A stretch of DNA of 64,000 nt. Origin: Vibrio artabrorum. Its GTDB lineage: Bacteria; Pseudomonadota; Gammaproteobacteria; Enterobacterales; Vibrionaceae. The stretch lies in NCBI RefSeq assembly GCF_024347295.1, contig NZ_AP025458.1, positions 1,798,001 through 1,862,000 of the forward strand, written 5' to 3'. Made by a program: the position numbers and the translations under genes. Positions 1-64,000 of the stretch are shown here, piece by piece; position 1 is the first letter of the stretch, and each line of letters opens with the position of its first letter. The notes under the pieces were generated by a model. The model was not told where the DNA came from and did no database searches. It worked only from the letters and a program-made list of their open reading frames with translations.

Positions 1-191
1 TATGACTCTTAACACAGAGTAATTCAATCTGATTTTGTAATTTTATTTCACAAATAACGAATCCATAACAAGAATATTCCGAACCGTCTCATCTCAAACT
101 CATACAGGTAATATTTACTTTCAAAATCTAACACTTAAAAACACGGTAAGACATATCGAGACAATTTATCGCGCTCATTTTTTCACTTAAA

Positions 192-205
192 TTGATATAA
201 ATCAT
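192..205 (+). promoter_or_regulatory. FNR-like box upstream of cioAB
   Basis: TTGATATAAATCAT matches the FNR consensus TTGAT-N4-ATCAA at all but the last base. It lies about 120 bases before the cioA start. This suggests oxygen-responsive control of this bd-type oxidase. The rest of positions 1-322 holds no gene that I can support, only AT-rich promoter-like sequence. Confidence 0.5.
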
Positions 206-322
206 GGCCACTGTGGACTTGAATGACCTTTCTTTTTAGCAAACCAATCCAAACCACGGAATATTTCGTAATAAGTTTACATAAACTCTATTTACAACAT
301 AGCCAACTATTGAGGAACCACG

Positions 323-1654
323 ATGTTAGACACCCTCATGCTGTCTCGAATTCAGTTCGCGGCCAATATCAGCTTTCACATTCTTTTTCCTACCATCACG
401 ATAGCCCTAGCTTGGATTTTGGTGTTCTTCAAATGGCGCTATAACCGCACACAAGAGACGGTATGGTTAGACCTTTATTATTTCTGGGTCAAGATCTTCG
501 CATTAACTTTTGCTTTAGGCGTTGTATCGGGTATCACCATGAGCTTTCAGTTTGGAACGAACTGGCCAGGCTTTATGGAAAAAGTCGGTAACGTGGCAGG
601 GCCTCTTTTAGGTTATGAAGTGATGACGGCGTTCTTTATGGAAGCGACCTTTCTTGGCGTCATGCTATTTGGACGAGGACGCGTACCGGAATGGTTCCAT
701 ACATTAGCCACGGTTTTAGTCGCCTTCGGAACCAGTATGTCCGCATTTTGGATTTTGGTGCTTAATAGCTGGATGCATACCCCAAGTGGCTATGAGTTAA
801 TCGGAGGCATTGTTCACGTGACCAGTTGGAAAGAGGTCATTTTGAACCCTTCACTGCCTTACCGGCTCGCCCATACATTATTGGCATCAGCATTAACGGC
901 AAGCTTTCTGATTGCGGGAGTATCGGCTTACCAAGTCATCAAACGGCCCACTCATCGTTCAGCTAAACTCGGTTTAAAGGTCGCTCTCCTGACTGCCGCT
1001 GGCTTCATCCCTATACAAATTTTTATCGGTGATTTACATGGTTTGAATACCTTAAAACATCAGCCGGCTAAAGTGGCCGCGATGGAAGGAGTTTGGGACA
1101 CTCAAAAAGGCGCTCCACTACTGCTATTCGCAGTCCCAAACGAAAAAACACGCAGCAATGATTTGGAATTAGGGATCCCTAAACTCGCGAGCCTGATCTT
1201 AACGCATGAACTGGATGGCGAAATTGTTGGACTTAATGAATTTGCCCCAAACCATCCTCCCGTAAAACCCTTGTTTTTTGGTTTCAGAGTGATGGTTGGC
1301 GTTGGTGTTGTCATGCTAGTGGTCAGTTGGTTTGGAACGGCAAGGTTAGCGCGTAAACAATCACTACCGAAACCTTTTCTATATATCGTATTCGCGATGA
1401 CCTTTTCCGGTTGGGTCGCAACATTAGCGGGCTGGTATGTGACTGAAATTGGCAGACAGCCTTGGCTCGTAAATGGTGTGTTAAGAACGTCGGAAGCCGT
1501 TACTACCGTCGCCAGTAGCAGTGTAATGATATCCCTGACCATGTATTTAGCTATCTACGCCACCTTGTTAGTGGCCTACATTCACACCCTGTTCTATTTA
1601 GCACGCAAAGATATTGGCGCGCATCAAGTAACACAGACAAAACACGAGGTTTAA
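323..1654 (+). CDS. cioA: CioA-type cytochrome bd ubiquinol oxidase subunit I
   Basis: Subunit I of a bd-type quinol oxidase, an inner-membrane enzyme that reduces O2 with electrons from quinol. It has 443 residues with about nine membrane segments. The heme-ligand His19 sits in FHILFPTIT. The conserved SFQFGTNWPGF, GRGRVP and GWYVTEIGRQPW segments are present. The Q loop after the GDLHGLNTLKHQPAK segment is short, without the long insert found in the second CydA of this window (45598-47184). Shortness and the GRGRVP motif place it in the cyanide-insensitive CioA subgroup by family knowledge. The start has a GAGG ribosome site about 8 bases upstream. The gene is followed after 2 bases by subunit II. 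An FNR-like box lies upstream. Confidence 0.93.
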   Translation: MLDTLMLSRIQFAANISFHILFPTITIALAWILVFFKWRYNRTQETVWLDLYYFWVKIFALTFALGVVSGITMSFQFGTNWPGFMEKVGNVAGPLLGYEVMTAFFMEATFLGVMLFGRGRVPEWFHTLATVLVAFGTSMSAFWILVLNSWMHTPSGYELIGGIVHVTSWKEVILNPSLPYRLAHTLLASALTASFLIAGVSAYQVIKRPTHRSAKLGLKVALLTAAGFIPIQIFIGDLHGLNTLKHQPAKVAAMEGVWDTQKGAPLLLFAVPNEKTRSNDLELGIPKLASLILTHELDGEIVGLNEFAPNHPPVKPLFFGFRVMVGVGVVMLVVSWFGTARLARKQSLPKPFLYIVFAMTFSGWVATLAGWYVTEIGRQPWLVNGVLRTSEAVTTVASSSVMISLTMYLAIYATLLVAYIHTLFYLARKDIGAHQVTQTKHEV

Positions 1655-1656
1655 CC

Positions 1657-2649
1657 ATGCTTGATTATCTACCCGAAATATATCTCCTGTTACTTGGGTT
1701 TACTGTCTTTATGTATGCCATTTTAGACGGCTACGACCTGGGTGTTGGCGTACTGCTGCCGAGAGATAATGAAGCTCAACGCGATAGGATGATTGCCTCG
1801 ATTGGCCCTTTTTGGGACGCCAATGAGACTTGGTTAGTACTGGCGGTCGGTATTTTGTTGATCGCCTTTCCTACCGCTCACAGCTTGATTCTGACTGAAC
1901 TCTATATGCCGACAGCAATCATGCTTATCGCTTTGATTATGCGAGGGGTTGCGTTCGATTTTCGCGCTAAAGCGAACGCCGATCACAAGCCTCGTTGGGA
2001 CTGGTGCTTTAAAATAGGATCTTTAGTAACGGCTTTGACACAAGGTTACATGGTCGGCCGCTACATTATGGGCTTTGAACAGAGCAATCAAGCGTTTGGC
2101 TTCGCCTGGTTAAGCGCTCTCTGTGTCACCGCAGCGTACGTTTACATTGGTGGTGCGTGGCTGGTGTTAAAAACCGAAGGTGAATTACAAGCCCGATCTG
2201 CGCGCTGGTCACGGAGAGCCGGCTGGTTGGCCGCATTGGGGATTTTAGCTGTCAGCATTGTCAACCCCATCGTAAATCAACAAGTGGCACAGCGTTGGTT
2301 TAGCTTTCCAGAGATCTTACTGCTCACTCCGATTCCGTTAGTAGTACTGGCAACGATCTTTTTAGTTGATCGTTATTTGCGTCAGGTTCCCGTGGTGGAT
2401 GACCTTGGCGCACGTTGGCCATTTTTTGGGGTAACAGTGATTTTTGCACTGAGCTTTTTAGGCCTTGCTTACAGCTTTTTTCCAGAAGTCGTTCCGGGGA
2501 TCATGACAGCACAAGCCGCCGCCTCTTCGCCTGCAACACTTATCATTGTGGGTTATGGCGTGATGATAGTGATGCCGATGATTTTGCTGTATACCTTTGT
2601 CGTGTATCGTATCTTTAAAGGCAAAGCGACTGAATTAAGCTATAAGTAA
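1657..2649 (+). CDS. cioB: CioB-type cytochrome bd ubiquinol oxidase subunit II
   Basis: Partner subunit of the upstream CioA in the inner membrane. It has 330 residues and is strongly hydrophobic. The N-terminal DGYDLGVGVLLP segment and the GPFWDANETWLV segment are the typical CydB/CioB signatures. The C-terminus ends in a short basic tail. It lies 2 bases after cioA, so the two are co-transcribed. It is shorter than the second CydB here (378 residues), as usual for Cio-type subunit II. I see no CydX-like small-subunit gene after it, since only 135 bases remain before polB. Confidence 0.92.
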   Translation: MLDYLPEIYLLLLGFTVFMYAILDGYDLGVGVLLPRDNEAQRDRMIASIGPFWDANETWLVLAVGILLIAFPTAHSLILTELYMPTAIMLIALIMRGVAFDFRAKANADHKPRWDWCFKIGSLVTALTQGYMVGRYIMGFEQSNQAFGFAWLSALCVTAAYVYIGGAWLVLKTEGELQARSARWSRRAGWLAALGILAVSIVNPIVNQQVAQRWFSFPEILLLTPIPLVVLATIFLVDRYLRQVPVVDDLGARWPFFGVTVIFALSFLGLAYSFFPEVVPGIMTAQAAASSPATLIIVGYGVMIVMPMILLYTFVVYRIFKGKATELSYK

Positions 2650-2661
2650 ACCGAATCCAAC

Positions 2662-2682
2662 GCACCGCTCCATGGGCGGTGC
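2662..2682 (+). terminator. Hairpin after cioAB
   Basis: GCACCGC and GCGGTGC form a perfect 7-bp stem around a 7-base loop, 12 bases after the cioB stop. There is no T tract behind it, so its activity as an intrinsic terminator is doubtful. Confidence 0.4.
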
Positions 2683-2724
2683 GCTAACCATTCAATGGCG
2701 AATTCAAACACAACGCGCAACCGA

Positions 2725-2742
2725 GTGTGCGAAAAAGCACAC
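2725..2742. promoter_or_regulatory. Inverted repeat GTGTGC-N6-GCACAC upstream of polB
   Basis: Perfect 6-bp arms separated by GAAAAA, about 43 bases before the polB start. It could be an operator or an RNA hairpin. It does not match the LexA consensus, and I see no SOS box before polB. Confidence 0.3.
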
Positions 2743-2784
2743 CAAGTGGTAGAATTCGGCTCCCCTGATCAATAGGTTACCACA

Positions 2785-5148
2785 TTGGATATTCAGCAAG
2801 GCTTTGTGCTCACAAGACAATCGAGAGATTTTTCAGGGCGTACACAAATCGATTTATGGCTCAGTACCCCTCAAGGTCCCACTCTACTGAGTATCCAAGA
2901 TGAGAAACCGGTATTTTTTATCGCCCAATCTGATGTACAAGCCTGTCGAGCCATTGCAGAAAAGGAAGCGATTGACTGTCAATTTAAATCTTTAGAACTT
3001 GTCACTTTTGAGCAGACGCCTCTGGCCGCGTGCTACACATCTCTGTCGAGAAGTAGCTTTGGTTTAGCGCAAGCCTTTCACAACCAAGAAATCCAAACCT
3101 TTGAAAGCGATATTCGACTCGCCGATCGATTCTTGATGGAACGTTTTATCAAGGGCAGTATTGAGTTCACTGGATCTGCTGTACAAAAAAATCAGCATCG
3201 TCGAGTCTCAAAGGTAAAATGCCGAGCGGGTGACTACCTACCCTATCTATCAGTGGTCTCGCTTGATATTGAGTGTTCAGAAAAAGGCGTGCTTTATTCA
3301 ATTGGCCTAGACAGCCCGATGGATAACCGAGTGATCATGGTCGGCGAAGCACAACCCGCTGAAACGAATATCCAATGGGTTGCCAACGAGAAAGCGCTAC
3401 TCGAAGCTATGATAGCTTGGTTCTCTGAATTTGATCCTGACATCATCATTGGTTGGAACGTTATCGACTTCGATTTTAGGCTGCTGCACAAACGTTCAGA
3501 CTGGAACGAAGTGAAGCTCAACATCGGCAGAGACAACCAACCGAGCTTTTTTCGCAGTTCCGCGCAAAATCAGCAAGGCTTTATCACGATTCCGGGGCGC
3601 GTTGTCTTGGATGGTATCGATATGCTTAAGACTGCGACCTACCACTTCCGTTCTTGGTCACTTGAATCGGTATCGCAAGAACTGCTTGGTGAAGGCAAAG
3701 ACATCCATAACGTGCACGACCGTATGGATGAGATAAACCGAATGTTTAAGTTCGACAAACCTTCACTCGCTAAGTACAACCTTCAAGATTGTGTGCTAGT
3801 CAACCGCATCTTCGAGCACACTCATCTACTCGACTTCGCGATTGAGCGATCTCGATTAACCGGTGTCGAGCTGGATCGGGTTGGTGGCTCTGTTGCAGCC
3901 TTTACGAACTTATATCTGCCCCAAATCCACAGAGCGGGTTATGTCGCACCGAACTTAGAGCCGGAGAATTGGATGGCGAGCCCCGGCGGTTATGTGATGG
4001 ATTCAATTCCCAACTTATACGACTCGGTGTTGGTACTCGACTTTAAGAGCCTGTACCCATCAATCATTCGCTCGTTTCTCATAGACCCTATGGGACTCAT
4101 TGAAGGCTTAAAGTTGGAACTGGGGCCAGCAGACAACCAAGCCGTTGAAGGATTTCGAGGGGGGCAGTTTCACCGCACTAAACACTTCTTACCCGAGATG
4201 ATTGAAAATCTATGGGCTGCACGAGATGTGGCGAAGAAGAACAACGAAAAGGCATTCTCTCAGGCGATTAAGATCATCATGAACTCATTCTATGGTGTGT
4301 TAGGTTCGTCTGGCTGTCGTTTCTTTGATACCCGATTGGCGTCTTCGATTACCATGCGCGGGCATGAGATCATGAAACAAACCAAAGTTCTGATAGAAGA
4401 TAAAGGCTATCAAGTGATTTACGGCGACACCGATTCAACCTTCGTGTCTCTGAACGGCCGTTATGACCAGCAAAAAGCCGATAAGATCGGGAATGAACTG
4501 GTCGCTTACATCAACGATTGGTGGGCGAATCACTTAAAAGAGGCCCACAACTTAACTTCTATCCTCGAATTGGAATATGAGACTCACTATCGCAAATTTC
4601 TCATGCCGACGATTAGAGGTTCAGAAACAGGTTCAAAGAAACGTTATGCGGGATTAATCAATCAAGGTGACCAAGAGAAGATCATCTTTAAAGGGCTTGA
4701 GAGTGCACGCACCGATTGGACCCCTCTCGCCCAGCAATTCCAACAAACCTTGTATGAGATGGTTTTTCACGATCAAGATCCTAGTGATTACGTTAGACGG
4801 TTTGTTGATGAAACCTCTGCAGGCAAACATGATGATTTATTGGTGTACCAAAAGCGCTTACGCCGCAAATTACACGAATACCAAAAGAACATTCCGCCGC
4901 AGGTTCGCGCAGCTCGTATGGCCGACGAGATAAATACTCAGTTAGGACGCCCTCTTCAATATCAAAACAAAGGACGTATTGAGTATTTGATTACTCTGAG
5001 TGGTCCTGAGCCCAAGGAGTATTTAAAGAGTGGTATCGATTATCAGCACTATATCGACAAGCAGATCAAACCGGTCGCAGAGGCAATCCTACCCTTCATC
5101 GGTTTAGATTTTGAAAGAGTCAGTGGGCAGCAGTTGGGGCTGTTCTAA
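2785..5148 (+). CDS. polB: DNA polymerase II (family B)
   Basis: Replicative-type repair polymerase with 3'-5' proofreading, used for restart and lesion tolerance. At 787 residues it is close to the E. coli enzyme. Exonuclease motifs are visible: SLDIECSEKG (Exo I, D-x-E), GWNVIDFDFRLL (Exo II) and YNLQDC (Exo III). Polymerase motifs follow: DFKSLYPSII (A), KIIMNSFYGVLG (B) and YGDTDSTFV (C, two catalytic Asp). The start is TTG at 2785, since no ATG or GTG fits the family N-terminus (GFVLTRQSRDF), and the ribosome site is weak. In E. coli the gene is LexA-controlled. I could not find a LexA box here. It is convergent with the next gene, with a shared terminator between them. Confidence 0.96.
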   Translation: MDIQQGFVLTRQSRDFSGRTQIDLWLSTPQGPTLLSIQDEKPVFFIAQSDVQACRAIAEKEAIDCQFKSLELVTFEQTPLAACYTSLSRSSFGLAQAFHNQEIQTFESDIRLADRFLMERFIKGSIEFTGSAVQKNQHRRVSKVKCRAGDYLPYLSVVSLDIECSEKGVLYSIGLDSPMDNRVIMVGEAQPAETNIQWVANEKALLEAMIAWFSEFDPDIIIGWNVIDFDFRLLHKRSDWNEVKLNIGRDNQPSFFRSSAQNQQGFITIPGRVVLDGIDMLKTATYHFRSWSLESVSQELLGEGKDIHNVHDRMDEINRMFKFDKPSLAKYNLQDCVLVNRIFEHTHLLDFAIERSRLTGVELDRVGGSVAAFTNLYLPQIHRAGYVAPNLEPENWMASPGGYVMDSIPNLYDSVLVLDFKSLYPSIIRSFLIDPMGLIEGLKLELGPADNQAVEGFRGGQFHRTKHFLPEMIENLWAARDVAKKNNEKAFSQAIKIIMNSFYGVLGSSGCRFFDTRLASSITMRGHEIMKQTKVLIEDKGYQVIYGDTDSTFVSLNGRYDQQKADKIGNELVAYINDWWANHLKEAHNLTSILELEYETHYRKFLMPTIRGSETGSKKRYAGLINQGDQEKIIFKGLESARTDWTPLAQQFQQTLYEMVFHDQDPSDYVRRFVDETSAGKHDDLLVYQKRLRRKLHEYQKNIPPQVRAARMADEINTQLGRPLQYQNKGRIEYLITLSGPEPKEYLKSGIDYQHYIDKQIKPVAEAILPFIGLDFERVSGQQLGLF

Positions 5149-5174
5149 CACTTTACTCAATATACTCATTAAAC

Positions 5175-5214
5175 AAAAAAGCAGAGACATGCTCCTCCGC
5201 ACGCTCTGCTTTTT
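5175..5214. terminator. Bidirectional terminator between polB and the nucleotidyltransferase gene
   Basis: GCAGAG (5181-5186) pairs with CTCTGC (5204-5209). The stem is flanked by an A run on the left and a T run on the right, so it can terminate both convergent genes. Confidence 0.65.
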
Positions 5215-5240
5215 AGTATCAATTGATCGGTTATCAATCT

Positions 5241-6008
5241 CTATCCGATTCTGAACTCGGTTTTCTGGTACTGCTTAACCAACCATTCGCCAAATCCATC
5301 CAGAATGCCAATCACTGAACGTTTAGGAATGGGACGACCTGAAAGTAAAATGCCCAGCCTTTGGATTTCGACTTCTCTGTCCGGGTGATATTTCAAGAAC
5401 TGCTGACCACATTCGACCGGATCATCAAACCAATATTTATCACGGTACATCACCAACGAGTAGCTCGCTCGCAAAAGCTTCTTAGCGATAATCACCTGTG
5501 CAGCGACCTGCTGTTCTGGCGTTGTCGCTCGTGCAATTTTGTTGCGATACACGGCTAACCAGTTTTCCACATCCATATTCCAATGCTTAGCGATTTCCCA
5601 ACTAGTTTCAAAATCACCATAGCAATCCGATAAGTCTTCACCATATACACACACGGCTAAATGCTTAAGCATAAACCCCCAAGTAAAGATGTTGTCAAAA
5701 TCGACTATCTCACTCACCAATGTCGTTTTTATTGCAACCTGAGTGACCTGCGGAAAGCTCTTTTGAAAGCGCCACTTAATGGTGTTCAATAATGTGGTGC
5801 GTTGGTCGGGGAAAGGACGATGAGTCACCACAATCACATCAAGATTAGAACGAGCGACCACAGCTTGCTTACGTGCCACGCTGCCATAGATATAGACACT
5901 GTGCAAATTAGAGCCTAACCCCCCCTTCAGAAAGGTGATCAGATCGTTAACTACAGGTTGAAATTCAGATTGAAAAGGCTGTGTTGGATCAATAATGGGT
6001 AACTGCAT
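5241..6008 (-). CDS. Nucleotidyltransferase-domain protein with helical C-terminus
   Basis: A 255-residue protein. The N-terminal third has the Pol-beta-like nucleotidyltransferase signature VYIYGSVARKQAV followed by SNLDVIVV. In active family members the second part reads S-D-x-D. Here the first metal-binding Asp is Asn, so activity is uncertain. The C-terminal half is predicted helical and has no motif I recognise. It resembles the general layout of stand-alone aminoglycoside-type or MNT nucleotidyltransferases. No HEPN partner gene lies beside it, so a toxin-antitoxin pair is not supported. It is transcribed alone, convergent with polB. The substrate is unknown. Confidence 0.7.
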   Translation of the reverse strand: MQLPIIDPTQPFQSEFQPVVNDLITFLKGGLGSNLHSVYIYGSVARKQAVVARSNLDVIVVTHRPFPDQRTTLLNTIKWRFQKSFPQVTQVAIKTTLVSEIVDFDNIFTWGFMLKHLAVCVYGEDLSDCYGDFETSWEIAKHWNMDVENWLAVYRNKIARATTPEQQVAAQVIIAKKLLRASYSLVMYRDKYWFDDPVECGQQFLKYHPDREVEIQRLGILLSGRPIPKRSVIGILDGFGEWLVKQYQKTEFRIG

Positions 6009-6107
6009 AGGTCGTTTCGGTAAATAAAATAATGATTTAACTATAACGCTATGATCGCCTAGGTGACTTTATGATTCAAGCTATTCCTATTTATAGCATC
6101 TCCGAGA

Positions 6108-6113
6108 TATAAT
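6108..6113 (+). promoter_or_regulatory. -10 element before efpL
   Basis: A perfect TATAAT lies 33 bases before the efpL start. No good -35 hexamer is visible at the usual spacing. This is the likely promoter of efpL-yciU. Confidence 0.45.
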
Positions 6114-6145
6114 CAGCGGATAGACCCACTAAGGACAAACACAAA

Positions 6146-6715
6146 ATGCCTAGAGCAAGTGAAATTAAAAAAGGTTTTGCGATCGACGTTGATGGTAAAA
6201 CAGTACTCGTTAAAGATATCGAAGTAACAACACCAGGTGGCCGTGGCGGTCAAAAGATTTACCGTTTCCGTGGTAGCGATGTCGCCACTGGCGTTAAAAC
6301 AGAAGTTCGCCACAAGGCTGACGAGATCGTTGAAACGATTGAAGTCACTAAGCGCGCTGTCATGTTCTCTTACGTCGATGGCAACGAGTACATCTTTATG
6401 GACAACGAAGACTACACACAGTTTATCTTCAACGGTGAAACGATCGAAGACGAACTGCTGTTCATCAACGAAGAGACCCAAGGTGTGTACGCAATTCTTA
6501 TCGATGGTAACGCGGCAACTCTTGAGCTTCCTTCTTCTGTTGAACTTGTTATCGAAGAAACTGACCCTTCAATCAAAGGTGCATCAGCGTCTGCTCGTAC
6601 TAAGCCAGCTCGTCTGTCTACAGGCCTTACTGTTCAAGTTCCTGAGTACATCGCAACTGGCGACAAAGTTGTTGTGAACACAGCTGAACGTAAATACATG
6701 AACCGCGCAAGCTAA
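6146..6715 (+). CDS. efpL: Elongation factor P-like protein EfpL (YeiP)
   Basis: Translation factor paralogous to EF-P that helps ribosomes through polyproline-type stalls. It has 189 residues with the three-domain EF-P fold. The N-terminal KOW-like domain carries the loop TPGGRGGQ, with Arg33 at the tip. EfpL proteins have Arg there, where EF-P has a modified Lys, so this is EfpL and not EF-P. The C-terminal OB domain ends with TGDKVVVNTAERKYMNRAS. The promoter -10 lies just upstream. The DUF440 gene yciU follows 10 bases downstream and is probably co-transcribed. Confidence 0.93.
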   Translation: MPRASEIKKGFAIDVDGKTVLVKDIEVTTPGGRGGQKIYRFRGSDVATGVKTEVRHKADEIVETIEVTKRAVMFSYVDGNEYIFMDNEDYTQFIFNGETIEDELLFINEETQGVYAILIDGNAATLELPSSVELVIEETDPSIKGASASARTKPARLSTGLTVQVPEYIATGDKVVVNTAERKYMNRAS

Positions 6716-6725
6716 GATATTGATT

Positions 6726-7055
6726 ATGACCGAAGCTAACAACCTAATCTCTTACGACGATGCTATTGATACTGCATACGACATCTTTCTAGAGATGGCG
6801 CCTGATAACCTTGAACCTGCAGACGTAATCTTATTTACGGCTCAGTTTGAAGATCGTGGCGCAGCAGAACTTGTTGAAACTGGTGACGATTGGGTTGAAC
6901 ATGTTGGCTTTGACGTCGACAAAACGATCTACGCTGAAGTACGCATTGGTCTTGTCAATGAAGCTGACGATGTCTTAGATGACGTATTCGCTCGTCTGCT
7001 GATCAGCCGAGACCCTGAACATAAGTTCTGTCACATGTTGTGGAAACGCGACTAG
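6726..7055 (+). CDS. yciU: YciU/DUF440 family acidic protein (putative dsDNA mimic)
   Basis: A 109-residue, very acidic protein. The body SYDDAIDTAYDIFLEMAPD, PADVILFTAQFEDRGAAEL, DDWVEHVGFDVD and the C-terminal CHMLWKRD match the YciU/HI1450 family. That family was proposed from structure to mimic double-stranded DNA, and the partner in the cell is not settled. I chose the ATG at 6726 over the in-frame TTG six bases upstream, because the family starts close to this point. It is co-directional with efpL and followed by a strong terminator. Confidence 0.88.
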   Translation: MTEANNLISYDDAIDTAYDIFLEMAPDNLEPADVILFTAQFEDRGAAELVETGDDWVEHVGFDVDKTIYAEVRIGLVNEADDVLDDVFARLLISRDPEHKFCHMLWKRD

Positions 7056-7065
7056 GCTCTTCTCA

Positions 7066-7096
7066 AACCAGCTCAGACTACTGAGCTGGTTTTTTT
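7066..7096 (+). terminator. Intrinsic terminator after efpL-yciU
   Basis: AACCAGCTCAG pairs with CTGAGCTGGTT around the loop ACTA, followed by T residues to 7096. It is a textbook rho-independent terminator. Confidence 0.9.
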
Positions 7097-7144
7097 ACGA
7101 CTTGATAGCCTCATCACTTTACCAAACAGTAACTCTACAAAATT

Positions 7145-7636
7145 ATGACCAAAGCAAAAACCGATACCTTATCCAAGGGCTATGCCTGTGTTGGATTAGT
7201 CAATCCCAAAACGCCTGAAAATGTTGGCTCAGTAATGCGCGCGGCTGGTTGCTACGGAGTAAACTCTGTATTTTATACGGGTACCCGTTATGATCACGCT
7301 CGACAGTTCCATACCGACACCAAAGAAAAGCACCTTGAATTACCATTAATCGGTGTGGAAGACTTGAAAGATATTATTCCGGTTGGCTGTGTACCTATTG
7401 CCGTTGACTTGATAGAAGGTGCGAAACCACTGCCTGATTATAAGCACCCACCACGTGCTTTTTATATCTTTGGCCCAGAAGATGGGACGTTGAAAAAAGA
7501 GATCACAGATTTCTGTCGTGAAACCATCTACGTCCCAACCAATGGTTGCATGAACCTTGCAGCGGCGGTCAATGTTATTCTGTACGACCGAATGGCAAAA
7601 GGTGATAACTTCTCTAATCATTTGAAAGTGACCTAA
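7145..7636 (+). CDS. TrmH/SpoU-family RNA 2'-O-methyltransferase
   Basis: A 163-residue SPOUT methyltransferase that uses SAM. Motif 1 is NPKTPENVGSVMRAAG (conserved Asn and Arg), motif 2 is FGPEDGTL, and motif 3 is VPTNGCMNLAAAVNVILYDR, which forms the SAM-binding knot. There is no N-terminal substrate-binding extension, so the target RNA (tRNA or rRNA) cannot be named. It does not match TrmL or TrmJ closely enough to use those names. It is a single gene between two terminators, convergent with rluB. Confidence 0.85.
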   Translation: MTKAKTDTLSKGYACVGLVNPKTPENVGSVMRAAGCYGVNSVFYTGTRYDHARQFHTDTKEKHLELPLIGVEDLKDIIPVGCVPIAVDLIEGAKPLPDYKHPPRAFYIFGPEDGTLKKEITDFCRETIYVPTNGCMNLAAAVNVILYDRMAKGDNFSNHLKVT

Positions 7637-7693
7637 CCTACTCGTTAGGCACTTCCATATGATGTGAATAACACCATATTCTAGATAGAAAAA

Positions 7694-7718
7694 AACCTGC
7701 TCAGTCAGCAGGTTTTTT
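7694..7718. terminator. Bidirectional terminator between the SPOUT gene and rluB
   Basis: AACCTGC (7694-7700) pairs with GCAGGTT (7708-7714). It has an A run on the left and a T run on the right, which serves both convergent genes. Confidence 0.85.
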
Positions 7719-7769
7719 AGTATTCAGTGCTTTTAGCGAATCAAGCTTTAAGCATAACAACTTAAGTCA

Positions 7770-8804
7770 TTACTGACGTGTTCTTGGCTTAGCCGGTTTA
7801 GCTGGACGACCGTTGTTCAGTTTAGGCTTGCTTTTGTTAGCCTGAGGTTTGCCTTTGTTTGCAGCTGGAGCGCTACGACCTGAATCCGGTGTTGTCGTAC
7901 CGCGAGTTGCAGGCTTCTTGCGTTTAGTTTGGTTGCTACGGCCTTTTGGTGCGTTTGCACGCTCTTCGTGACGCTTAACAGCGCGACGAATTTTTTGGCT
8001 ACGAGAACGCTCACGCTTACGAGAAGTGTTTGAAGGATCAAGATCCAACAGTGTCTCTTTCTCAGGCTTAAGCTCAACAAGCTCACGCAGGTAGTTAACT
8101 TCTTGTAGATCGAGCTCTTTCCAACCGCCACGAGGCAGTTTCTTATCAAGGTAGATATCACCGTAACGGACACGTTTCAGGCGACTTACTGTCGTTTCTT
8201 GAGATTCCCAAAGACGACGAACCTCACGGTTACGACCTTCGTTAATCGCTACGTAGAAAGTATGGTTCATACCTTCGCCACCAGCGTAAACCACATCTTC
8301 GAAGCGCGCCATGCCGTCTTCCAGTTGCACACCGCGAGTAACGTTTTTAACTTTCTGCTCAGTCACTTCACCGAATACACGTACCAAGTACTCACGCTCA
8401 ACCTGACGGCTTGGGTGCATTAGACGGTTTGCAAGCTCACCATCAGTCGTGAACAGCAAAAGGCCTGATGTGTTTGCATCAAGACGACCCACTGAAATCC
8501 AACGAGAACCACGGATCTTAGGTAGACGATCGAAAACAGTACGGCGACCTTCAGGATCGTGGCGAGTACACAGCTCACCTTCAGGTTTGTAGTAAGCAAG
8601 CACACGACAAACCACTTCTTCAGAAGCCTTGCCTGAAACAGTGTGGCCATCGATACGGATCACTGAGTTCTCGTCTTCAAGACGCTCGCCCAGTTTCGCA
8701 ACTTGACCGTTAACACTTACACGACCAGATTTGATCAAACCTTCTAGTTCACGGCGAGAACCGTGACCAGCTCGCGCTAGAACCTTCTGTAATTTTTCGC
8801 TCAT
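7770..8804 (-). CDS. rluB: 23S rRNA pseudouridine(2605) synthase RluB
   Basis: Makes pseudouridine in 23S rRNA at the position equivalent to E. coli 2605. It has 344 residues. An S4 RNA-binding domain spans about residues 2-60 ([20 protein letters not shown]). The RsuA-type catalytic domain contains [17 protein letters not shown] with catalytic Asp109. A long Lys/Arg/Pro-rich disordered tail (from about residue 245) is typical of marine RluB proteins. It is last in the minus-strand group rnm-yciO-rluB. The 160-base gap before it contains a CGCGACC/GGTCGCG hairpin (8855-8875) without a T tract. Confidence 0.93.
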
Positions 8805-8963
8805 TTACTCTTTTCTACCTAATTGTCGTCTTCACAGACGTCGAATGAATTTTTCGCGACCAAATCGCGGTCGCGTATTATGGCAAAAAAAACACCCAAA
8901 AGCACTTGTTATTTACCGTGGCAGGTTTGCAGTATCGTTACAGACTGTTAATCAATAAAGCGA

Positions 8964-9584
8964 TTATTCAAACGGTGTTGGATCGCCTGCACCATGACGT
9001 AAAACCACGGCATCATCATCACTGAAATCAATAACCGTGGTCGGTTGTTCACCTAAATAGCCACCATTCAAAATGACGTCAACCGCATGCTCTAGGCTGT
9101 CACGAATTTCTTCTGGATCCGACTCAGTCGTCTCGTTACCCGGAAGAATCAGTGATGTCGACATCAATGGCTCACCCATCGCTTCCAACAGGTCAAGTGC
9201 AATTTTGTTGTCTGGGACACGAATACCAATCGTTTTACGCTTGGCGTTCATTAAACGCTTTGGCACTTCTTTGGTTGCTTTAAAGATAAACGTGTAAGCA
9301 CCGGGGGTGTGTGCCTTCAGCAGACGAAAAGCGACGTTATCAACGCGTGCATACAGTGATAATTCAGAAAGATCACGACATAATAACGTGAAGTTGTGCT
9401 TGTCATCGATGCGACGAATTTTACAGATGCGTTCAAGTGCTTGTTTATTTTCAAGTTGACAGCCCAGCGCATAACCGGAATCTGTTGGATAAACCACAAC
9501 GCCGCCGTTACGAATAATTGCAACCGCTTGAGTAATTAAGCGCGCTTGTGGGTTATCTGGGTGTACATAAAAAAACTGGCTCAT
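8964..9584 (-). CDS. yciO: YciO, Sua5/YrdC-domain protein
   Basis: A 206-residue protein matching YciO along its whole length (MSQFFYVHPDNPQARLITQA at the start, GEPLMSTSLILPG in the middle, GYLGEQPTTVIDF near the end). It belongs to the YrdC/Sua5 family of threonylcarbamoyl-AMP synthases, which act in t6A tRNA modification. YciO is a paralogue whose contribution to t6A is weak or uncertain. The N-terminal PTDSGYALGC segment is part of the nucleotide-binding pocket. It lies 55 bases after rnm on the same strand, the same order as in E. coli. Confidence 0.92.
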   Translation of the reverse strand: MSQFFYVHPDNPQARLITQAVAIIRNGGVVVYPTDSGYALGCQLENKQALERICKIRRIDDKHNFTLLCRDLSELSLYARVDNVAFRLLKAHTPGAYTFIFKATKEVPKRLMNAKRKTIGIRVPDNKIALDLLEAMGEPLMSTSLILPGNETTESDPEEIRDSLEHAVDVILNGGYLGEQPTTVIDFSDDDAVVLRHGAGDPTPFE

Positions 9585-9639
9585 TGTTGATCCTCGTTAT
9601 CGAATCTCTCGACTCTATCATCAGAAGGAGTTGGTTCAC

Positions 9640-10509
9640 CTAAATACAGTCATCGGTATCAGTTGGTAAAACCGTTTGAAACTCCCAATCTTTCCATACT
9701 TCTTCGACCCCAGAAGGTAGCCAGAGATTACGTCCAAGTTCCATCCACGGAGATGGGTAATGGAAATCACTGCCTTGGGAGGCTAATAGTTTGTATTGTA
9801 TAGCATAATCCGCGAGTGTGCGTCTTTCTTGTTGCGCTTGTTGAGGTTGAGCGACTTCCATCGCATCCCCTTTCGCTTCAACAAATGCGGCTAGCAGGCG
9901 CTTAACCCACTTGGCAGTTAGGCCGTATCGCCCAGGATGAGCGAGTACGGCTTGACCACCAGCGGCATGAATGGCGGTGACAGCATCACTCATCGAACAC
10001 CACGTTGGCGGCACATAGCCTGGGTTATTGCGAGTAAGAAACTTTTTAAACACTTGCTGCAAGGTTTTCGCGTAGCCGTTATCGACTAACCACTTAGCAA
10101 AGTGAGCACGAGTAATAGGCGCATCACCCGCAATCAATTTAACTTCTTCTAGCACCCCTTCACGCGTCGCTTTCTCAAGACGTTGAGCAATCATCTCAGC
10201 ACGTCCAATACGGTGTTGCTTCTGTTGCTCAATGAGCGCTTTAAGCTCGGGTGACTCAGGATCAACGTTTAACCCAACAATATGGATATCTTTGTTTTGC
10301 CAAACAGTCGAAATCTCAATGCCGTTGATCAGCTGGATGGGAAGATGGTTATCAGCAATATAGTTGCGTGCTTCAGCAAGCCCATCCGTCGTGTCATGAT
10401 CTGTAATCGCTAGCGCTTCGATGTTAAAGCCCAGCGCTCGGTCAATTAGCTCAGGTGGAGTAAGTCGGCCATCTGAGGCTGTTGTATGACTATGTAGATC
10501 AATTCTCAT
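9640..10509 (-). CDS. rnm: PHP-domain 5'-3' exoribonuclease RNase AM (TrpH/YciV)
   Basis: A metal-dependent PHP-family phosphoesterase. By family knowledge it trims 5' ends of rRNAs and degrades short RNAs and 3',5'-bisphosphates. It has 289 residues from the chosen start. Metal-ligand motifs are visible: [11 protein letters not shown] at the N-terminus, [18 protein letters not shown], a mid-protein HPGRYG, and SQGSDFHYP near the end. I start it at the ATG at 10509 (RIDLHSHT follows). An upstream in-frame extension to 10572 would run into the trp promoter/operator and lacks family similarity. It is divergent from the trp operon. Confidence 0.9.
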
Positions 10510-10561
10510 ATATTCTTTTTCATTGTTTTCAATTTTTATCGTTATATTTGTGTCAACACAC

Positions 10562-10599
10562 TTGACCCGCAAGCGGAAAACTAGTTAACTAGTACGCAA
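10562..10599 (+). promoter_or_regulatory. trp promoter with embedded TrpR operator
   Basis: The -35 is TTGACC (10562-10567) and the -10 is TTAACT (10585-10590), with a 17-base spacer. The palindrome ACTAGTTAACTAGT (10580-10593), followed by ACGCAA, matches the E. coli trp operator as I know it. TrpR bound here would cover the -10 element, so repression is by direct occlusion. Confidence 0.9.
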
Positions 10600-10629
10600 A
10601 TACGAAGTATCACATTTGATAGGTTCACC

Positions 10630-10755
10630 ATGTTACAAGAATTTAACCAAAACCATAAAGATAAAGTTTTAGAACTTTCTTCAGTAGAAGCAAGTTCAGA
10701 GCTTAATTGGTGGCGCACTTGGACAAGTTCTTGGTGGGCTAACGTGTACTTCTAG
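10630..10755 (+). CDS. trpL: trp operon leader peptide
   Basis: A 41-codon ORF with five Trp codons, at residues 27, 28, 31, 35 and 36 (NWWRTW then SSWW). It ends with TAG at 10753-10755, 32 bases before the attenuator stem. Ribosome stalling at the Trp run when charged tRNA-Trp is scarce would favour the antiterminator and let transcription enter trpE. It is much longer than the 14-residue E. coli leader and has two separated Trp clusters. The start at 10630 is preceded by AGG at 10621-10623. Confidence 0.9.
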   Translation: MLQEFNQNHKDKVLELSSVEASSELNWWRTWTSSWWANVYF

Positions 10756-10787
10756 TTAAACAGTTTGTTTATAAAAAAGTCATTACT

Positions 10788-10814
10788 AAGCCCGCTTTCA
10801 AAGCGGGCTTTTTT
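10788..10814 (+). terminator. trp attenuator
   Basis: AAGCCCGCTT pairs with AAGCGGGCTT around a 3-base loop, followed by TTTT. It lies between trpL and trpE. Its position and T tract fit the leader terminator of transcription attenuation. Confidence 0.9.
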
Positions 10815-10942
10815 AATTTGTCGAACATCTCACATTCAACTGGCGAACAAATCAACGAATTGACCACATTCTAGATTGGGTGAACAGTCTCTTTATGCGA
10901 CTATGTGCGACAGGAAATTTAAAGAATCATAAAGGAGGTCTT

Positions 10943-12550
10943 GTGAACAAGGCCATTGAAATCAAAAAGCTGGGAACTATTGAGGTTATCAATACTTCCG
11001 TTCCTTACTCGCAAGATCCGACCCGTGTTTTTCATAGTTTGTGTGAAAACAAAACGGATAGCTTGCTGTTGGAGTCCGCTGAGATTGAATCCAAGCAGAA
11101 CCTGACAAGCCTACTCCTTATCGACTCTGCTGTTCGCATCGTATGTCGCGGACATGAAGTCACCTTTCAAGCATTGACTGAAAACGGCCAAGCGCTTATC
11201 GAACATCTCACTCAAAACGTGAAAGCAGAAATTCCATCGGATCTTACTGATAACGTTTTGACGCTGACTTTTGTCGAACCAAGCAACGAATTAGATGAAG
11301 ACTCACGTTTAAAAGAAGCCTCTTCTTTCGATGCGTTGCGTTTGGTTCAACACAGTTTTGAACAAGATGCTAATAATAAGCACGCGTTATTCATGGCAGG
11401 CTTATTCGCTTACGACATCGTGGCGAATTTTGAACCGCTAGGAGATGCCCAAGCAACCAATAATTGTCCTGATTTTGTTTTCTACGTCGCTGAAACACTC
11501 TTGCGTTTCGATCACCAAGCGAACGAAGGCCTACTTCATGCGAGCGTGTTCGCTCCCGATGACAGTATCAAAGTGCAATTAACGGAGCGTCTAGCGGACA
11601 TTCAAACACAGTGTCAATCACTGAAAGTTATCACAGAAGTTACGCCGCTCGACAACGTTGAAGCGGTACCCAGCGTTTCAGACGAAGACTTCTGCCAAAC
11701 GGTTCGTGACTTAAAAGAGTATGTCGTTAAAGGTGATGTATTCCAAGTGGTACCTTCACGCCGCTTCACTCTACCTTGCCCTGCGCCACTGGCGGCTTAT
11801 AAAGAACTCAAACAAAGTAACCCAAGCCCTTACATGTTCTACATGCAAGATGAGCTATTTACTCTGTTCGGAGCTTCGCCAGAAAGTGCACTGAAATACG
11901 AAACTGAAACCAACCAAATTGAGATCTACCCAATTGCGGGTACTCGCCCTCGTGGTAAGCGCCCAAATGGCCAAATCGATTTTGACCTAGATAGCCGCAT
12001 CGAGCTTGAACTGCGTACCGATAAGAAAGAAAACGCGGAACATATGATGCTCGTCGACCTCGCGCGTAACGATGTGGCACGTATTGCCGAAGCAGGTACT
12101 CGCCACGTTGCTGACTTACTGAAAGTTGACCGCTACAGTCATGTAATGCACTTAGTTTCTCGCGTTGTTGGTCAGCTGCGTGAAGATTTGGACGCCCTGC
12201 ACGCTTATCAAGCTTGTATGAACATGGGCACGCTAACGGGCGCACCAAAAATCCGCGCAATGCAGCTTATTCGTGATGTAGAAAAAACACGTCGTGGTAG
12301 CTACGGTGGTGCCGTCGGTTATCTAACCGGTGAAGGGACTCTGGATACGTGTATCGTGATTCGCTCAGCTTACGTTGAAAATGGTGTGGCCCAAGTTCAA
12401 GCCGGCGCTGGTGTGGTATTCGACTCCGACCCACAAGCAGAAGCCGATGAAACTCGCGGCAAGGCACAAGCGGTCATCTCTGCGATTCAAGCCGCTCACA
12501 CTAAGAGCTCTGCTAAAAATCAACACTCATCAAATAAGAAGGAGTCGTAA
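10943..12550 (+). CDS. trpE: Anthranilate synthase component I
   Basis: Converts chorismate plus ammonia (from TrpG) to anthranilate, the first step of Trp synthesis. It has 535 residues from the GTG at 10943, chosen because an ideal AAGGAGGT ribosome site sits a few bases upstream and the protein then begins NKAIEIKKLG. An in-frame GTG at 10880 has no such site. The N-terminal LLLESAEIESK motif is the Trp-feedback region. The chorismate-binding core shows FQVVPSRRF, PIAGTRPRGK, LVDLARNDVARI and LTGAPKIRAM. It ends 2 bases before trpG. Confidence 0.96.
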   Translation: MNKAIEIKKLGTIEVINTSVPYSQDPTRVFHSLCENKTDSLLLESAEIESKQNLTSLLLIDSAVRIVCRGHEVTFQALTENGQALIEHLTQNVKAEIPSDLTDNVLTLTFVEPSNELDEDSRLKEASSFDALRLVQHSFEQDANNKHALFMAGLFAYDIVANFEPLGDAQATNNCPDFVFYVAETLLRFDHQANEGLLHASVFAPDDSIKVQLTERLADIQTQCQSLKVITEVTPLDNVEAVPSVSDEDFCQTVRDLKEYVVKGDVFQVVPSRRFTLPCPAPLAAYKELKQSNPSPYMFYMQDELFTLFGASPESALKYETETNQIEIYPIAGTRPRGKRPNGQIDFDLDSRIELELRTDKKENAEHMMLVDLARNDVARIAEAGTRHVADLLKVDRYSHVMHLVSRVVGQLREDLDALHAYQACMNMGTLTGAPKIRAMQLIRDVEKTRRGSYGGAVGYLTGEGTLDTCIVIRSAYVENGVAQVQAGAGVVFDSDPQAEADETRGKAQAVISAIQAAHTKSSAKNQHSSNKKES

Positions 12551-12552
12551 TC

Positions 12553-13143
12553 ATGGCTGATATTGTATTCATCGATAACTTCGACTCATTCACTTACAAC
12601 CTTGTAGATCAATTCCGCTCATTGGGTCACAACGTAAAGATTTACCGTAACAACATCTCTGCCAAGGTAGTGGAAGCCGCGATCAACGAACTCGACAACC
12701 CGGTAGCCCTACTTTCACCAGGCCCAGGAGCTCCAGCGGATGCGGGCTGTATGCCAGAGCTGATTCAGCTGCTCAAAGGCAAAGTACCTATGATTGGTAT
12801 TTGTTTAGGCCACCAAGCGATCGTTGAAGCTTACGGCGGCACCGTTGCAGGCGCCGGCGAAATCATTCATGGTAAGGTGTCGATGATGGAACACCAAAAT
12901 CATGCGACTTACCAAGGCTTACCTTCACCACTGGCTATTGCTCGTTATCACTCATTGGTTGCCACGCATGTATCCGATAGTCTGACGGTTACCGCTGAAG
13001 TCGATGGTTTGGTGATGTCTGTGGTTCAAGAACAAGACAAGGTTTGTGGATTCCAATTCCACCCTGAATCAATTATGACGACCTACGGTGCAACGCTTCT
13101 AGCGAACGCTATCGAATGGGCTCTTGAGAAAAAGACGATATAG
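12553..13143 (+). CDS. trpG: Anthranilate synthase component II (glutamine amidotransferase)
   Basis: Supplies ammonia to TrpE by glutamine hydrolysis. It has 196 residues, a class-I amidotransferase. The nucleophile Cys is in GICLGHQAIVEAYGG. The catalytic His/Glu pair is in FQFHPESIM. The oxyanion-hole region is LSPGPGAP. It is a separate gene here. In E. coli it is fused to trpD. It is spaced 2 bases from trpE and 9 bases from trpD. Confidence 0.96.
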   Translation: MADIVFIDNFDSFTYNLVDQFRSLGHNVKIYRNNISAKVVEAAINELDNPVALLSPGPGAPADAGCMPELIQLLKGKVPMIGICLGHQAIVEAYGGTVAGAGEIIHGKVSMMEHQNHATYQGLPSPLAIARYHSLVATHVSDSLTVTAEVDGLVMSVVQEQDKVCGFQFHPESIMTTYGATLLANAIEWALEKKTI

Positions 13144-13152
13144 GAAACGATC

Positions 13153-14148
13153 ATGGAACAGATTAATAAACTTTACGAACAGCAGTCTCTTACTCAAGAA
13201 GAAAGCCAACAGTTGTTTGATGTGATCATCAAGGGCGAACTTGACCCTATCTTGATGGCTTCTGCGCTGACGGCACTGAAAATCAAAGGCGAAACGCCCG
13301 ATGAGATCGCAGGTGCAGCGAAAGCACTGCTGGCCAATGCAAACCCGTTCCCACGCCCTGATTACGATTTCGCAGACATCGTCGGTACCGGCGGCGACGG
13401 TCACAACACCATTAATATCTCGACGACGTCTGCATTTGTTGCCGCAGCGTGTGGCTTAAAAGTCGCCAAGCACGGTAACCGCAGTGTATCGAGCAAATCA
13501 GGCTCTTCTGACCTACTGGATTCGTTTGGTATCAATCTAGCGATGACAGCTGAAGATACACGTGCGGCTGTTGATGAGCTTGGCGTCGCTTTCCTATTTG
13601 CTCCGCAGTATCACGTTGGTGTACGTCACGCGATGCCGGTACGTCAAACCATGAAAACGCGCACTATCTTCAATATTCTTGGCCCACTGATTAACCCAGC
13701 TCGCCCGAACATCGAACTAATGGGGGTTTACAGCAAAGAACTCGTTCGCCCTATCGCAGAAACCATGCTGCAAATGGGCATCAAGCGTGCTGCGGTTGTT
13801 CACGGTAGCGGCCTAGATGAAGTGGCGATTCACGGCGAGACTATCGTTGCTGAAATTAAAGATGGCGAGATTCACGAATACACAGTGACACCGGCTGACT
13901 TTGGTTTAAACACCCACCCTCTTGAAGCGATTAAGGGCGGCGAGCCAGCAGAGAACAAAGCCATCACAACCGATATCCTGACCGGTAAAGGCAGTGATGC
14001 TCAAGTTGGCGCCGTCGCGGTCAACGTTGCGCTACTGATGCGCCTATTTGGTCACGAAGATCTAAAAGCCAATGCACAACAAGCGATTGATGCAATGAAC
14101 TCAGGCAAAGCATACGAGCTGGTACAAAAGCTTGCTGCACACGCCTAA
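13153..14148 (+). CDS. trpD: Anthranilate phosphoribosyltransferase
   Basis: Transfers the phosphoribosyl group of PRPP to anthranilate, the second step of Trp synthesis. It has 331 residues, the usual stand-alone length. The PRPP-binding glycine-rich stretch GTGGDGHNTINISTTSAF and the KHGNRSVSSKSGSSDLLDSFG loop are intact. RHAMPVRQTMKTRTIFNILGPL, another hallmark, follows. It lies in the operon between trpG and trpCF. Confidence 0.96.
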   Translation: MEQINKLYEQQSLTQEESQQLFDVIIKGELDPILMASALTALKIKGETPDEIAGAAKALLANANPFPRPDYDFADIVGTGGDGHNTINISTTSAFVAAACGLKVAKHGNRSVSSKSGSSDLLDSFGINLAMTAEDTRAAVDELGVAFLFAPQYHVGVRHAMPVRQTMKTRTIFNILGPLINPARPNIELMGVYSKELVRPIAETMLQMGIKRAAVVHGSGLDEVAIHGETIVAEIKDGEIHEYTVTPADFGLNTHPLEAIKGGEPAENKAITTDILTGKGSDAQVGAVAVNVALLMRLFGHEDLKANAQQAIDAMNSGKAYELVQKLAAHA

Positions 14149-14168
14149 CGAACGACGAGACAAAGAAC

Positions 14169-15620
14169 ATGACACAGACTACCGATAAACTGTCGACCCA
14201 CGTTTCAGTCAAAGATACTGAAATGGCGGAAGTATTAGCCAAAATCGTTCGAGATAAATACCAATGGGTTGAAGCGCGTAAGCAGGCTCAACCATTGGGC
14301 GAGTTTAAAGCATCATTAACCACGACAGACCGCAGCTTTTATGATGCTCTGAGCAGCGAACAAACGGTTTTCATCACTGAATGTAAAAAGGCCTCTCCGT
14401 CGAAAGGGTTAATCCGTGACGAGTTTGATTTGGACTACATCGCATCGGTGTACAACAACCACGCCAATGCGATTTCAGTGCTGACCGACGAAAAGTACTT
14501 CCAAGGTGACTTTGAGTTTTTACCTAAAGTTCGCAGCGTTGCTAAGCAGCCTATCCTGTGTAAAGACTTCATGGTCGATACCTACCAAGTGTACTTAGCC
14601 CGTCACTATTCTGCTGACGCCATCTTGCTGATGCTATCGGTATTGAATGACGAAGAGTACCAAGCGCTGGCTGACGTTGCTCACTCACTCAACATGGGGA
14701 TACTCACCGAGGTCAGCAACGAGCAAGAACTTCACCGTGCTGTCGCTTTAAATGCAAAAGTAATCGGCATTAATAACCGAAACCTTCGTGACCTTTCGAC
14801 GGATTTAAATCGCACTAAAGCGCTGGCACCGCTGATTCGTGAACTGGCTCCAAACGCAGTGCTGATTTCAGAGTCTGGCATCTACACACATCAACAAGTT
14901 CGTGACCTTTCAACGTTTGCAGATGGCTTCCTAATCGGTAGCTCTCTAATGGCGGAGAAGAACCTTGAACTTGCGGTGCGTAAAGTCACGCTGGGCGAGA
15001 ACAAGGTGTGTGGCCTAACCCACCCAGACGATGCAGCAAAAGCGTATCAAGCTGGTGCGGTATTCGGTGGTCTGATTTTCGTTGAAGCATCTAAGCGTTA
15101 TGTGGATATCGAAGCGGCTCGTTTAACCATGAGCGGCGCACCCTTAAATTACGTCGGCGTGTTCCAAAATCACAGCGTAGCAGACGTGACGAAAACGGTG
15201 TCTGAGCTCGGTCTGTTTGCTGTGCAACTGCACGGTGACGAGTCTCAAGCGTTTGTCGATGAACTAAAACAGTCACTACCTGAATGTGTTGAGATTTGGA
15301 AAGCTTACGGTGTTGATGCTGATGCTGATGCTGATGCTGAAGGCTCGCTGCCAGAATTACTGGAAAGCAACGTGACTCGCCACCTGTTAGATACTAAAGT
15401 GGGAGCTCAAACGGGTGGTACAGGCCAAGCATTCGACTGGAGCCTCATCAACAATCAAAGTGCAATCATGTTGGCGGGTGGTCTAAACCCAGACAATGCG
15501 AACCAAGCGGCTAAATTGGGCTGCTTAGGGTTAGACCTCAACTCTGGCGTTGAATCTGCGCCAGGTAAAAAAGATGCAGACAAGCTGCAACGCGCTTTTG
15601 CCGCGATTCGTAATTACTAA
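14169..15620 (+). CDS. trpCF: Bifunctional indole-3-glycerol-phosphate synthase / PRA isomerase
   Basis: A 483-residue fusion of two TIM barrels catalysing consecutive steps. The TrpC half (about residues 1-275) shows FITECKKASPSKGLIRDEFD, LCKDFMVD, GINNRNLRDL and LISESGI. The TrpF half (about 276-483) shows KVCGLTHPDDA, VGVFQNH, AVQLHGDES and MLAGGLNPDN. The fusion is as in enterics. Oddity: a (GATGCT)4 hexanucleotide repeat encodes DADADADA in the TrpF half, in a loop after the KAYGV strand. A 123-base gap without a visible terminator separates it from trpB. Confidence 0.95.
   Translation: MTQTTDKLSTHVSVKDTEMAEVLAKIVRDKYQWVEARKQAQPLGEFKASLTTTDRSFYDALSSEQTVFITECKKASPSKGLIRDEFDLDYIASVYNNHANAISVLTDEKYFQGDFEFLPKVRSVAKQPILCKDFMVDTYQVYLARHYSADAILLMLSVLNDEEYQALADVAHSLNMGILTEVSNEQELHRAVALNAKVIGINNRNLRDLSTDLNRTKALAPLIRELAPNAVLISESGIYTHQQVRDLSTFADGFLIGSSLMAEKNLELAVRKVTLGENKVCGLTHPDDAAKAYQAGAVFGGLIFVEASKRYVDIEAARLTMSGAPLNYVGVFQNHSVADVTKTVSELGLFAVQLHGDESQAFVDELKQSLPECVEIWKAYGVDADADADAEGSLPELLESNVTRHLLDTKVGAQTGGTGQAFDWSLINNQSAIMLAGGLNPDNANQAAKLGCLGLDLNSGVESAPGKKDADKLQRAFAAIRNY
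15315..15338 (+). repeat. In-frame (GATGCT)4 microsatellite inside trpCF
   Basis: Four perfect hexamers encode Asp-Ala four times. Gain or loss of a unit would keep the reading frame and change loop length in the TrpF domain. Confidence 0.9.
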
Positions 15621-15743
15621 GCTTTTATACATTACGAGCCTAATAACTAGAAAACGATTTGTGGGCTTTGCCTTTTGCGAAGCTCAAACCAGATTAAATG
15701 ACTTGGTGTAAATGCACATCAATAAAATTGAAGGAATAACACA

Positions 15744-16934
15744 ATGGCTAAACTTGATGCCTACTTTGGTGAATACGGTGGTCAATACGTACCGCAGATC
15801 CTAGTACCAGCACTAGACCAACTAGAACAAGCGTTTATTGATGCACAAGCCGATCCTGAGTTCCGCAGCGAATTCATGACTCTCCTGCAAGAGTACGCGG
15901 GGCGACCAACGGCACTAACGCTCACTCGCAATCTGACTAAAGGTACAAAAACGAAACTGTACCTAAAACGTGAAGATCTCCTTCACGGCGGTGCTCACAA
16001 GACAAACCAAGTACTCGGTCAAGCGCTGCTTGCTAAACGTATGGGAAAAAATGAAATCATTGCTGAGACTGGCGCGGGTCAGCACGGCGTTGCAACCGCT
16101 CTAGCTTGTGCTCTACTCGGCCTTAAGTGTCGTGTTTACATGGGTGCAAAAGACGTTGAACGTCAAAGCCCAAACGTGTTCCGCATGAAACTCATGGGCG
16201 CAGAGGTTATCCCTGTTCATTCTGGCTCTTCAACGCTAAAAGACGCATGTAACGAAGCGCTACGTGACTGGTCTGCAACTTACGAAAAAGCGCACTACCT
16301 ACTGGGTACTGCGGCTGGCCCTCACCCATTCCCAACGATCGTTCGAGATTTCCAGCGCATGATTGGTGAAGAAACCAAAAACCAGATCCTAGCGCGTGAA
16401 GGTCGCCTTCCAGATGCGGTTATCGCTTGTGTCGGTGGTGGTTCAAATGCTATCGGTATGTTCGCTGATTTCATTGAAGAAGAGTCCGTTCGTCTAATCG
16501 GCGTAGAGCCTGCTGGTAAAGGTATCGATACCGACCAACACGGTGCGCCACTTAAGCATGGTAAAACAGGCATTTTCTTTGGTATGAAAGCACCACTGAT
16601 GCAAGATGAAAATGGCCAAGTAGAAGAATCTTACTCAGTCTCCGCAGGGCTTGATTTCCCATCCGTTGGTCCGCAACACGCTCACCTAAATGCCATTGGC
16701 CGCGCTGAATACGACAACGTAACCGATGACGAAGCACTGGAAGCGTTCCAATTGATTGCACGTAAAGAAGGTATTATTGCTGCGCTAGAGTCGTCCCATG
16801 CAGTGGCTCATGCCGTTAAAATGGCCCACGCTGATCCAGAGAAAGAGCAGCTATTAGTGGTTAACCTATCTGGCCGTGGTGACAAAGACATTTTCTCAGT
16901 ACATGAGATTCTTAAAGAGAAAGGAGAATTATAA
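15744..16934 (+). CDS. trpB: Tryptophan synthase beta chain
   Basis: PLP enzyme that joins indole and serine to make tryptophan. It has 396 residues. The PLP lysine is in [20 protein letters not shown]. The phosphate-binding glycine loop is [12 protein letters not shown]. The conserved [12 protein letters not shown] stretch is intact. The ribosome site GAAGGA lies 10 bases before the ATG. It ends by sharing one base with trpA (TAATG), which implies translational coupling. Confidence 0.97.
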
Positions 16935-17740
16935 TGGATCGCTATCAATCACTCTTCACTCGCTTAGCGGAAAAGAATCAAGGCGCATTCGTACCATTCG
17001 TAACGGTTGGCGATCCTAACCCAGAGCAATCACTTAAGATTATGGAAACCTTAGTTGAAGCTGGTGCTGATGCGCTAGAGCTTGGTATTCCATTCTCTGA
17101 TCCACTGGCTGATGGCCCAACAATCCAAGGCGCAAACATTCGTGCGTTAGAGTCAAAAGTCACACCCAATGTGTGCTTCGATCTTATTGGTCAAATTCGC
17201 GCTAAATACCCAGAACTGCCAATCGGCTTACTGATGTACGCAAACTTGGTCTATGCGCGTGGTATCGAGAACTTCTACCAGCGTTGTGCTAATGCAGGTA
17301 TCGATTCAGTATTGATTGCGGATGTACCCACCAACGAGAGCGGCGAGTTTGTTGCTGCAGCTAACAAGTTTGGCGTTCACCCAATCTTTATTGCTCCACC
17401 AACAGCAAGTGATGAGACGCTTCAATCGGTGTCTGAGCTCGGTGGTGGCTACACCTACCTACTTTCTCGTGCTGGCGTAACGGGTGCCGAAACCAAGGCA
17501 AACATGCCCGTAACGGCGCTGCTTGACCGCTTAAACCAGTTCGATGCACCACCAGCACTGCTTGGATTCGGTATCTCTGCTCCAGAGCAAGTAAAAGAAG
17601 CAATCGAAGCGGGCGCTGCCGGGGCTATCTCTGGCTCAGCAGTTGTGAAAATCATTGAAAACCACATTGAACAACCAGACGCGATGCTTAAAGCATTGGC
17701 TGAATTTGTGACGCCAATGAAAGCCGCAACGCAGCAATAA
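16934..17740 (+). CDS. trpA: Tryptophan synthase alpha chain
   Basis: Cleaves indole-3-glycerol phosphate to indole, which channels to TrpB. It has 268 residues, a TIM barrel. The catalytic Glu is in [29 protein letters not shown] (with the Asp in DPLADGP). The phosphate-binding loop is in GFGISAPEQ and GAISGSAVV. It overlaps trpB by 1 base and is last in the operon. Its stop codon lies inside a 7-bp tandem repeat. Confidence 0.97.
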
Positions 17741-17761
17741 GCAATAAGCAATAAGCAATAA
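17734..17761 (+). repeat. (GCAATAA)4 heptanucleotide tandem repeat over the trpA stop
   Basis: Four perfect copies of GCAATAA. The TAA of the first copy is the trpA stop. Because the period is 7, the next copies place TAA in the other two frames as well, giving stops in all three frames. Confidence 0.92.
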
Positions 17762-17762
17762 G

Positions 17763-17800
17763 CTCCCACTCGTGCGACGATTTGCACTGTGGGAGTTTTT
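17763..17800 (+). terminator. Terminator of the trp operon
   Basis: CTCCCAC (17763-17769) pairs with GTGGGAG (17789-17795), followed by five T. The loop is about 19 bases. The following stretch, 17801-18122, holds no gene I can support and is the probable promoter region of the symporter. Confidence 0.75.
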
Positions 17801-18122
17801 CTTTAAACATACGCTCCCCCTATTAATTGTTACAGACTTGATCTAAACAGCACTTCACACAAACCCACGGCACGCCAATAACACCTCATCAAAACATAGT
17901 TTCAATTTATAAATCATAATGGTAAATCCACAAGCAAACGTTTGCCTTGAGCAATAAAACACCGGCTCATTTCGGATTATCGACTTTTAATGATATTTCA
18001 CATTCGCTGATATTGATAAATGTAAAGGATACGTGTAAAACTCTTCGCGAAATATTTATCCAATGCGAAATCATACGTTGGTGAGTAATTCTGGGATTTT
18101 TATATTTAGTAGCACGGAGGTT

Positions 18123-19382
18123 ATGGAAGTGTTAAAAGAAAAGAATTTACTAAGCAACATCGGCATTCAAGTCGTGATTGCTATGATCATCGGTACCGCA
18201 GTTGGTGCGATGATGGGCCACAACGCAACAATGTTCGCTCCTCTGGGGGCTATCTTTATCAACTTGATCAAGATGCTGGTCATTCCGCTTGTGGCGGTTG
18301 CGCTAATTTCAGGTGCCGCAGGTCTAGGCAATAGCTCATCAGCCGGTAAAGTGGGGATCGCAACACTGGGTTACTTTGCACTGACGTCTGCGCTTGCTGT
18401 CGCACTAGCGCTAGTCATGGGTGAAGTGTTCGAACCGGGTCATGGTATCGATGTAACGGGTGTTCAAGGCATGTTCTCTTCTGAATACGCTGCGAAAGGT
18501 GAACTTCCAACGTTCTGGGCAACCATCACAGGCATGATCCCTACCAACGTTTTTCAATCATTGAATGAAGCAAACATTCTACAAATTCTCGTTTTCTGCT
18601 TATTCTTTGGTATCGCAATTTCTAAACAAGCGAAAGAAAAACGTGATCCAATCATCAATGGTGTAAACACGATTGTTGACGCTATGGTTTGGATGATTAA
18701 CAAAGTTATGATCATCGCTCCACTTGGCGTGTTCGGCCTAATGGCAGAAGCTGTGGGTACATTCGGTTTTGGCGCGCTTATGGTTGTGTTCAAACTGTTC
18801 GTTGTCTACATCGCTGCGATTGCGATCTTCGGCTTTGTGGCTTACCCACTGATGATTCAAATCTTCACTAAGACTTCTGCGAAAAAGTTCCTTGTTGCAA
18901 TGAAGAAACCTCAAGCGGTTGCCCTATCAACAGCTTCTTCAATGGCGACGCTGCCAGTAACAATGGACACCGTTGAAAACGAGCTTGGTGTAAGAAAATC
19001 TACGGCTTCATTTGTTCTACCACTTGGTGCAACAATCAACATGAGTGGTAACGCAATTTACTACGGTCTGGTTGCTGTCTTCTTCGCACAACTGTTCAAC
19101 ATCGACCTATCGTTGGGTGCTTACGTTGCTATCATCATAACCTCTACACTGGGTGCGGTTGGCCAAGCCGGTGTTCCTGGTCCTTCATTCTTAGTTGTTG
19201 CGGTACTACTTGCAGCCGGTATTCCAATCGAAGGTCTACCTCTTCTATTCGCTCTAGACCGTATTTTCGATATGATCCGTACGGCTCTGAACATCACGGG
19301 TGATGCAGCATGTGCAGTGATCGTTGATTCTCTAATCAAAGACGATGTGAAAGAAGCTGAACTGCAAAAACAGCAAGCGTAA
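18123..19382 (+). CDS. Dicarboxylate/amino acid:cation symporter (GltP/DAACS family)
   Basis: Inner-membrane Na+- or H+-coupled carrier of the glutamate-transporter family. It has 419 residues. Hairpin 1 carries STASSMATLPVTM (269-281). TM8 has DRIFDMIRTALNITGD, whose Arg normally binds an acidic substrate side chain and whose Asn binds Na+. Oddity: the family hallmark NMDGT in TM7 reads NMSGN (306-310), so the cation-site Asp is Ser. I chose the ATG at 18123 because ACGGAGGT precedes it. An upstream in-frame ATG at 18063 has no such site. It is a single gene after the trp operon, ending at a terminator. The substrate is likely an acidic or small amino acid and is not proven. Confidence 0.88.
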   Translation: MEVLKEKNLLSNIGIQVVIAMIIGTAVGAMMGHNATMFAPLGAIFINLIKMLVIPLVAVALISGAAGLGNSSSAGKVGIATLGYFALTSALAVALALVMGEVFEPGHGIDVTGVQGMFSSEYAAKGELPTFWATITGMIPTNVFQSLNEANILQILVFCLFFGIAISKQAKEKRDPIINGVNTIVDAMVWMINKVMIIAPLGVFGLMAEAVGTFGFGALMVVFKLFVVYIAAIAIFGFVAYPLMIQIFTKTSAKKFLVAMKKPQAVALSTASSMATLPVTMDTVENELGVRKSTASFVLPLGATINMSGNAIYYGLVAVFFAQLFNIDLSLGAYVAIIITSTLGAVGQAGVPGPSFLVVAVLLAAGIPIEGLPLLFALDRIFDMIRTALNITGDAACAVIVDSLIKDDVKEAELQKQQA

Positions 19383-19435
19383 TAATTAAACGCTAAGTGG
19401 GTGGTGGCTTAAATTGGCACCACCAACCATGAATG

Positions 19436-19472
19436 AAAAATCCGAGAGCTTGACCGCCCTCGGATTTTTTTT
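19436..19472 (+). terminator. Terminator after the symporter gene
   Basis: TCCGAG (19441-19446) pairs with CTCGGA (19459-19464), extended by flanking A/T pairs and followed by eight T. Confidence 0.88.
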
Positions 19473-19821
19473 ATTTTTGGTATTGCCACTGGTTAGGCAT
19501 TCATCTATAGACCAATCCGCGCCAAAGATATCAAACGTGACGTAATTAGAGATTGTCTTATCATCAATGTACAGTCGATCGTCAGAATGAGAAATTCACT
19601 ATTCTCAAAATGAAACTATTTTATCTCTGTTACGTATTGATTGTCAGAGAATAGAACCTACCTTCCTTTAACTATATGAAAAGAAATTCAATTTTATTTG
19701 GTCGGGAATTTGTTCTGTTCCGTTGGAGAAAATGGCATTCGAATTGCTTTGTCATAGGTAACCCAACCAATCTTAAGCAGGTTGCACCGATATCACTGCA
19801 GCTTGTCACGGAGGATAGGCT
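19473..19821. other. Gene-free AT-rich stretch before the 82-residue gene
   Basis: No ORF with family similarity and no RNA gene I can recognise. It presumably contains the promoter of the following small gene. An ACGGAGGAT ribosome site closes it. Confidence 0.4.
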
Positions 19822-20070
19822 ATGACCTTACAAAGACATACGTATTACGGCTTAATTCACCATGGAATCAAAACCCTGTTAATGGACAGAATTGGCCACT
19901 TCACTGAGCGTGAATATCACGAGTATCTTGACCTTACAACCGGTAAATCGACGTGTTTCGCGATGAGTGAGCAAGAGCTTGAAAACACCTTAGACAATTT
20001 GAAGAGCGAAGGTTACCTTGAAGATATCAAGAAGCTGATACCTCGTTATCAAACCACATCAATGCGATAA
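19822..20070 (+). CDS. Conserved hypothetical small protein
   Basis: 82 residues with no membrane segment or signal peptide. Composition is normal for a folded, mainly helical protein (YEYLDLTTGKSTCFAMSEQE, ENTLDNLKSEGYLEDIKKLI). The ribosome site ACGGAGGA lies 11 bases before the ATG and supports real translation. I do not recognise a domain. It stands alone, flanked by a 350-base gap upstream and a hairpin downstream. Confidence 0.7.
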   Translation: MTLQRHTYYGLIHHGIKTLLMDRIGHFTEREYHEYLDLTTGKSTCFAMSEQELENTLDNLKSEGYLEDIKKLIPRYQTTSMR

Positions 20071-20118
20071 CACGTTCCGACACGATAAAGCGGTTAGATG
20101 TAATTAATTGGCACCCAA

Positions 20119-20147
20119 TTGTCTCGGGCTATTTTGCATCGAGACAA
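20119..20147 (+). terminator. Hairpin between the 82-residue gene and yciB
   Basis: TTGTCTCG (20119-20126) pairs with CGAGACAA (20140-20147) around a 13-base loop, followed by ATTTGG. The T tract is weak, so it is a possible terminator only. Confidence 0.4.
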
Positions 20148-20195
20148 ATTTGGTTAGACTGTCTGCAACTCAACTAACTGGATATTCAGTGCCAC

Positions 20196-20798
20196 ATGAA
20201 ACAAATTCTTGATTTCATACCTCTCATTATTTTCTTTGCGCTTTATAAGATGTACGACATCTATACCGCAACCGGTGCTTTGATCATCGCATCCGCAGTA
20301 CAAATTGTTTTGATGTACTTAATTTATAGAAAAGTAGAAAAAATGCAGGTGATCACTTTCCTAGTGGTCGCCGTGTTTGGCGGCATGACCATTTCCCTGC
20401 ATGACGATAACTTCATAAAATGGAAAGTCACCATCGTTTACGCACTGTTTTCTATCGGCCTGACAGTCAGCCATCTTATGGGTAAATCAGCAATTAAAAG
20501 GATGTTGGGCAAAGAGATTACACTGCCCGACGTCGTGTGGAGCAAAATTAACTGGGCATGGACCCTATTTTTTGCTGTTTGTGCACTCCTCAATATTTAC
20601 GTTGCTTTCAACCTTCCTCTCGATGTTTGGGTGAATTTCAAAGTCTTCGGCTTGCTGATCGCGACCTTTGTGTTCACTTTGCTGACGGGAGCTTATATCT
20701 ATAAGCATGTACCTAAAGATCAGTTTCAGCCCAAAGATCAAGATCAGCACCAAAACGAGCAACAAGCGCTCTCAGATCAAAATACTAAAGAAAAATAG
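20196..20798 (+). CDS. yciB: Inner-membrane-spanning protein YciB (septation protein A family)
   Basis: A 200-residue inner-membrane protein with five or six hydrophobic segments and a charged Gln/Lys/Asp-rich C-terminal tail (from about residue 173). [20 protein letters not shown] at the start, [13 protein letters not shown], and [16 protein letters not shown] in the middle are the YciB signatures. By family knowledge it affects cell-envelope synthesis and division. Older names ispA or septation protein A come from Shigella. It is monocistronic or a short unit, with yciA following after 167 bases. Confidence 0.93.
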
Positions 20799-20965
20799 CC
20801 GATTGCTAGCAACATTATCAACCGGCTATTTGGCCAATGATGCTCATGTTCATTGGCCCGTGATTTATTTTTGTTCGCAGAAGACATGAAAGGCAAGACC
20901 GCTGCAAGTCTGATAAACACCTCTATTTTTAATTGAAAACAATCAATACCATTAAGAGTACAACA

Positions 20966-21364
20966 ATGACTATTCAATCAACTTTAAACCCGATTGGTTC
21001 TTTACTTCTTCGCACTTTAGCGATGCCCTCTGATACCAATGCAGCAGGCCAAATATTCGGCGGTTGGATAATGTCTCAACTGGATCTGGCGGGTGGTATA
21101 CTGGCGAAAGAGATCTCTAACGGCAAGATTGTCACGGTTTCAGTATCGAGTATCGAGTTCAAACAGCCAGTGTTAGTGGGTGACGTTGTGTGTGTTTATG
21201 GTGACTGTACTAAGATTGGTCGTAGTTCGATGAATATTGACTTAGAAGTATGGGTTAAACCTGTACTTGACCACGGCATCGGCGATCGTTACAAGGTGTG
21301 CGGTGCGACATTCAACTATGTCGCTGTCGATGAAAGTGGTAAGCCTCGTCCAATCAAAAAATAG
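20966..21364 (+). CDS. yciA: Acyl-CoA thioesterase YciA
   Basis: Hotdog-fold thioesterase that hydrolyses a broad range of acyl-CoAs. It has 132 residues from the ATG at 20966, matching the E. coli length. An in-frame start at 20933 would add 11 residues without similarity. The active-site motif DTNAAGQIFGGWIMSQLDLAGG is intact, with the catalytic Asp. FKQPVLVGDVVCVYG and the C-terminal TFNYVAVDESGKPRPI are typical. Confidence 0.93.
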   Translation: MTIQSTLNPIGSLLLRTLAMPSDTNAAGQIFGGWIMSQLDLAGGILAKEISNGKIVTVSVSSIEFKQPVLVGDVVCVYGDCTKIGRSSMNIDLEVWVKPVLDHGIGDRYKVCGATFNYVAVDESGKPRPIKK

Positions 21365-21390
21365 TGTGTCTCATCGCGCTAGCGCATTCT

Positions 21391-21431
21391 AAGGTCTTTA
21401 GTCATTTTCATTAAAAAACGCTGAAGACCTT
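21391..21431 (+). terminator. Imperfect inverted repeat after yciA
   Basis: AAGGTCTTTAG and CTGAAGACCTT are near-complementary arms around a 19-base loop. No clear T tract follows, so it is a weak terminator or a transcript-stabilising hairpin. Confidence 0.4.
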
Positions 21432-21559
21432 GCTCCTCTCCCACCTCATTTCACAATTTCTTCTTATTCCCTCTTCCAATAGCCATTAGTTCGCGTAAAT
21501 TAACCAGATAGCAAATTTAATCGCTGTCATTCAGTGAAGTAAAATAAGGATATCTCAAC

Positions 21560-21856
21560 ATGTGGTACGTAATTTTTTCTCAAGACGTCGAAAACTCATT
21601 AGCAAAGCGCCAAAGTGTTCGCCCACAACATTTAGAACGCCTGCAAACACTTCACGATGAAGGTCGACTTCTCACAGCCGGCCCTATGCCTGCTATCGAT
21701 TCCGATAATCCAGGTGAAATGGGGTTCACTGGCTCGACTGTGATTGCTGAGTTCAATTCTTTAGAAGACGCGCAAACATGGGCTGATGCAGACCCATACG
21801 TTGATGCCGGCGTCTACCAAAACGTCATCGTTAAACCATTCAAGAAAGTGTTTTAA
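21560..21856 (+). CDS. yciI: YciI family protein
   Basis: A 98-residue ferredoxin-like fold protein of the YCII family. [17 protein letters not shown] opens it, and [20 protein letters not shown] carries the conserved His. [20 protein letters not shown] closes it with the conserved Asp. The cellular role is not established. Some relatives are dehydrochlorinase-like. It is followed after 1 base by the lipoprotein gene, so the two are probably co-transcribed. Confidence 0.9.
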
Positions 21857-21857
21857 C

Positions 21858-22250
21858 GTGAAAAAATGGATTATTGTCTCAGTCGCTGTTGCGCTACTCT
21901 CTGGCTGTGCTTCAGCGGAGCGTGAGCAGCAAAGACAGCTGGAAATGATGGCACAAAACCGAGCGGGGGTTCTCTCTGCCGGCTTGCCGATCGAGTATGG
22001 TCCATTGTCGATCATGCGCGTGCTAGCCAAAAGCACCGTTATCGAACTTATGATGATCTACAACCAAGATGCCAAAGGGGCGAAACCTTTAAACCAAGTT
22101 GTAGAGATGAGTGTGAACAGCTATTGCACTAACTCTGAAGTAAGATCACACCTAGATATGGGACTGGCTTACAACATCAAGATTCGTAACACTCGAGGAC
22201 AGTTGATGGTTGACAAGCTGATCACTAAACAGACGTGTCAGAGCAGCTAG
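21858..22250 (+). CDS. gspS: Probable GspS/AspS-family type II secretion pilotin lipoprotein
   Basis: A 130-residue lipoprotein. The start is GTG at 21858, right after the yciI stop. The signal peptide ends in LLSGC (Cys17), and +2 is Ala, which fits outer-membrane sorting. The mature part has ERAGVL-like helical sequence, then a domain with two Cys (SYCTNSEVR and the C-terminal TKQTC) that could form a disulfide. I recall the V. cholerae pilotin AspS (VC1703) lying next to metE, as here. This placement and the sequence pattern suggest the pilotin that brings the GspD secretin to the outer membrane. An alternative is an unrelated envelope lipoprotein. Confidence 0.62.
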   Translation: MKKWIIVSVAVALLSGCASAEREQQRQLEMMAQNRAGVLSAGLPIEYGPLSIMRVLAKSTVIELMMIYNQDAKGAKPLNQVVEMSVNSYCTNSEVRSHLDMGLAYNIKIRNTRGQLMVDKLITKQTCQSS

Positions 22251-22278
22251 ATTCGAGATTCGAGATTCGAGATTCGAA
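22251..22278 (+). repeat. (ATTCGAG)4 heptanucleotide tandem repeat directly after the pilotin stop
   Basis: Three perfect ATTCGAG copies and a fourth, ATTCGAA, begin at the base after the TAG stop. The unit contains the palindrome TCGA. It differs in sequence from the trpA repeat but has the same period and copy number. Confidence 0.92.
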
Positions 22279-22293
22279 CAAGCATCAATCCCG

Positions 22294-22321
22294 AAGGCCT
22301 CGCATCGCGAGGCCTTTGTTT
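22294..22321 (+). terminator. Terminator after yciI-gspS
   Basis: AAGGCCTCGC pairs with GCGAGGCCTT around a 3-base loop, followed by TG and five T. Confidence 0.88.
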
Positions 22322-22397
22322 TTAGGGCGTTACATTCTAACGAAGTTATCGAGGTTTTTAACAAGCTAGGATGACCCGTTATTGACTACGATTAGTA

Positions 22398-24743
22398 TCA
22401 AGCTTCTGCGACGGCCCACTCTTTACGTAGCGCTTTAGTGGCTGCAACTAAATTAGCAAGTGCGGCTTCTGTTTCTGCCCAATTCCGGGTTTTAAGGCCG
22501 CAATCAGGGTTTGCCCATAAGCGTTCCACCGGAATTTTCTCAGCGGCTTTCTTAAGCAAGTCGATGATCCACTCTTCTGATGGAATGTTTGGTGAGTGAA
22601 TATCATAAACACCAGGTCCAATCGCATTCGGATAGTTAAACGCTTCAAACGCTTTGAGCAATTCCATATTCGAGCGAGAAGTTTCAATGGTAATCACATC
22701 GGCATCTAGCGCGGCCACAGAATCAATGATCTCATTAAACTCGCTGTAACACATGTGGGTATGAATTTGCGTTTCTTGCTTAGCGCTCGCGGCTGAAATT
22801 TTAAAGGCATCGACCGCCCACTCTAAGTATTCTGCATGGTCACGCTTTTTCAGCGGCAAGCCTTCACGAATGGCAGGTTCATCAATTTGAATAATGTTGA
22901 TCCCTGCATCTTGTAGATCAGACACCTCATCACGCAGCGCAAACGCCAGTTGGTTGGTGATCTCTTTGCGAGAAATATCTTCACGTGGGAATGTCCAGCA
23001 CAAGATAGTCACAGGCCCAGTCAGCATCCCTTTCATCTGCTTAGCTGTTAATGACTGAGCATACGTCGACCACTCTACTGTGATCGGTTTTTCACGTTCG
23101 ATATCTGCGACCACAATCGCCGGTTTTACGCAGCGTGAACCATAGCTCTGTACCCAACCAAATTGAGTGGTTTGGAAACCAGCTAAGTTTTCTGCAAAGT
23201 ACTCCACCATGTCATTGCGTTCCGCTTCGCCGTGTACAAGTACATCCAAATCTAACGCTTCTTGGCGCTTAACTGCATCGGCTATGTGACCTTTCAATGC
23301 CGTGTTGTATTCCGCTTCACTCAGTTTGCCAGTGCGGTAAGCACTGCGTTGAACACGGATCTCCCCTGTTTGTGGAAACGAACCAATGGTTGTGGTTGGT
23401 AACAACGGTAAGCCGAGTACTTCAGACTGATGCGCGGCACGTTCTGCGTATGGAGCACTGCGCTCTGCTAATGCTTTAGTTACGGTATTGATTCGAGCTT
23501 GCACTTGCGGCTTGTTCACATGTGTGGCGCTCTTGCGTGCAACAATCGGTTGGCTGTAAGTCTCACACGCCAAAATGGCATTTTGATCGCCATCCAACGC
23601 GGCCCCCAATAAACTCACCTCAGTGACTTTCTGTTTTGCAAAGGAAAACCAACTCTTCACTTCTTCGCTGAGTGTATCTTCGAGTTCAAGGTCAACCGGG
23701 CTATGCAGCAACGAACATGAACTCGCGACCCACAATTTGTCTCCCAGCTTCTCTTTGACTGGTTGCAGTTTCTCTAGTAATGCCGCTAAATCAGCTCGCC
23801 AAACATTGCGCCCGTTGATTGCCCCCGCCGATAGCACCCAACCTTCAGGTAGCTTATTCACCACTTCATCGAGTTGTTGTGGTGCCGCAGCCAAATCAAT
23901 GTGTACGCCATTCACTGGCAACTTTACGATTTGATCTAACGTATCGGTCACCGAATCAAAGTAAGTAGTAAGCAATAGTTTTACATCGCCTTGAATCACT
24001 TGATACGCCAGTTTGAATGAATCGGCCCACCGGCTTTCAAGCTCTAGAGAAAGGATAGGTTCGTCGATTTGCACCCACTCAACGCCCAACTTAGTGAGTT
24101 TTGCTAAAATCGCTTGATAAGCGGTGAGAAGACGCGGAAGCAGAGACAAGCGATCAAAACCCGCTTCCACTTCTTTACCTAAGTATAAGTAAGACAGTGG
24201 GCCGAGAAGAACTGGCTTCACCTTATGCCCCGCTTTAATCGCTTCACTCACTTCGTCAAACAGTTGTGGCCAGCTCACTTCAAAGGTGTCGTCTTTACTG
24301 AACTCAGGAACAATGTAGTGGTAGTTAGTGTTGAACCACTTAGTCATGTCGGAAGCCGCAGCACCATCTTTAGCGCTTTCAGATCCATGTTTACCACCAC
24401 AACAGGTGGATTGTGTTTGAGATTGTCCACGCCCAACTCGAAATAAAGTATCTAAATCTGGGAAGGCTTTTTCATCTTCTGATCCACCAGCATGACGTTT
24501 CGGCACATGACCGAGAAGCAGAGTCGTTGTTAGAACATGGTCGTACCATGCGAAGTCACCCGCCGTTGCAAAACTTAGATTCGCGTCGGCTTGTACCTTC
24601 CAGTTACGATTTCTCAATTCGCTGCCGAGCTGCTTGAGCTCAGATTGGTCAATCTCACCGCGCCAGTACTTCTCTAGTGTGAATTTAAGTTCGCGTTTTT
24701 CGCCGATACGTGGGTAACCTAAAATATGCGTTGTTGTCGTCAT
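22398..24743 (-). CDS. metE: Cobalamin-independent methionine synthase
   Basis: Transfers a methyl group from methyltetrahydropteroyl-polyglutamate to homocysteine. It has 781 residues, about 25-30 longer than the E. coli enzyme as I recall it. Zinc and catalytic regions are present: [12 protein letters not shown], the [10 protein letters not shown] region and NPDCGLKTR. Oddity: after FRVGRG (about residue 106) there is an extra segment with adjacent Cys114-Cys115 and Gly/Lys/Ser residues, before the conserved [11 protein letters not shown]. It is divergent from metR. The upstream gap holds MetJ-like and MetR-like sites. It is convergent with the pilotin gene. Confidence 0.96.
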
Positions 24744-24812
24744 GAACCTGTTCCTTATTCAATAATTTTAATATCCAGTCAGACGGCCTATCCGATTAAA
24801 TCTTTTCAAAGA

Positions 24813-24828
24813 AGGCGTCTGGATGGCT
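24813..24828 (-). promoter_or_regulatory. Possible MetJ met-box pair on the metE side
   Basis: Adjacent octamers AGGCGTCT (7 of 8 to AGACGTCT) and GGATGGCT (5 of 8). Tandem octamers are how MetJ binds. This is the weaker of the two candidates. Confidence 0.35.
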
Positions 24829-24850
24829 AAACTATCTACCTAATCTGAAC

Positions 24851-24937
24851 GATGAACAACGTCCAAATATTCATCTTGTTTATTAATAATTTTCATTTTG
24901 AATAATCTTAAGATGAACGATTAGAATTCATTTGGAC
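24851..24937. promoter_or_regulatory. MetR-like dyads in the metE-metR gap
   Basis: Two GATGAA...TTCAT dyads (24851-24875 and 24912-24932) resemble TGAA/TTCA LysR-type sites. A wider inverted pair, GTCCAAAT (24861-24868) and ATTTGGAC (24930-24937), brackets them. MetR normally binds TGAA-N5-TTCA, so the spacing here is non-standard. Confidence 0.35.
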
Positions 24938-24949
24938 ATCTAGACGTTT
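24934..24949 (+). promoter_or_regulatory. MetJ met-box pair upstream of metR
   Basis: Two adjacent octamers, GGACATCT (6 of 8) and AGACGTTT (7 of 8), match the met-box consensus AGACGTCT. They lie about 74 bases before the metR start, consistent with SAM-MetJ repression. Confidence 0.5.
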
Positions 24950-25022
24950 ACAAGAGAGTGAAAACCCCGTAGGGTGATTATTAAGAAATATTGAATTGGC
25001 TTAGGGAATATGAGGAATACTC

Positions 25023-25934
25023 ATGATAGAGCTTAAACACCTTCGAACATTAACCACCTTGAGAGACAGCGGCTCGCTAACGGCGACGGCAACTTCTCTC
25101 CATCTGACTCAGTCGGCACTTTCTCATCAATTGAAAGATCTTGAAGCACGTATTGGCGGCCAGCTTTTCCTCCGTAAAACTAGGCCCGTAAAATTCACCT
25201 CTGAAGGGGAGATATTGCTTAAGCTGGCAGATGAGATACAACCCAAAGTCGCGAAAGCAGAAAACGAGCTCGCGAGCCTAAAGGAGGATGTGAATGGTCG
25301 GTTGCACATGGCGATCGAGTGTCACTCGTGTTTTCAATGGTTGATGCCTGCCCTGAAAGAGTACCAAGTGGCATGGCCAACCGTCACGCTTGACTTTTCA
25401 TCAGGCTTTGGCTTTGAGCCCCTACCTGCGTTAATGGCTGGCGAATTAGATTTGGTGATTACCTCTGATATCCAGCCGCGTTCTGAGGTGCACTACGAAC
25501 CGCTGTTCGATTTTGAAATGCGCTTGATTACTGCTATTAACTCACCTTTAGCGGAAAAGCAGATCATTGAGCCGCAAGACCTGAGTGATATCACCATGCT
25601 CTCCTACCCTGTTCAAAAGCAGCGGCTCGATGTTGTGAAGCACTTTTTACAACCCGCAGGCGTCGACCCTAAAAAATGGAAACAGGCAGACAACACGTTA
25701 ATGTTGGTACAAATGGTATCGGCAGGCTTAGGGGTCGCTGCACTACCCAACTGGGCGATCAGTGAGTTTTCAAGGCAAGGGTTGATCGCCAGCAAACCAT
25801 TGGGCAAAGGGCTATCAAGACGCCTATTTGCAGCAGTCAGAAATTCAGAAAAAGACAAACGTTACCTACAAGCTTTTTTTAGCACCGCAAGGCAGCAAAG
25901 TAAGAGTCACTTAGATGGGATTAAGGTTGTTTAA
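25023..25934 (+). CDS. metR: LysR-type regulator MetR
   Basis: Activates metE and other methionine genes with homocysteine as co-effector. It has 303 residues. The N-terminal winged helix-turn-helix is SLTATATSLHLTQSALSHQL, and the LysR effector domain follows from about residue 90. The name rests on the family sequence (MIELKHLRTLTTLRDSGSLT) and the divergent metE. AGGAAT lies 6 bases before the ATG. A strong terminator follows. Confidence 0.92.
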   Translation: MIELKHLRTLTTLRDSGSLTATATSLHLTQSALSHQLKDLEARIGGQLFLRKTRPVKFTSEGEILLKLADEIQPKVAKAENELASLKEDVNGRLHMAIECHSCFQWLMPALKEYQVAWPTVTLDFSSGFGFEPLPALMAGELDLVITSDIQPRSEVHYEPLFDFEMRLITAINSPLAEKQIIEPQDLSDITMLSYPVQKQRLDVVKHFLQPAGVDPKKWKQADNTLMLVQMVSAGLGVAALPNWAISEFSRQGLIASKPLGKGLSRRLFAAVRNSEKDKRYLQAFFSTARQQSKSHLDGIKVV

Positions 25935-25997
25935 CAGATTTCGTGTTGGGCGAGTTTGAGTAGTGTTAGCTTCACTAGGCAGCCGTCAGAAACAAGA

Positions 25998-26024
25998 AAG
26001 TCACAGACCATCTGTGACTTTTTT
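25998..26024 (+). terminator. Terminator after metR
   Basis: AAGTCACAGA pairs with TCTGTGACTT around CCA, with T residues to 26024. Confidence 0.9.
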
Positions 26025-26087
26025 ATTATCAATACAGACAATAGCGACACTTTTTCATTCACGATAGCTGATGCACTCGTCCGCTAT

Positions 26088-26288
26088 TTATCTTGGGTAA
26101 GACTTAAACTGATTCGTCAATGGATCGTATTGGTAGCCAAGCATATCAAGCTTACCCACGACACTCTCTATATCCATTTCATACATACTGATCAGTTCTT
26201 CAAAGCTATCGCATTCTAAACGAAGTTTTTCATTCACGATGCCCAGCAAAATAATGCTATCGAAACCTTTAACGTTGCTTAAATCCAT
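26088..26288 (-). CDS. DUF4250 domain small protein
   Basis: 66 residues. The sequence pattern (IILLGIVNEKLR, then CDSFEELISMYEMDIESVV, then LGYQYDPLTNQFK) fits the short DUF4250 family of unknown function. A ribosome site (AAGGAGT on the minus strand) lies just upstream of the ATG at 26288. An overlapping plus-strand ORF in the same place has no family features. It is downstream on the same strand of the next membrane-protein gene. Confidence 0.75.
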   Translation of the reverse strand: MDLSNVKGFDSIILLGIVNEKLRLECDSFEELISMYEMDIESVVGKLDMLGYQYDPLTNQFKSYPR

Positions 26289-26386
26289 CTCGAACTCCTT
26301 ACGAACACACCGACTAGAGTTAAGTTTAGAACGCTTACCCGCGCCACGCTAAAAAACCGATCACACTTCTTGACGAAAGTGAGTGA

Positions 26387-27067
26387 TTAAAGTGCCCAAA
26401 CTGGCGTTAAACCAACGACGGCCGCCAATAACATCAGCAACGAAATCGTCAACTGTAATTTTTCAGGCGTTTTAACGAACAATAAATGCCAACACCACAC
26501 CACGATAGACGAGATCAACAAAGCAAAACTAAATAACAATGTTGAAATCACCGGTTCCAGTTGTGCCTCAGGCAGTGAATAAACATTGATCACGGTGGCT
26601 AGCACCACCAGCATGCCACTGAGTATACCCACAACAGGGAGAACACGATGAAAGGCTTGTAAGCGCGTTCTTGCAATTGTCAGCAGAAGATGGCTGAACA
26701 CTGAGCCCAACAATACCACGAGTAACAAGGTCGTGATCATACCAACCGTGGTTGCTTGTTCTGTTGCTTGGATAGCTACGTATGACAGCGCTAAACCACA
26801 AGCTAGATACATCACCCAAATGGGGCCAGCGTCGCGTGTTTTGTTAGTCTGAACTTGAGAATAGAAATAGAAGATCGCAAATACGACCAGAAAAGCTTCG
26901 ATCTTAAGAGAAGAAACGGCGAGCCACAGTACGCCAATCGCGGGTAACATCTTGTGAATGCGGCCACGTTGACCTGGGCAAATGTCCCCCTTCACTAAGA
27001 TTAAAGTTAACATCAGTTGAGCTCCCAATAACATCGGAGCAAATTGCATTAGTAACGTTTCGACCAT
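26387..27067 (-). CDS. Hypothetical polytopic membrane protein
   Basis: 226 residues, almost entirely hydrophobic, with about seven membrane segments. A short basic/Cys loop follows the first segment (KGDICPGQRGRIHKM). I do not recognise the family. It has no signal peptide distinct from TM1. It is possibly co-transcribed with the DUF4250 gene 98 bases downstream. The gap of 237 bases on its other side holds the divergent promoters of this gene and ygiQ. Confidence 0.7.
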   Translation of the reverse strand: MVETLLMQFAPMLLGAQLMLTLILVKGDICPGQRGRIHKMLPAIGVLWLAVSSLKIEAFLVVFAIFYFYSQVQTNKTRDAGPIWVMYLACGLALSYVAIQATEQATTVGMITTLLLVVLLGSVFSHLLLTIARTRLQAFHRVLPVVGILSGMLVVLATVINVYSLPEAQLEPVISTLLFSFALLISSIVVWCWHLLFVKTPEKLQLTISLLMLLAAVVGLTPVWAL

Positions 27068-27304
27068 TATGGATCTACTTATTCAGAGATATTTTCGCGA
27101 ATAATATCAAAATCTGCCCTGAACACTAATCAAAATCGCAAATTAGCGGCGTCATTCATGGCTTCAACTCGGCTTTTGTATAGCGATTTTATCCGTAAGA
27201 TCACCCAAACGTCGAAAGACATCAGTACGAGCAGGGGCATGTTCTACTGGCTAGTCTAGCTTCATGCCGCTATAATTCCCGCCTCAAAAATCAGAGGTTG
27301 AAAT

Positions 27305-29701
27305 ATGTACAGCGATATCACTCCTATTCACGAACACAAAAAATACTGGGCCGAGTGTTACGGAACAGCACCCTTTCTGCCGACCAGTAGAAAGGAGATG
27401 GATGCGCTTGGATGGGATAGCTGTGACATTATTATTGTAACGGGCGATGCCTATGTCGATCACCCGAGCTTTGGTATGGCGATCATCGGCCGTCTGCTTG
27501 AAGCTCAAGGTTTCCGCGTGGGCATTATTGCTCAACCAAAGTGGGACAATAAAGATGCCTTCATGAAGCTAGGTAAACCTAACCTATTCTTCGGCATCAC
27601 AGCGGGTAACATGGACTCCATGATCAACCGCTACACCTCTGATCGAAAATTACGTCACGATGATGCTTACACACCGAACAATGAAGGTGGCAAGCGTCCT
27701 GACCGTGCAACTCTGGTTTATTCTCAACGTTGTCGTGAAGCTTACAAAGGCACGCCAATCGTACTTGGTGGTATTGAGGCGAGTTTGCGTCGTGTGGCTC
27801 ACTACGACTACTGGTCGGATAAAGTTCGTCGCTCTGTATTGTTTGATGCAAAAGCGGACATTCTTCTTTTTGGTAACGCTGAGCGTGCACTGGTTGAAGT
27901 GGCACACCGCATTGCCGATGGCGAAGACATGTCTACGCTGACCGATATTCGTGGTACTGCTATCAATCTCCCTGCGGCCCCTGAAGGCTTCAAGATCATT
28001 GACTCTTCTCGTATCGAAAAGCCGAACAAAGCGTACGTTCCGGTAAACCCATACGAAGTTGAAACCCAGTGTGATACCAAGAAAGACGAAAAAGAAGAAG
28101 TAAAAGCGCAACCTATTACTATTCGCCCTTCTCGTCACGATGCAAAAACAACAGCGGTGCGTATCCCAGGTTACGAAAAGCTAAACAATGACCGTATTCT
28201 TTACGCTCACGCTAGCCGTATTCTGCACCTTGAGACAAACCCGTACTCAGGTCGTGCTCTGATTCAACGTCACGGTGATCGCGAGCTTTGGGTTAACCAA
28301 GCGCCCATTCCATTGACTACAGAAGAGATGGATTACGTGTTTGGCCTTGCTTACAAGCGTGTTCCGCACCCAATGTACGGCAAAGCGAAAATCCCGGCAT
28401 ACGACATGATCAAAACCTCGGTGAACATCATGCGTGGTTGTTTTGGTGGTTGCTCTTTCTGCTCAATCACAGAGCACGAAGGTCGTATCATTCAGAACCG
28501 TTCGAAAGAATCCATCTTGGATGAAATCGAAGAGATTAAAGATAAAGTACCGGGCTTCACAGGCACCATTTCTGACTTGGGCGGCCCAACGGCGAACATG
28601 TACCGGTTAGGTTGTTCTGATCCAAAAGCTGAAATTAACTGTCGTCGTCCATCGTGTGTGTTCCCGAAAATCTGTGAAAAGCTAAACACAGACCATCAAC
28701 ACACCATCGACCTGTACCGCTCTGCGAGAAAAGTGCCGGGCGTTAAGAAGATCATGATCGCTTCTGGTGTACGTTACGACTTAGCGATTGAATCTCCAGA
28801 ATACGTTCGTGAGCTTGTGACTCACCACGTGGGTGGTTACTTGAAGATTGCTCCAGAGCATACTGAAAAAGGCCCACTGGATCTGATGATGAAACCGGGC
28901 ATGGGCACTTACGATCGTTTCAAAGAGATGTTCGAGAAGTACAGCGCTGAAGCCGGTAAAAAGCAGTACCTAATTCCTTACTTCATCTCTGCTCACCCGG
29001 GCACAGAAGATGAAGACATGCTTAACCTTGCAATGTGGCTAAAAAAGCACAACTACGAGTGTGACCAAGTACAAAACTTCTACCCATCGCCAATGTGTAA
29101 TGCCACGTCGATGTACTACTCAGAGACTAACCCTCTGAAACGCGTGAAATATAAGAAGCGTGAAGATGTTCCTGTACCAAAAGGTGATCGTCAACGTCGT
29201 CTGCATAAAGCACTGCTTCGTTATCACGATCCTGAAAACTGGAAACTCATCCGTGAAGCGCTGATCAACATGGGCAAACAGCACTTAATTGGCGACAAAG
29301 CAAACTGCCTAGTACCCGCAGAAGACTTTGATGCACAAACGCCAGCACAACGTCGTAAATCTGGTCGTCACGGCTCACAGCGCTTTGCGACGAAACACAG
29401 TAAGTCGCAGCCAGGTCTGGGTGGCGAAAGCCCACGTAACCATAAACCCGGTGGCAATAAGCCTAAATCGGGCGGCAAAAAGCCAACGGGTAGCCAAGGT
29501 AACGGCAATCAGGGCAACGGAAAGCAGCACGGTAATGGTAACGCGAATAAACCAACGACTGGCTTCATTAAGAAAGGTAGTCAGCAATCGCAAGGTAATG
29601 GCAGCGGAAACGGTAAACCAAACCGTAACAAAGCGGGCAACGGCCAAGGTGGCAAACCTGCGAGTAACGGTAAAAACCGCCAGCGTGCAGCACAGCGTTA
29701 A
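27305..29701 (+). CDS. ygiQ: YgiQ family radical SAM protein
   Basis: A 798-residue radical-SAM protein of unknown reaction. The N-terminal domain (about 1-300) resembles a cobalamin-binding-like fold ([20 protein letters not shown]). The radical SAM core has the CFGGCSFC cluster motif (Cys379, Cys383, Cys386). The C-terminal UPF0313-type region includes [18 protein letters not shown] and [19 protein letters not shown]. The last 115 or so residues are a low-complexity Gly/Asn/Lys/Gln tail with many GNG repeats. It is a single gene ending at a strong terminator. Confidence 0.93.
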
Positions 29702-29726
29702 TCTGTGTTCATTCCAGTAAAAACAC

Positions 29727-29753
29727 AAAGCGCAGCATCTCGCTGCGCTTTTT
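29727..29753 (+). terminator. Terminator after ygiQ
   Basis: AAAGCGCAGC pairs with GCTGCGCTTT around a 5-base loop, with more T after it. Confidence 0.9.
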
Positions 29754-29893
29754 CCTATTCTGCACTTTTATCTCTCTACTAACGAAAAAGCCAATAGACT
29801 CGTAGTACCAAGTTCAATATTCAACGAAAACTTGATTTAGTTGGTTTACAGCGCTTGCAGGCTACTGGATACTTGTGCGTCCTATTTGATATG

Positions 29894-29921
29894 AAAATGC
29901 TGGCTCTTAAGTCAGCATTTT
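29894..29921 (+). terminator. Terminator-like hairpin just upstream of the PLP-enzyme gene
   Basis: AAAATGCTG (29894-29902) pairs with CAGCATTTT (29913-29921), and TATAT follows. It sits 12 bases before the start codon, so it could be an attenuator in the leader or the end of a short upstream RNA. Confidence 0.45.
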
Positions 29922-29932
29922 ATATAAGTGCG

Positions 29933-30877
29933 ATGAAACTAAATAATAGCCCTGTAACTCAGCATCAATATAACGACCACACCTTTTTCTTAAAGCGTGA
30001 CGACCAGCTTCACTCTCATTTTTGTGGCAACAAAGCCAGAAAGTTTATGAAGCTACTGGAAGACGAGTACCCAAACACCACCACTCTAATCAGCTATGGT
30101 TCCGCTCAAGCTAACTCATTGTTCTCGCTCGCTGCACTGGCAAAAATTAAAGGCTGGACGCTTGAATTTTACGTCGACCACCTACCCCAATGGTTACAAG
30201 AACGCCCAATAGGCAACTACCGTGGTGCCATCGAGCTTGGGGCTAAGGTCATTTCAGTCAAAGAAATCGGCTCTGAGCTTCATCCACAAGCGTATATTGA
30301 ACAAGTAAGACAGCCCAACTCTCAATGCATTGTATTACCTGAAGGTGGACGTTCTCAGCTTTCTGAATATGGTGTGAAACAACTGGCGATGGAAATACTC
30401 GGCTGGACACGTTTCCAAAACAAGAACGATTTCGTGGTGGCTCTACCAGCAGGCACCGGCAGTACCGCTCTGTATCTGCACAAACATTTAAAAGTTCACG
30501 ACATCCCGGTATTGACCTGTGCGTGTGTGGGTGGCAGTGACTACCTAACGCAACAATTTAATGAACTGGGTGAAACCGATCACCCACATATCTTACCGCT
30601 TAACGCCAAGCACCACTTTGGTAAACTGTATCAACAGGACTATCAAACTTGGTTGGATCTGCAAGAGCAAACCGACATTGAATTTGACCTACTTTATGAT
30701 CCATTGATGTGGCAATGCTTAGAACAGTGGCAACAAGACAACCCAGATAAAACCATCATCTACATCCATCAAGGTGGCATCTTAGGTAATGAGTCGATGT
30801 TGCCACGCTATCAACGTAAGTACCCAGAACTTCGAAATAGCCACGCCAGTAATAACGCTGCTAACACAACTTGGTAG
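29933..30877 (+). CDS. ACC deaminase / D-cysteine desulfhydrase family PLP enzyme
   Basis: 314 residues from the ATG at 29933. In-frame codons upstream to 29855 would read through a hairpin and lack similarity. Fold-type II PLP enzyme: the PLP lysine is in CGNKARKFMKLL, the SYGSAQANSLFSLAAL segment binds substrate, and the phosphate-binding glycines are in LPAGTGSTALYL. By family it deaminates small amino acids (D-Cys, ACC or similar). The substrate cannot be told. The C-terminus has HQGGILGNESMLPRY. It is preceded by a terminator-like hairpin. Confidence 0.82.
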   Translation: MKLNNSPVTQHQYNDHTFFLKRDDQLHSHFCGNKARKFMKLLEDEYPNTTTLISYGSAQANSLFSLAALAKIKGWTLEFYVDHLPQWLQERPIGNYRGAIELGAKVISVKEIGSELHPQAYIEQVRQPNSQCIVLPEGGRSQLSEYGVKQLAMEILGWTRFQNKNDFVVALPAGTGSTALYLHKHLKVHDIPVLTCACVGGSDYLTQQFNELGETDHPHILPLNAKHHFGKLYQQDYQTWLDLQEQTDIEFDLLYDPLMWQCLEQWQQDNPDKTIIYIHQGGILGNESMLPRYQRKYPELRNSHASNNAANTTW

Positions 30878-30946
30878 TAATCCGTTCTTTTCTACTCTAA
30901 AACCCCGCATCTCTGAGAACTGAGAATTTCTTAGCGCATAATGAAT

Positions 30947-30971
30947 AGCCATCGCCCTTATCTCGATGGCT
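30947..30971 (+). terminator. Hairpin after the PLP-enzyme gene
   Basis: AGCCATCG pairs with CGATGGCT around a 9-base loop, followed by GTTTAT. It is a plausible but weak terminator. Confidence 0.55.
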
Positions 30972-31095
30972 GTTTATCAGCTATTCCCCCTCTTGCTATC
31001 ACACATTTCAAGTAAACAACAGAAACCTGGCGAGGATCATCACGTTATCTATACTTTCATATTGGAACGTCAATAGTCACCGAAAGGAAGAACGC

Positions 31096-31833
31096 ATGCG
31101 AAAACTCACAACGCTCGGCCTGTTTTCAGTTTTACTGCCCTTCTCTGCGATTTCAGGGGAAAACGTCACTTACCAAATCGATGGGATGGATTACGAAGGT
31201 TATTGGAGTGAAGCCAGTGATCAAGCGCCTTTGGTGCTGCTAATACACGATTGGGATGGCTTAACCGATTACGAAAAGAAACGCTCTGAAATGCTCAACG
31301 AACTCGGTTACAACGTATTCGCCATCGATCTATTCGGTAAAGGCATTCGCCCGACGGAGGTGAAAGACAAAAAGCAACACACCGGTGAGCTGTATAAAGA
31401 TAGAGAGAAAATGCGTGCGCTGCTTAACGCAGGAGCAATGGAAGCGAAACGACTTGGGGGTAACTTAGATAACAACGTGATGATGGGTTACTGCTTTGGC
31501 GGAGCCGCCGTACTGGAAGCCGCTCGCGCCGGTATTCCATCGAAAGCTTATGTGACCTTTCATGGTGGTTTATCAACACCCAAAGGGCAAAACTATTCTC
31601 AAACCAAAGCGCCCGTTGTTGTATTCCACGGAACGGCTGACGCCATGATCTCTATGCAAGACTTTGGCAACCTCGCAGCTCAACTTGAAGCGACCAAAGT
31701 TCCGCATGAAATGATCACTTATAGTGGTGCGCCACATGCCTTTACCGTATTTGGCTCAAACAATTATCAACAACAAGCTGACCAAAAGTCTTGGGAACGC
31801 TTTACTCAGTTGTTAAAAACCACCACCAGATAA
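31096..31833 (+). CDS. Secreted dienelactone hydrolase family protein
   Basis: A 245-residue alpha/beta hydrolase with a cleavable signal peptide (MRKLTTLGLFSVLLPFSAIS), so probably periplasmic. The catalytic triad fits dienelactone hydrolases: nucleophile Cys in MGYCFGGAAV, Asp in FHGTADAMI, His in APHAFTVFG. The natural substrate is unknown, probably esters or lactones. A ribosome site (AAAGGAAG) precedes the ATG. It is convergent with the minus-strand tRNA-Ser unit. Confidence 0.85.
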   Translation: MRKLTTLGLFSVLLPFSAISGENVTYQIDGMDYEGYWSEASDQAPLVLLIHDWDGLTDYEKKRSEMLNELGYNVFAIDLFGKGIRPTEVKDKKQHTGELYKDREKMRALLNAGAMEAKRLGGNLDNNVMMGYCFGGAAVLEAARAGIPSKAYVTFHGGLSTPKGQNYSQTKAPVVVFHGTADAMISMQDFGNLAAQLEATKVPHEMITYSGAPHAFTVFGSNNYQQQADQKSWERFTQLLKTTTR

Positions 31834-31951
31834 AAGATTCTTTATCTTCGATGTTGTGCGCACGGGCCATATTTTGATAACGCATTAAGCTATCCCAGTA
31901 CACCGATATAAAAGCGGGGCATTGAACAATGCTAGGAGTTTGGCTAAAACG

Positions 31952-31979
31952 AGAAAACCCCAGCATTTCTGCTAGGGTT
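31952..31979 (-). terminator. Terminator of tRNA-Ser transcription
   Basis: A 10-bp stem (31956-31965 with 31970-31979, one G-U pair) has a 4-base loop and a T tract on the minus strand. It lies 9 bases downstream of the tRNA. Confidence 0.8.
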
Positions 31980-31987
31980 CTGAATAG

Positions 31988-32078
31988 TGGTGGAAGGATG
32001 GGGATTTGAACCCCAGATACGCTATAAACGTATACTCGCTTTCCAGGCGAGCGCCTTAAGCCACTCAGCCATCCTTCC
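31988..32078 (-). tRNA. tRNA-Ser (anticodon GGA)
   Basis: 91 nucleotides including an encoded CCA. The acceptor stem is GGAAGGA with TCCTTCC. The anticodon arm CTCGC-CTGGAAA-GCGAG has GGA in the loop, reading UCC and UCU. The T arm is TGGGG-TTCAAAT-CCCCA. The long variable arm is the hallmark of class II tRNA-Ser. It is transcribed alone from its own promoter. Confidence 0.96.
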
Positions 32079-32110
32079 ACAAATTGTGTGTTGAGCTTGT
32101 CACTCAACGA

Positions 32111-32145
32111 GGCGCTACTTTATTGATTATGCTTGCTTTGGTCAA
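32111..32145 (-). promoter_or_regulatory. Promoter of tRNA-Ser with GC-rich discriminator
   Basis: On the minus strand, the -35 TTGACC (32140-32145) is followed by a 17-base spacer, the -10 TAAAGT (32117-32122), then AGCGCC. The GC-rich discriminator after the -10 is typical of stringently controlled stable-RNA promoters. Confidence 0.75.
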
Positions 32146-32240
32146 GAGGCATTATCAAAAAAAGTGCCTTTTTCAGTTTGTTCGATTACAAATTAACTCA
32201 TTAGATCAAAAACAAACCAAATTTTATTCTATCGCTATAC

Positions 32241-32690
32241 TTAAGCTTGCTGATAATAGCCGGGCACTCGAAACCATTTACGACACATGTCGAGAAAGTA
32301 ACCGTACAGTACGCCCATACCACAAGAGATAACCGCATTACTGGTTACAGCCGTAACGATCTGGTCGCCTGAAGCACCAACCGCCCACAGAATACCGATA
32401 TAGACAGGTGACTGAAACAACACGTAAGCCATAAGATCGGACAAATTTTTCATCAATGAACTTTGCGAAAGCTTTGCACCGTTGCGCAAGAACCAATCAC
32501 GAAAGACACCATAAGGCCAAGCAATAGCAATGTTGACCGGAATAGATAATGTTCGAGAAGCAAGAGATTGCTCAAACGTCATACCCGAAATAAACACTTC
32601 TACGATCATGCCCGAAATAAAACAAAAAACGACCATAGCAACGGTATCCGCCAATGCGTTTCGAATACAAAATGGACCACGAGTTTTCAT
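32241..32690 (-). CDS. alaE: L-alanine exporter AlaE
   Basis: A 149-residue inner-membrane protein, the same length as E. coli AlaE. It opens with [19 protein letters not shown] and has [12 protein letters not shown] and [11 protein letters not shown], all AlaE signatures, with four membrane segments. By family knowledge it exports alanine to avoid toxic build-up. It is a single gene, and 249 bases upstream (32691-32939) hold no other gene I can support. Confidence 0.92.
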
Positions 32691-32939
32691 TGATGCCTAA
32701 CCCAAAATATATCACTAACCAATTAGCGACTAGGTAACATATAACCGAGGCATTCTCACACCTCACCAGATAATGTCACCATTAAACCACAACATAAGTA
32801 GTCATACATTCCAAATTAAAATTCAAGTGGTAAGTTTACAACCAAAAACCCAATTAAAAACAGTCACTATCACCAAAAAAACACATAGAGGTCAAACATT
32901 AAACAGTTCATCCTTTTTATTTAGTAATTAAACAACATC

Positions 32940-35144
32940 TTAGTCGTGTTTATCCTCTTTCGAGATCTTCGTTTCGTGATACTGATAGAGTTTATTCGAA
33001 TAGCGAAATAATGCATCATCGAGCTCACGCTCATCAATTGGTTTAGCAATAATGTAATCAACACCGGCACCGAGCAAACGCTCACGAGTCTCTTTAAAAA
33101 CATCAGCAGTACAACCAAATATCAATATTGATGAAACATCGCCAAGTAAAGCGCGAATCGCGGTGGTTGATTCAACGCCATCCATCACCGGCATATGGTT
33201 GTCCATCAACACTAAATCAAAGTGCTCAGCGACGATAGCTTGTATCGCTCGCTCACCATTTTCGACGCTTTTACACACAAACCCTTTACTGCTCATGAAA
33301 GTTTCCATGATGACAGTGTTGGTTCGGTTATCCTCAACAATCAACACTTTTAGGCCAGAATAATCCTGCTTTTTATGCGGTAAGGTCTCTATCTTACCCG
33401 GCTGACATGGCAGTATCTTTAATTGAACAATGAAGCTGGTACCTATCCCTTCTTCACTGCTCACGGTAATGCTCCCATTCATGAGCTGAGCGATCTTTTT
33501 AACGATGGCTAAACCTAACCCTGTACCGCCAAACCGTCTTGTCGTCGAAGATTCCGCTTGTTCAAAAGGTTTAAAAATGCGTTTTTGGGCTTCTCTAGAG
33601 ATACCAATTCCGGTGTCACGAACCTTAATGCGAAGGTAAGTATTGTCATCTTCTACCACCTCCTTAAAGTAAACCTCGACAAAACCTCTAGCGGTAAACT
33701 TCACTGCGTTGTTCAATAAATTGAACAAGATTTGGCGTAAGCGTGCTTTGTCTGAGAAGTACCAACGGCCTGAGGGGACCTCGGAGTAGACTTTGAATTG
33801 AAGCCCTTTCTCAGAAGACAGTGTGTAGTAAATACTATTAATACTGCCAATAATCGAATCAAGCGGAAATCGAGTTTCATCGAGATCAAGTCTGCCCTGC
33901 TCGATTTTTGAATAGTCCAAGATTTCATTGAGCAATGTCATCATATGATCGCCAGATTCATACAAACTCTTGAGGTGCTTCTCTTGCTCAATGTTTAAAG
34001 GGGTTTTCAGTAGGATTTGAGCGGTACCCAGAACCCCATTCATTGGGGTACGAATTTCATGTGATAAAGTCGCTAAGAACGCTGTTTTCGCATTAGTTGA
34101 CGCTTGAGCTTTGACTTTTTCCGCTTCCAAATAGATCGTCTTTTCATTAAACGTTTTGATCAGATGGCCAATTTCATCATCACTCGAATAATCGACATCA
34201 ATAATATCCCCAGCTCGAGAACCATCAATTTTTGCCGCGATGGTTGTAATCGGACTGATCAAATAACGATTAAGTAAGTAGTAACCCGCCATCACGCATA
34301 ACAATAAAAGTGGGACAATACCGCCTTCAATACTCATTACCTGGCGAAATACCTCATCGGATACCAGTGACTTTGAGTTGACGACATCAACTTGCCAACC
34401 AAAATCACCAAATTGATTATTGCTGATGTATATCCCTTCAACGAGATTGAAGTTATATGAAATCAACACTTGATTGAACTTATCTCGCAGTACGATACCT
34501 AGATCATACTCTTCAGCATGATTCTTAATAAAGCCCAATAACTCTTCAAGAGAAAGGTCCACGGTCACCACACCCGCGAAAGTTCCGTCGTCATAATAAG
34601 GCGAAGAGGCGGTGATCATTCTAACGTGCGTGTAGGGATCGATATACACCCCACTCCACTCGACGTCGCCTCGAGCTTGGTTCGCGGCAGCGATGTACCA
34701 ACTTTCTTGGTGATAAGGTACATTTTTGGGGTTGTTGTAAGAAAAAATCTGATCAATTTTGCCATCGTCAGCTTTATTGAAAAAATAGCTGTTGAGAAGC
34801 TTATTGGAGTCCAGTGAATAAGGTTCCGGCCAAATACCAGCACTGACGATCATATCATCACTTGCCGCCAACATAGACTTGCATAGCGGAGTAACGTCAT
34901 CGCCATGACTATGCGCCTGAGCAAGACCCACTAAACCATCAACAAAACCTTTCGAACTGTTGAACGGTTCGGTAATCAATGCAGACAACAGTTGTGTACG
35001 TAAGTCTAGATTCTGTTGCAGTTTGTCGCGTACAGGGGACTCGACAACGTAATAAGTCACACTGCCGATGATGGCAATAAACGTCGCGAGGTATAAACCA
35101 AGCGCTACCATGCTTTTTTTCTTTAAAGACGATCGTATCTGCAT
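32940..35144 (-). CDS. Hybrid sensor histidine kinase with periplasmic Cache domain
   Basis: 734 residues. TM1 is at about 12-34. A periplasmic Cache-type sensor domain (about 35-275) contains WYIAAANQARGDVEWSGVY and VVTVDLSLEEL. TM2 is at about 276-296, then a HAMP-like linker with DDEIGHLIKTFNE. The HisKA domain has the phospho-His362 in SHEIRTPMNG. The HATPase domain has DTGIGI and FGGTGLGLAIV. The C-terminal receiver has the acceptor Asp648 in VLMDNHMPVMDG and Lys in IAKP. It has no Hpt domain and no cognate response regulator nearby, so the phosphorelay partner must lie elsewhere. The signal is unknown, and small amino or carboxylic acids are typical for Cache. Confidence 0.9.
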   Translation of the reverse strand: MQIRSSLKKKSMVALGLYLATFIAIIGSVTYYVVESPVRDKLQQNLDLRTQLLSALITEPFNSSKGFVDGLVGLAQAHSHGDDVTPLCKSMLAASDDMIVSAGIWPEPYSLDSNKLLNSYFFNKADDGKIDQIFSYNNPKNVPYHQESWYIAAANQARGDVEWSGVYIDPYTHVRMITASSPYYDDGTFAGVVTVDLSLEELLGFIKNHAEEYDLGIVLRDKFNQVLISYNFNLVEGIYISNNQFGDFGWQVDVVNSKSLVSDEVFRQVMSIEGGIVPLLLLCVMAGYYLLNRYLISPITTIAAKIDGSRAGDIIDVDYSSDDEIGHLIKTFNEKTIYLEAEKVKAQASTNAKTAFLATLSHEIRTPMNGVLGTAQILLKTPLNIEQEKHLKSLYESGDHMMTLLNEILDYSKIEQGRLDLDETRFPLDSIIGSINSIYYTLSSEKGLQFKVYSEVPSGRWYFSDKARLRQILFNLLNNAVKFTARGFVEVYFKEVVEDDNTYLRIKVRDTGIGISREAQKRIFKPFEQAESSTTRRFGGTGLGLAIVKKIAQLMNGSITVSSEEGIGTSFIVQLKILPCQPGKIETLPHKKQDYSGLKVLIVEDNRTNTVIMETFMSSKGFVCKSVENGERAIQAIVAEHFDLVLMDNHMPVMDGVESTTAIRALLGDVSSILIFGCTADVFKETRERLLGAGVDYIIAKPIDERELDDALFRYSNKLYQYHETKISKEDKHD

Positions 35145-35280
35145 AATTTATTGTTGTTTTCTTTTCTATTGAACTGAATTTTTATCATTAATGATATCAA
35201 GCCTTTTTAGATTGAAGCTTGATTGGTGCAAGTTCATTGGTACTATAAGCGCAAATATATTCCCTTTACGGTACCTCACT

Positions 35281-35850
35281 TTGACTTTACAAGATATTCT
35301 TGCGCTTCCAGAGTTGGAAGGAAAACTAATTACAGAACACAAAACCATGGGATTTGTCACTGCAATGGCAGCAGCCCCTAATGTGTTAACCCCTCATGAG
35401 TGGTTACCCTTCCTTTGGGGGGGAGAACACGTTGCTCCGTTTACTGATGGTGAGCAACTTGAAAACTACATTGAAGTTATCATCACACTTTGGAATAAAA
35501 CTCGTCCCGAACTGATTGAAGGTACTTGGGCTTGGCCTGAAGCTTGCCAATTAGACGATGAAGAAGTCGTCAACTCGGCCGCTCGCGATTTTTGCGAAGG
35601 CTTACTTCAAGGTTGGCAGGTTACCCGTGACGACTGGGAAACCTTAATGCCTGAAGAGACTGAAGATAACGCTCTTATTGGAGGCGTACTCCTTTCACTG
35701 AGCATGCTTTTTGACCCTGAGACCTCAATTGCGACATTGGCAGAGCAAGGCATTGAAGGACTTGAGCAATTTGAAGAAATCTTTAACGCGGTTCCTGTGA
35801 TGCTATGTGGCTTAACTCAGCGCGGTATCGCATTGGCCGAAGCGCAATAA
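35281..35850 (+). CDS. UPF0149 (YecA/YgfB) family protein
   Basis: A 189-residue protein starting at TTG 35281, as judged by the family N-terminus (TLQDILALPELEGKLITEHK). An in-frame ATG at 35191 would add 30 residues of unrelated character. MGFVTAMAAAPNVLTPHEWLP, EGTWAWPEA and the acidic helical C-terminus match UPF0149. It lacks the SEC-C zinc motif found at the end of YecA proper. The function is unknown. It is divergent from the histidine kinase gene. The start remains uncertain because no good ribosome site is visible. Confidence 0.75.
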   Translation: MTLQDILALPELEGKLITEHKTMGFVTAMAAAPNVLTPHEWLPFLWGGEHVAPFTDGEQLENYIEVIITLWNKTRPELIEGTWAWPEACQLDDEEVVNSAARDFCEGLLQGWQVTRDDWETLMPEETEDNALIGGVLLSLSMLFDPETSIATLAEQGIEGLEQFEEIFNAVPVMLCGLTQRGIALAEAQ

Positions 35851-35872
35851 ACACGGTCCAAATTTTTAGAAT

Positions 35873-35897
35873 AATAAGGCCTCTCTGAGGCCTTATT
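35873..35897. terminator. Perfect hairpin between the UPF0149 gene and the K+ channel gene
   Basis: AATAAGGCCTC pairs with GAGGCCTTATT around TCT. It lies between two convergent genes. The T tract is poor on both sides, so termination is plausible and not certain. Confidence 0.65.
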
Positions 35898-35922
35898 GAT
35901 TCACACAAATCCAATCACCTTT

Positions 35923-36954
35923 CTACAAGTCTTTCCAATCGAAGTCATCAATCCTCTCATCGGCAATATAAAACAACTTAGTACCGCTAGTGACCACTTG
36001 ATCCAGTTCTGGATTGAGTTCAATACCACGACCTGAATCGATTGCGATCAACGTAGCTTGATACTTCTCTTTAAACGCGGAAAAGATTGGTGCAACGGTG
36101 ACACTCTCTGCATCTTTGGGGTAATACGTCGAATATTGGGTCATCCCCCTTGTCGAACTCAGCAACTCTTGATGAAGGGCACTTGACCCCGGATCAACTG
36201 CCGCTTTCGCGAGCATTTCAGCGCCAACAGCTGGAATGCATTCGGAGTTAGGACAATGCTTATTCAGTAAATCACTCAATGCTTCATCTTTAAAATACAC
36301 CAAAAGATGCGCCTGGGGATTTCGGCTCGCGCAATAAAGAGCTGCAGATAATGTGATGTCATCTTCAGGAGTATCAATCAGGATGCAACTTGCGGACTCA
36401 ATGCCCGCCTTTTCCATCTCTTGACCGTCAGTGTAGCTGTTTACTTTGACGAAATTAATTTCGCCAGGTAACGGATTCTCAATATCAGCGCGACAGCACA
36501 AAACGATCGGTCGTCTGCCCGTTTCTTCATGTTGCAACATACGAATGAGATGAATGGTTCTTTGCTCATTCCAACCAAGCATCAAAATATGGTTATCCAC
36601 TCTTATTCTCCTTTTCCCTAGCAAGCCAGCTCGCCAATATTCAACGCCTTCTGTGGCAACTTTACCAAGCAACGCAGCAAAAAGACTGAGTCCACCGGGG
36701 ATAACAAACAGAATAACAATCCATCGACCGGCTTCGCTCGTAGGTGCTAAATCACCATAACCAACCGTAGAAGCCGTCACAACTAAATAGTAAGCGAACG
36801 TGGTGAACGAACTCGTTAAGTGCGTTTCACCCGCCAAATACAATGTCGACCATGAAATAAACACATAGCCTAGGAGAGTAAACAGTAAGTTTTTGCCATT
36901 CAGAACAAAGACATTCGCTTTGACCCAACGTTTGAGTTGTAACCAGATTATCAT
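35923..36954 (-). CDS. Potassium channel family protein with RCK (TrkA-N) domain
   Basis: 343 residues. Two N-terminal membrane segments flank a pore with the K+ selectivity filter TVGYGD (63-68). The RCK domain begins near residue 120 with NHILMLGWNEQ, a Rossmann fold that usually binds nucleotides or Ca2+. The C-terminal part (about 250-343) resembles a second regulatory subdomain. It is an inner-membrane ligand-gated K+ channel by family. It is a single gene convergent with the UPF0149 gene. Confidence 0.88.
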   Translation of the reverse strand: MIIWLQLKRWVKANVFVLNGKNLLFTLLGYVFISWSTLYLAGETHLTSSFTTFAYYLVVTASTVGYGDLAPTSEAGRWIVILFVIPGGLSLFAALLGKVATEGVEYWRAGLLGKRRIRVDNHILMLGWNEQRTIHLIRMLQHEETGRRPIVLCCRADIENPLPGEINFVKVNSYTDGQEMEKAGIESASCILIDTPEDDITLSAALYCASRNPQAHLLVYFKDEALSDLLNKHCPNSECIPAVGAEMLAKAAVDPGSSALHQELLSSTRGMTQYSTYYPKDAESVTVAPIFSAFKEKYQATLIAIDSGRGIELNPELDQVVTSGTKLFYIADERIDDFDWKDL

Positions 36955-37074
36955 TCAAGCCTCTAATTATTGTCTCTTAGACAAATGCTAGAAAAAATCC
37001 AAGATGTCAACAAGGTATATCTTCCATAAGGACATATAATCACAACATAGATATCACGACCTATGTTTAGATAT

Positions 37075-37099
37075 AAAAAAACCAGCGACAGGCTGGTTT
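37075..37099 (-). terminator. Terminator of nadA
   Basis: AAACCAGC (37079-37086) pairs with GCTGGTTT (37092-37099). The A run at 37075-37080 gives the T tract on the minus strand. Confidence 0.85.
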
Positions 37100-37148
37100 C
37101 TCTATTAGTGTTCAAAGCACGGCTAGCAAAAAAAGCACAACCACTTGA

Positions 37149-38210
37149 TTAAGCATTGCCTTTCACTTGCAAATTAAGCTGTTCTGCAAAATCGAGCATA
37201 CGGTTCAATGGGATAAGAGACTTTACACGTAACTCATCAGAAACGAATATCTCGTGCTCATCACCACCATGTTCAAGGGCTTTTTCAATCGCTTGTAGAC
37301 CATTCATCGCCATCCAAGGGCAGTGTGCACAGCTACGGCACGTTGCACCAGCACCCGCGGTAGGTGCTTCAATCAATTCTTTTTCAGGAACCAATTGCTG
37401 CATTTTGAAGAATATGCCCTTATCTGTCGCAACAATCATCTGAGGATGTGGCAACTCTTTCGCTTTCTTGATCAGTTGGCTTGTTGAGCCGACAGCGTCA
37501 GCCAGTTCAACCACACTTGCTGGGGATTCTGGGTGCACCAAAATAGCCGCTTCTGGGTATACCGATTTCATTTTCTTCAAAGCATCAGCTGAAAACTCAT
37601 CATGTACAATACACTCGCCTTGCCAAAGCAACATATCGGCACCGGTTTGGTTCGCAATGTAAGAACCGAGGTGACGATCTGGGCCCCAAATAATAGATTT
37701 TCCTTCCGCGTCTAAGCTCTCAACGATTTCTAACGCGATGCTCGACGTCACAACCCAGTCTGCACGAGCTTTAACAGCCGCTGATGTGTTGGCGTATACA
37801 ACCACTGTATGATCAGGATGAGCGTCACAAAACTCTGTAAATTTATCAGCAGGGCAGCCTAAGTCGAGAGAACATTCAGCTTCCAACGTTGGCATTAGGA
37901 TGCGCTTTTCCGGAGTAAGAATCTTTGCAGATTCGCCCATAAAACGAACGCCAGCGATGATTAAAGTACTTGCTGAGTGACGGTTACCGAATTTAGCCAT
38001 TTCTAATGAATCGCCAACGAAACCACCGGTGTCTTCAGCCAGAGCCTGAATTTCAGGGTCTGTGTAGTAATGTGCAATTAGAACTGCATCTTTCTCTTGA
38101 AGCAGTTTTTTAATGTTTGCGATGTGAGCCTGTTTCTGAGCATCGCTCAATGGAACTGGCTTAGGCGGAAACGGATAAACTGTATCGATTTTATCTAGTA
38201 TATGGCTCAT
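37149..38210 (-). CDS. nadA: Quinolinate synthase
   Basis: Condenses iminoaspartate and dihydroxyacetone phosphate to quinolinate for NAD synthesis. It has 353 residues from the ATG at 38210. An upstream in-frame start at 38228 lacks family support. The protein needs a [4Fe-4S] cluster, whose conserved cysteines sit near [10 protein letters not shown] and in the C-terminal [23 protein letters not shown] opens the first domain. It is separated from cpoB by a terminator and so has its own promoter. Confidence 0.94.
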
Positions 38211-38321
38211 TGCTTTTACTCTACGCAACTTCTTCCGAGGATTAGAGTATTCTACACAGGACAGCGATTGGGATCAAAGACGATCGGTTTTAAGTAGGTA
38301 AGACTCCGCTGTAAAGCAGAT

Positions 38322-38345
38322 AAAAAAGAGGCGCCTAAGCACCCC
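38322..38345 (-). terminator. Terminator of the tol-pal-cpoB unit
   Basis: On the minus strand GGGGTGC pairs with GCGCCTC (two G-U pairs) around a 4-base loop, followed by TTTTTT. It lies 9 bases beyond the cpoB stop. Confidence 0.7.
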
Positions 38346-38353
38346 TATTGTTA

Positions 38354-39136
38354 TTACAAGTGGGTTTTAGCCACTTTTGCCGAAGCACTGTTTGGGTGTT
38401 CGGTGACAACTTGTTGGTAATATTTCTTAGCTTGCGCTGCGTTATTGTTACGCATAGCAATATCACCAAGCTTAACCAGGGCATCTGCTCGTTTGTTCGA
38501 GTCTTTATACGACACAACAGCGGCAAAACTCTTCACAGCTTCTTTGTCTTGTTTCTTAGCGAAATAAAGCTGTCCTAACCAATAATGTGAATTAGGGGTA
38601 AAGGTAGAGTCTGGAAAGTCTTTTTGAAACTTTTTGAATGCTTCGATAGCACCTTTATAGTCTCGCTGCTTTAGAATCATATCCACAGCGTTTTGATAAG
38701 CCGTTTGCTCATCGACATCAGTACTGAACGTACCAGAAGCACTTTTAGAGTCCTCACTCGCGGCCACTGCGACTGTTGCCGTTTCTGCGGCTTTCACCTC
38801 ACCTCTGATACGATCCAGTTCAATGAACAATTCACGTTGGCGCTCTAGCGTTTGCTTCATATCGTAGCTATTTCGTTCTAGCTCACCACGAAGTTCACTG
38901 ATTTCTTGTGCCATATCGTCGATTTGCTGCTGCATTTTAAGCTGAACAAGGTTTCGATTTTGAAGCAGGCGCTCTAGACGCTCAATATCTGATTCGCTAG
39001 ATGCTGATCGAGTGGAAGATGACGAATGAGTTGCGGTGCTATTGAGATCGGATACTGGAGCTGGTGCAGCGAACGAGACGTTCGCTGCACTCGCCAGTAA
39101 CGAAAGCAAAATCACTCGCTTTGTGTTACTGAACAT
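38354..39136 (-). CDS. cpoB: Cell division coordinator CpoB (YbgF)
   Basis: Periplasmic protein that links the Tol-Pal complex with peptidoglycan synthase PBP1B during division. It has 260 residues from the ATG at 39136. An in-frame TTG at 39151 is less likely. The signal peptide ends near SFAAPAPV. A trimerising coiled coil (about 45-105) is rich in Leu/Gln/Glu (RLLQNRNLVQLKMQQQID). Three TPR-like repeats close the protein (YQNAVDMILKQRDYKGAIEA onward). It is last in ybgC-tolQRAB-pal-cpoB. Confidence 0.93.
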   Translation of the reverse strand: MFSNTKRVILLSLLASAANVSFAAPAPVSDLNSTATHSSSSTRSASSESDIERLERLLQNRNLVQLKMQQQIDDMAQEISELRGELERNSYDMKQTLERQRELFIELDRIRGEVKAAETATVAVAASEDSKSASGTFSTDVDEQTAYQNAVDMILKQRDYKGAIEAFKKFQKDFPDSTFTPNSHYWLGQLYFAKKQDKEAVKSFAAVVSYKDSNKRADALVKLGDIAMRNNNAAQAKKYYQQVVTEHPNSASAKVAKTHL

Positions 39137-39169
39137 GAGGTAATTCCTCAACTATATAGTCTACTAAAA

Positions 39170-39712
39170 TTAGTAAACAAGTACTGCACGACGGTTTTTA
39201 GCGTACACATCTTCAGATTGACCTAAAAGAAGTGGCTTCTCTTCACCGTAGCTTACGATAGAAATTTGGTCTGCTTGAACACCTAAAGCTTCTAGGTATT
39301 TCGCTACAGCTTGTGCACGACGCTCGCCAAGTGCGATGTTGTACTCAGGTGTACCGCGCTCATCAGCGTGACCTTCAATTGTCACTTTCATGTCAGCATT
39401 ATTGCTTAGGTAAGCAGCGTGAGCAGCTAGAACTTCTTCATAATCGCTAGCGATAGTTGAGTTATCGAATGCAAAGTAGATGGTTTGAGTTTCGCGTAGC
39501 GCTTGCTCTTTAAGCTCTTGCTCCGACAGTTGACCATTTGCGTCAATTGGCGTTACAACCGTTGTATCTACATTGCCTTCTGTACCTGACGTTGTTTGGT
39601 TGCTTTCAGTACCAGGTGTTGCAGATGTTGCTTCATCAGTTGAGCTACATGCCGTTACTGCCATCACTGGTAGTGCAATCATCAAGCCTTTAAGAACTTT
39701 GTTAAGTTGCAT
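39170..39712 (-). CDS. pal: Peptidoglycan-associated lipoprotein Pal
   Basis: Outer-membrane lipoprotein that binds peptidoglycan and TolB. It has 180 residues. The lipobox ends at Cys22 (MAVTAC). An acidic/Thr-rich linker spans about 24-65. The OmpA-like domain has [30 protein letters not shown] and [10 protein letters not shown], with the Asp and Arg that grip diaminopimelate. It lies 112 bases after tolB and 33 bases before cpoB. Confidence 0.96.
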
Positions 39713-39824
39713 CTTTTTTTCCTTACGTTATCAAACTTAGTTTCTATAGCCCGCTAAGTGCTATAGATAGTTAATTGCCACAATAGTAAACACTATCAAT
39801 GACTAATAAAATGTGAAGCGCTCG

Positions 39825-41177
39825 CTATAAAAACGGTGACCATGATGGCGCTCTTACACGTCCGTTGGTCGCCGGTAATCTAGCTTTAAAACGACCATCA
39901 ATGGAAACCATCGATAATACGTTTGTTTTATTGTAAATGGAGCTATAGATAACCATACCTCCATTGGGTGCGATGCTAGGAGATTCATCTAACAGTGTTT
40001 TAGTGAGCACCTGAACCGCACCGGTTTCCAAATCTTGCTTAGCTAAGTTAAAGCCTGAATTACTGCGATTCACCATGATCAGGAATCGACCGTCAGGAGT
40101 GATTTGACCACCTAAATTTTGACTGCCTTGCCAAGTAATACGAGACGTCGCTTTATTGGACAAATTTACATTATAAATCTGAGGTTTACCACCACGATCC
40201 GATGTAAAAATAAGAGACTTGCCATCTGGATGCCAAAACGGTTCGGTATTATTCGAACGACCGTGGGTAATTTGAGTCAGCTTACGGCTTGCTAAATCAA
40301 GCGTGTATACCTGAAGACTGCCTGTTTTCGATAATACCAATGCCAATGTTTTACCATCTGGCGAGAATCTTGGCGCACCATTATGACGAGGGTATGACGT
40401 CACCTTTTCACGTTTGCCCGTGTAGATATTCATGATGAATATTTCAGCTTGGCCATTTTGAAAGCTTACATAAGCGATTTTTTTACCATCAGGCGACCAT
40501 GCGGGTGACATAAGAGGCTGCTTAGAACGAAGAACCAGGCGCTCGTTGAAGCCATCATAGTCCGCAACACGAAGTTGGTATGGGTACTTGTCTTTATCAT
40601 TCACTACCACGTAAGAAATACGAGTAAGAAACGCACCTTTCTCCCCCGTGAGCTGTTCATAAACTAAGTCAGAAATACGGTGCGCATACTCTCTCAAGCG
40701 TTTACCTGGAACCGTCGCTTTCTTATTGAACAATACGTGGTCTTTAGAGAGTACCAATTGGCCTTCATCGCTTAGTGCACGGCTTTGTCCTTTAGTCAGT
40801 TGACCACGAACAATGTCGATCAATTGGTAATTGACCACATACTGCCCTTCGGCATTCTTAGTGATGGTTCCGGTTAGCAATGAATCAACGCCTAGGTTCG
40901 TCCAAGCATCAAAATCCACCTCAGCTTCGCTGTAAGGCGTCTGAGGCATTTTGCTTATCGCAACTGGGCTGAATTTACCACTGCGCTGTAAATCAGAAGC
41001 AATCACTGCGGATACATCGTGTGGCAATGGCTCTGCACCTTCCCAACGGAAAGGCACAATCGCGATAGGTCGTGCCGAGTTAATACCGTCTGTAATAACC
41101 AGCTCCAGTGCTGCATGTGCAAACTGGCTGCTTGTCGCTATTAAGAAAACAAAACTCAGTAATAGTTTCTTTAACAC
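39825..41177 (-). CDS. tolB: Tol-Pal system beta-propeller TolB
   Basis: Periplasmic protein linking TolA to Pal. It has 450 residues with a signal peptide (ends near QFAHA). The N-terminal alpha/beta domain (about 30-165) is followed by a six-bladed propeller with repeated S-P-D-G-K motifs: [28 protein letters not shown] and [13 protein letters not shown]. It lies 12 bases after tolA. Confidence 0.96.
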
Positions 41178-41189
41178 AAGTTCGTCCTT

Positions 41190-42272
41190 TTACTCTGGTG
41201 ATACCGTTAAGTTAATGTTTTTTAGTGATGTCACAATGTCGGGGTCTTTAGGTAAGGGGTAAGACTGTACCTGTGCCACGGCACGCTTCGTTGCTGCGCA
41301 TAAACGACTATCACCATCCAAAATACTCAAACTGCCCAAAATTGCGTTAGAGCCCGTTGGAATCAGTTTCAGGTTCACTCGGCATGAGCGCCCTCGAAAG
41401 CTGTCCTCTAACAATAAATTTTGCTGAATAAGTTGGGTATAAATAGCACCATAACGCTGCACTTCATCACCAATAAATTTTTGCCTTGCTGAAGAGTTTT
41501 GAGTCGCTTCCGTTTCAAGCCCAGCAAAGATGTCGTTCAACGCTGCCTCTTGCTGTTTACGCTCTTTTTCGGCCCTTGCTGCTGCCTCTTTCGCCTTACG
41601 AGCTTTCTCGGCTGCGACGGCCGCTTCTTTCTCTTTTGCTATACGCTGCTTTTCTGCGCGTTCAGCGGCCTCTTTTTGCTTGCGCGCTTTATCGGCAGCC
41701 TCTTTCGCAGCCTCTTTCGCAGCCTTTTCCTTTGCTACGCGCTCTTGTTCCGCTTTAGCGATTGCCGCAGCTTTAGCTTTACGCGCACGCTCTACTTTGG
41801 CTAACTCAGCTTCTTTCTGTTTGCGAGCTGCTTCTGCTTTCGCGGCTTTCTTTTTCTCTTGCTGTACACGCGCCTCTTCAGCTTTACGTTGTTGCTCTTT
41901 TTGAATTCGACGTTTTTCAGCTTCACGCGCCGCTTTGGCTTCTTTGGCTTGTTTTTCTTTCAGTTTGCGGATGTTTTCTTCTTCCGCTTTACGGTTCTTT
42001 TCAAGCCGTTCACTTTCACGACGTAACTTATCTAACCGTTCTTGCTCTTTCTTACTCGCCGCTTCTCTTTGCTGACGGATCTGCTGAGCTTGCTGACGAA
42101 CTAACTGAGGGTCAATCACAACAGCCTGAACCATTTGACCGGTTGGCTTTTTAGGTTCTGACATCGTGAAATCCGCTCCCCAAATAAGAGCGACGAATAG
42201 AATGACATGCAGCCCGATTGAAATTAGAAGCGGCGCTTTCAAACTCTTTGATTTTGTATTATTCGCTTTCAT
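41190..42272 (-). CDS. tolA: Tol-Pal system protein TolA
   Basis: Inner-membrane-anchored protein that spans the periplasm and transmits the proton-motive force from TolQR to Pal. It has 360 residues. One membrane segment (about 14-34) is followed by a long Ala/Lys/Glu helical domain (about 50-245) with many AAKEAAKEAA and RKAKEAA repeats. The C-terminal globular domain (about 250-360) has FRGRSCRVNLKLIPTGSN. The strand-opposite ORFs here are only reflections of the Ala-rich codons. Confidence 0.95.
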   Translation of the reverse strand: MKANNTKSKSLKAPLLISIGLHVILFVALIWGADFTMSEPKKPTGQMVQAVVIDPQLVRQQAQQIRQQREAASKKEQERLDKLRRESERLEKNRKAEEENIRKLKEKQAKEAKAAREAEKRRIQKEQQRKAEEARVQQEKKKAAKAEAARKQKEAELAKVERARKAKAAAIAKAEQERVAKEKAAKEAAKEAADKARKQKEAAERAEKQRIAKEKEAAVAAEKARKAKEAAARAEKERKQQEAALNDIFAGLETEATQNSSARQKFIGDEVQRYGAIYTQLIQQNLLLEDSFRGRSCRVNLKLIPTGSNAILGSLSILDGDSRLCAATKRAVAQVQSYPLPKDPDIVTSLKNINLTVSPE

Positions 42273-42285
42273 GAATGCTACGGAG

Positions 42286-42729
42286 CTATTCCCTTATATC
42301 CGTTAAAAGGCCAACCTTAGGCACGCCTGCACGGCTTAATTCATCAAGTAATAAAACCACTTTGGCATAAGGCGTTGCGGCATCACCACCAACGGCGACT
42401 GGCGAGTTTGGTTTTAAAGACAATTCAGCTTTCACCCGAACGATAATCTCTTCAAGTGACAGGCCATGTTGAACTTCTTCATTGTTAACACTCAAGCCAA
42501 GTTCACCATCTTTATTCACTTCAACAATAATAAAGCTCGCGTTATCATCGCCCAATAACTCTTGTGCTGATTTCGCGGTTGAGGCTTTTGGCAATTCAAC
42601 ATCAACACCTTGAGTCACAAACGGTGACGTCACCATAAATATGATCAGTAAAACCAACATAACGTCGATGTAAGGTACAACGTTAATCTCTGCGGTCATT
42701 TTGCGTTTTTTAGGTTGGTATCCTGCCAT
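42286..42729 (-). CDS. tolR: Tol-Pal system protein TolR
   Basis: Proton-channel partner of TolQ in the inner membrane. It has 147 residues. One membrane segment contains YIDVMLVLLIIFMVTSPF with the essential Asp of the ExbD/TolR family. The periplasmic domain follows (VDVELPKAS onward). It lies 3 bases after tolQ and 13 before tolA. Confidence 0.96.
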   Translation of the reverse strand: MAGYQPKKRKMTAEINVVPYIDVMLVLLIIFMVTSPFVTQGVDVELPKASTAKSAQELLGDDNASFIIVEVNKDGELGLSVNNEEVQHGLSLEEIIVRVKAELSLKPNSPVAVGGDAATPYAKVVLLLDELSRAGVPKVGLLTDIRE

Positions 42730-42732
42730 CTA

Positions 42733-43416
42733 TTATTCCCTGCCAGCCATCGCTTGACGGTGAAGAATACTGTGGAACTCTTCTGAGAAAGTCGCATAGT
42801 TGTGTTCGAGCTTACCGACTCGACTACTAAAGCGGTTGTACGCCATTACCGCTGGGATAGCAGCAAACAAACCCATTGCAGTTGCAATCAGTGCTTCTGC
42901 AATACCAGGAGCAACCATGGCTAAAGTCGCTTGCTTAACTTGCCCTAGGGCTATGAATGAGTGCATGATGCCCCAAACCGTACCAAACAGGCCGATGTAT
43001 GGGCTTATAGAACCCACTGTCGCTAAAAAAGGCAAACTGGTTTCGAGTTCATCAACTTCACGAGCAACGGCTACACGCATTGCACGGCCAGTACCTTCCA
43101 TAATAAAGTCCGGAGAGGTTGCATTTGATTTTCTAAGACGTGCGAACTCAGTAAAGCCTGCGTAGAAAATCTCTTCGGTACCAGAAAGCTCCTCTTTTCG
43201 CTTATTGCTCTCTTGATACAGTTTTGCAAGGTCAACACCTGACCAAAACTTATCTTCAAACACATCCGTTTGTTTAGAAGCTTGTGAAAGCACTTTGCTT
43301 CTTTTAATGATCATTGCCCAAGAAACGACAGACATGCCCATAAGAATTAGCATGACCATTTTAACTAGCAAACTAGCTTCTAAAATTAGGCCTAAAATTG
43401 AGATTTCAGCAGTCAC
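42733..43416 (-). CDS. tolQ: Tol-Pal system protein TolQ
   Basis: Inner-membrane motor subunit of the MotA/TolQ/ExbB family. It has 227 residues with three membrane segments. The central block [25 protein letters not shown] and the later [23 protein letters not shown] are the family signatures. Its start overlaps the end of ybgC by 11 bases. Confidence 0.96.
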
Positions 43417-43843
43417 TATGCGTTAGCTCCGTAATAATAAATGTTGGCATTGCCGTTGGCTTCATTTTTTGATTATCGATACATGCTACCTTAACCATTG
43501 CTTTACACAATGCTTTGCCATCAGGATTTACGATCTCTTGACAGAAGACCAAGGTCGCTCGCTTCAACTCGTAAATGTTTGTAATAACTTGTAAACGTTC
43601 ATCAAGACGTGCGCCTTGAATAAAATCAATATCAATATGTCGAACGACAAAACCGATGTTTTTTTCGAGTAACAAGTGTTGAGAAACACCTACCGAGCGT
43701 AACATCTCCGTTCGAGCACGTTCAAAAAACTTGAGGTAATTGGAATGATACACAAGCCCACCAGCATCGGTATCTTCGTAATAGACAGTTACTGGCCACG
43801 TAAACGTTTTAGATAATCCCTGCAAATTGATACCACATCCCAA
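43406..43843 (-). CDS. ybgC: Acyl-CoA thioesterase YbgC
   Basis: Hotdog-fold thioesterase, first gene of the tol unit. It has 145 residues. The active-site segment is [20 protein letters not shown] with the catalytic Asp. By family it cleaves short or malonyl-type acyl-CoAs and is linked to phospholipid enzymes at the membrane. It overlaps tolQ. The start may lie a few codons downstream of 43843, because the first ten residues are poorly conserved. Confidence 0.93.
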
Positions 43844-43926
43844 AATGATAAAGGTCTCACTATAACCTAACTCCTTATCTTAAGTCGTATATCGCGGTTA
43901 ATTTTTTGAATTTAGAGACAAAAAAA

Positions 43927-43955
43927 AGGCCATCTGTATAAGATGACCTCTTTTT
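43927..43955. terminator. Terminator between cydABX-ybgE and ybgC-tol
   Basis: AGGCCATCT (43927-43935) and AGATGACCT (43941-43949) form a stem with one G-U pair. An A run lies left (T tract for the minus strand) and CTTTTT right. It separates the cyd and tol units. Confidence 0.8.
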
Positions 43956-44013
43956 GACTAAAAACCCTACGACGATAACGGTTTACTTTGTAATAAACCC
44001 AAAACCTTACCTT

Positions 44014-44316
44014 TTAGATAAAGCGCAACGCCGTTAAGTAGAGCAAAATCGTGAGTGAAACGTATGGGCTAAACAGCAATTGCCATACCCAAGCTCTGGG
44101 CTTAAACCCAATCCCATAAACCATGCTCGAGCATACTGCCCAAATAAACATAGGTCCAATAATCGAGTTAAAGCCACCAATGCTTGTCGCATACGCATCA
44201 GGATCCCACATAACTAAACTTACGTGCACAAAACCCAATATTAGGGATAAAACTCTAAATAGAGTCTTATCCATAGGTTGATGCAGCTTAGCCACTTGCT
44301 CTGCGAGGTTATTCAC
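44014..44316 (-). CDS. ybgE: Cyd operon protein YbgE
   Basis: A 100-residue inner-membrane protein with three membrane segments. PMDKTLFRVLSLILGFVHVS and the GIGFKPRAWVWQLLFSPY stretch fit the YbgE family, which is found only with cydAB. Its precise role in the oxidase is unclear. The start is GTG at 44316, inside the last codons of cydX (8-base overlap), which implies translational coupling. Confidence 0.9.
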   Translation of the reverse strand: MNNLAEQVAKLHQPMDKTLFRVLSLILGFVHVSLVMWDPDAYATSIGGFNSIIGPMFIWAVCSSMVYGIGFKPRAWVWQLLFSPYVSLTILLYLTALRFI

Positions 44317-44416
44317 TGTCTTTGTCCATCATTTCTGAATGCTCAAGCCATAGAGCATTGATGATGCCGAATGCACATGCTAGAAGTACACCCAAAATCC
44401 ATGCGAAATACCACAT
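44309..44416 (-). CDS. cydX: Cytochrome bd-I small subunit CydX
   Basis: A 35-residue single-span membrane protein. The translation starts MWYFAWILGVLLACAFGI and ends with an acidic tail after ALWLEHSE. This is the CydX pattern, a subunit needed for stable heme placement in CydAB. GGAG lies 8 bases before the ATG. It follows cydB by 31 bases and overlaps ybgE. Confidence 0.93.
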   Translation of the reverse strand: MWYFAWILGVLLACAFGIINALWLEHSEMMDKDSE

Positions 44417-44447
44417 AAAATTTCTCCTAAGTTATTTAACTTCTAGC

Positions 44448-45584
44448 TTAGTAAGCTGAAACGTCGTTATCTTCGATATGTTTCTTATCTATACGACCGA
44501 ACATTTTGTAGTATGTCCAAGTTGTGTAGCCAAGAATCACAGGAACCATTACCGCCGCAACTGCCGTCATCAGGCCAAGCGTAAGTTCGCTTGCTGTTGA
44601 ATCCCACATAGTCAAACTATGATTTGGGTTTAGGCTTGATGGCATTACGAATGGGAACATCGCAAAACCTGCGGTTAGAATCACACCAGCATTAGACAAA
44701 CTTGAGAATAAGAAAGCAAAACCACCACGCTCAAAGCGAGATGCAATCACAGCAAGCAGTGGCATTACTACACCTAGAATTGGTGCAGCCCACATTGCTG
44801 GATACGTTTCGAAATTTGTCAACCAAGCACCAACTTGAAGTGCAACTTCTTTGTTTAATGGGTTTGAGTCAGCAAAGTTGTCAATCGTACTTGTTAATAC
44901 GTAACCTTCCATCGATTGAACCCAGAAACCACCAATCACGAACAGTGCAATAGCAACTACGCCAGTAATTTGAGCAACGTTACGAGCCCGAACGTGCAGA
45001 TCTTCTGTTGTTTTCATTTGAAGCCATGTAGCGCCCTGCATAACAAACAACATCAGAGCCAACACACCACAAAGCAATGCAAACGGGTTAAGCAGCGCAA
45101 AGAACGTACCGTGATACTGAGACATCATGAGTTCGTTCAGTTCGAATGGTACACCCTGGAGTAGGTTACCGAATGCAACACCAAAGATAATTGGTGGAAC
45201 CGCACCGCTAAAGCAGATAGCAAAATCCCAAACTTTACGCCATCTTGGGTCTTCAACCTTAGAACGATAATCTAGGCCAAGTGGACGCATCCATAAGGCA
45301 GCCAACGTCACGAACATCGCAAAGTAGAAACCAGAGAAAGACGTTGAGTAAACCAGTGGCCAAGCAGCGAATAGTGCACCACCAGCTGTGATCAACCAAA
45401 CTTGGTTACCATCCCAGTGCGGCGCAATCGTGTTAATCATGATACGGCGTTCAGTGTCGCTCTTGCCGATAACTGGCACCAGTGCACCAACACCCATATC
45501 AAAACCATCAGTTACAGCGAAACCAACCAGCAGAACACCGATTAATACCCACCAAATAAGTCGTAAGCTTTCGTAATCAAACAT
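44448..45584 (-). CDS. cydB: Cytochrome bd-I ubiquinol oxidase subunit II
   Basis: A 378-residue inner-membrane subunit. MFDYESLRLIWWVLIGVLLV and the DGFDMGVGALVPVIG segment are diagnostic, and WDGNQVWLITAGGALFAAWP follows. It is longer than the CioB-type subunit at 1657-2649 and pairs with the long-Q-loop CydA 13 bases upstream. Confidence 0.96.
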   Translation of the reverse strand: MFDYESLRLIWWVLIGVLLVGFAVTDGFDMGVGALVPVIGKSDTERRIMINTIAPHWDGNQVWLITAGGALFAAWPLVYSTSFSGFYFAMFVTLAALWMRPLGLDYRSKVEDPRWRKVWDFAICFSGAVPPIIFGVAFGNLLQGVPFELNELMMSQYHGTFFALLNPFALLCGVLALMLFVMQGATWLQMKTTEDLHVRARNVAQITGVVAIALFVIGGFWVQSMEGYVLTSTIDNFADSNPLNKEVALQVGAWLTNFETYPAMWAAPILGVVMPLLAVIASRFERGGFAFLFSSLSNAGVILTAGFAMFPFVMPSSLNPNHSLTMWDSTASELTLGLMTAVAAVMVPVILGYTTWTYYKMFGRIDKKHIEDNDVSAY

Positions 45585-45597
45585 AATATTCCCTCAC

Positions 45598-47184
45598 TTA
45601 TACTTCGACTGAACGGCTAACTTTGTCTTCAACAGAGTTATCGTTTTGTTCAAAGTGGTAACGGCCGGTCTTCAAGCTACTTGGACCTTTACGTGCAAAT
45701 TTCAGCATTAAGTAAACTTCAGCAATCAAGAATACGGTGTACAATCCCAGAATCGTGAATAGAGAAGCCCAAAGCTGTCCAGTCGTCAGTGCTGATGCTG
45801 CAACATTAACCGGTAGGATTTCACCCACAGCCCAAGGTTGACGACCAAATTCAGCAACGAACCAACCCGCTTCGATCGCAATCCAAGGCAGTGGGATTGA
45901 GAATAGCGCAGCTTTAAGAATCCACGGTTTTTGTTCGATCTTCTGACGACACGTCTGAATAAATGCAGCTCCGAATACGAATAGCATAATGAAGCCACAC
46001 ACAACCATGATACGGAATGAGAAGAATAGTGGCAGAACGGTTGGGATAGAATCGTCCGCAGCCATTTGGATTTGGTCTTCTGTTGCGTCAACAACCTTAT
46101 CGGTATAACGCTTAAGAAGAAGGCCATAACCGAGGTCCACTTTCACTTCATCAAAAGCGGCGATGTTTTCTTCAGACTTATCACCAGAACGTAGCTTTTC
46201 AAGCAATTCGTATGCATACATGCCCGTACGAATGCGTTCAATGTGTTGTTCACGTAAGTCGCGTAGACCCGTAACCTCTGTATCAAGGGAACGTGTTGCG
46301 ATGATACCCATGACATAAGGAATCTTAATCGCGTAATCCGTCTGCATAGTTTCTTGGTTTGGAATACCAAAAACAGTAAATGCAGCTGGTGCTTCTTCGG
46401 TGTTCCACTCCGCTTCTACAGCAGCAAGCTTCGATTTTTGAACATCACCAAGCTCGTAGCCAGATTCGTCACCTAGAATGATTACTGACAGGATTGCCGC
46501 CATACCAAAAGATGCTGCGATCGCAAAAGAACGACGAGCGAACGCAAGATCACGTCCTTTCATGATGTAGTATGAACTAATACCAAGGATGAACATTGCA
46601 CCCGTTGTATAACCTGACGCTACTGTGTGTACAAACTTAACTTGTGCGACTGGGTTTAGGACAACTTCAGCGAAGCTCACCATTTCCATACGCATCGTTT
46701 CAAAGTTAAATTCCGCACCCACTGGGTTTTGCATCCAGCCGTTAGCAACCAGAATCCAAAGTGCAGAGAAGTTAGAGCCAAGAGCAACTAACCAAGTCAC
46801 CGCCAAGTGTTGGCGCTTTGACAATCTGTCCCAACCAAAGAAGAAAAGACCAACAAAAGTAGACTCTAGGAAGAATGCAACAAGCCCTTCGATAGCTAGC
46901 GGAGCACCAAAGATGTCACCAACATAGTGCGAATAATAAGACCAGTTAGTACCAAACTGAAACTCCATGGTTAAGCCTGTCGCTACACCAAGAGCAAAGT
47001 TAATACCAAACAATTTACCCCAGAACTTGGTCATGTCCTTGTAAATTTGCTTGCCAGTCATTACATAAACTGACTCCATAATGGCAAGTAGAAATGCCAT
47101 ACCTAAAGTCAGTGGAACAAATAAGAAGTGATACATCGCTGTAAATGCAAACTGCAATCGCGACAGATCAACAACATCAATCAT
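45598..47184 (-). CDS. cydA: Cytochrome bd-I ubiquinol oxidase subunit I
   Basis: High-affinity terminal oxidase subunit. It has 528 residues from the ATG at 47184 (GGAGT lies upstream). An in-frame start at 47214 is less likely. The heme ligand His19 is in [23 protein letters not shown] marks the long-form branch. The Q loop is long (about residues 255-385), with [20 protein letters not shown] at its start and an extended acidic insert after [13 protein letters not shown] sequence. [19 protein letters not shown] is conserved. A perfect FNR box lies upstream. Confidence 0.96.
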
Positions 47185-47243
47185 GGTAACTCCTTTGTGT
47201 CGGCTGAATGACACTTGTGTGATTATTCACCGCAAAAATCCAT

Positions 47244-47272
47244 TTAATAACAACTCACTGAATTGTTATTAA
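47244..47272. promoter_or_regulatory. Perfect 10-bp inverted repeat in the cydA leader
   Basis: TTAATAACAA (47244-47253) and TTGTTATTAA (47263-47272) are exact complements around 9 bases, about 60 bases upstream of cydA. They could form an AT-rich hairpin or be a regulator site. Confidence 0.45.
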
Positions 47273-47306
47273 AAATCAATATTTGTAGCGAAAAAGTACC
47301 GTTTTA

Positions 47307-47321
47307 GTTAGATTATTGTTA
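47307..47321. promoter_or_regulatory. Possible ArcA site before cydA
   Basis: Two GTTA units start 11 bases apart (47307 and 47318), the spacing of ArcA direct repeats. The motif is short, so this is only suggestive. Confidence 0.25.
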
Positions 47322-47399
47322 AGAACTAGCTAATATAGCTAGCGCTAATATTACTGGTAAATTCAATATGTTTCAAAAGATTTATAGGCGAATTCTGTG

Positions 47400-47413
47400 T
47401 TGATTTATATCAA
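47400..47413. promoter_or_regulatory. Perfect FNR box upstream of cydA
   Basis: TTGATTTATATCAA matches TTGAT-N4-ATCAA exactly. It lies 216 bases before the cydA start. In E. coli FNR represses cydAB under strict anaerobiosis. The remainder of 47185-47731 has no gene I can support. Confidence 0.7.
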
Positions 47414-47731
47414 ATTTACTCGGGTAAATTTGAGCTGCTTTTGTACAAAATGGCGAAAATCACACCAAGATGGCTTCTGTTATTCATCACACTCGATATC
47501 TGCGACAAAAGGCTCGCACTAACTCAACATGCGAATCACAAATAAACGAAAGATTTTAACAAAGCGCACCATATTCCATTTCATTTGCTGCTCGTGAAAT
47601 TAAAAATGGAATCACAGTTTTCATTTTCGAGGGGCTATATCCGACCTTTTTACCGATTAGCTCAAAGAGTTGTTATTCATTAAATAGCTAAGTCCAACGC
47701 TAATATAGGTGAGATCGATAGAATGAATAAT

Positions 47732-48748
47732 TTAACGATGCGACGGTTTATCGATTCCGAAATGTAGATAGGCTCTGTCGGTCGCGATTCGACCTCTTGG
47801 CGTTCTTTGTAGATAACCTTGTTGAATCAAGTAAGGCTCTAACACATCTTCAATGGTATCTCTCTCTTCACCAATTGCCGCCGCCATATTGTCGATACCA
47901 ACAGGGCCACCACCAAACTTCTCCATGATCGCAAGCAATAGCTTTCTATCCATATAGTCAAAACCTTTGGCGTCGACATCCAGCATGTTGAGCGCTTTGT
48001 CAGCCACGTCAGGAGAGATGTGTCCATCGCCTTTTACTTCCGCGTAGTCACGAACACGACGAAGTAAACGGTTGGCGATGCGTGGTGTACCTCGAGCACG
48101 ACGAGCCACTTCTAACGCTCCTTCCGGATCCATAGAAAGACCAAGGCAATCAGCACTGCGCTGAACGATGTTTTGTAAATCTTCAACCTTGTAGTACTCA
48201 AGGCGTTGGGTGATCCCAAATCGGTCACGTAAAGGAGAGGTGAGCGAACCAGCACGAGTGGTTGCGCCAATCAAAGTAAAAGGAGGCAGATCGATCTTAA
48301 TAGAACGTGCTGCTGGCCCTTCACCAATCATGATATCCAGTTGGTAGTCTTCCATCGCAGGGTACAAGACTTCTTCAACCACAGGGCTTAAACGGTGGAT
48401 CTCATCAATAAATAGGACATCATTTTCTTCAAGATTGGTCAGCAACGCCGCTAAGTCACCCGCTTTTTCTAATACAGGCCCTGAAGTCGTACGAATGTTG
48501 ACATCCATCTCATTGGCTACAATATTCGCCAACGTGGTTTTACCCAAACCGGGTGGACCAAATATCAAAAGATGATCGAGCGCCTCACTACGCAATTGTG
48601 CCGCTTTGATGAAAATTTCCATCTGGCCACGAACGTGATCCTGACCTTGATAGTCGGCAAGAGCTTTAGGGCGTATTGCACGATCAATGACATCTTCATC
48701 TTTGAATACTGGGTTGTCCGGTGCAATAAGGCGATCGGCTTCAATCAT
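47732..48748 (-). CDS. ruvB: Holliday junction helicase motor RuvB
   Basis: AAA+ ring that drives branch migration. It has 338 residues. Walker A is GPPGLGKTT, Walker B is [10 protein letters not shown], and the sensor/arginine-finger region is [17 protein letters not shown]-terminal winged helix follows ([22 protein letters not shown]). It lies 103 bases after ruvA. Confidence 0.97.
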
Positions 48749-48851
48749 AAATTCTGCTATTCCTAACTATGCGTTTCTTAACTCTGCGCTTCTTGACTCT
48801 GTGTAAAGGCAAAGTAAATGAGTCTATTTTGTAGAACAAGTATATTGAGTA

Positions 48852-49463
48852 TTAAACCATCGATTTCAGAGCTTCGCGAATCAACTGTTCGCTGGTCATG
48901 CCATCTTTAGCCACTTGAGAAACCACCTTAGAAGCTTGAGTCGGCTTGTAGCCTAATGCAAGCAGTGCACTGACCGCTTCTTCTTCCGCGTCGTGAGCCG
49001 TTGGCATAGAATCAATCGGAGCTGCGTCCGTTGCTGGAGTAAACAGGTCACCCGCGCCCCACCCTTTCAGGCGGTCTTTCATTTCAACAACCAGACGTTC
49101 AGCGGTTTTCTTACCCACTCCTGGAAGTTTAACCAGCGTAGAAATATCTTCACGTTCAACACTCTGAACAAACTGACTAGCCGTCATACCCGAAAGAATG
49201 CCAAGGCCAAGCTTAGGGCCTACTCCGTTAGCTTTGATGACTTCGCGGAACAGCGCACGCTCTTTAACCGTATTAAAACCATAAAGTAACTGGGCATCTT
49301 CACGTACCACAAAGTGCGTGTAGATGATTGCCTCTTCGCCCACGTTAGGTAATTCATAAAAACAGCTCATTGGCATTTGAACTTCATAGCCAACACCACT
49401 CACTTCGATTAGTAACTCAGGGGGTTGCTTTTCTATTAATGTACCGCGTAAACGTCCGATCAC
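48852..49463 (-). CDS. ruvA: Holliday junction-binding protein RuvA
   Basis: Tetramer that holds the four-way junction and loads RuvB. It has 203 residues. The OB domain starts [20 protein letters not shown]. Two helix-hairpin-helix motifs follow ([14 protein letters not shown] and [16 protein letters not shown]), and a C-terminal RuvB-binding domain ends the protein. A terminator separates it from ruvC. Confidence 0.97.
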
Positions 49464-49506
49464 AACTTGCTCTCTTGATGGAATATATTTTGTGGGACAG
49501 AATATA

Positions 49507-49534
49507 AAAGAACTGGATACTTATCCAGTTCTTT
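49507..49534 (-). terminator. Terminator between ruvC and ruvA
   Basis: AAAGAACTGGATA and TATCCAGTTCTTT are perfectly complementary over 13 bp with almost no loop. On the minus strand the stem is followed by TATATT. It suggests ruvA-ruvB can be transcribed apart from ruvC. Confidence 0.7.
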
Positions 49535-49637
49535 GTGTTTGTTCTCGTGATTTATTTAGACTTATTCAGCCCGACATCAAAAGATTAAAAGTGCCCTATT
49601 TAAATTCAAAGCAGCGTAGTGATGGTGTGATTTTTAA

Positions 49638-50159
49638 CTAACGGTAACGCCCTTTTCTCGCGCCTGTCGCTTTACCTGCAAGCGCTATCAAAGTTTTATT
49701 GGTGTTAGCATGCGTGATCGCGACACCTAGAGCATCGGCTGCATCGGCCTGTGGTTTGGCAGGTAACTTAAGCATACTCATCACCATATTTTGAACCATC
49801 GACTTGTCCGCACCACCATTGCCGGTCACCGCTTGCTTGATTAACCTTGCTGCGTATTCATGTACTGGCAAATCCGCATTTACCGCTGCCACTATCGCAC
49901 TGCCGCGCGCTTGGCCAAGCTTAAGTGCAGAATCCGCATTCTTCGCCATGAAGACCTGCTCAATCGCAAACACATCTGGCTGAAACTGAGTGATGATTTC
50001 GCTCACACCGGCGTAGATTTGTTTGAGTCGGCCCGGCAGTTCTTTTTCAGAGGTGCGAATACAACCGCTACCTAAGTAATATAGATGGCGACCATTTTGA
50101 CGAATCACGCCATAGCCGGTAATACGCGAGCCAGGGTCAATCCCTAAGATAATAGACAT
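49638..50159 (-). CDS. ruvC: Holliday junction resolvase RuvC
   Basis: Dimeric nuclease that cuts four-way junctions. It has 173 residues. Acidic catalytic residues are in [12 protein letters not shown] (Asp7), [11 protein letters not shown] (Glu) and [13 protein letters not shown] (two Asp). It precedes ruvA-ruvB on the same strand. Confidence 0.97.
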
Positions 50160-50169
50160 AACTTGAATA

Positions 50170-50185
50170 CTGATTATTTATACAT
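50170..50185. promoter_or_regulatory. Degenerate LexA-like site before ruvC
   Basis: CTG-N10-CAT with an AT-rich core lies 10 bases before ruvC. The consensus needs CTG-N10-CAG, so one half-site base is off. It is weak evidence for SOS control. Confidence 0.25.
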
Positions 50186-50212
50186 GCTTTATGAGCTTAG
50201 TATATCGAACGC

Positions 50213-50246
50213 AAAAAAAAATGCCCGTCAAATTAACGGGCATTTT
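50213..50246 (-). terminator. Terminator of aspS
   Basis: AAAATGCCCGT pairs with ACGGGCATTTT around a 7-base loop. A run of A on the plus strand gives the T tract for the minus strand. Confidence 0.85.
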
Positions 50247-50330
50247 CTAATTTACTGGCAAGTCTGGCTCATAAATTAAAGAGCTCTCTATCAACTAGGA
50301 TCTCTTTATCAACAACAAAAGATAACAGGC

Positions 50331-52109
50331 TTACGCTTGCTCTTTTTTCTCTGCCAATTTAACTGCGATGGCTAGCTCTTCCAGTGATGCTGGGTTCGCT
50401 AGGCTTGGCGCGTCTGTTAGTAGACATGCTGCAGCGGTTGTTTTCGGGAATGCGATAACGTCACGGATGTTCTCAGTACCACAAAGCAGCATTGCTAGAC
50501 GGTCAAGACCGAATGCTAGACCAGCGTGTGGTGGCGTACCGTACTTAAGCGCTTCAAGTAGGAAGCCGAACTTCTCTTGTTGCTCTTGTGCTTCGATACC
50601 TAGGATACCGAATACCGCCGTTTGCATTTCTGCGTTGTGAATACGTACAGAACCGCCGCCTACTTCGTAGCCGTTGATGACCATGTCGTATGCATCAGAA
50701 TTTGCTGCTGCTGGGTTCGCTTTAAGCTCTTCCGCGTTCACACCGAGTGGTGATGTGAATGGGTGGTGCATCGCGTGTAGGTTACCTTCGCCGTCTTCTT
50801 CGAACATTGGGAAGTCAACAACCCACAGTGGAGCCCATGCAGATGTGTCTGTTAGCTCTAGATCCGTACCCAGTTTAAGACGAAGTGCGCCCATGGCTTC
50901 AGCAACGATGCCCGCTTTGTCTGCGCCGAACAGAATGATATCGCCAGATTCAGCTTGAGTGCGATCGAGAATACCGTTGATTACGTCTTCGCTTAGAAAC
51001 TTAGCCACTGGAGATTGAATACCTTCCATGCCTGCAGCACGGTCGTTAACCTTCATCCAAGCTAGGCCTTTCGCGCCGTAGATGTTTACGTATTCAGCGT
51101 AACCGTCGATTTGCTTACGAGTTAGCTTAGCACCACCTGGAACACGGATAACCGCTACGCGACCTTTTTCGTCGTTAGCTGGGCCAGAGAATACTTTGAA
51201 CTCAACGTCTTTAACCAAGTCAGCAACATCAACGAGCTCTAGTGGGTTACGTAGATCTGGCTTATCAGAACCGAAACGACGAATCGCTTCAGAGAAAGGC
51301 ATTACTGGGAATTGACCAAGTTCAACATCGAGAAGTTCTTTCCACATATCGTGAACAAGCTTCTCAGTCACGTTACGTACTTCTTGAGAAGTCATGAAAG
51401 ATGTTTCGATATCGATTTGAGTAAATTCAGGCTGACGGTCAGCACGTAAATCTTCATCACGGAAACATTTAACGATTTGGTAGTAACGGTCGAAACCAGA
51501 CATCATCAGCAGTTGCTTGAACAGCTGAGGAGATTGAGGAAGTGCGTAGAAGCTACCTTTGTGAACACGGCTTGGTACTAGGTAGTCACGAGCACCTTCT
51601 GGTGTCGCTTTCGTGAGTACTGGCGTTTCGATGTCTAAGAATAGGTTCTCATCTAGGAAACGACGAACGAAGCTAGAAGCACGTGCACGAAGCTTGATAC
51701 GGTCGCTCATTTCTGGACGACGAAGATCGATGTAACGGTACTTAAGACGCTGCTCTTCAGAGTTCGTTTGGTTGAAGTCTAGTGGAAGCGCTTCTGAACG
51801 GTTGATGATCTCTAGACCCGTCGCGTAAAGTTCTACTTCACCAGTAGCCATGTCTTTATTTACTTGGCTGTCCGGACGAACACGTACTTCACCAGTAAAC
51901 TTGATACAGAATTCATTACGCAGTTGGTTAGCGATCGGGAAGATATCTTTCATATCTGGATCGACAACAACCTGAACGATGCCTTCACGATCACGCATAT
52001 CAATAAAGATAAGACCGCCTAAATCACGGCGACGGTTTACCCAGCCGCACAATTCTACAGTTTGTCCCGCCAGGGACTTGTTCAGGTTACCACAGTAATG
52101 GGTACGCAT
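50331..52109 (-). CDS. aspS: Aspartyl-tRNA synthetase
   Basis: Class II synthetase charging tRNA-Asp. It has 592 residues. The N-terminal OB anticodon-binding domain is at about 1-105. Motif 2 is [20 protein letters not shown]. The bacterial-type GAD insertion domain is at about 290-420. Motif 3 is [13 protein letters not shown]. It is followed by a terminator before ruvC. The 573-base gap 52110-52682 toward cmoA contains no gene or RNA that I can support. Confidence 0.97.
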
Positions 52110-53411
<1,302 letters not shown>

Positions 53412-53460
53412 ACATTTTCGATTACGTCATAGTCGCGACACCGTTAGCACGTACTAAAAT

Positions 53461-53528
53461 GTCATCCTCAAGAGCGAGGAACGAGCGAGTTGGGGATCTC
53501 TTATCAAACACGATAAACGAGACTCCCT
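53461..53528. repeat. REP-like imperfect palindrome between cmoA and cmoB
   Basis: A GTCATCC start, then CCTC-N6-GAGG, GAGCGAG units, and near-palindromic arms GGGGATCTC and GAGACTCCC. Similar intergenic sequences with GAGCGAG...GGGGATCTC occur in Vibrio genomes as I recall them. Confidence 0.5.
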
Positions 53529-53597
53529 AGCCTGTTTGTCTACACTCTTAATCGTGTGACAAATTTAATTTCTACACCACCAACTCAGTGAAAACCT

Positions 53598-54569
53598 ATG
53601 TTTAATTTTGCCAATTTTTATCAACTTATTGCCCAAGATACTCGCCTTCAGCCGTGGCTCAATGTTCTGCCACAACAACTGACCGATTGGCAAAATGCAG
53701 AGCACGGCGATTTCGATCGTTGGTTACGTGCACTAAACAAGATTCCACAAGGTATGCCAGATCAAGTTGACCTGAAAAATTCAGTGACGGTTGGCAGCTC
53801 AACACCGTTTCACACCGGCGAGCTTAAAAAGCTAGAAAGCCTACTAAAGACCTTCCACCCATGGAGAAAAGGACCTTACACGGTTCACGATATTCATATT
53901 GATACTGAGTGGCGCAGTGACTGGAAATGGGATCGTGTGCTGCCACATATCTCTCCTTTGAAAAACCGTTCGGTTCTCGATGTCGGTTGTGGCAATGGCT
54001 ACCACATGTGGCGCATGCTGGGTGAAGGTGCTCGCTTAACGGTTGGTATTGATCCTTCCCACCTATTCTTGGTTCAGTTTGAAGCGATTCGTAAGTTGAT
54101 GGGCGATGACCAACGAGCTCACCTATTACCGCTTGGCATTGAGCAACTGCCAAAGCTTGAAGCCTACGATACGGTATTCAGTATGGGGGTACTTTACCAC
54201 CGTCGTTCACCACTGGACCATTTGATTCAACTGAAAGACCAATTGGTCTCAGGCGGTGAACTGGTGCTTGAAACTTTGGTTATCGAAGGCGACGAAAATG
54301 CGGTACTGGTACCGGTTGATCGCTATGCGCAAATGAGAAACGTCTACTTCTTCCCTTCTGCTCGCGCCCTGAAACGCTGGCTAGAGCAAGTGGGTTTTGA
54401 CGACGTACGAATCGTTGACGAAAATGTCACGACGATTGGTGAACAACGCACAACAGAATGGATGACACACAACTCTCTTCCAGATTACCTCGATCCGAAC
54501 GATCCAAGTAAAACCGTTGAAGGTCACCCTGCACCAAGACGTGCGATTTTGGTCGCAACAAAGCCATAA
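53598..54569 (+). CDS. cmoB: tRNA U34 carboxymethyltransferase CmoB
   Basis: Transfers the carboxymethyl group of carboxy-SAM to 5-hydroxyuridine-34 of tRNAs. It has 323 residues. The N-terminal helical domain has [13 protein letters not shown] and [20 protein letters not shown]. The SAM-like fold has [16 protein letters not shown], then [16 protein letters not shown]. It is followed by a terminator. Confidence 0.96.
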
Positions 54570-54727
54570 GATTGATTCACTCAACGACCATTTTTTGTAT
54601 TAACTTTGAGTCTAAATACACGTTAATTGTTTAAAAAACGACTGGTGTTTAATAAGTGAACAATTTGAATGCGCAATAATTGGCGTAACGCTCACATTGC
54701 GATTCAATATAACCAGACTCTTACAAT

Positions 54728-54751
54728 AGGATGCTTCACGCATCCTTTTTT
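54728..54751 (+). terminator. Terminator after cmoB
   Basis: AGGATGC pairs with GCATCCT around a 5-base loop, followed by five or six T. Confidence 0.85.
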
Positions 54752-54806
54752 GTGAGATAAAATCCTAAATAGTCTGAACTATTATCAAATTCTCTAAGGT
54801 TTTTTT

Positions 54807-55547
54807 ATGTTTAAGCGATTATCGCCAATTGTGGCGGTGGGTTTGCTCTCTGGCTGCACCCTCACAAATGGTGCAACCTACCACCAAGAAACTCTCGACG
54901 CTCTTTCTCGCTCAGAGACAAACATCGCAAATAGGGTTCAAAACCTTGAACTGAAAATAAGTAACCAAAATGACTATATTGAAAGTTTAGAAGGTGAAAT
55001 TACGGCTCTGTCTAACCAATTAGATGTCCATCTCACGAGAGTCGAAAATAAAGTCACGCAACAGTTAGAGAAAAAGAAACCCATGACCGTTGCTGTCGCT
55101 CCTATTCCACCCACTTCACAACCCACTATCCTAGGCGGAATCGAAAAGGTGTCTATCGACTTAATAGCACAAAGCTTTGATGCTCGAGTTGATACCGGCG
55201 CAAGCACTTCATCTTTAAACGCTGTCGATATCAAAAAATTCGAACGTAATAGCAAGAACTGGGTTAAATTTCACCTAGACGACAAAGCCCAAGCAGCAGA
55301 AGACAAAAAGTGGATTGAAGCGCCAATTCTTCGTTATGTGAAAATTCGTCAGTCAACCAATGCTCAGACAGAGCGTCGAGCTGTCATTGAATTGTGGGTA
55401 AAAGTTGGAAATATCCATGAAAAAGCGCAATTTACATTGGCGGATCGCTCTCAAATGACTCACCCTGTATTACTGGGACGTGAATTTATCAAAGATATCG
55501 CGTTAGTAGATGTAAGCAAAAAGTACGTACAAACGGAAGCTAAATAA
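54807..55547 (+). CDS. Lipoprotein with RimB-like retropepsin (ATP-dependent Zn protease) domain
   Basis: 246 residues. The signal peptide ends at the lipobox LLSGC (Cys17), and Thr at +2 favours outer-membrane placement. A coiled coil (about 30-90) is followed by a Pro-rich linker. A retropepsin-like domain (about 107-246) has the catalytic DTGAS (129-133). A conserved GREF segment lies near the end. The domain is the PF05618 type, often annotated ATP-dependent zinc protease, but its active site is aspartic. It is first in a cassette with the inactive transglutaminase (17 bases) and the ATP-grasp ligase. This suggests it cleaves a bond made by the ligase. Confidence 0.78.
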   Translation: MFKRLSPIVAVGLLSGCTLTNGATYHQETLDALSRSETNIANRVQNLELKISNQNDYIESLEGEITALSNQLDVHLTRVENKVTQQLEKKKPMTVAVAPIPPTSQPTILGGIEKVSIDLIAQSFDARVDTGASTSSLNAVDIKKFERNSKNWVKFHLDDKAQAAEDKKWIEAPILRYVKIRQSTNAQTERRAVIELWVKVGNIHEKAQFTLADRSQMTHPVLLGREFIKDIALVDVSKKYVQTEAK

Positions 55548-55564
55548 CAATAGTAGGGTAAGCT

Positions 55565-57070
55565 ATGACATCCAGAATTCCATTTTATATCTCTATTTTG
55601 CTACTCATTGTAGCAGGTATAACACTCAGTATATTTAGACATATGACCTACGGGGTACCGTGGACCCCAGGAGAAACCAAACAAATCTGGGACGTTGAAG
55701 CTCGAGTCGAGTTCAATGCTGTAGGCAAAGAAGCAAAAGTTTCGTTAGCGGCTCCTCACACTCAATCTAACTACACACTTATTGGCGAGTCAGCTTCCTC
55801 ACCGGGTTACGGTATTTCTTATTTAAATACGGAGTCTGGTCGCCGTGCAGAATGGTCGATTCGCTATGCCGACGGCCCGCAAACCATCTACTACAAAACA
55901 CAATTTTTAGTCGACAACCAAGCCAAAGTGGAGCATATCCCTCCAAAAGGTGAAATTGTACAGCCAAGCTTTGACGGCCCAGAAGAAGCTGCGGCTCTTG
56001 CGTTGATTGATCGAGCAACCAAACGCTCAGCAGATAACCTCACATTTACTCGTGAGCTAATCAAAACGCTTAACGATCCCGATAGCCAAAATTCAGCACT
56101 CATTCTGAACCACATGACCAAAGTAGAAGCCACACACAAGCTACTTTCAGCCGCAAAAATCCACAACAAAGTGGTTGGTGTTATCGAACTCGAGGATGGA
56201 CGTCGTCGTCAATCAATTCAAAACATGATCCAGATTTGGGACAATGAACAATGGATTCTATTTTCTCCTGAATCAAGCCAACAACAAATTCAACCAAATC
56301 TACTTATCTGGGATGAATCAAACGTCTCTTTATTGGATGTGGTTGGTGGTCAAAACAGTAAAGTGCATTTTTCAATGATTGCCCAAGAAGTTTCACCAAC
56401 GGAAGCAACCAACAGCAAAATTTCTTCGGACCAGCTATTGAACTTATCCATCCACAGTTTACCGCTAGAAGAACAAGCGATGTTTAAAACCATCATGCTG
56501 ATCCCCATCGGAGCACTGATTGTTGTATTCTTACGTGTCATCATTGGTTTGAAAACGTCCGGTACATTCATGCCGGTTTTGATTGCGGTCGCCTTTGTAC
56601 AAACACAATTGGTAACGGGTATTGTCGGCTTCCTATTGATCGTGGGGACCGGCCTTGTTATACGAAGTTACTTGTCCAAGCTCAATCTCTTACTGGTTGC
56701 CCGAATATCGGCGGTGATCATTACGGTGATATTGATTATTTCTGTGTTTACGGTGGTGGCGTTTAAGATTGGCCTAACAGAGGGGCTATCCATTACATTC
56801 TTCCCAATGATTATTTTATCTTGGACTATCGAACGTATGTCTATCCTTTGGGAAGAGGAAGGAGCGAAAGAAGTTGTGCTGCAAGGTGGCGGGTCTCTAT
56901 TTACCGCAGTGCTTGTTTACTTAGGTATGACGAACCCCTTCATTCAACATTTAACGTTTAACTTCATTGGTTTACAACTGGTTATTTTAGCAACCATACT
57001 GTTACTGGGTAACTACACGGGTTACCGTCTGACCGAGCTTCGTCGATTTAAGCCGCTAACGGAGGACTAA
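55565..57070 (+). CDS. Inactive transglutaminase fused to multi-TM domain
   Basis: 501 residues. TM1 (about 7-25) anchors a large periplasmic domain (about 30-305), which I assign to the inactive transglutaminase-like family by its place in this cassette and general sequence. I cannot see a Cys-His-Asp triad. The C-terminal part has about six or seven membrane segments (from IMLIPIGALIVVFLRVIIGL onward) with the conserved LKTSGTFMPVLIAVAF stretch. The likely role is a membrane receptor or scaffold for a peptide substrate. It lies 17 bases after the protease gene and 3 bases before the ligase gene. Confidence 0.75.
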   Translation: MTSRIPFYISILLLIVAGITLSIFRHMTYGVPWTPGETKQIWDVEARVEFNAVGKEAKVSLAAPHTQSNYTLIGESASSPGYGISYLNTESGRRAEWSIRYADGPQTIYYKTQFLVDNQAKVEHIPPKGEIVQPSFDGPEEAAALALIDRATKRSADNLTFTRELIKTLNDPDSQNSALILNHMTKVEATHKLLSAAKIHNKVVGVIELEDGRRRQSIQNMIQIWDNEQWILFSPESSQQQIQPNLLIWDESNVSLLDVVGGQNSKVHFSMIAQEVSPTEATNSKISSDQLLNLSIHSLPLEEQAMFKTIMLIPIGALIVVFLRVIIGLKTSGTFMPVLIAVAFVQTQLVTGIVGFLLIVGTGLVIRSYLSKLNLLLVARISAVIITVILIISVFTVVAFKIGLTEGLSITFFPMIILSWTIERMSILWEEEGAKEVVLQGGGSLFTAVLVYLGMTNPFIQHLTFNFIGLQLVILATILLLGNYTGYRLTELRRFKPLTED

Positions 57071-57073
57071 ATT

Positions 57074-58054
57074 ATGTTTGAGCAATTTACTTCACCGTTT
57101 AAGTTGAAAGACAAAGGCATAATGGGAATGAACAAGCGTAACCATAGTTATATTGGTCGCTATAATGATCGTTCTAAATATCCACTCGTTGATGACAAGC
57201 TTAAGACTAAAATCATCGCTGAACAGGCTGGCGCGACGGTTCCAAAACTGATTGGTGTTATTAGTCACCAAGCTGAAGTAAAAACAATACATAAGATGGT
57301 TAGAGAGTGGCCTGGTTTTGTAATCAAGCCGGCTCAAGGCAGTGGTGGGAAAGGTATCCTTGTGATCACGTCTCACAAAGATGGCGTTTATACTAAGCCA
57401 TCCGGTTCGACCATTAATAAACAAGATGTAGAGCGTCACATCAGTAACGCTCTGGCTGGTCTTTTTTCACTTGGTGGTAAAAACGACGTCGCCGTGGTTG
57501 AAAACCTCATCAAGTTTGATGAATGTTTCGACGGCTTTAGTTACGAAGGTGTGCCTGACGTTCGGATCATCGTGTTCAAAGGCTACCCTGTCATGGCAAT
57601 GATGCGTCTATCAACTTCCGCCTCGGACGGTAAGGCAAACTTGCACCAAGGTGCTGTAGGCGTCGGTATTTGTATCGCGACAGGTAAAGCCGTTCGGGCC
57701 GTTCAGTTCGACCATCCAGTCACTCATCACCCAGACACAGGAAAAGAGTTAGCGTTACTCAAAATACCACATTGGGAGAAACTACTGACGCTTGCTTCAA
57801 GCGCTTGGGAAATGACAGGCCTTGGTTATATGGGCACAGACATGGTTTTAGACCAAGAAGAAGGTCCTATGGTACTGGAGCTTAACGCACGTCCAGGGTT
57901 AGCAATCCAAATTGCAAATGGCGCAGGTTTACTGCCTCGCTTACACCATATTGAAAACCTTGGCATACCCGCTGAATATCCAAAACCGACAGAACGCGTC
58001 GCGTACGCCGCGAAACAGTTTGGTGTTCACGGCAATGAGCTTGCTTCAGACTAA
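57074..58054 (+). CDS. RimK-like ATP-grasp ligase
   Basis: 326 residues, soluble. ATP-grasp signatures are the P-loop-like KPAQGSGGKGILVI, a DVRIIVFKGYPVMAMMRLS segment, and the metal-binding MVLELNARPGLAIQIANGAG. It belongs to the alpha-L-glutamate ligase-like group (RimK relatives), which add amino acids to peptides or proteins. The acceptor is unknown. It is last in the three-gene cassette and is followed by a strong terminator. Confidence 0.8.
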   Translation: MFEQFTSPFKLKDKGIMGMNKRNHSYIGRYNDRSKYPLVDDKLKTKIIAEQAGATVPKLIGVISHQAEVKTIHKMVREWPGFVIKPAQGSGGKGILVITSHKDGVYTKPSGSTINKQDVERHISNALAGLFSLGGKNDVAVVENLIKFDECFDGFSYEGVPDVRIIVFKGYPVMAMMRLSTSASDGKANLHQGAVGVGICIATGKAVRAVQFDHPVTHHPDTGKELALLKIPHWEKLLTLASSAWEMTGLGYMGTDMVLDQEEGPMVLELNARPGLAIQIANGAGLLPRLHHIENLGIPAEYPKPTERVAYAAKQFGVHGNELASD

Positions 58055-58096
58055 AAGACTGACTACGTCATTGATTGCTGACGAATTGAGCTAAAT

Positions 58097-58134
58097 AAAA
58101 AAACCGCATAACTCTGAGAGTTATGCGGTTTTTT
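58097..58134. terminator. Bidirectional terminator between the ligase gene and the FDH gene
   Basis: A long perfect stem pairs AAACCGCATAACTC with GAGTTATGCGGTTT around TGA, with A and T runs on either side. It serves the two convergent genes. Confidence 0.9.
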
Positions 58135-58167
58135 AATGCGTGTCGTTAATTAGCTTAACGCTCGGAA

Positions 58168-61100
58168 CTAAGCTTCTGTTGTTTCGGCTTCAGACTCTCG
58201 AATGGGATCAATGCGAACTGCCGCTACTTTAAACTCTGGGATCTTAGCATGCGGATCAGTTGCTGTCGTAGTTAAGCGGTTAACTGGAGATTCGACAAAA
58301 TGGAATGGAATAAATACCACCCCCTTTTGCATTCGCTTAGTTACAAATGCTGCGATTTCAATCTCGCCACGACGGGTTGATACTTTGAGTATCTGTCCAT
58401 TCGAGATACCTAACTCTTCAGCATCCTGAACACTGACCATTGCACGAGGCCCTGCCAAATTGTCAAGCCCTTGGGTTTTGCGTGTCATAGTTCCGGTGTG
58501 AAACTGCTCAAGAACACGTCCTGTGGTCAACACCAATGGGTAATCTTCATCGGGTAATTCTGCTGCATACCTAAACGGAATCGCCGCCATTTGACCGCGC
58601 CCACGAGTAAATTGGGTTTGGTGCATAATACGCGTGCCGTTTGGGTTATTCTTATTACTCGGCCACTGAACACCATTCGCGGTAATATTCTCCCAACGTA
58701 ACCCTCCATACTGCGGTGTTACACGAGCGATCTCATTGGTGATGTCAGCAACCGTATTATATGTCCAGTCGCCTCCCATGGCATTCGCCAATAGTTGAAT
58801 AATCACCCAATCTTCTTTTGCTTGACCCGGAGGATTAACCGCTGGATTAACACGTTGAACTCGACGCTCTGTGTTGGTGAAGTGACCGGATTTTTCAGCA
58901 AACGAACAAGATGGTAAAACCACATCAGCATACTGAGCCGTTTCCGTTAAAAAGATATCTTGCACCACAAGGAAGTCTAGAGTTTCTAGAGCTTCAATCA
59001 CGTGAGATTGGTTAGGATCACTGAGCACTGGGTTCTCACCCATGACATACAAAGCACGTACATCGCGATGACAGGCACCATCAATGATCTCAGTCAGCGT
59101 TAACCCCATTTCAGCAGGCAGCTCAGAAACACCCCACTCCATGGCAAACTTTTGACGAACCAGTGGGTTATACACTTTCTGATAACCCGGAAGGTTGTTG
59201 GGTAATGCGCCCATGTCGCACGCCCCCTGAACATTAGATTGACCGCGCAATGGGTTAATACCACCACCTTCAATACCAATATTGCCACACAAGAGTTGCA
59301 GGTTAGCGATTGAGCGAACATTATCGTGCCCAGTCGTGTGTTGTGTAATACCCATGGAATAATAGACAGCCGTACGCTCTGCCGTACCGATCAAACGTGC
59401 CATCGCAAAGATATCTTCGGCTTTAACGCCTGTCACCAACTCCACCTTGTCGAGTGAATAACTTGGTGACATGACCTCTTGAAGCAAAGTATCAAAGCCG
59501 TCCACACGATCTTCAATATAATCTTGATCATACCAACCATGTTTAATAATCTGCTGCATCACACCATTAATCAGCATCACATCGGTTCCCGGTCGATGTG
59601 CTAAATAAAGTTCAGCATGATCGGCAATATCGATCCTTTTCGGGTCAGCCACAATAAGCCGAGCCCCGCCATGCCTAACCGCTTGCTTGATATGCGAACC
59701 GATAATTGGGTGTGCCGCCGTGGTGTCTGACCCAATAATAAAGATCACATCCGAGTGTTTGATACTTGGAATATCATTGGTCATTGCCCCACTACCTAGA
59801 GAAGCTTCCAAACCTGTTACTGTTGAAGCATGACAAAGGCGAGCACAGTGATCGACGTTGTTGGTGCCGAGTTCACGACGAATGAATTTTTGAAAAGCAT
59901 AGTTATCTTCATTGGTCGTTTTTGCTGACGAGAACCCCGCCAATGCATTGCTACCAAAATCTTGCTTAATTGCGGTGAATTTATCAGCAATAAGCGTAAT
60001 CGCTTCATCCCAGCTCGCCGGTTGTAACTGGCCATCTTTGCGTATTAATGGCGTGGTTAAACGCGCATCACTTCCGACAAAGTCAAAGCCGAAGCGCCCC
60101 TTAACACACAACATGCCCTCATTTACTGGGGAATCACCGCCTTCGATATAACGGATTTTATTTTTCTGCTCATCGACATGCATGGTTAGCTTACAGCCAA
60201 CACCACAATAGGTGCAGATGGTATCGACTTTCTTAAGTACATCGGTGTCACCCTGTTTTCTATCACGAGCATCCACCATCGCACCAGTTGGACACGCCTG
60301 AACACATGAGCCACATTGAACACAGTTCGAGTCACCCATTACGGTCTTGTTTGCACCAAAATTAGGTCGACATTCAGGTCTTGATGCTGGCTTGCCATCG
60401 GATTGCTTCATAAAGCTCAGAACACCATGGACACTCTGCTCGCGACACGCTTGGATACACTGACCACAACTGATACAGCGGTTGGCATCAAAAATGATAA
60501 ATTCAGAGCTGTCATCGACCACGAATTTCTGCCTTGTAATGCCGTTCTTCGCTTCTTCAGCACGAATCGCCTGCCAACTTTCATTCGATGAGACATCGAT
60601 TTTGTATTCTGGATGTGTTTGCGTCGCTTTATATTCCGTCGAGTAATCACGTAGGTCACAGTCGGTATTAGCTTGGCAGCCACACTCTAAACATCTTGCC
60701 GCTTCTGCCATCGCATCGGCATTATCAAAACCGGTTTCTACCTCATCGAAGCTCTGCTCACGCTGCTCAGGGGTTAACTCTGGCATGATTCTGCGAGCCA
60801 TACGTTGAATGGATTGATACTGCTCAGGGTCAACTGCTTTTAGCTGCTTTTCCTTTCTTGAATTAAAGGGTTTCGTTGGGATATCATCCATATCACCATG
60901 AAAGAATCGGTCAATCGCTTGTGCAGCAATGCGCCCATCGCCCACCGCTTCTACTGCGGTGGCTGGGCCACGTCGGAAATCACCAATACTGAAAATATTC
61001 CCTGTTCCGGTATGCATAGTTTGTGGATTAGCATCAGCCGTATTCCAACGCGTTAAGGGAATTTCCAGTGGCTCATTATCCATAAAGCTCAGATCGGGCT

Positions 61101-62397
61101 TTTGTGACACGGCAGCAATCACCGTATCGAACGCCTCAACAAAGAACTCGCCAGTAGGTTGCGGACTGCGACGACCTGAAGCATCCGCCGGCCCCAGAGC
61201 CATACGTTCCAATCGAACTTCAGAGACACGACCATTTTTATCGGCTATGTTTTCTGCTGGGTTGGTTAAAAAGTGGAACTTCACGCCTTCATGTTCAGCT
61301 TCTTCGATTTCATAATCTTCCGCTGGCATCTCGTCTCGCGTCCGACGGTAAATTAGCGTGGTATCAGCCCCGTCACGAACGGCGGTTCGAGCGCAGTCAA
61401 TTGCAGTATTACCACCGCCAATCACAGCCACTTTTTGACCCGTAACATACTGCTTATCGGTCACGTAATCTTTTAGGTAATCAACGCCAAGATAACAACC
61501 ACCAAGCTCACTACCTGGATAGTTCATTTCAACCGCTTGCGATGCGCCAACCGCTAAACAAACCGCATCAAAATCTTGACTCAAATCAGACAGTGTAAAA
61601 TCGACACCGAGCTTTTTACCGCACTCAATATCCATTCCATTTCGACACATCAGCTCGATTTCTTTATCGAGTATCGACTTAGGTAAACGATATTCAGGAA
61701 TACCATATCGTAGCCAACCACCCGCTTGGGGCATCGACTCATAAACACAGACATCGTAACCTTCGTTCGACAGGTAATACCCAGCGGTAAGGCCACCGGG
61801 CCCACTACCAACAATCGCAATGCGCTTGCCTTTATTAGGTTTCTTTTCGGGTTTATAGCTCTCTTGAGCGGCTAAATCAGCGTCGGCAGCATGTCGTTTC
61901 AATTGGCGAATCGCGATGGATTCATCAACCAAGTTACGACGACATTCGGTTTCACAGAAAGCCGGACAAACACGACCAATCGAAAGTGGCATCGGCAGTG
62001 TTTTTTTGATCACTTCTATCGCTTTAATGTGATCATTTTGCGCAATATGATGAAGGTAAGATTGAATATCGACGCCTGCTGGGCAAGCCGTTTGACATGG
62101 CGCCTCACAGTCGGCGTAATGATCGACCATAATCCGGTTCAGAGCTTGTTGGCGATGGGTCGTTAATTGTTTTGACTGAGTATTGATATTCAATCCATTA
62201 GACACCTCTAGCTCACAAGAGCGTGTCACTCCCATCCCCTCGACTTCGACCACACACAAATCACACGGTACTTTATCCGCTGTTTTATTCAAACCACATA
62301 AAGATGGAATCTCTAAACCGCATGTTTTTGCCGCCTCAAGAACGGTCTGTCCTTGTTCGACAATCCGAAACTTACCATCAATGACGATCTGAATCAT
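58168..62397 (-). CDS. Formate dehydrogenase alpha subunit fused to NAD(P)H-flavin domain
   Basis: 1409 residues from the ATG at 62397 (AGGA 11 bases upstream; codons beyond 62397 lack similarity). An N-terminal [2Fe-2S] domain has cysteines around PSLCGLNKTADKVPCDLC. An iron-sulfur linker follows (HYADCEAPCQTACPAGVD). A GltD-like module has IVGSGPGGLTAGYYL (FAD) and VIGGGNTAIDCARTA (NADPH). Two [4Fe-4S] motifs are CISCGQCIQAC and CVQCGSCVQAC. The molybdopterin domain (about 720 on) starts with ICTYCGVGC. Its active site has Cys, not selenocysteine (NVDHCARLCHAS). No beta/gamma subunits or chaperone genes are adjacent, so it is probably a soluble NAD(P)-linked enzyme. Confidence 0.88.
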   Translation of the reverse strand: MIQIVIDGKFRIVEQGQTVLEAAKTCGLEIPSLCGLNKTADKVPCDLCVVEVEGMGVTRSCELEVSNGLNINTQSKQLTTHRQQALNRIMVDHYADCEAPCQTACPAGVDIQSYLHHIAQNDHIKAIEVIKKTLPMPLSIGRVCPAFCETECRRNLVDESIAIRQLKRHAADADLAAQESYKPEKKPNKGKRIAIVGSGPGGLTAGYYLSNEGYDVCVYESMPQAGGWLRYGIPEYRLPKSILDKEIELMCRNGMDIECGKKLGVDFTLSDLSQDFDAVCLAVGASQAVEMNYPGSELGGCYLGVDYLKDYVTDKQYVTGQKVAVIGGGNTAIDCARTAVRDGADTTLIYRRTRDEMPAEDYEIEEAEHEGVKFHFLTNPAENIADKNGRVSEVRLERMALGPADASGRRSPQPTGEFFVEAFDTVIAAVSQKPDLSFMDNEPLEIPLTRWNTADANPQTMHTGTGNIFSIGDFRRGPATAVEAVGDGRIAAQAIDRFFHGDMDDIPTKPFNSRKEKQLKAVDPEQYQSIQRMARRIMPELTPEQREQSFDEVETGFDNADAMAEAARCLECGCQANTDCDLRDYSTEYKATQTHPEYKIDVSSNESWQAIRAEEAKNGITRQKFVVDDSSEFIIFDANRCISCGQCIQACREQSVHGVLSFMKQSDGKPASRPECRPNFGANKTVMGDSNCVQCGSCVQACPTGAMVDARDRKQGDTDVLKKVDTICTYCGVGCKLTMHVDEQKNKIRYIEGGDSPVNEGMLCVKGRFGFDFVGSDARLTTPLIRKDGQLQPASWDEAITLIADKFTAIKQDFGSNALAGFSSAKTTNEDNYAFQKFIRRELGTNNVDHCARLCHASTVTGLEASLGSGAMTNDIPSIKHSDVIFIIGSDTTAAHPIIGSHIKQAVRHGGARLIVADPKRIDIADHAELYLAHRPGTDVMLINGVMQQIIKHGWYDQDYIEDRVDGFDTLLQEVMSPSYSLDKVELVTGVKAEDIFAMARLIGTAERTAVYYSMGITQHTTGHDNVRSIANLQLLCGNIGIEGGGINPLRGQSNVQGACDMGALPNNLPGYQKVYNPLVRQKFAMEWGVSELPAEMGLTLTEIIDGACHRDVRALYVMGENPVLSDPNQSHVIEALETLDFLVVQDIFLTETAQYADVVLPSCSFAEKSGHFTNTERRVQRVNPAVNPPGQAKEDWVIIQLLANAMGGDWTYNTVADITNEIARVTPQYGGLRWENITANGVQWPSNKNNPNGTRIMHQTQFTRGRGQMAAIPFRYAAELPDEDYPLVLTTGRVLEQFHTGTMTRKTQGLDNLAGPRAMVSVQDAEELGISNGQILKVSTRRGEIEIAAFVTKRMQKGVVFIPFHFVESPVNRLTTTATDPHAKIPEFKVAAVRIDPIRESEAETTEA

Positions 62398-62655
62398 AAC
62401 TAAGTCCTGCCTATATCTTTCACAAATTCGCGAGTTATCTACAACTGAGATTAAGTAATACAATATTTTTTAATATTATTAAATCTATATCAATACCATA
62501 CATTGATTCCGGTTTTGTGCGTGTGACCTCAAACAAGTTCCATTGATATTCGCCACAAGGTATGAGTGGTCCTATCAGTCATCAAAAATGCGCTCTGCGC
62601 CGTCGAATTAATGCTTGAAAGTAGAACCCATTGGAGAAAGCAAGATTCTAGGTAC
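62398..62655. other. FDH promoter region
   Basis: An AT-rich stretch (62460-62500) near the start and a half FNR-like TTGAT (minus strand near 62490) are the only features I see. There is no gene here. Confidence 0.35.
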
Positions 62656-62683
62656 AAAAAAGCCCCCAATAGTTAGGGGCTTT
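62656..62683 (-). terminator. Terminator of mukB
   Basis: AAAGCCCC pairs with GGGGCTTT around a 9-base loop. The A run at 62656-62661 gives the minus-strand T tract. Confidence 0.8.
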
Positions 62684-62732
62684 GAATCGCGACCATGGAG
62701 CCGTTTTCGAACTTATCGCTCAGGCATCAAAG

Positions 62733-64000
62733 TTACAGCTCAGCTTCTTCGACAAGCTCTTGCACTGGAGAGGCGGGTTTATTTTGAGCAAAGCCACGTA
62801 AGCCAACCACATGCACGTGTTCGTGATCTTTAAAGACCTTACGTACCAGTTTGTAGGTTGTGCCTTTCTCTGGGCTGATGTTCTCTGGGGCTGCAATCAG
62901 AAGTTGCATACCTAGGCGGTCACACAGCTCAAACAGCGTAGAAATAGATTTCGCATCCAAACGTGCGGCTTCATCAAGGAACAGCAAGCGACATGGCACG
63001 ATGTCTTTACTACGAAGTCGACGAGACTCCTCTTCCCAACTCTGAACCACCATCAATAGGATAGACTGACCTGTACCGATCGCCTCACCCGTAGAAAGCG
63101 CGCCAGATTCCGCTTGTAACCAACCGTCTGAGCCACGATTAACTTCAACACTGAGTTCTAAGTAGTTACGGTAATCCAGTAGCTCTTCACCCAGCACTTG
63201 CGGAGAACGTTGACCCATGTCGATGTGTGGGTTCACACGTTGGAACAACTTCGCCATCGCTTCAGAGAAGGTGAAGCGAGTCGTCTCGAACAAGTCTTTA
63301 TGCTGCTCTTGTTGAGTCGCTAAGCCCGATAGCAAGATTTCGTGGCTTTCACGGATCTTAACATTCAAACGTACGCCTTTAACCTGACCAAAGTAAATGT
63401 TCGACAAGCCTTGGTTCAGCATACGAATACGGTTCTGCTCACGCTGAATCGTCTTCTTAATGATGCTTGCTACCGACTCAGAGCTGATCGCTAGGCGGTT
63501 TTCACGCAGCGTCAGCTCTTCTGTTAATCGGGCTAACTCAACTTCCATCTCTTCGATGGCTTCAACCGGATCATCCGTATGAATGATGTCTTGGCGAATA
63601 CGCTCGCGAAGATGTTGGTAAACCGCAATATAGAATAGAACCTTACGCTCTGGATGTGCGTTATCTTCAGATAGACGCAGCGAATCACGTAGATCTTCAT
63701 TGTCAGCCACAGCCAGACGCAGTGCACCCAGTGATTTATCCGACATTGAGCGAAGTTCGCCCGCCGTTAGGTAAGCCAGTTCACGCTTGTGTAGACGACG
63801 TTCAACGTCATTCTCACGAGCTAAACGCAGTACTGAACACCAACCTGCTTTTGCTGCAACAACGAAGGTACGAAGCTCTGTGTACTCTTTCTGTACTTTC
63901 TTAAGACGCTTAGCCAGTGCTTTCATCTCAAGTTCAGTTGAGGTGATCGTACGTTCGTATTCGCTCTTACGGCTACGAGAAGTATGCAGACGCTCTTGTA
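62733..64000 (-). CDS. mukB: Chromosome partition protein MukB, C-terminal part
   Basis: SMC-like ATPase for chromosome organisation. Only the last 422 or so codons are inside the window, and the reading frame stays open to position 64000. The ABC signature [20 protein letters not shown], Walker [14 protein letters not shown] and the helical coiled-coil approach ([20 protein letters not shown]) fit MukB. ATPase heads pair with MukE/F by family knowledge. Upstream mukFE should lie beyond the window. Confidence 0.95.

Follow-up and report, generated by a model that had tools for sequence, protein, structure and literature searches.

The three genes at positions 54807 to 58054 of the window, the stretch of 64,000 nucleotides from Vibrio artabrorum analysed here as a whole, are almost certainly a Vibrio copy of the rloABC operon, to judge from their protein families, order and conserved residues. 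Cassettes of this kind are already known, rloABC having been named in Pseudomonas aeruginosa by Lormand et al. in June 2025 (PMC12239564). We regard a polyglutamate-handling system of the cell envelope as the best explanation of the Vibrio operon as a whole, and give it somewhat less than an even chance of being correct. In P. aeruginosa, a well-studied relative, the available text of that report describes an influence of the rlo operon on cell shape, biofilm formation and envelope stress (PMC12239564). The product of RloB and RloC is identified nowhere in the literature surveyed, which includes the available part of this report. If the explanation is true, polyglutamate of the Gram-negative envelope would have gained a pathway based on an ATP-grasp enzyme.

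Organization and conservation of the rloABC cassette

The cassette consists of three intact open reading frames on the plus strand, rloA (54807-55547, 246 amino acids), rloB (55565-57070, 501 amino acids) and rloC (57074-58054, 326 amino acids), separated by gaps of 17 and 3 bases. From this spacing we infer that the three genes form a single transcript. A terminator-like hairpin with a T run, detected by pattern scan on the plus strand (54728..54751, comprising 54728-54746 plus its tail), lies between an upstream methyltransferase gene and rloA and is retained in three of six aligned congeners (L142, L144 and L147). Ad hoc response-regulator-type patterns found no match in seven aligned upstream regions of rloA from the genus. 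A strong hairpin 3' of rloC (about 58098..58134, plus strand), identified by comparing its folding with that of shuffled sequences (z of -6.0; none of 200 shuffles equally good), is a probable terminator for either strand; its A run pairs with its T run, and it was not listed by the pattern scan. A converging minus-strand gene (58168-62463) could also use this hairpin. The initial annotation had treated the three genes as one unit on the basis of their spacing and the 3' hairpin, both of which we recovered.

The order PF05618 - PF14400/PF14402 - PF14397 on a single strand is found in the window. The cassette has in common with P. aeruginosa rloABC its three families and gene order, an exported DTG-type protease, a dead transglutaminase with membrane helices, an ATP-grasp protein and the polyglutamate-contact residues of RloA, all four of which are arginine in the window. 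It differs from the Pseudomonas operon in that Vibrio RloA is of the lipoprotein type, carries a long linker and has no disulfide cysteines. The best NCBIfam model for RloA scores 110.9 bits against a cut-off of 210, and that for RloB 353.3 bits against a cut-off of 900; both scores are below cut-off, but these models lie close to the Pseudomonas proteins and their cut-offs do not define rloABC.

The initial annotation had proposed that the cassette is conserved and had asked whether its genes usually lie apart in other genomes. They do not. In a sample of 299 Pseudomonadota genomes, PF14402 (rloB) occurs in 48, and the 48 best PF14397 matches fall in exactly the same 48 genomes, where each immediately follows rloB in the same orientation, with the PF14397 score dropping from 197 to 166 bits after this set of rloC genes. 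Escherichia coli is one of the control genomes in which PF14402 had no match. PF05618 is present in 98 of the 299 genomes, of which 44 belong to the 48 that carry rloB and 54 to the 251 that do not; its gene immediately precedes rloB in 40 of the 48, the exceptions being G193, G087, G131, G172, G275, G060, G136 and G096. No other recurrent neighbour of RloA-type loci was present in more than eight of the compared loci, and the recurrent neighbours included no sugar-transfer gene.

Two further PF05618 genes, both on the second contig, are present in the V. artabrorum genome and are named here by resemblance: a second lipoprotein-type RloA (L162:5105-5791) and a cytosolic-type RimB encoded directly after RimK (L163:3146-4512). 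As described in the available text on RimK-RimB (PMC11957791), that pair likewise combines an ATP-grasp ligase with a PF05618 retropepsin-like protease in polyglutamate chemistry, but its partners are cytosolic and it includes no membrane protein, whereas in the window rloA begins with an export-type start and is separated from rloC by rloB. The presence of rloB in the set, the export-type start of rloA and the separate rimK-rimB pair rule out the window cassette as RimK-RimB; the rim and rlo systems thus coexist in one genome. Because a second RloA is present, a single rloA deletion may give no phenotype, as the accessible portion of the P. aeruginosa work reports for that organism (PMC12239564).

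Sequence features of RloA, RloB and RloC

RloA (54807..55547) is a retropepsin-like aspartic protease (PF05618, E 1.2e-46), a lipoprotein by its start, with PDB relatives 9g58, 9g59 and 2pma. It comprises a lipobox-like cysteine at residue 17 (LLSGC), a linker spanning about residues 18-105 and a protease domain at residues 108-244, within which the active-site motif DTGAS occupies residues 129-133 (55191..55205, plus strand). In an alignment of 89 PF05618 proteins (the window RloA, its two paralogues and 86 others), the active-site Asp, the Gly and a Thr or Ser between them are present in 89 of 89. The initial annotation had described the protease as intact, and the loss of a DTG-type site from most relatives, which would have counted against its interpretation of the cassette, is not seen. 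In the published model, K46, R92, R114 and R137 of P. aeruginosa RloA contact polyglutamate, and the R114A and R137A substitutions abolish rescue, according to the text available (PMC12239564). The window RloA has R, R, R and R at the matching positions, and counterparts of R114 and R137 occur in 89 and 88 of the 89 aligned proteins, respectively. There is no cysteine after the DTG motif, and the Pseudomonas-type disulfide cysteines are absent; these are reported, in the part of the paper at hand, to be conserved in periplasmic RloA (PMC12239564), but they do not define rloABC.

The export-type, lipobox-like start of RloA was read by eye, as were those of 20 RloA relatives retrieved with longer upstream sequence, 19 of which have a lipobox-like cysteine and most of which have a long linker; L148, L149 and L153 depart from the strict lipobox motif, and L161 is the one without such a cysteine. 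By the usual lipoprotein sorting rule, a residue such as Thr after the lipobox cysteine favours the outer membrane. Thr directly follows Cys17 of RloA, which is probably anchored in that membrane. Residues 27-92 weakly resemble the secretion protein IcmG/DotF (NCBIfam, with a score under the cut-off), and we read this resemblance as an indication that the linker is helical.

RloB (55565..57070) is a membrane protein with an N-terminal helix, an inactive transglutaminase-like region and a C-terminal multi-helix domain, as delineated by Pfam and hydropathy. The Transglut_i_TM domain (PF14400, 1.1e-55) covers residues 24-183 (55634..56113, plus strand) and the 7TM_transglut domain (PF14402, 3.5e-109) residues 255-498 (56327..57058, plus strand). 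The initial annotation called the transglutaminase dead, and RloB is indeed devoid of cysteine, so that Cys-type transglutaminase activity is impossible. A single-sequence search revealed no PDB relative of RloB, and its nearest relatives of named source are from Vibrio, with 93% identity to V. tasmaniensis and V. splendidus, which points to a Vibrio host.

RloC (57074..58054) is an ATP-grasp ligase that matches PF14397 (E 1.2e-100), a family that Pfam labels as sugar-transfer associated, and TIGR02291, described as alpha-L-glutamate ligase-like, at 551.8 bits, above the cut-off of 314.2. Residues K85, D256, E269 and N271, which we take to be the ATP-grasp catalytic residues, are invariant in the 122 or 123 relatives that have a letter at these positions. 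RloC has no evident signal, and no PDB relative was found in a single-sequence search.

The conserved residues of these two proteins bear on an explanation that makes RloB the actual membrane enzyme and limits RloC to providing or activating a building block. R324, E423, R424 and R494, all polar residues of the PF14402 membrane domain, are invariant among 67 aligned sequences, and loss of RloB rescues P. aeruginosa in the same way as loss of RloC in the experiments that the available text describes (PMC12239564). Nevertheless, RloC has lost none of its ATP-grasp residues, and RloB, its dead transglutaminase region apart, showed no sequence resemblance to a known enzyme in the Pfam and PDB searches, leaving this explanation highly improbable.

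Polyglutamate and the proposed role of the operon

Much of the evidence on function comes from P. aeruginosa, in which three redundant secreted RloA proteases are required for growth at low osmolarity, and the triple rloA mutant regains full growth in salt-free medium once rloB, rloC or both are deleted (PMC12239564). These deletions relieve the biofilm, antibiotic and shape defects of the triple mutant only in part, and mutants in rloB or rloC alone show defects of their own, as far as the accessible text of the report extends (PMC12239564). By these genetic data, RloB and RloC belong to one process with RloA and act upstream of the need for it, and the partial rescue and the defects of the single mutants indicate that the product is not merely harmful. 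In vitro, RloA cleaves polyglutamate both inside proteins and at their ends, cutting reporters with 8 or 10 Glu and leaving those with 6 or fewer uncut; in the same portion of the text, the authors leave the natural substrate open (PMC12239564). The statement in the initial annotation that a biochemical role had been proven nowhere is thereby outdated, and its guess of an envelope system that adds and removes amino acids agrees with what is reported of the P. aeruginosa operon.

In the part of the report available, RloC is predicted to reside in the cytosol, RloB in the inner membrane and RloA in the periplasm or outside (PMC12239564). Since the window RloC shows no evident signal and keeps its catalytic residues while RloA is exported, any RloC product that encounters RloA must cross the inner membrane, and RloB is the candidate carrier because it is the sole membrane protein of the rlo set. 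Together with the genetics, these compartments favour cytosolic synthesis, RloB-dependent transfer and periplasmic trimming. We infer that RloC makes polyglutamate, that RloB moves it and that this function carries over to Vibrio. In the full mechanism, which we put forward more tentatively than the general explanation, RloC would build an alpha-glutamate chain in the cytosol at the expense of ATP, either free or on an acceptor, and RloB would transfer the chain across the inner membrane or display it on the far side. The multi-helix domain of RloB would partner RloC, and its dead transglutaminase region would serve as a periplasmic binding platform. RloA, presumed dimeric and held by its lipid anchor on a long linker, probably at the outer membrane, would trim the chain in the periplasm, and loss of RloA would cause the product to build up and harm the envelope at low osmolarity.

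Several observations support polyglutamate as the product: the conserved contact residues of RloA, the ATP-grasp residues of RloC and its TIGR02291 match, and the full low-salt rescue by rloB or rloC deletion in the P. aeruginosa work as available (PMC12239564). Glutamate-type carboxypeptidases also lie beside the set in sister operons or related ones. The rloABC genes of L042 and L045 are preceded by two others, one for a MATCAP metallocarboxypeptidase and one for a glutathione-synthetase-like ATP-grasp protein, and the gene directly upstream of rloB in L069, in the place of rloA, encodes a putative lipoprotein that has an M14 zinc-carboxypeptidase domain. Animal MATCAP-family enzymes strip tubulin polyglutamylation, according to the text available (PMC10499314). 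Weighing against polyglutamate, the literature surveyed contains no glutamate polymer or polyglutamylated protein in any periplasm, PF14397 is called sugar-transfer associated, and glutamate is only a putative substrate of RloC. Among the matches listed, moreover, 10 of 98 inactive-type loci lack an adjacent rloA, and the window RloA and RloB score under the NCBIfam cut-offs, with the disulfide cysteines of RloA absent. The partial rescue and the single-mutant defects in P. aeruginosa likewise weigh against the explanation.

An export role for RloB has a functional parallel. In the PgsBCA/CapBCA systems, a cytosolic ligase works with a small membrane protein to produce and export a polymer of glutamate, and these systems offer a works-like analogy for RloC and RloB. 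PgsB/CapB is of the Mur-ligase type, whereas RloC is an ATP-grasp protein. A look-alike G...G...P motif prompted a test of kinship between RloB and CapC, which profile-profile comparison failed to support: hhalign gave RloB at most 8% probability against profiles of domains from four tandem CapC proteins, and 2.1% against a larger CapC profile (82 database relatives plus those domains). The V. artabrorum genome has no match to the CapC-type family PF14102. Kinship with CapC would have been direct support for export; that it was not supported weighs against the explanation, in which RloB is a putative transporter.

The main rival to polyglutamate export, which we consider unlikely, is that RloC glutamylates one particular protein (possibly RloB, on its cytosolic tail, or a protein of the envelope) that is shown in the periplasm and de-modified there by RloA, much as RimK and RimB act on cytosolic RpsF. 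RimK/RimB is a precedent in the accessible text (PMC11957791), RimB is a PF05618 relative, and the two genes lie side by side in the V. artabrorum genome; the ability of RloA to cut polyglutamate inside or at the end of proteins in vitro is likewise consistent with a protein substrate (PMC12239564, available part). No acceptor protein is known, however, the modified portion would also need a way into the periplasm, and an exported product accords better with the TPR and barrel-like genes found in the sister operons described below.

A quite improbable alternative has RloC attaching an amino acid or a peptide to an envelope precursor that contains sugar, either peptidoglycan or a lipid-linked sugar, with RloB delivering the product, RloA removing the addition and polyglutamate being a stand-in substrate. 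The Pfam label of PF14397 would suit such a precursor, as would the beta-lactam sensitivity and shape defects of rlo mutants in the portion of the P. aeruginosa report consulted (PMC12239564). The same text lists the V. cholerae rloABC orthologues among the loci most upregulated by VxrB, a regulator linked to cell-wall integrity (PMC12239564). On the other hand, RloA needs at least eight consecutive Glu in a reporter, its Glu-contact residues are needed in vivo (PMC12239564, as available) and are conserved in the window and relatives, and sugar-transfer genes are absent from the recurrent neighbours.

Sister operons with a transglutaminase core

A diverse RloB alignment was used to retrieve 80 named loci, the best 80 of at least 581 matches to a Mariprofundaceae RloB, which are not a random sample; unnamed and named loci possibly overlap in their genomes. 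Among the matches listed, 21 of 125 RloB loci (19 distinct) have Cys and His at the transglutaminase positions, and 4 of these 21 active-type proteins have Cys at the position where others have Asp. The RloB of L063 matches an ordinary Transglut_core domain (Pfam, E 6.5e-15). No rloA lies beside rloB in the 17 testable active-type loci, L070 and L073 being cut at a contig end, whereas rloA is adjacent in 88 of 98 inactive-type loci with enough upstream sequence (matches listed in both cases; Fisher p about 1e-13, the loci not being independent repeats). The locus tally stands at 88/19/15, with L044 counted as having rloA and with duplicates (L026, L038 and L048), contig-end loci (L070, L073, L112, L116 and L130) and domain-less loci (L034 and L035) omitted; L071 and L072 have less than 1 kb of upstream sequence. 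On the tree the transglutaminase trait changes only two times, once on well-supported branches, so that the exclusion of RloA and transglutaminase may be a single event rather than many, and it was accordingly set aside as independent evidence.

Ten of the 16 genomes behind L062-L077, whose completeness is unstated, have no PF05618 match at all, and in 4 of the remaining 6 the PF05618 gene adjoins a RimK-like gene. The PF05618 protein of L170 (genome G302) has an export-like start by eye, and one active-type genome may therefore carry a secreted RloA elsewhere.

In 13 of the 19 distinct active loci among the matches listed, a gene of one TPR cluster (568-913 amino acids; Pfam was run on two of these proteins, those of L063 and L066) directly follows rloC, and in 6 of those 13 the next gene belongs to one barrel-like cluster. 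The barrel-like proteins are about 390-410 amino acids long, with a signal-like start and a GYDSN-type motif, and align from Mariprofundaceae to a Chlorobiota MAG, the Chlorobiota protein being 19% identical to the first. None of five tested matched Pfam, and a profile search gave no PDB match for the family; from their sequence features they are likely outer-membrane barrels. Similar-looking proteins are encoded after rloC in Aquimarina (L075) and before rloB in L034.

A broader proposal, which we hold to be possible but doubtful, is that rloBC form the core of a wide trans-envelope system in which an ATP-grasp ligase builds a polymer of alpha-glutamate, or one like it, for export. A working transglutaminase core, often with TPR and barrel partners, would persist in one branch (Mariprofundaceae, myxobacteria, a Chlorobiota MAG, a Zixibacteriota MAG, Aquimarina and others); the Vibrio branch would have lost that site, RloA would carry out the same periplasmic amide-bond step, and the polymer would stay periplasmic. 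The comparison yields testable predictions, namely that RloC synthesizes the chain, that RloB handles it at the membrane and that RloA replaces a transglutaminase-type step apparently still encoded by the sister operons. A literature search that did not extend to Iyer et al. (2009; cited in PMC12096838), a study of ATP-grasp amidoligase neighbourhoods and probably the earliest account of such gene neighbourhoods, turned up no publication describing the form in which an active transglutaminase is joined by TPR and barrel-like partners. Finally, the RloB of L089, counted here as inactive, has a Cys near the catalytic column and the His in place, and may represent a long-branched member of the active type.

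Surroundings of the operon and paralogues in the same genome

The rloABC operon, comprising genes for the protease RloA, the inactive transglutaminase and membrane protein RloB and the ATP-grasp ligase RloC, is preceded by two methyltransferase genes (window 52683-54569; the second PF08003), which we take to be cmoA and cmoB, and is met by a convergent ORF on the minus strand (58168-62463) encoding a 1431-aa molybdopterin oxidoreductase with FAD/NAD-binding and iron-sulfur domains, presumably formate-dehydrogenase-like. Upstream of rloA, a conserved block, ATAATTGGCG...GCTCACATTGCGATTCAATAT (54670-54720), is well kept in the related loci L144 and L147 and partly in L142, and is possibly a promoter or regulator site. 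Vibrio relatives of the window RloB (55565-57070) are named 'gonadoliberin III' in several database entries; this is a vertebrate hormone name, and the label is evidently an annotation error. The second contig of the genome carries another lipoprotein-type RloA (L162:5105-5791) and a gene pair named RimK-RimB by resemblance (L163:3146-4512).

Variation in gene content among related loci

Two loci (L034:5963-8958; L035:6155-8919) encode an RloB lacking any transglutaminase region, 373 aa long in L034, and in both a putative barrel-like gene of 314-315 aa precedes rloB. Directly upstream of rloABC, L042 (248-2584) and L045 (8893-11981) contain genes for a MATCAP metallocarboxypeptidase and a glutathione-synthetase-like ATP-grasp protein; sugar-acid oxidase-type (ALO) and alanine-racemase-type genes lie upstream in L040 (10070-12767).

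Sister RloB loci and CapC-like proteins

RloB relatives of L036-L039 and L062-L077 possess a Cys-His transglutaminase core; rloA is not adjacent to rloB in these loci, and TPR and putative barrel-like genes, the latter read as such from their sequence, often follow the set. In L069, a putative lipoprotein with an M14 zinc-carboxypeptidase domain (6987-7937) occupies the rloA place before active-type rloB. Proteins of ~1,080 aa, each with two CapC-like domains, were found in L049-L056 (four genomes, one family, f32), and proteins of this type bear database names of the poly-gamma-glutamate PgsC/CapC type.
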